DNA of 25,915 bases from NCBI GenBank assembly GCA_015039465.1, contig MU130073.1:610277-636191 (forward strand), read 5' to 3'. This stretch comes from Phlegmacium glaucopus. Its lineage: Eukaryota; Basidiomycota; Agaricomycetes; Agaricales; Cortinariaceae. Below the pieces are notes generated by a model. The model saw nothing but the letters and a program-made list of their open reading frames with translations. It made no database searches and was not told the origin of the DNA. The translations under genes were made by a program, and so were the position numbers. Position 1 is the first letter of the stretch. Each line of letters opens with the position of its first letter. This document shows, piece after piece, positions 1 to 25,915 of this stretch.

Positions 1-148
1 GGAGGAGAACAAGTAGGAGATTCAGTGACTCCAGAAGGTAGAACAAGGCAAGAGAAGGTCAGGGTTTTAGTCCTGTGATATCCTCGAACACGTCGTAAGT
101 CGTGTAATACCTTACTGCGGTTTCAAAAGGGAAAGGCATTTGAATTGT

Positions 149-905
149 TACCGGAACTAAGGGTAGGTGATGTTAGTGCCACAATGAGTCTGCACTTTGG
201 AACCGTCCTTTGAATTGTCATATAAGTTTGAAGAGTTGGGTGAGGAAGATTCGATTGAGTAAGCTTTTCAAGGTTTTTAGTTAATGGTTATGTTCTTTTA
301 TACAGGGTTCTTGTGTGGGGGTCCGTCTGAGGACATGGGCTACATCAGCTTGGTTCCGATCAGTATAACTACTTGGAACCTCATGATGCCTGTTACAACT
401 CAGAGGAAGATAAGGAAAGTTAGTTGAGCAAAGGCGAAACTTAAGGGAGCCCTTTAGAAGTCGGTTCAGGTTAAGCCGACCGTCTGAATCTCTCGGGCTT
501 GGGAAGTGTCCATTCCTAGGATTCTTTGACTTTCGAAAAGAAAAGGTCACATCCGAGTTAAAGGCCTCGAGAAGGTTGTGTAAGACTCTGCTTGAGGTTC
601 GCTCTTTACGAACGAGACTGGATCGAGGTCTTGCACCGAGTCCTTCCCATTTCTTGGCCCTTAAATACCTGAGTGGTTGCGTTGGAGACAGGACCGAAGT
701 TCTTCCTCCCTGGATAATGACCTGTTCGTGGTTAGGTTGAAGTCGGGAAAGTTGTTTAGACGACTACATCTTGTGTTTGAGTGTTTAGAGGTTTACTTCA
801 CTGCCGGTTTCTTCAGCGGTTAATGACTCAGGTCAAGTTGCGGACTCGTTCAGTTGACATGTACCCCGTTCGTTGTAGAATCCATACTCCATCGTATTTC
901 CAAAT
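149..905. pseudogene. Ty3/Gypsy-like gag relic, readable only in the uncomplemented mirror
   Basis: Taking the complement of this stretch in increasing coordinate order gives a capsid-type gag reading frame around 497-570. It includes REPEPFTGKDPKKLKAF followed by LFQCRLNF, which resembles the start of the conserved gag domain of Ty3/Gypsy elements, and later a short stretch EPGIYG near 640-670. The frame has stops and frame changes between these pieces, so it is a decayed copy. Part of it (complement of about 700-905) is homologous to 2531-2690, which lies in normal orientation. The LTR end at complement 144-148 sits just before it, as expected for LTR then gag. Family assignment rests on motif recognition only. 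Confidence 0.6.
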
Positions 906-961
906 GGACAGTTACAACTCGGGTTGTTTATACCTCTCGTCAAGACACGGGTCACCTGACG

Positions 962-1376
962 ATATTTAGTAACAAACACAATCATATATTGTGGTTGGTC
1001 TCTCGTTACCTGGTCAGAAATCCAGTTTCCTGAGAGACAATAAGTAAATCCCTTCCGAATCGCAATCTGAACATTGTGTGTCTCCATCCTCCATTCTCAT
1101 CTCCACTACTCCTACTCCTACTTACAGAACTTTCCACTGACCCCACTCTCTCATATCTCTTCTCCTACTCACTCGTTCTCAGAAGTCATTCTGATATCGT
1201 CATCTGTTATCCCTATCTAACTGTCATTTCCCGTCTTTTTTACTTGAATCTCTCCTTCCTTAAGTGACCTTAAGGTGACTCTACTACTACCAATTCCTGA
1301 TTCTTGGCTTGACCTCCCTTGACTCCCCTTGATGGATAGGACCATGTTTTCTCGGCATAAATATGGGATTCCTACT
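962..1376. repeat. Repeat family B terminal part (copy B0), inside the reversed block
   Basis: Reading 1376 down to 962 gives the TATA-box region of family B (GGGTATAAATAC) through to its TTTATA end. After restoration it is an exact inverted copy of 2743-3157, and the identity continues 56 bp past the B end into flanking gag sequence (906-961). The copy is cut by the window edge, so its full length is unknown. Confidence 0.85.
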
Positions 1377-1757
1377 AAACTAAGATGATATTTGAACTGA
1401 GGAAAAACATACAAGTTTGAGTACTTAAATATAAAAGGAATTGCAACTGAAATATAGAATATAAATATAAGTGCTGTGTTCTGCCCCCGGAAAAGGTCCT
1501 GCATTCTTGGGTGAATAATCCATGGCTGGTGTGCTGACTGATAGTGGGAAAGTGATGACAAAGGAATAGTTGTTATGATGAAGGTGTGGTAATGGGTTTG
1601 GAGTATGTCGGAAGAGTTGGAATGATATGGAGAAGTCTCGGAGTCGGATGTAGGAGGAGTAGAGTTGGAGACAAGGGAAAGTACTGGAACAGAGTATGGA
1701 CTACCAGAAACAACTCCAACGGAGTTGGACCAGAGTAACATATGACAGAATGTAACA
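1377..1757 (-). repeat. LTR family A, 5' two thirds of a minus-strand copy (completed by reversed bases 148-1)
   Basis: The reverse complement starts TGTTACATTCTGTCATATG at 1757 and runs collinear with the LTRs at 8076 and 11105. It stops abruptly at 1377, and its continuation is found only if bases 1-148 are read backwards. The combined length is 529 bp, slightly shorter than the 572-579 bp of the two complete copies. The open frames across it are chance frames in LTR sequence; the same pseudo-peptide appears in every copy. Confidence 0.85.
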
Positions 1758-1758
1758 C

Positions 1759-2110
1759 ATCTTCACCATAACAACCATTCTTTGTCATCACTTTCCCATT
1801 ATTAGTCAGCACACCAGTACTGGATTATTCACCCAAGAATGCAGGACTTTCTGGGAGCAGAACCCAGCACTTTATATTTATCTTTCATATTTTGGTTGCT
1901 ATTCCTTATTATTATTTCAGTACTTGGAGCTTGTATGTTTTCCTCAGTTTTGAATACCAACTTAGTTTCCTCCTCTTGTTTGTCCTCTAAGTCACTGGGG
2001 CTTCTATCTTGTTCCTTTCTCTTCCAGTCCCAAAATCAGGACACTATAGGAGTTGTTCCATTCCGTCCATTCTGGAATTACTCCAATGTTTTCCCTTTGC
2101 TTAAACTTAA
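1759..2110 (+). repeat. LTR family A, plus-strand copy missing its first about 190 bp, running into gag-element sequence
   Basis: From about 1759 the plus strand matches family A from its interior (TCACTTTCCC, then GTCAGCACACCAG, then GAATGCAGGAC) through AAACTTAACA at about 2101-2110. It lies head to head with the minus-strand copy ending at 1757, so the two form an asymmetric inverted repeat. After TAACA, the sequence (ATGGCCTTGATT and onward) matches the complement of 149-210, which is the region just downstream of the LTR in the mirrored copy. Confidence 0.75.
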
Positions 2111-2188
2111 CAATGGCCTTGATTATTCACTACATTCATGGTGTTTCAGAGTTGCAAGCTTGGCAGGAATTAGGAGGTCTTTACTCTC

Positions 2189-2489
2189 CCCCACACATTC
2201 CAAGCAGGTCCGAGCAGGTCTGAGCAAATTCCGAGCAGAATCCGAGCAGAATCCGAGCAGAATCCAACCATATTCCAACCAATTTTACATCAAATTCATT
2301 ATAACCACCTAGGATCAATATACTGCCCTAACCTCTTAAATAAACCTTAATCCTAACCCTAAATAGACTCTAACCAAACCTTAACCTAACCCTAAATGAA
2401 GTCAGAAGTTGGTTGGAATTTGGTTGGAATTTGGTCAGAATTTGGTCGGATTGCTCGGACCTGCTTGGACCTGCTCAGAATGTGTGGGG
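2189..2489. mobile_element. MITE-like element with about 38-bp terminal inverted repeats
   Basis: The left end CCCCACACATTCCAAGCAGG and the reverse complement of the right end, CCCCACACATTCTGAGCAGG, match over about 38 bp with a few mismatches. Inside lie short degenerate direct repeats (TCCGAGCAGAA on the left, TTGGTTGGAATT on the right) and a CCTAACCCTAAA-type stretch. The flank to the right (AAGGGTAAAG) resumes the gag-element sequence seen in the mirrored copy. I could not identify a target-site duplication, partly because the left flank is also rearranged, so the superfamily is unassigned. Confidence 0.65.
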
Positions 2490-2742
2490 AAGGGTAAAGT
2501 ACTGGGAATTAGTCACAGGCTACCTTTTGTTCAAGAAGGAGGGACCTATTACTGGGGTACATCCTATTTTTTCCCCTCTCTACATCTGTAATTCAAATGA
2601 TGTTATGGTAAAGAAGTTGCCTACTGAGAGTTGGCCTGAGCAAGTCAACCCATGGGTTAAGCAACATCTTAATGAGGAGCATAAACCCTGTCAATGTTGA
2701 GCCCAACAAATATGGAGAGCAGTTCTGTGCCCAGTGGACTGC
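2490..2742 (+). pseudogene. Fragment of the gag-bearing LTR element, decayed
   Basis: This piece is homologous to the complement of about 640-961. It shares CAAGAAGGAGGGACCTATTA, then GAGCAAGTCAAC, then GCAACATCTTA in the same order, with indels between. It is non-coding as it stands because of stops and frame changes. From 2687 the identity with the mirrored copy becomes perfect and continues into repeat B. Confidence 0.6.
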
Positions 2743-4170
2743 TATAAATCATTGTTTGTGTTAGTATATAACACCAACCAGAGAGCAATGGACCAGTCTT
2801 TAGGTCAAAGGACTCTCTGTTATTCATTTAGGGAAGGCTTAGCGTTAGACTTGTAACACACAGAGGTAGGAGGTAAGAGTAGAGGTGATGAGGATGAGGA
2901 TGAATGTCTTGAAAGGTGACTGGGGTGAGAGAGTATAGAGAAGAGGATGAGTGAGCAAGAGTCTTCAGTAAGACTATAGCAGTAGACAATAGGGATAGAT
3001 TGACAGTAAAGGGCAGAAAAAATGAACTTAGAGAGGAAGGAATTCACTGGAATTCCACTGAGATGATGATGGTTAAGGACTAAGAACCGAACTGGAGGGA
3101 ACTGAGGGGAACTACCTATCCTGGTACAAAAGAGCCGTATTTATACCCTAAGGATGAGGCTATGTAGAACAATAAAAAGAAACAAATACACACTGTCAAA
3201 GGAAGAAAGATGAAGAGACAACAGCTGCAAGAAGAAAAGAACTGTTACGGCGACTATAAGCTTGCACTCGCGTTCGGTGCTGGGCCGATAGACCAAATAA
3301 CTAGGGACTTAAATACAACTGCAATCATGTTCAACAAGTTAAGACTGAGGGCGACAAGTTCTGAGCAAGCTGTGTAGATTAAGACCATAAGAGTACAAAG
3401 GTCTAAACTAGGGATCATGGCTATGGGTATGGCTCTTATATACTAAGGGGTCGAGTCAGAGATAAGGGAATGGTCCGTGCTGGGAATATGAGTCGGTACG
3501 AGTCAGAGATAGAGGGAACGGAAGCAATAGCTAAGTATAGTACATAGAAGGTTCAGGGCAAAGGGTAAGTAGGGAAAGGGGGTGGTGTAGGAAGGGAGCG
3601 ATGAAGGAAGATGTAATGTACAGTAGAGAAAAGGGGAGAAAAAGGAATGGGGGCCGTGCGCGTACCAGACGTTCATAACAAGAACAATGGAAAAGGAGGA
3701 AGAACAATAAAAAAATCTGTAAGATGTCAAAGTGTGTGAGAGAAAAGAAGAGAAGGCAGTGTGCACAGTCCAATAGAAAAAATATATTGACTCCATAGCT
3801 GTGGGGTTATGTCAAAAATGTGAAAGGTCCTGAGTCAACACTTGAAAGGTGCAGCCTTGTTCCTGAGAAAATACCACCTGCCCATGATCTCATGTCATGC
3901 AGCCTTGATAACACTTGACATACTGTGAGAATAATCCTCTGCTGCTGATTCATCTGCAACTCCTGCTTAGTTGTGATCCTTCTGGACTTCCTAAAATGTG
4001 ATAAAGATGGTGGGAAGGATCCAGGTACAATGTGAATGTTGGTTTTGGCAGTGAATGATAAGATAAATGGTAGATAAGTGAGGATAGGGGACTGAGTGAG
4101 ATCCAGGAGCAAGGTATGGCAAGGTAGATAGCTGAGGGGAAGACTTGTGGGTCCATAGCCACAACAATGA
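2743..4170 (-). repeat. Repeat family B, copy B1, 5'-truncated and split by a solo LTR
   Basis: The reverse complement matches the other B copies from TCATTGTTGTGGCTATGG (4170 downward) to the TTTATA end at 2743. About 385 bp of the family's 5' part, as present in B2, is missing. The TATA-box segment (GGGTATAAATAC-like) lies at about 3135-3150. A 438-bp LTR plus a 5-bp duplication interrupts the copy at 3238-3685. Removing that insertion leaves about 985 bp, close to the 1027 bp of the matching part of B2. The 3' flank (GCAG) differs from the CCGG seen at B2. Confidence 0.8.
3243..3680 (-). mobile_element. Solo LTR (438 bp) inserted in repeat B1, with 5-bp target duplication
   Basis: The segment begins TGTTACGG and ends CATAACA, with inverted TGTTA/TAACA termini. 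It is flanked by AGAAC at 3238-3242 and AGAAC at 3681-3685. Deleting the segment and one AGAAC restores the uninterrupted B sequence as read at about 9370-9385. A TATA-like stretch TATATAAGAG is on the minus strand, so the LTR probably points that way. It differs in sequence from LTR family A and is therefore a second LTR family. No internal domain remains, as expected after LTR-LTR recombination. Confidence 0.88.
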
Positions 4171-4330
4171 TGCAACTCCATAACTCCATCAGACTCCAAC
4201 CCTCCAGTTAGACTCCATCTTTCATTTTTTATTTTTCACATCACACCATTTTTTAATTAATTAATCATATTGTTCCTTTATTTATTTTATATCTCTGTTA
4301 TGTCCATATTAGTACTTAAATACCCCTCAG
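4171..4330. other. Short unassigned AT-rich spacer
   Basis: This stretch holds several CTCCA-type short repeats and an AATTAATTAAT tract. I see no gene or element end in it, apart from being the flank of the truncated B1 copy. Confidence 0.4.
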
Positions 4331-5016
4331 CCTAGCAGAGATCCCCATCCTTTCCTCTTTGGATCCCCTGCTAGGTGTCAGGGGACACCTATTGTGTCCG
4401 CCTCTACGCTTGCTTAGTATGTCGCCACCTTCACTTACTCTATGATCGTGTCCCATACCACATCCCTATTCCTGCTCCTTGTGTGCTCCCCCTCTATTGT
4501 GGTAGTAGTTGTCCCTTTGCCGATGACATCGCAACAGATGTCAGTTTATATTTAGTTTTACCTCGTCCTACCTTCCATTACGTCCTAGCCATATATAGTC
4601 AAATTGGCTCTCATGCCTGTAGTATATAGACGAAAGGTGGTTATCTTTGATAACCACCTTTGTATTAAACTTGGTTCCCGGGTTCCCTTATTGCCCTAAC
4701 ACTAGGTGAGTCACTTGTAGATATCTCTTCTAGAATATTATTAACTTTGGATCCCCTGCTAGTCTGACTAAGTCAGTACCACAGTTGCCCTAACAATGAC
4801 AAAGCCTTTTACATAATGGGAAATATAGCTGATGCATCCATAGATAGGCTGTTCTTGAAATGATGGGCCATAAATAAGTTCAAATGTGAGCCAATGACCC
4901 ATGCAAATAGTAGATTGATTGTTTTGTTGTATTGCAAGTGTTAGGGCAACTGTGGTACTGACTTAGTCAGACTAGCAGGGGATCCAAAGAGGAAAGGATG
5001 GGGATCCCTGCTAGGA
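4331..5016. mobile_element. MITE-like element with about 76-bp terminal inverted repeats, left arm split by an insertion
   Basis: The right arm (4940-5016) matches the left arm if the left arm is taken as 4331-4374 joined to 4763-4794. The outer 44 bp match at 43 positions. The inner part belongs to a perfect 50-bp inverted repeat, 4745-4794 against 4940-4989. Without the insertion the element would be about 298 bp with a 145-bp centre. Arm motifs include GATCCCCATCC, GACTAAGTCAG and CACAGTTGCCC. No clear target duplication flanks 4331/5016, so I do not assign a superfamily. Confidence 0.75.
4375..4744. mobile_element. Insertion inside the MITE, flanked by an 18-bp direct repeat
   Basis: CTTTGGATCCCCTGCTAG occurs at 4357-4374 and again at 4745-4762, on either side of 370 bp that are absent from the right arm. 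An 18-bp duplication is too long for most DNA transposons or LTR elements but usual for target-primed retroposition (LINE/SINE type), so a SINE-like insertion is my inference. The insert contains an 18-base hairpin at its left edge (AGGTGTC..GACACCT) and a 13-bp stem, 3-base loop hairpin at 4633-4661. I see no reliable Pol III A and B boxes and no poly(A) end. Confidence 0.5.
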
Positions 5017-5019
5017 TGG

Positions 5020-5545
5020 TGGATTACTTGCATAACCCCTTGCTCTTTCATTTCATTCATTTCATTACTTTCATTAACCCTCTGCTCTTTCATTTCTTTC
5101 CTTTCATTACTTTCATAACCCTCTGCTCTTTTATTTCTTTCATAACCTCTATTTCATTTCTTTCATAATCCTCTCCTTTTGATTTCTTTCATAACCCTCC
5201 ACTCTCATTATTTCATAACATCCCCTATATCAATGATATAAGTTAGGAAAAAAATAAAGGTACACATCTATTAAATGGCTCTATATTGAGTAATAGCCTA
5301 CATAAACTTCAAATTATGGCCCCTCACAGGAGTTCAGTTAGGGTTCAGTTAGGGTCTGGTTAGGGTCTGGTTAGAGTTAGGGAATATCAGTTATTTCAAG
5401 GAAGGTTATGAGTTAAGGTTAGGTTATGAAATAAATGAAAGCAGAGAGTTATGAAACAAATGAAAGAACTAGATAGGTTATGAAAGATATGAAATAGCAG
5501 GGTTATGAAAATAATGAAAGGAATGAAATAATGAAAGATTGGCCT
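5020..5545. repeat. Fold-back structure with tandem-repeat arms
   Basis: The left arm (about 5025-5220) is a degenerate tandem repeat of TTTCATTTCTTTCATAACCC-like units, with CTCTGCTC interspersed. The right arm (about 5400-5545) carries the same units in reverse complement (GGTTATGAAA, AATGAAAG). The centre (5221-5399) holds repeated GGTTAGGGTCT. The arms would pair imperfectly. This may be a fold-back DNA element, but I found no precise termini. Confidence 0.55.
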
Positions 5546-5825
5546 TTCTTATATCCTGGGCAGATAACACAACAGGTCTGTGGCAATTGCCCTGGAAATA
5601 TGATAACAATGGTAGCTACCACTTGGAGTTCACATATTCTAGGCTAACAGTGCAGTTGGAAAGGTTTGAAGGAATCAACACTAAAATAAGATTACTCATG
5701 GAGAACTCACCATAGCTAAAGGTCTTTCTGTTGCCATGCAACTTACAAAAAAAGATAGAAGATGATCAAAAGAGGATGGGAAGAATAAATATGTAGAAGG
5801 TATAATTGGCACCATAAATAAGGTA

Positions 5826-6054
5826 GGGCACATGCACATTCTACAAATGTCACATGATTAATTGTCATCAAAATTTTTTAATAGTGCCCGCAATTCAGAA
5901 AAAAACAAAATTTCAGCTGCACTAGTCAGTAGATAAAGAAATTCTTTAAAACTTGGTGCAGCTGAAATTTTGGTTTTTGTCCTTTAAAAAGTGCAATTTC
6001 AAGTTTATTTTCACCTGATGTTTGTAGAATGTGCATGCACTTGGCATATGCCCC
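5826..6054. mobile_element. Inverted-repeat element with about 97-bp arms and a short loop
   Basis: Arms 5826-5922 and 5956-6054 are imperfect reverse complements. Shared blocks are TGCACATTCTACAAA near the ends and AAATTTCAGCTGCAC next to the loop, with an intermediate A/T-rich block between them. The loop is only about 33 bases. Size and shape suit a MITE or a decayed hairpin element. I see no clear target duplication. Confidence 0.65.
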
Positions 6055-6372
6055 TATATTGGCTGAAATGCACAATTAGTGATGTGCCAGCTAGGGCCTG
6101 AGAGATGGTCTACATCAGCTTTTGGCCTTGGCCTAGGATTTTCAAAAGCCAGAGCCAGTGGCCTTTCTGCTTCAGAAATTTGAAATAAATAAATAAATAA
6201 ATTTACAGACTGTCAGTAGAAAAATTCTACTTTCTACTTGATGTCAAATCCTACTGTTGAGAAGGCCAGCAAAGAGCAGTTTAAGCCATCAACAAGAATA
6301 AGGGATACTAACAATATTGGTGAACTTCAGATAGCTTCTCACTGGAAGGCATGGGACAATGCTACTACCCAC
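6055..6372. other. Unassigned intergenic stretch with an AAAT microsatellite
   Basis: It contains AAATAAATAAATAAATAAAT at about 6182-6201 and otherwise no supported gene, repeat arm or regulatory signal. Confidence 0.4.
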
Positions 6373-7827
6373 ACATCAGGAAAAATGATTTTGGCCCTAG
6401 GTAGCCTTGGGTAATTTGTTAGTATCACATCACTACTCAGGACATCCCAGGACATCCTAGAGCAGTACAGGTAAAATTTGAGTGTTACACACTTATCCAA
6501 GGACACCCACCTTAGGACAACCTAGGACAGCATAGATAAAGTTTTGAGTGTCACCCATTTTCTCAGGACACCTTTAGTGTATCCTGGTGCATTGACCATC
6601 TGGATTAAATCACATCAGGAGGCCCTGGGAGTCCCTTAGAATTTATGAATTTTGCTAGAAAATCTTTAACCACTGTGTCCAAGAAAGTATTTTGCAGTTT
6701 TCTCAATAAGGAGAGCTGCTATTAATATAATTTAAAAATATTCAGGGTCCTAAAACAATTCTCTACCATCTTTAAAAAAATTTCCTTTTTGGGAATTTAT
6801 GTAATCTACCCTGACCCAGCACCATATGCTCAAATCATGCTTATCTGTGATCATGTGACCAATGGTCTGTGCGCCATCCAAAAGATGTATAAAACCTAGT
6901 GATTGTCAAGGGTTTCAAAACCCCTGGAGGGTCTGGGGTAAGGGTACGGAGGGTAGGGGTAAGGGTTGGCATTTTGTACCCTTGGAAAACCCTTACCCTT
7001 GACAAGGGTTCAAGGGTTTCAATTTCTATTTTTAACATAAGATTTTGTCAAAATATTAGCATTTTTCTGCTTCCAAGTTATATAAATTCTACATTATTGG
7101 ATTTAATAAGTATAAAACTGAACAATAAACTAAACATTGCAGAGAAGGCAAAAATATGTGAATTTGACATATTGAGGCAGTTATTTATTCTAAATTACAT
7201 GTAATAGAGCTATTAATGCTTGATAATGTAAATAAAACATGGTAGGTAATCAGATTCATATATATATAAGCCTTAGAGTAAATACCCTTGACCATAGTAC
7301 CCCTGTACCCTTCATACCCCTCAAAACCCTTACCCTTACCCTCCAAAACCCCTACCCCTGTCCAGGGGTAGGGGTTTGGAGGGTAAGGGTAAGGGTACAA
7401 AAGTTTTACCCCAGGGTTACCCCTGACAATCACTAATAAAACCACCCACAATTTTGTTTTCTTATTTCCTACTTCCCCAGTATTATACTAGTGTATTTAT
7501 GTATCACTATTTTATTATTATTTTATTACTAGTATATATGATGTTTAGAATAATTGAATATAATTTTATTATTATTATTATTATTCTGTTGTGTGAGACC
7601 ACTCAAATATCTGGTTTATATATGTTTTCTAGCATCAGATCCAAAGGGACTAAGGCTGCCTCAGGATGCTCTCAGGTTGCCTCAGGTTGCCCCAGGACAG
7701 CCTAAGACTTTTCATACACAGGTAACTTACACCCCAGGGCGACCTCTTGACCTGAGTGCCCTGAGCTGCCTGAGGCACCCCAGGACATTTCAGGACAGCC
7801 TAGGGCAGAAGTCATTTTTCCTGATGT
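6373..7827. mobile_element. Element with ACATCAGGAAAAATGA inverted ends, possible non-autonomous Plavaka relative
   Basis: The left end ACATCAGGAAAAATGA (6373) is repeated inverted at the right end (7812-7827). Just inside both ends are subterminal direct repeats of the CTCAGGACA / CCTAGGACAG type (6400-6570 and 7630-7810), the arrangement typical of CACTA-like elements. The same end and subterminal repeats occur at 14064-14245, next to the 3' end of the Plavaka transposase gene. A hAT-type MITE (6897-7435) is inserted inside, leaving about 908 bp. I see no coding sequence in it, so it would be non-autonomous. I could not find a convincing target duplication. Confidence 0.6.
6897..7435. mobile_element. 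hAT-type MITE with 8-bp target-site duplication
   Basis: The ends are TAGTGATTGTCA and its exact reverse complement TGACAATCACTA. The flanks are ATAAAACC at 6889-6896 and ATAAAACC at 7436-7443, a perfect 8-bp duplication, which is the hallmark of hAT elements. Subterminal regions at both ends are dense in GGGTAAGGGT / ACCCTTACCC motifs in inverted arrangement, and an AT-rich core (about 7030-7270) separates them. There is no coding capacity. Open frames across it are by-products of the G-rich repeats. Confidence 0.92.
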
Positions 7828-8495
7828 ATAAGTTTGATCATCCTTTAAATTGATCCAAATTATTGTTGTTATTGTGTGTGTCAATTAAATTGAAATTCTA
7901 AATTTTGAAACAGTTATATTTTCCAGAAAACCCACACTCACATTATAAAATCATACAAAGTATTGATCAAATTATTGTTTTGAGTAGAGATTCTAAGATC
8001 TTGAAAATACATATTTTCTTAATCAGCTCTGTGTAGTTACATCAATTGATAGTGATAAAGATGATAAGAACCAACTGTTACATTCTGTCATATGTTACTC
8101 CGGTCCAGCTCTATTGGAGTTGTCTCCGGTAGTCCATACTCCAAACAGTGCTTCCCCTCACATCCTGAACTACTCCTCCTACTTCAACCCCGAGACTTCT
8201 CTGTGTCATTCCGGTCCCTCCGTCTATACTCCACACCCATTACTACTTCTTTGCCACTACCACTATTTCTTTGTCATCACGTTCCCACTATCAGTCAGCA
8301 CACCAGCCATGGATTATTCACCCCAAGAATGCAGGACCTTTCGGGAGCAGAATGCAGCACATTATATTTATACTCTATATTTTGGTTGCAATTCCTTTTA
8401 TTATTTCAGAACTCAAACTTGTATGTTTTCCCTCAGTTTGAATATCAACATAGTTTCCTCCTCCTAGTCTTCCTCTAAGTTACTGCAACTTCCGG

Positions 8496-9907
8496 TATCG
8501 CGCACCAATACTGATTGGTAGTGTGAGAACAAAGCTTAAAAGTTGCCATCATGAAAATAAGCGGACTTCAAATTCACTTACCTATTTTGGAAGCAGCCCT
8601 GAATCGCGTTCCTGGTCGACAAATCATTCATTCAATGTTATCACCCTCATCGCTCATCATACTCTCAATGTCTCACACTATGTTCTTCATCATTTTCACT
8701 ATTGACATGCTCCTAAGCATATACCATCCATTTGTTCCTTGGCTAGTGATCCAGCAAAGCGATCAATCTACTATTCGCATCGGTCATCAGCTCGTGTTTG
8801 ATTGTATCTTTGGTCCATCATTTCAAGAACGGCCTCTTTATGGACGCATCAACTACATCTCCCATTATGTACAAGGCTTTGTCATCGTTGTTGTGGCTAT
8901 GGACCCACAAGTCTTCCCCTCAGCCATCTATCTTGCCATCCCTCGCTCCTGGATCTCACTCAGTCCCCTATCCTCAATTATCTACCTCTTATCTTATCAT
9001 TCACTGCCAAAACCATCATTCACGCAGTACCTGAAGCCTTCCCACCATCTTTATGACAATTTAGGAAGTCCAGGAGGATCACAACTAAGCAGGAATTGCA
9101 GATGAATCAGCAGCAGAGGATTATTCTCGCAGTGTGTCAAGTGTTATCAAGGCTGCGCAACATGGGATCATGGGCAAGTAGTGTTTTCTCGGGAACAAGG
9201 CTGCGCCTTTCAAGTGTTGACTCAGGACCTTTCACATTTTTGACATGACCACACGCCTATGGAGTTGATATATTTTTGCTATTGGACTATGTACACTGCC
9301 TTCTCTTCTTTTCTCTCACACTTTGACACTTTACAGATTTTTTTATTGTTCCTTCTTCTTTTCCATTGTTCTTTTCTTCTCGCAGCTGTCCTCTCTTTAT
9401 CTTTCTTACTTTGACAGTGCATACTTCTTTCTTTTTATTGTTCTACATAGCCTCATCCTTAGGGTATAAATACTGCTCTTTTGTACCAGGATAGGTAGTT
9501 CAGTTCAATTCATTCTTACCCCCCAACAATCATCATCTCAGTGGAATTCCAGTGAATTCCTTCCTCAAGTTCGCTTTTTCTGCCTTTAACTGTCAATCTA
9601 TCCCCACTGTCAATTACTATAGTCTTGCTGAAGACTCCCTCTTATTCTTCCTCATCCTCTTCCTTAACCCCTCTGAGTTTGCTTTTTCAGTCCTTTACTG
9701 TCAACCACTGTCAACTGCTATAGTCTTACTGAAGACTCTTCCTCATTCATCCTCATCCTTCTCATCTCTATTCTCACCCCCTACCTCTGTGTGATACAAG
9801 TCTAAGGTTATACCTTCCCTAAACGAACAACAGGGAGGCTTTTGACTTAAAGACTAGTCCATTGCTCTCTGGTTGGTGTTTATATACAACAACAACAACA
9901 ATTTATA
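8496..9907 (+). mobile_element. Repeat family B, copy B2, the longest copy (1412 bp), with CCGG duplication
   Basis: B2 starts TATCGCGCACCAATACTG and ends CAACAATTTATA. It is flanked by CCGG at 8492-8495 and CCGG at 9908-9911, and sits inside LTR A, whose sequence resumes after it. Inside are a frame open for 184 codons (8551-9105, also largely open in B3 and B1), a T-rich stretch, a TATA-box-like GGGTATAAATACTGCTC at about 9461-9477, and a C/T-rich region towards the 3' end. The promoter-like layout recalls an LTR, but the TAT...ATA ends and the 4-bp duplication are unusual. I do not recognise the family. Confidence 0.85.
9461..9477 (+). promoter_or_regulatory. TATA-box-like promoter core of repeat B2
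   Basis: GGGTATAAATACTGCTC is preserved in B2, B3 (about 12213-12229) and, with one change, B1 and the reversed B0. It is followed in all copies by GTACCAGGATAGGTA about 5 bases on. Its conservation in copies that have otherwise decayed at CpG sites suggests a core promoter in the ancestral element. Function is inferred from sequence only. Confidence 0.5.
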
Positions 9908-10068
9908 CCGGTTCCACTCCATTCCATTCTTACTCCGGAATTAGGACACAAAGGTTTAGGGTAGCACAGCACATACACTGAGGCTATAGTCCTTTCCCGT
10001 TCCATGGTTCCGTTCCGGTCAAACTCCATCCGATACTCTGGAATAGAGTTCTCAAACTTAACACCAAC

Positions 10069-10526
10069 AATGATGACAAGAACCAACAATAAAAACCAAT
10101 GACAACAAAGACTTACAACAATGGTGACAACCAACAAAATCAACTGGGGTTTCATTTTTTATTTTCTTTAAAAAGGATTTTTACTTTATCAATAACAACC
10201 AGCAGCATACAACCACTACATTAGTATATTACAGCAGCTTGTAGAAAATTATTTTATTTTTTCTTCTAAAACCAGTCAATTTTGATATCAGTGTGAGGAA
10301 TAGTTTCTGGTTGCATGAGTATATGGGGGGAGTTGACGGAGTCAACTCTAGTGCTCCAAATTTGTTGATTGTTTTATTATTTGAGTACTTGATTATAGAA
10401 TTCCTTAGTGTCTATGTTTTTATACCTTTGGTTTGTATTACTGTGTTTTGAAAATGGATAAAAGGGAATCTAAGATCCAAGAGTAAAAATGGAGAGGTAA
10501 CAAATTTGTATGTAAGAATGGAATGT
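10069..10526. other. Unassigned stretch between two solo LTRs
   Basis: The first part (about 10069-10145) is an AAC/ACAA-rich low-complexity run. The remainder is AT-rich with no supported open frame or repeat match. Confidence 0.4.
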
Positions 10527-11105
10527 TGTTAAGTTTAAAACAAAGGAAAAATGTCGGAGTAACTCCGGACCGGACGGATCGGAACCGGAACAAGTAACAG
10601 AAAGGACTTTGGCCTCAGCGTATGTGCTGTGCCGCCCAGCTCCTACAATGTCCTGATTTTGGAACCAGAAGAGAATGGAAAGATGGAAGACCTCAGTGAC
10701 TTAGAGGACAAACAAGAGGAGGAAACTAAGTTGATATTTGAACTGAGGAAAACATACAAGTTTCGAGTACTTAAATAATAAAAGGAATAGCATCCGAAAT
10801 ATAAAAGATAAATATAAAGTGCTGCATTCTGCTCCTGGAAAGTCCTGCATTCTTGGGGTGAATAATCCAAAGCTGGTGTGCTGACTGATAGTGGGAAAGT
10901 GATGACAAAGAAATAGTTGTTATGGCAAAGGTGTGGTAATGGGTTTGGAGTATCATTGGAAGAGTCAGAATGATACAGAGAAGTCTTGGAGTTGGATGTA
11001 GGAGGAGTAGAACCAGAAACATGGGAAGGTACTGGAATGGAGTATGGACTACCGGAAACAACTCCGATGGAGTTGGACCGGAGTAACATATAACAGAATG
11101 TAACA
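10527..11105 (-). mobile_element. Intact solo LTR family A (579 bp) with 5-bp target duplication
   Basis: On the plus strand it starts TGTTAAGTTT at 10527 and ends ATGTAACA at 11105. AATGT is present at 10522-10526 and at 11106-11110. Orientation is minus relative to the copy at 8076. It is the best reference for the family and shows how the LTR reads across the point that corresponds to the 1376/1377 seam. The open frames inside are shared pseudo-peptides, not genes. Confidence 0.93.
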
Positions 11106-11110
11106 AATGT

Positions 11111-11414
11111 GTAATTTTGGAGTAATTTCCAAAAAGGGAATGGATTTGAAATTGTAACACAGTACAAAATTCTGTGTGTGATATAATAATTTGAAATTGT
11201 TAAAATAGGTAATTTTCAAGGTAGGGAGAATCCCTCCTCACATCAGGTGCTGGCCCAGGCTCTGCTGGCATAGTAATTTATAAATATCTCAGTTATTACT
11301 TCTCTGTTTGAGACAAATTTATGCACATTACAAGTTTACAACTGTTAGGGAACAACAACTGTGCCAAGGTTAAACCAAGACACAAGCCACCAAGTACTCA
11401 GTCATGCTATGGGA
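11111..11414. other. Unassigned AT-rich stretch
   Basis: I see no gene, inverted-repeat end or match to the other repeats here. Confidence 0.4.
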
Positions 11415-12914
11415 GAACCCATAAGCATTGTTATTGACCAAGGTGCAGAACCTGTATCTGCACCTTAACTATTTATACTAATGTACATGGTCTGTGCACT
11501 TGTATGTACATGTGTGTATAGTGATAAGAATTAGTCATGTAATACTAAACTACTAAGTGGATAGCTAACCGGTATCGTGCACCAATACTGATTGGTAGCA
11601 TGGGTAAAAAGCTTAAAAGTTGCCATCATGAAAATAAAGTGGACTTGGAATTCACTTGCCTGTTTTGGAAGCAGCCTTGAATCACATTCCTGGTCAACAA
11701 ATCATTCATTCAATGTTATCATCCTCATCACTCATCTTATTCACAATGTCTTTCACCATGCTATCTATCATCTACACTATTGACATGATCCTAGACATAT
11801 ACCATCCATTTATTCCTTGGCTAGCAATACAACAAAACAATCAATCCACTATTTGCATCAGTCATCGGCTTGTGTTTGATCGTATCTATGGCCCATCATT
11901 TCAAGAACAGCCCATTTATGGATGCATCAGCTACATCTCCCATTATGTAAAAGGCTTTGTCATTGTTGTTGTGGCTATGGACCCACAAGTCTTCCTCTCA
12001 GCTATCTACCTTGCCATACCTCACTCCTGGATCTCACTCAGTCCCCTATCCTCAATTATCTACCTCTTATCTTATCATTCACTGCCAGAACCAACATTCA
12101 TGTGGTATCTGGATCCTTCCCACCCTCTTTACGCTGTCATCTCTTCAGCTTTCTTCCTTTGACAGCACATACTTCTTTTTTTTATTATTGTTCTACATAG
12201 CCTCATCCTTAGGGTATAAATACTGCTCTTGTGTACCAGGATAGGTAATTCCCCTCAGTTTTCCTCAATCCACTTCTTAGTCCTCTACAGTCATCATCTC
12301 AGTGGACCTCTAAGTTCGCTTTTTTCAGCCTTTAACTATTACTGTCCCCTATTGTCTACTGCTATAGTCTTACTGAAGACTCTTTCTCACTCATCCTCTT
12401 CTCTATACTCTCTCACCTCAGTCACTTTTCTATTCATCTTCATCCTCATCCTCATCACCTCTATTCTTTCCCACTACCTCTGTGTGTTACAAGTCTAAGG
12501 CTAAGCCTTCCCTAAACAAATAACAGGGAGTCTTTTGACCTAAAGACTGGTCCACTACTCTCTGGTTGGTGGTATATATCAACACAAACAACAATCTATA
12601 CTAGGCTCATGACTAAGGTGTAATGACTAAGACTATGGATCTAGGTCCATGTTAGGGAATGAATGGAGGTATAGAACACTCCATTGAACATTACATTCAT
12701 GCTTCTTGGATAACCCCATAAACATTGTTATTGACCAAGGTGCAGAACCTATATCTGCACCTTAACTATTTATACTAAGATACATGGTCTGTGCACTATA
12801 TATGTACTTGTTTGTATAGTGATAAGAATCAGCTATGAGTAATACTAAACTACTAAGCGGATAGTTAACTGGCCTTGTGACTAAGGCATAATGACTAGGA
12901 CTACAGATCTAGGT
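11415..12914. repeat. Tandem duplication D-E; first unit carries repeat B3, second is the empty site
   Basis: Unit 1 is D1 (11415-11572) plus E1 (from 12601) with B3 between them. Unit 2 is D2 (about 12710-12872) plus E2 (12873-12914). Shared blocks include TTGTTATTGACCAAGG, ATCTGCACCTTAACTATTTA and GATAAGAAT in D, and GACTAAGG..TAATGACTA in E. The D2/E2 junction reads TTAACTGGCCTTGTGACTAAGG and represents the pre-insertion site of B3. Confidence 0.85.
11573..12600 (+). mobile_element. Repeat family B, copy B3 (1028 bp), internally deleted
   Basis: B3 starts TATCGTGCACCAATACTG and ends CAACAATCTATA. It is flanked by CCGG (11569-11572) and CTAG (12601-12604). The paralogous empty site at 12869-12872 has a single CTGG, so the flanks are a decayed 4-bp duplication. 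Compared with B2 it lacks about 330 bp (equivalent of 9055-9380). Many CpG sites of B2 are TpG or CpA here. The frame 11656-12162 is the counterpart of the B2 frame. Confidence 0.88.
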
Positions 12915-12918
12915 ATGG

Positions 12919-13316
12919 GAGATGGGTAAGAGTAGGCGCTAAGGTAGTAAGCTCATGATGGGACATCACATAGTGACAGAGGGTGTCGGGTAGTGCCATA
13001 GGCCTAGGCAATAACATAGGGTTGTTGTATGATGGGTGAGATTGAGGTGACAGGTGGTGTTATGCGTAAACTGGGAGGCATAGGGTAGGATTAAAGGGAG
13101 ATCCCCTGACAGTCCAGGAGACAGGTAAGGGTAGACACTAGGGTAGTAAGCTTGTGATGGGACATCACATGGTGACGGAGGGTGTTGGGTGTTGGGTAGT
13201 GCCATAGGGGTCTAGGCAGTAGTGTAGGGTGACTGTACAATGGGTGAGATCAATAGATGGGTGGTGCTATGCATAAGACTGGGAAGCATAGGGTAGGACC
13301 AAAGGGAGGTCCCCTG
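12919..13316. repeat. 199-bp tandem duplication
   Basis: Two units start at 12919 (GAGATGGGTAAGAGTAGGCG) and 13118 (GAGACAGGTAAGGGTAGACA). They share blocks such as TGATGGGACATCACAT, GGTAGTGCCATAGG, GCATAGGGTAGGA and TCCCCTGACA in order. The second unit has a small extra GGGTGTT duplication. No coding sequence is supported. Confidence 0.8.
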
Positions 13317-13439
13317 ACAATAACTGCATGAATGAGATGAACAGAATAATATAAAACATTTGGTAGATACACCATCACTATCATAACCACTGCTGGCACC
13401 AGGTGGTGTTTCCCTTAGAAAAACTTATTTTTAGACATG

Positions 13440-13625
13440 TTTTGTTATTTGGGATTCCAGTGGAATCTGACCAGACATACGGTCTGGTCATTTTTCTACA
13501 TCCACCAGACTCTGACTGGACTTTGACTGGACTTCCACTGGACTCTGGCAGAATTTTACTGGAGTCCATCAGAATTTTACCAGAGTCCATTGGAGTCTGG
13601 CCAGACAATGTGGGGGACTGTAAAA
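13440..13625. repeat. Degenerate short-repeat block rich in CTGGACTT / CCAGAGTCC words
   Basis: The block carries many imperfect copies of a roughly 11-base word (ACTGGACTTTG, CCACTGGACTC, TTACTGGAGTCC) and two small palindromes (GACCAGAC..GTCTGGTC and GTCTGGCCAGAC). Its right edge, ACAATGTGGGGGACTG, is reminiscent of the CCCCACACATT end of the element at 2189. I could not define a left end. Confidence 0.45.
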
Positions 13626-14063
13626 TACATGGGACAGTGTGACTGTGACACTTGACAGCACTATAAACAGAAGGAACCTTTGCTATGGTTCTATGATGCT
13701 GTCCAGTGCTGTCCAGTGCTGGTCAGCTGACCCCCAGTTTACTGATGGACATCTATGGACTTGTTGTCATTGTGCATTTCTAGATCTCCTCTTTTATATA
13801 TAGACCACAGTCTTATCAACTTACTACCTAGCTGTACTTCATGCTTTACTGTGGTGTATGTCCCTAATCAATGAAGAGAATTGTTTAATGATATCTCTTT
13901 CCAGATATCCATTGTTGTTGTTCCAAAATTTAATTGTTAATTCTTCATACTAAGGTATGCAGTCACTGTTATGGCTCATCCAGCTGTTCCACTACCATTA
14001 CAGTGGGTGTAGGCCACCATCTGCCTCACTGATGTGAGTCACCACCTATCTTTTACTTGCCTT
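13626..14063. other. Unassigned stretch
   Basis: It holds a TCCAGTGCTGTCCAGTGCTG short repeat near 13699-13720 and nothing else that I can support. Confidence 0.35.
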
Positions 14064-14245
14064 ACATCAGGAAAAAGGATTTTTGCCTCAGGTGACCTTA
14101 GGTAATTTATTAGTGTCACATCATCGCTCAGGGCACTTCAGGACACTTCAGGACGTCCTAGGGCAGCTCAGGTAACTCTGGGTAAAGTGTTAGTGTCACA
14201 TTATTACTCAGGACACCTCAGTACATCTTGAGGTGTCCTGAGCTG
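14064..14245. repeat. Subterminal repeat next to the Plavaka gene, probable element end
   Basis: It begins ACATCAGGAAAAAGGATTTT and runs through repeated CTCAGGACAC / CTTCAGGACA words, closely matching the two ends of the element at 6373-7827. It contains a 12-bp stem, 8-base loop hairpin (CAGGACACCTCA..TGAGGTGTCCTG). It lies 84 bp beyond the transposase stop codon, where a 3' terminal region of a CACTA-like element would be expected. I did not find its inverted partner upstream of the transposase, so the other end is lost or too diverged. Confidence 0.55.
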
Positions 14246-14328
14246 TTGCCTCACTAATGGCCCTATAGCCGCCTCTGGCTTTTTGAGCCTATATATTAAG
14301 AACTTAAAATATATTTAAATCCCATTCT

Positions 14329-17300
14329 CTACCAAAGGGTTTGATATGCATACATATTTAGCCAATTATTAATGAAGAAGACCGAGGCCTCATCCAAGAC
14401 ATTACTAGCTTCCCACTTGCTCTCCCGAGCTAAGGCGACAGTATCTGAATCATCTGAAAATTTTGGAAAAAGCATACAACTTTGGCGAATGTTGGACAAA
14501 GGGATAACGGCTCCAATAGCCTTTCCATCTGCACCTAAGGCCTTCTTAATAATGTACATACCATGGGATTTATCAGGCTGGGATTGAAGAGGTGAATACC
14601 ATTCAATATAGGCTAGCGGTTGTTTAGGCCATTGTGCAGGCGCTGGTGTAGGGCCAATTCCAAAGTCAATGATGTCAGGAAGTTGAAAAATTACTTTAAT
14701 GCGTGCGATTCGGGTGCCTACATTAAATTAGCCTTTGAAACAATTTCAAAAATGTTGTTAGCCTACCAGTAAGTCCTGTAGATTCTGCAGCACTACTATT
14801 CAGAACAACAACAGTGTCAAATCTACCATTTGGAAGTCTTTTGGATATTGGAATTGCCTTGACTAGGTCATTTTCCTCAGAATCATCTTGCAATGCCTCT
14901 GGATGAAATTTAAACATATTGAAGACATCAAGGTGACGAAAAGGAAGAGAGAACTGGCTAGCTCGTCGCATGGAGGTTGGTGATGAGAGAAAACTGTTCA
15001 AGAATTCCTTTAGGTAACGCGAAAGTCCAGGGGCCTTGTGATTAGATTCAATGGTAGCGATAAGTTTTTTAGGATGGTTGGGTGTTTTGGCGATTGAGAT
15101 GGGGGGCCTTTTTGTCAATAAAATGGTTTCCTTTGTTGATTTCAAAGGCATAGAGTATTCACGAGTAGTTAAAATGTTGTCAAATATGTCAACCTTTTCT
15201 TGTCGAGAAAGCCAGCGAATCATTTGAGGAAACTCATCACGTTGATTTGATGCCCTCCAACCATTCTTTGCAAAGTCAATATGAAGCCGCTCAAACATCT
15301 CCGTATTGTAGTTGTCAGTCGTCCCAAAAAGTTCAATAGCCTCAATGTAGTGGAGAAGGGAGTGGAATTTTGGAATATTGAGGTTGTCTCGGACACCAGC
15401 ATTTATAAAGTAGATTTTATGCTTGTGAAAGTCATTGAGAGCGTCTTGAAGATATCCAAGAGTCACAGTATCATGAGTGGTATATTGGGCCAAGTAAATG
15501 AAGTCTAAAGCTGCCTTGATTGCTTGCAGACCAATTCTCGGAATTTTCCCAACAAGACAACCCAAGAGGATCTTCGCCATGTTCTTCCTCTCTGAACCAG
15601 AGATCTGTGATAAGGCAGAGATCCCATTTTTGAACTTTCGCAGACCATAACCAATGGGTAAAGCGCGTATTCTCCGATCAAGCTCAGCAGGCTTTAATAT
15701 AAGCTGACACCAACTAATAATGTGCTTAAATATGCCTTGGTAGAGTTGATGAAGGACATCTGGAGTAATGGCACGATGAATGTCACAGAGAGGAAAATCC
15801 TTCCAAAATGGGGAGTAAATGCTACCAGCAACGTCGCTTTCCATACAGGCCTTATGAAATTGGTTGTGACTTGAAAAAGCAGCTTTGGCATTGTCGATGA
15901 TTGTCTGAGTCCATTCCTGAGTTCGTGCGGGGCCTGCTTGTGCATTCTGAAGATCATTTGCTTTTGAACGGCACTTAGGACAGGTAGTGGACTTTGTGCA
16001 AGTGACCAAGCATTGCTCTGGGTAATCGGCCACATAGCAAGTAAGAATTGGATGAACCTGTCGCACATTTCCAAGACCATCTACCATATCAACACCCTGC
16101 TGACCCGCAGTCTTCAAGGGTTCCAGGATGACCCTCATTGACTCATGAAATATGCGTTGAACGCGAGATCGATGTTCAACATCTGACATCAAGGAACGGC
16201 GTTGTATTTTCTCTACTGAGAGGTACGCAATTAAGATACAACCATGTTGGGATGGCTTTCTCCGAATAGATTTTGGTAGGTTTCCAATGGTGAGATAAAC
16301 TGGATAGGCAGCCTTACTGCCTGAGAATTGAGTCAACTGCGTCTTATCTGTGGCAATGATCACTGGTGCTAAGGTTGCACCTCTTGGAAGGTGGCTCTTA
16401 ATAACGACAGTCATGTAAGAGAAATTGATGTGGATCTAGAAAAAAGATGCTTACTTGGAGAACCGTCCACCATTTTCCTGTCCACATCTCAGAATAAATG
16501 CACTTTTGCCATGAAACATCAGAATAAACTTTTTTTGGTGCAAAGACCAGATCCCTTGCATGGCCTGGGTTCTTCCAAAGGCTCTTGATAGCCTCAAGAG
16601 GATCTCGATAACGAATCGTGTACTTGTCCTCAGGTTGATCTCTAAAGACCAGTTGACGTGTCATCCACTCTCCTGCTCGGTCAGGAATACTATCAATCTT
16701 CTGATACAGTGATCGCATATTATGATATGATAAACCCAGTCTTTCCTTGAGCTAAAACATATTTTTTCGTATCAGAGCTCCTTTACCAAGAATTTGAGGG
16801 AACATACCCCAGGAATGCTGAGCAACCGATCAAAGGCATTGTTTCCTGGACCATCCCTAATAGCCCACCTAGAGACTCTCCAATCCAGCTCAGAAGTAAA
16901 GGGAAAAAACCGATTATCGTCCAGTCCAAGGTCCATTGCAGTATCTTGATCTTGATCTAATGAATGGACTTTGCGATAGATGAGCCCGGCTGAAGAGTCC
17001 TCATCAACAATCCGGTTGTCATCTTCATCATCAAGCGCACGATGTATCATCCTTTCAGCAGTAGATGGTCCCGGCCCTGCTTCTCCTTCGTTGAGAGGTT
17101 GGATTGGGATTGCGGGAATGAAATGGAATGAGTCAGTGACGCTTTCCAGACCTGAAAGATCAAAGTCTTCATCTTCCAGGTCTTCACAAAAATCATCAGG
17201 GGTGGTAGGGTTGGTGAAAGAACAAGATGCGGAGTCAGAGGAAGGTGCTGGAGCTGAGGATGAACTTGAAGACGATGTTGGGGCAGTTGGGAGATCACCC

Positions 17301-17497
17301 ATGAGAAAATCTTCCCCTTCAAAATCCCATAAAGGTGGATCTTCTGACATGGGGCCTGGGCTATTGTTACTGGTGTTCAGTTCTCGTAGTTTGCCCTTCA
17401 TGTACCAAGAGCATGTGCGAGCACTGCTCAAATGGGATTGCATTCCACGGAGGGTCTTGAAGAAACGCTGACAGGCAGGACATACAGGTTCATCCAT
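14329..17497 (-). CDS. Plavaka-type (CACTA-like) transposase, four exons, 1001 residues
   Basis: The exons (minus strand) are 17497-16808, 16751-16455, 16396-14767 and 14717-14329. The introns, of 56, 58 and 49 bp, all start GT (GTATGT, GTAAGC, GTAGGC) and end AG, and joining them keeps one open frame to a TAG stop. The protein opens with a C-x2-C-x12-H-x6-C finger (residues 6-29). An acidic serine-rich linker follows, then LKERLGLSYHN, and KWWTVLQ running into SHLPRGATLAPVIIATDKTQ. A Cys cluster (residues 458-471, ending TCPKC) precedes CDIHRAITPDVLHQL (about 533-547) and TEMFERLHIDFAKNGW (about 694-709). The C-terminal part has VIFQLPDIIDFG and YIEWYSPL. I recognise these as Plavaka transposase features. 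Probable catalytic acids are D346, D534 or D542, and E695 or E698 (inferred). No break is visible, so the gene may be functional, in contrast to its surroundings. Confidence 0.93.
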
Positions 17498-17710
17498 TGT
17501 ATATTTTGAGCACTCAGATTGTTGATAAAGAGTAGAGGCACCTGAGTAAAGTAGTGCAAACGATGTAGATTATCAGTGGGAAAGGAGCGACCTGGCTGGT
17601 CCCTCCTTTCCCACAGTTTTTTCTTTTTTTTTCTTCTAATTTCTTGTATAGGACATGGTCCTCATAGTACGCTAACACAGTACTACATATAAAGAATTCT
17701 ATAGATTATA

Positions 17711-18396
17711 TTATACTGCAGACCTAAGCCTAACCAACCTATCCAATGTCTCATCAATGAATAATCTTAGTTGTTCTCTCTCTGCCTCTATGTTCGCCAA
17801 CTGACTCTTTGCCACACTTATATCCTCCCTCAAGCCAGACACCTGCTTCATGATAAAATCCCTCTCAGCACTTGACTTGAGAAAAAGTTGATGATATTTC
17901 ACTACTATTTCTTTTAGACTCAAAGTTGGATAGAATCTGGTTGCGTCAATAAAACATTCTTCCCTAATAAATCAATTTGTTAGTAAATGTTAAAAAAAAT
18001 TATCATTAAGAATTGTGCATACAGATTTGAAGGAAGGAATCCCTCTGCCTCATAAGATGGAGAAGGCAAAGGACTGGGAGAGATATTGCCTATGTCTGGT
18101 TTGGGAGAAATAAATCTTGGAAGCGACTGAGGTGAAGATAGGGATGGTGAAGGACGTGGGGAAGCAAAACTAGCTGGAAAGGATGCCATAGGGGAGTCAT
18201 ATTCAGGGTAAAATTCAGGATGTAGATGTTTGGGATGATAACGAGGGGGATTATCCATGTTCCATAACCCAGGATCACAGTAATAAGAATCATCGGAATT
18301 CACATGTTTACCAGCCAGGAAAGGTGGTGACTGAGGTGCCAACTCATGCTCAGATTGTGAATCAGGTGCGTCAGAAGAAAAATGTTGTGCTGGCAT
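17711..18396 (-). CDS. Unrecognised 208-residue Pro/Ser-rich coiled-coil protein, two exons, possible element accessory gene
   Basis: Exon 1 is 18396-18023 and exon 2 is 17963-17711. The 59-bp intron starts GTATGC and ends TTATTAG, and joining completes a Leu codon in frame. I chose the ATG at 18396 (MPAQHFSSDAPDS...) because the frame upstream has only a GTG. The first 120 residues are rich in Pro, Ser, Tyr and acidic residues. Residues about 150-205 (KSSAERDFIMKQV, then LREDISVAKSQL, then EREQLRLFIDETLDRL) show heptad-like spacing and look like a coiled coil, so it may self-associate or bind a partner. It points the same way as the transposase and ends 213 bp before the transposase start. 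I do not recognise the family. The neighbouring position suggests, but does not prove, that the two genes belong to one element. Confidence 0.7.
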
Positions 18397-18990
18397 GGCA
18401 GCAAACAAAAGCACCTGAGGGCGTGAAATTCAGATTTGGTCTGGTGCATGCAGGAGAGGCAGGTCACAGTCACCTTTCATATTAAGGTACCCTACCCTGA
18501 AGCACCCCACCCCAACAGAGCCCAACCCCAGAATTGACGACAACCAAAGTAGTAAGAGTGTATCATTTTTGAGGCTGGCCCATTGTAAACTATGTTGATT
18601 TCTTTTCCTCTTGTGTTGCTTAAGTTCACCTTCAGTAACTTACAATAGTCTAATCAAAGATGAGCAGGTGATATCACAAAAACATAAATGTGTACCGAAT
18701 TGTGCCACCCAGGATTAACAGGAATTACATATGTATACATTATTTCCATTGACCTTACCCACCCGTTCAATGATGAGAAAGGCCTTGAGTGCGCTCGGAA
18801 CTGTCTGACGGGCCCTGAGCACCGGTCGAAGACTCAGAAGAGTGAGAAGGCCCTAGGGTGCTTTGGGATGCGATTGAAGGGCCTTGTGTAGTCAAAGACT
18901 CTGGATAGCAGGCTGAGAGGCGTTACAAGGTTGCTTTGGTGTTCACAACAGGGTCAAAAGTTTCCCAGCGGTACTCAGAGAAGGCTAGGT
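18397..18990. other. Unassigned stretch upstream of the coiled-coil gene
   Basis: It includes CCACCCCAACAGAGCCCAAC-like C-rich sequence (about 18505-18530) and short frames on the plus strand that I do not support as genes. It would contain the promoter of the 208-residue gene and possibly the 5' end of the Plavaka element, but I found no inverted match to 14064. Confidence 0.35.
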
Positions 18991-19545
18991 TTGAGTGGAG
19001 GATTGAGAAATCCATTGTGCATGCTGCGCATTCTTAGAATGACTTGGAGGGAAGAGATTGAGGAGTTGCATAAGAAGAGTATCCCACAGGTGGGTCGAGT
19101 TCTGCATATGGATGAGGTGGTATGTTACATTACGGTAATGGTGCAGCCGCAGCCATTGGTGACGCATCGCGAGCTCTAGCAGGCATCAGAGTTATTGGGA
19201 GTCCAGTATAGTCATTAAATCATGGAGTAGACGCCGTCATTGGTCTACCTCGGTCAAAATCTGGAGTCAGATCTGGTTGATAACATTGATCGACCTCATA
19301 TGGTAGTGGTTGTTAATGCCCTTCAGAGCCACGAAAGACAATGGCTGTGATAGTGAGGAATTGGCAGGTCCTTGAGAAAGCTGAGGTTGATAAGGTGGCG
19401 CATATGGCTGGTTCCCTAACGACGTCGTGAGACTCAACATTGAAGAATTGTTTCTTTCAGAGTAACCACTGCTAGCAAAAGGTCCGACAGGTGTCTGGAA
19501 ATAACTTGAAGTATCGTCTTGTAACGTCAGTTTGACATCATTGCC
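18991..19545 (-). pseudogene. Pro/Gln/Ser-rich coding remnant following the pirin exons
   Basis: On the minus strand, directly after the pirin-like exon and in the same frame, the sequence reads SSYFQTPVGPF, then PYAPPYQPQLSQGP. After a frame change it reads PDLTPDFDRGRPM and PHPYAELDPPVGYSSY, interrupted by several stops. The composition looks coding (proline-rich, low complexity) but the frame is broken in at least three places. It is not part of a normal pirin, which would continue with a conserved second half here. I cannot name the parent gene. Confidence 0.45.
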
Positions 19546-19850
19546 CGAAGTGAGTTGAAGATCACCACGTCACAGGATCTCAGTGTTGCCCATAGAGTCT
19601 TTGCTGTAAGAAGAAACACAAGCTGATTAGCCTAGAAAATAGAATATGGCGGAAAAAGCAAAAACGAACTGTTCAAGCTCTCCAGCAACGACATAAGAGA
19701 ATATTTCAAATTCTTGATGAGAATGAGTACCAAACCCGGGGGGCTACACGATCCTCATTGATGACACGTAAAGACCCAAACTGCTGGTGCTTGCTTTCAT
19801 GGTACCTGATACGGATGGTTCAAATACCAGTTAATGAACCCACACGCGTT
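19546..19850 (-). pseudogene. Pirin-like cupin protein, two broken exons
   Basis: The minus strand reads YHESKHQQFGSLRVINEDRV, then, after a one-base shift in a run of six C at about 19736-19741, GFGTHSHQEFEIFSYVVAG and ELEH. A 66-bp intron (19604-19669) follows, then KDSMGNTEIL, an in-frame TGA at 19570-19572, and RGDLQLTS. This is the metal-binding cupin core of pirin-like proteins, with the H-x-H-x4-E pattern visible in THSHQEFE. Upstream bases to about 19850 are a degraded version of the preceding segment. The second half of the protein is missing. Frameshift, stop and truncation make it a clear pseudogene. The parent would be a cytoplasmic or nuclear Fe-binding pirin or quercetin-dioxygenase-like protein. 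Confidence 0.82.
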
Positions 19851-20130
19851 CGAGACCAAAAACCCAGAAGACCAGCAGTATAACTGGAAACACATGCTTA
19901 GCGATACAATGGAAATTGCAACTAGCAGGGACAACTTACCTCGAGAGTTGGGGAAACAAAGGTATCAAGACCGGAATGCAGAAAGGGAGATCGCGATTGT
20001 GATGTGTGGTCGTTTGGTTACTCGATTATCAGTTTTCAGGTTCTTCCCAAAATCCTTGTTTTCGTTCACAAGGATGGGATTTAGTAGTTCTTCTAGCCCC
20101 ACATCGAGAAGTAGACCGTAGTACTGCGTG

Positions 20131-22480
20131 TCAAGTTTCTTCTTCTCTTTCAGGTTGTTGGGCTCGTCTAACTGCATCCTCCAGCGGTACAGTTGATGAC
20201 CGTCCAAATGACTTCTTTGTGAGATTTGGTAGATATGTCCGCACGTGGATATCACTGCGTTCCTGGACACGAACACCGTAGATACAATGTATTGTAGCGC
20301 GGGGTTGATCGACAGACCAATTGAGAGCAAGAAGACACACGGGATAGTTTTGAAGTCGCATCTCGAAGAGATTGTCGGTGTTGCTTGAGGTGGTTATTCC
20401 TATCGTACAAGGTAGATAAGAGGAATGTAAAAAAAGAAGAGATCAAAAGCATTACTTGTCTGCAATCACGATATCGTCTTGTGCAAGAAGTCGACTACTT
20501 TGGTGTTGCGGGTTTTTTGGCATGGACATCGTCACTTTGAGTATGACTGAATCCAGAATGAGCTAGAACTAACGAAACAGAGGTTTTGTATGTCTTTGGG
20601 ACTTGCACGTATGTGTTCATTGTTCAACAAGTACAAGTTCAAGTTCTACTGGAGATACCGTAGTGGAAAGGGATTAGGCTGAAGAGCGGGCAACCACAGT
20701 ATCGAGGTTGCGGAGTTTGGAAGCACCATTCTGAATCACTCTGTATTGCTGAAGATCCAGCAAACACACGCTCGTTCGAGATCATGGAATCAAGAGTCCA
20801 TCAGCACAATCTTGATAACAAACTACCCAGGAGTGTGATCTAAAAGAACTCAGTAATGACACAGGCGAATATATTGAAGAAAGGAAACATACCTTCGATC
20901 CTCCTCAAATTGTTGATCCCCACACATTGGAGTCCACGATGTCAGGAGAGACAGACATTGATTTTCACTCCTTTTCCGGTCGTCGGGTGCGCAGGATAGA
21001 TGCGAGTTTGGATCCAGCAGTATAATTAGATTGGATTCTACACCCAGAGGTGCAGACGAAGACATAGACTCCAGGTTGCCAGGTAACGCTGAAGGAGCAG
21101 GAGGTGGAGCATTGCTAGAAACCGCGAGGTCGAGGTGGTGTGGTTAGACGATTTCCAGGTTAGATGATTTCCACACTGTGGACATTTATGAACGTCGTTG
21201 AAGGGATCATGACAATAGGCCTTCTGTTTGGGCACTTTAATCGGTTTTGACGGCGGCGGCGGCGGCGGTGGTAGAAGAGACTTCGGTCCTTCTGACATTG
21301 ACATTGACGATGCTGAGTTATCTTTGGCCGTAGAAATGATCGTCCCAGGCCTTAGATTTCTCAAGAATGTTGAGGATTTTTGGGGTTCGGATATCGGCCG
21401 TGCTACCACGACCACATTGAGAGACGGCTTGTGCTCTGTACGACGACGTTTGGCGTGCATGATATCCGATGTCTGGAATTGAGAGAAGGGAGGAGTAGAT
21501 CTGTCGGATCGTCTGTAGCCACAGGCTCTCTAACAGGAGGAATAGAAGGCAACGCTAATTTGTTAAAGGCATGTTACCTCCCCTTCAGTGAAATACGCCC
21601 TTGGAGCAGCTCCCAGCTTCAGGGTTTCCAAGTTTGCAACGCGTCTACCGCCCTTAATATTCTCTCCTGACACCTGTTTATCGTCCTTTGACGTCTCTTG
21701 AGCTTCGAAAAGATCTTGGATAGATAATCCAGCCTGTCGAATAGTGAGAGAGTATAGGGCAGCGTCCGTAAAGGTATTAGATTGGCTTGTAGAACGTGAA
21801 TGACTGCAGCAGAATGAGAATGAGAATGAGACAAAGACCCAGGAAAAGATGATGTTGATAATGATAATTGAGTTCAAGAATTTTGCTTTGCTATCGATGA
21901 TGCAGGTGCTTTTCTGTCTTGTTGTTGTTGTTGATGATGCGGTGAAGATGGTGGAGAAAATTTTATTGGTTTTACAGGCGATGATGATGATGGAGAAGAT
22001 CGGTTTTCAAGGCCGGCAGGTTGGAAAGCATCTACTTGCCATGAACGGGCAAGAGATCGCCCAATCGCTTCATCTGAAAGAGGGGCATGTTGTGAATGTG
22101 AAATAGTGTTGCCACCCTTGTTGATCACTATAGGCTGTGACCCATGACGCTGATGTCGACTAGACGGCGGTGACTGGCTCTCCACAGCAGCAACAGTGAC
22201 ATTAACCGCTTGCCGTCGTTCTAGCTCAGCAGCAGCCGTTTCTTTGGAGAGTCGCAAGGCCTTAGCCACATTGAAAGCCTCAAGGGCGTCTCTCTGTGCC
22301 AAGATGAAGGCATTCTGATCGATTGTCCTCCAACAAGGCAGCATTGAAATTCTCTGCTTCTTCGTCTACAACGAATTCGTGGAGACTGATGTTGTCTGTC
22401 GCTGGGTTGGATGGAGTATTGAGGATGCTGGTGTAGATCTGAGAGAACCTAGGCATCGTGTTGACGGTTGTTAGAGGCAT
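20131..22480 (-). pseudogene. Broken multi-exon gene with zinc-ribbon-like CxxC motif, family not recognised
   Basis: Minus-strand coding blocks run in order. The first is MPLTTVNTMPRFSQIYTSIL from 22480, acidic to about 22326. A frame change at about 22318-22330 leads to LAQRDALEAFNVAKALRLSK and a Q/P/S-rich tail (to 21874). Next is SNTFTDAALYSLTIRQAG to AYFTEGE (ends 21578), a 105-bp intron (21473-21577), then TSDIMHAKRRRTEHKPSL with a polyproline run and VHKCPQCGNHLTW (about 21170). After another frame change comes APPPAPSALPGNLESM to the donor at 20892, then a 53-bp intron. Later blocks to about 20131 have further stops. The two introns are well formed, so this was once a gene. Two or more frameshifts without room for introns argue that it is now dead. 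Function unknown; the CxxC cluster suggests zinc binding. Confidence 0.6.
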
Positions 22481-22614
22481 GATGAATGTAGATCGTAGAT
22501 CCTGTCGATGGTACGATGTGGTAGGGGAATGAAGTGTATGTAGGGACGTATCAGATAAGTCTATATTTGAAAAAAATTGAGTATAAAACAATAAAAGCGA
22601 AACAAAAAACAAAC

Positions 22615-22863
22615 CTATAAATGAGTTGCATATCTTTAGTTCCCATTCCCTTCATTGATTTTTTCAGCAGTTTGGGATTGCGCCAGAAACCTTGGCCATC
22701 GCGTTTAGGTTTCGCTCCATGCATGATGTATAACAATGAATCTTCCATTTGTCCAGAACTATAAAAAGGTCAGTGACAAGAACAAGGTAAAAAATGGCAA
22801 GACACGGACAAGGTTTTCTTAATAACTTTACTAAGACTCTTGTACCGCTGATAGGACCCAGGA
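22615..22863 (-). pseudogene. Annexin fragment, two exons
   Basis: The first piece, YQRYKSLSKVIKKT (to 22810), joins through a 51-bp intron (22759-22809, GTCCGT...TATAG) to FSGQMEDSLLYIMHGAK, PKRDGQGFWRNPKLLKKS and MKGMGTKDMQLIYR, ending at a GTTTGT donor at 22614. The GxGTKD motif with following LIYR and the SGQMEDSLLYI helix are typical of annexin repeats in fungi. A stop lies about 15 residues upstream, and the sequence beyond the downstream donor does not continue the annexin. Only about 65 residues of a normally 300+ residue Ca2+-dependent membrane-binding protein remain. Confidence 0.75.
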
Positions 22864-22908
22864 GACGTCTAGGGATGTAAACGCACCATTTTCGCGGTTT
22901 CACAACCT

Positions 22909-23101
22909 TTGCAGTATACTCGCGGATGCTCACATATCATTGCGGATACTTGCAGATCATTGCAGGTCATTGCAGATCATCGCAGATCATCGCAGGTCAT
23001 CGCAGATCATCGCAGATCATCACAGGTCATCGCACATACTCGCACATACTCGCAGCTCATCGCAGAACACTTGCAGATCATCGCAGACACTTGCAGTCAT
23101 C
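22909..23101. repeat. 10-bp tandem array (TCGCAGATCA)
   Basis: About 18 consecutive decamers of consensus TYGCAGATCA run from 22909 with one single-base slip near 23080. Variants are TCGCAGGTCA, TCGCACATAC and TTGCAGACAC. Because 10 is not a multiple of 3 and the unit has no stop, all three plus-strand frames stay open. The open frames here are therefore repeat artefacts. Confidence 0.93.
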
Positions 23102-23590
23102 ACCAACATTCGCATTATCATTCACAGTTGCCAGCTGTTCTTGCAATCATTAAACACAACTCAAACAAAGGTCACTCAGGTGACTGTATTACTCATCACC
23201 TTTATTTTTATCTTGTCCCCTTTATTTGGCTCTTATCTCCTATGTTTCATTACCAATTTACCGGATCCATGTGACTCCGCTTTAACCCACATTTTACATT
23301 CTTGTTTCACCTTTCCGCACTTAGCTATTGCTAGTTACTATATTATTAGCAGTAGCAAGTAGGGTAACAGGAGAAGAGGGGGAGAGACGAAATTACCACA
23401 CTTTTGATCCCACCTTTGGAACGTCGTACTAAGCTACTCTTGCACTCCTTCAAAATCATCCTGCACACTTCGCTTTTTCTGCGCATTATCTCGCACTTTA
23501 AAGCAAACCTTCACACCTCATAAAACCTCACTATCACCTACTGAAGAGAACTACATCAACCCCACGAACTACGTACTACTTGCGGTCTGT
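23102..23590. other. Unassigned stretch
   Basis: Pyrimidine-rich sequence with no supported gene. Frames reading into it start in the decamer array. Confidence 0.35.
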
Positions 23591-23689
23591 CCCCACCTCA
23601 GGTACATCAAATTGGAGCCCACCATGAGGGGTTCTTGTTTATTTCTCTTCGAAAACACCACAGTCTCTACTAGTCTCACAAAGCAGTCA

Positions 23690-23976
23690 CTGGCCATTCC
23701 GGTTCCTCCGAGGTCTTTACAGTGCCCCACGGATTCCGAATGGTCTCGGATTCCATGCATTCCGAGGAGGCTCCTCGGACTCCGAGCAGCATATTTTCTG
23801 GCAGGTAACCCACCCAAATTTGTGACTTTGCTCGGAATATATTCCCCTCGGAATCCACTCGGACTCCGAGTGGATTCCGAGTAAATTACTTGGAATCCAC
23901 TCAGACTCCGAGTCCGAATTGAGAATTCCACCTCAATTCCACTTGGAATCCACTTGGAATCCGAATGGACTCCACT
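23690..23976. repeat. Palindrome-rich degenerate repeat (GGAATCCACTCGGA / TCCGAGTGGATTCC)
   Basis: There are many imperfect copies of GGATTCCGAG, CTTGGAATCCACTC and CTCCGAGTGGATTCC in both orientations. The core is a perfect 16-bp inverted repeat with a 3-base loop at 23847-23881. It resembles in style, but not exactly in sequence, the subterminal repeats at 2200-2290 and 13500-13600. An A tract follows immediately. Confidence 0.7.
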
Positions 23977-23977
23977 T

Positions 23978-24002
23978 AAAAAAAAAAAAAAAAAAAAAAA
24001 AA
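23978..24002 (+). repeat. 25-base A tract
   Basis: An uninterrupted run of A separates the TCC/GGA-rich palindromic repeat from the purine-rich 33-bp repeat. It could be the 3' tail of a retroposed copy on the plus strand or simple slippage. I see no flanking target duplication that decides this. Confidence 0.8.
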
Positions 24003-25701
24003 CGAGGAAGAGGAAGGAAGCGAAAAAGAGAAGAGAGAGGAAGAGGAAGGAAGCGAGAAGGAGGAGGGCGAGGAAGAGGAAGGAAGCGAGAAGGAGGAGG
24101 GCGAGGAAGAGGAAGGAAGCGAAAAAGAGGAGAGAGAGGACAAGGAAACAGAGGTAAGAGAGGAGGGGGAGGAGGAAGAGCGAAGGAAGGAGAAGGAGAG
24201 AGAGGAGAAAAAGCGATGGAAGGAGAAGGAGAGAGAAGAGGAGGAAGTTAGAGTGAAGGCTGAGCAGGGCCTCGCACCAGCTATTCCAATCATTGCGACA
24301 TCATCAGAACATCCATTTGTAACCACTAAGGATGCCGCTTATGCGCCACTACTTCCTCAGGTCATTGGACAACAGCAGAAGTTAGATGTCATAGCTCCAG
24401 CATGCGAGGAAGCGGCCACATATGGTTTAGAGCGAAGAGAAGAGAGGAAGGTGGACGTTTGGGAGGATATTTGGTCTTTAGCAAAGGACTGGAAAGCGGA
24501 GGAAGAAGAAAATGCGAAAATACAAGCTGATACAACCAATCACTCTTACGACACAATTTTAGCGGAATTGTCTGCTATTCGGATTTGGGCACCGCAGCCC
24601 CCTAGCAATATTTTGGAGCGCTCGAGTATGGTATTGAACCCAGCTAGCGTTTTCCACATTTCGAAATCACAAGCACACTCTATTCCCCCTTCTTCTGCGA
24701 TATCAGGAGCTCCCATTCACGAACTTAGCCAGCACTCGCACCCATCCGCAGTCATTCTAGTCTCTGCACTCGATGCATGCATGTCACCTGTTCATGCCTC
24801 ACCTCATAATTCAAGCCTACCAGTCGCGCCAGTTGAGCGCAAGCACAGTCTAGCTACAGAGAACATCTCCGCAAACCTTCGCACCATCCGAGACAGTAAA
24901 GGCATCGTGCGCACCATTAAGACAGTATTCCCTCCTATTTTGCAGACTTACATTGACAACGCACCCCCACGGGTTCTAGGATTATGCTATATACAGCCGA
25001 AGCGAAGAGGACGCCACCATAGACCAGATCTCGCATATCACGCATACACAACAGCCCGCACTCCTAGCCCTTTCCAGTTTCATTTTCATGCACCAGTTTA
25101 TTCATTTCAAGCCCGCATCATTTTATTTCAAGTTGCATTTTATCCTTTCATTGGATTTAATTCCTTTTCTTTGGTTATTGCGCTATTTTCGTCATTTTTC
25201 AACCGATTCCTTTGCTTTCTTTTTCGCTTGATTCGCATTTGTCATCGCTTCGTTATGACCCTTCACGCGTGTCATCGCATCCAGTGGTTCTCGCGATGCA
25301 AAATTTTAGCTGAAGGACGCCACCACAGACAAGATCTCGGATATCACACATGCATGACAGTCCGCACCCCTAGACCTTTCCAATGTCATTTCCATGCGCC
25401 ATTTTATTCATTTCAAGGTCACATCATTTTATTTCAAGTCACATTTTATTCTTTCATCAGATTTAGTTCCTTTTCATTGGTTATTGCTCTAGCTTGGTCA
25501 TTTATGAACCAATTCCCTCACTCTCTTTTGCGCTTAATTCGCATTTGTCATCGCGTCATGACGACCCCTTACGCGCGTCATCGCGTCCAGTGGTTCCCAC
25601 GATACAACATTTCAGCTGAAGGCTGTTCAAGTCCTTGCAGTGGCAGGACAGCTTCGCATTTGAATATAGCCTTCGCATTGAGGACCATGTTGGAACTATA
25701 A
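23980..25701 (+). CDS. Open frame: acidic 11-residue repeats, unique middle, duplicated tail; hypothetical
   Basis: The frame is open from the stop at 23977-23979 to the TAA at 25699-25701 (573 codons). It has no ATG before residue M at about 24628, so a start would need an upstream exon. The start encodes lysines from the A tract, then four EEEEGSEKxxx units, then a charged helix-like segment. The middle reads AEQGLAPAIPIIATSSEHPF and WEDIWSLAKDWKAEEEENAK, then a Pro/Ser-rich part. The last 204 codons are two copies of a Phe/His-rich 102-residue unit. I do not recognise any domain. The middle (about 24250-25000) looks most like coding sequence; the tail could be non-coding repeat that stays open by chance. 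It could be a transposon-encoded or host low-complexity protein, or no gene. Confidence 0.35.
   Translation, partial: KKKKKKKNEEEEGSEKEKREEEEGSEKEEGEEEEGSEKEEGEEEEGSEKEEREDKETEVREEGEEEERRKEKEREEKKRWKEKEREEEEVRVKAEQGLAPAIPIIATSSEHPFVTTKDAAYAPLLPQVIGQQQKLDVIAPACEEAATYGLERREERKVDVWEDIWSLAKDWKAEEEENAKIQADTTNHSYDTILAELSAIRIWAPQPPSNILERSSMVLNPASVFHISKSQAHSIPPSSAISGAPIHELSQHSHPSAVILVSALDACMSPVHASPHNSSLPVAPVERKHSLATENISANLRTIRDSKGIVRTIKTVFPPILQTYIDNAPPRVLGLCYIQPKRRGRHHRPDLAYHAYTTARTPSPFQFHFHAPVYSFQARIILFQVAFYPFIGFNSFSLVIALFSSFFNRFLCFLFRLIRICHRFVMTLHACHRIQWFSRCKILAEGRHHRQDLGYHTCMTVRTPRPFQCHFHAPFYSFQGHIILFQVTFYSFIRFSSFSLVIALAWSFMNQFPHSLLRLIRICHRVMTTPYARHRVQWFPRYNISAEGCSSPCSGRTASHLNIAFALRTMLEL
24004..24135 (+). 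repeat. 33-bp tandem repeat, four units, purine-only strand
   Basis: Units start at 24004, 24037, 24070 and 24103, each beginning GAGGAAGAGGAAGGAAGCGA. The period is a multiple of three and in frame with the downstream open frame, giving EEEEGSEK repeats. The strand is almost free of pyrimidines, which favours triplex-type structures. Confidence 0.92.
25010..25621 (+). repeat. 306-bp direct tandem duplication
   Basis: Copy 1 is 25010-25315 and copy 2 is 25316-25621. Both start GACGCCACCA and end with AGCTGAAG. They share blocks such as TTTATTCATTTCAAG, CATCATTTTATTTCAAGT, GGTTATTGC and TTCGCATTTGTCATCGC, and differ by many substitutions. Both are exactly 306 bp, so the frame continues through. 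Confidence 0.9.
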
Positions 25702-25915
25702 CAGACCTGGCGCGGTGCCTTGGAGCCCGTCTTTCTCAACTTTATTTCTTACTTTACTTCACCTCGGTTACTGGCTTCGTACACTACTAGTTACTCTGGT
25801 ACCTTTCCTTCGAACTTACTTTGTATAAGGACGTTTACTGATTTTCGCGCTTCAACTTTATCTTTGTTACCCTTTGCGTTTTAACTTACTCCTACTCTTT
25901 ATAGTATATCATCAC
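25702..25915. other. Window tail with atypical word composition
   Basis: This stretch is rich in TACT / ACTT words and nearly lacks TCAT, the opposite of the preceding 700 bases. No gene or repeat match is visible in the orientation given. Confidence 0.4.

Follow-up and report, generated by a model that had tools for sequence, protein, structure and literature searches.

String-reversed blocks beside assembly breaks in the Phlegmacium glaucopus genome: a probable product of gap patching

Mirror repeats of the H-DNA type are short homopurine tracts whose two halves lie side by side. Among assembly tools, the gap patcher PBJelly uses long reads to extend the flanks of assembly gaps, keeps N in gaps that are merely reduced, and terms a gap "overfilled" when its two extensions are longer than the predicted size without overlapping (excerpts of English et al. 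2012, PMC3504050). According to a portion of PMC6240028, one PBJelly utility takes 25 as its default minimum gap, and JGI hybrid fungal assemblies in general are described in part of PMC7550596 as combining ALLPATHS-LG with PBJelly. In the available excerpts of the literature on string-reversed assembly sequence and on gap fillers, no report of string-reversed patches was found.

The window analysed here is a stretch of 25,915 bases from the basidiomycete Phlegmacium glaucopus, located at positions 610277–636191 of scaffold C41 in an assembly of 60,534,613 bases and 259 scaffolds. Its first 1376 bases, referred to below as the head, run backwards, almost certainly through an assembly error and not through biology, and the maker of the error is likely to have been a gap-patching program. 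In full, we consider it highly probable that positions 1–1376 were reversed in place where they border an assembly gap, most likely by a long-read gap patcher that wrote the extension of a contig end in the wrong base order. An initial annotation of the window had already regarded a processing or assembly error as the simplest reading, and this is borne out: the terminal block is reversed in place and all 39 of the other places with mirrored sequence lie by assembly breaks. What is added here is the genome-wide scale of the error, its confinement to breaks and a signature of 25-A runs on one strand. The extraordinary claim of a parallel-strand copy is removed, and the 60.5 Mb genome is left carrying a systematic assembly defect.

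Base order in the head and at its seam

Searched by BLAST as given, the head matches only itself within the window. When its far end is complemented but not reversed, positions 906–1376 become identical to 2687–3157 at all 471 bases with a constant offset of 1781, exactly as the initial annotation had stated. The string-reversed head, aligned to the window as had been proposed there, gives six BLAST matches with identities of 74–94.5%. The reported resemblance of the start of the head to an LTR is likewise recovered: string-reversed 1–210 aligns with 2169–1969 at 85% and 1–125 with 10606–10722 at 83%. The LTR-like repeat that follows the head (Table 1) has 1132 first-look places genome-wide versus 60 for its string-reversed form, 40 being scored in each search.

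Table 1. Coordinates, within the window, of the features discussed
Feature	Position	Strand	Remark
String-reversed block, in place	1..1376	.	Base 1 adjoins the upstream N run
Far end of the block	906..1376	.	Exact inverted repeat with 2687–3157 once un-reversed
Seam, reversed block to normal sequence	1376..1377	.	True left neighbour of base 1377 is base 1
LTR-like repeat, normal order	1377..1757	+	
Normal partner of 906–1376	2687..3157	+	471/471 identity
Independent normal copy	10606..11105	+	Unbroken across the seam at 10722/10723
Run of exactly 25 A, probable 25-N filler	23978..24002	+	One of 157 on the scaffold + strand

The central claim of the initial annotation, that the head is string-reversed without complementation, is supported by the identity of the complemented 906–1376 with 2687–3157 and, independently of homology, by base order. 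The observed/expected ratios of CpG and GpC are 0.46 and 0.86 in 1377–25915; those of the head are 0.68 and 0.38 as given, and 0.38 and 0.68 once it is string-reversed. Models of base order (orders 2–5) from whose training the head was excluded score it at −22 to −93, and among 286 tiles of 1376 bases the head scores lowest, with zero negative tiles starting at or beyond 1377. A two-state base-order model, retrained on its own calls, marks 1–1383 as mirrored and makes no other call in the window. With the models trained without the head, a few 1-kb bins outside it are near zero or negative: 12000–13000 is at about zero, and 20000–21000 ranges from −0.3 to −47.8 depending on the order and lies at about zero with a larger training set. 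Positions 20000–21000 carry the weakest normal-versus-reversed score outside the head, and the two-state model makes no mirrored call there.

The open frames of the window were also considered. Positions 14723–16414 (− strand) hold a 563-aa frame of a Plavaka-type transposase (PF18759 in relatives), which is intact as given, and this part of the window is therefore in normal order. A database protein identical to this frame lies on a contig of 799,888 bases, while scaffold C41 measures 793,956, perhaps reflecting another assembly version. The transposase, together with pieces of RPB2, points to a mushroom-forming fungus and no further: the RPB2 pieces match Lyophyllum atratum at 94% and an unnamed fragment at 96% over 83%, and the row with the top score is a Puccinia entry (76% over 65%). 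The string-reversed head contains a 111-aa open frame which we take to look gag-like. The gag-like peptides proposed for the head did not find support in Pfam, where this frame has no gag match and, at E values up to 10, returns one unrelated family (0.2). No protein resembling the 160-aa frame of the head as given was found among 20 candidates.

The seam was examined by aligning string-reversed bases 200–1 and bases 1377–1576 separately to normal copies. In all eight copies that aligned on both sides (two in the window, at 10722/10723 and 1969/1968, two in L005 and one each in L002, L004, L006 and L007), the base corresponding to base 1 directly adjoins that corresponding to base 1377. Positions 1–1376 were therefore reversed in place, and the earlier observation that base 1 abuts base 1377 without gap or overlap when the head is read backwards, made from a single independent copy, extends to all eight.

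Upstream of window base 1, all 9977 of the 9977 bases examined are N, and downstream of base 25915 there is N throughout the 3809 bases examined. We take these flanking runs to be scaffold gaps, because reversed blocks end at N runs. The exact coincidence of the block end with window base 1 is what would be seen if the reversal were limited to this window, or to the copy that we analysed, and had come about by accident or as a planted test. Window base 1 is, however, also the edge of the scaffold N run, and the window start and the block end coincide because both are the edge of this one run. At least 39 other places have mirrored blocks by breaks, and 254 runs of A25–A27 lie on one strand (see below), which also speaks against this explanation, although the whole analysed copy could still differ from the public record; we regard it as very improbable. 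Insertion into this window alone is rejected on the strength of the same 39 or more other places.

Mirrored blocks elsewhere in the assembly

The head as given matches itself and at least 39 other distinct places (46 rows, with 40 of the 86 first-look candidates scored). The nearest break for these 39 places is an N run in 23 cases, a scaffold end in 3 and a run of A25–A28 in 13, mostly at a distance of at most 1 base and at a maximum of about 1 kb. For this assignment 35 sequences were examined and the other four places were located from lists of A runs, at 0–11 bases; L057 was counted as an N-run locus only after inspection of the sequence neighbouring it on the left. Among the 39 places there are no mirrored copies away from assembly breaks.

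A mirrored stretch was present by BLAST in all 35 sequences examined. Of 31 loci, 25 have a mirrored match that reaches to within 1 base of the break, and the other 6 have one that ends 154–1046 bases before it; in L059 and L060 the match lies 78 and 21 bases from the break. None of the seven normal-copy control loci has a mirrored stretch or a break, which, given that the controls are about 3.4 kb long and many mirrored loci are longer, is a modest control as far as breaks are concerned. Reversal in place was recognised in 20 of 27 loci (L013–L039), where the bases at the break edge and at the seam map at most 8 bases apart in the normal copy. The remaining 7 of the 27 are without a seam pair, and some of the other adjacent pairs in this test fall inside repeats and are coincidental. 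At L023 a single gap shows in-place reversal on both sides.

A real biological mirror duplication, arising by parallel-strand copying and perhaps propagated as a spreading mirrored element, would agree with a mirrored order that is truly present in the sequence and occurs many times. Against it, the mirrored blocks adjoin assembly breaks at all 39 places, they are reversed in place and their seams are exact, and the reversal affects different elements. In a tree of 21 LTR-like rows the three mirrored rows are dispersed over three separate places (3 changes, too small a sample to tell whether they form one lineage). We know of no enzyme that makes a parallel-strand DNA copy. The association with breaks and the exact in-place seams lead us to reject a biological mirror copy, whose probability we put at next to nothing.

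The coding content of the blocks was compared in the two base orders. Six of the eight mirrored blocks examined have their longest open frame in the string-reversed order, the exceptions, with the longest frame as given, being L025 (part of which is normal, with a frame of 677 aa) and L031. In L035 (2153–6501) the reversed frame measures 605 aa versus 166 aa as given, and in L033 the longest frames are 306 aa reversed versus 130 aa as given. The first 358 aa of the reversed L035 frame match Pfam RVT_1 and two RNase H families with E values of 6e-29 to 2e-34, and the reversed L033 frame matches CxC6 (E 1.4e-12). Zero Pfam matches were obtained for four frames as given, of which the head supplied two, L033 one and L035 one. 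The two-state model overcalled L025, a partly normal sequence as its 677-aa frame indicates, and its mirrored calls at L026 1–216 and L036 1407–2267 are candidates only.

Some blocks overlap at their outer ends. In L028 the overlap of the two blocks is 160 bases at 97.5%, and in L031 it is 1278 bases at 97.7%, as would be expected of two noisy reads into one gap. A different relation is found in L035, where, after un-reversal, part of the patch is a near-exact inverted copy of the adjoining contig (1–2127 and 3433–5562, 99.3% over 2130 bases). Neither this inverted repeat nor that of 906–1376 and 2687–3157 in the window is accounted for by reversal alone; either reads that were mis-recruited or a genuine inverted repeat may be the source. 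An origin of the pair in the window from a fold-back long read, at least in its simple form, was rejected: such a read would double back at its turning point, whereas the partner begins 1310 bases inside the contig.

Runs of 25 A and the origin of the blocks

Runs of A were counted by exact length over the whole genome. On the scaffold + strand and in reverse, respectively, there are 157 and 1 runs of A25, 72 and 1 of A26, and 25 and 1 of A27, that is, 254 runs of A25–A27 on the scaffold + strand versus 3 on the other; the comparison lengths gave 2 and 3 (A20) and 0 and 1 (A24). A fixed run of 25 A with A flanking it by chance (at a rate of 0.23 taken from A26) predicts about 25 runs of A27, and 25 were observed. 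We read the A25–A27 runs as fillers because natural poly-A would not favour one scaffold strand, and on the simplest reading they would be fillers of 25 N turned to A after scaffold orientation. Seven mirrored loci among L013–L039 are without an N run or scaffold end, and each of them contains 25 or 26 consecutive A.

Ten evenly spaced A25 places (L043–L052) were also scored: 7 of their 20 one-kb flanks are negative, 3 of these at or below −10, and 21 of 21 one-kb bins of normal copies score above 10. Some of the A25 joints of the genome have mirrored flanks and many are not clearly mirrored. The flanks of the A25 run in the window (Table 1) score normal or near zero, and this run may be a false joint between two un-reversed pieces.

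Overfilled gaps receive 25 N from PBJelly, and extension of gap flanks with long reads in a PBJelly-like manner appears to fit the observations best. The blocks would then be contig-end extensions built from reads that reach into gaps, some of which would have received half of the reverse-complement operation, either the reversal or the complementing; it may be that the other half was lost only in extensions derived from reads of one strand. Where two extensions were longer than the predicted gap, a filler of 25 N would have been placed between them, and a later step would have turned short N runs into A. Reversal would also leave any true overlap of the two extensions facing away from the joint, so that they would look unmerged.

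The same artefact could have been produced if terminal blocks were reversed by a different step, such as short-read gap closing, scaffold post-processing or hand curation. The geometry suits every step in which bases are prepended outwards or half of the reverse complement is omitted, and a later conversion of N to A is required under any version. Blocks of kilobase size (1376 bases here), outer overlaps that differ by 2–3% and a single fixed filler length nevertheless resemble long-read extensions and overfilled gaps, and we think such a different step unlikely.

Whichever program was responsible, the reversed blocks disrupt repeats as well as genes, and they may be mistaken for orphan or novel DNA. 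Other assemblies could be screened cheaply by two signs, namely A runs of fixed length on a single strand and a flipped balance of CpG and GpC beside gaps. Tentatively, and we hold this as the less probable case, a widely used gap-patching workflow could have silently left kilobase string-reversed patches, flagged by one-strand runs of 25 A, in many public hybrid assemblies. If this were true, the defect would have gone unnoticed because DNA in reversed order finds no matches and is taken for new sequence.

Comparison with described systems

The blocks of P. glaucopus share with the products of PBJelly, as far as excerpts of its description go (PMC3504050), the extension of ends into gaps, the leftover N and unjoined extensions that exceed the predicted size. 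They differ in being string-reversed and in having fillers converted to A, features absent from those excerpts, and the use of PBJelly for this assembly is presumed from these likenesses. Overfilled gaps that inflate hybrid assemblies, as discussed in a portion of PMC9635638, resemble the present case in their unmerged extensions from both gap sides; there they are blamed on scaffolding errors, whereas here some extensions that truly overlap would look unmerged through reversal.

The LTR retrotransposons and KDZ/Plavaka-type transposons of basidiomycetes supply sequence of the blocks, as seen from the RVT_1, RNase H and CxC6 domains that appear after reversal, but the mirrored order does not stem from the elements themselves. 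H-DNA mirror repeats, finally, have in common with the blocks a mirror symmetry without complement, whereas the mirrored sequences described here are kilobase blocks of ordinary repeats and genes situated by assembly breaks.
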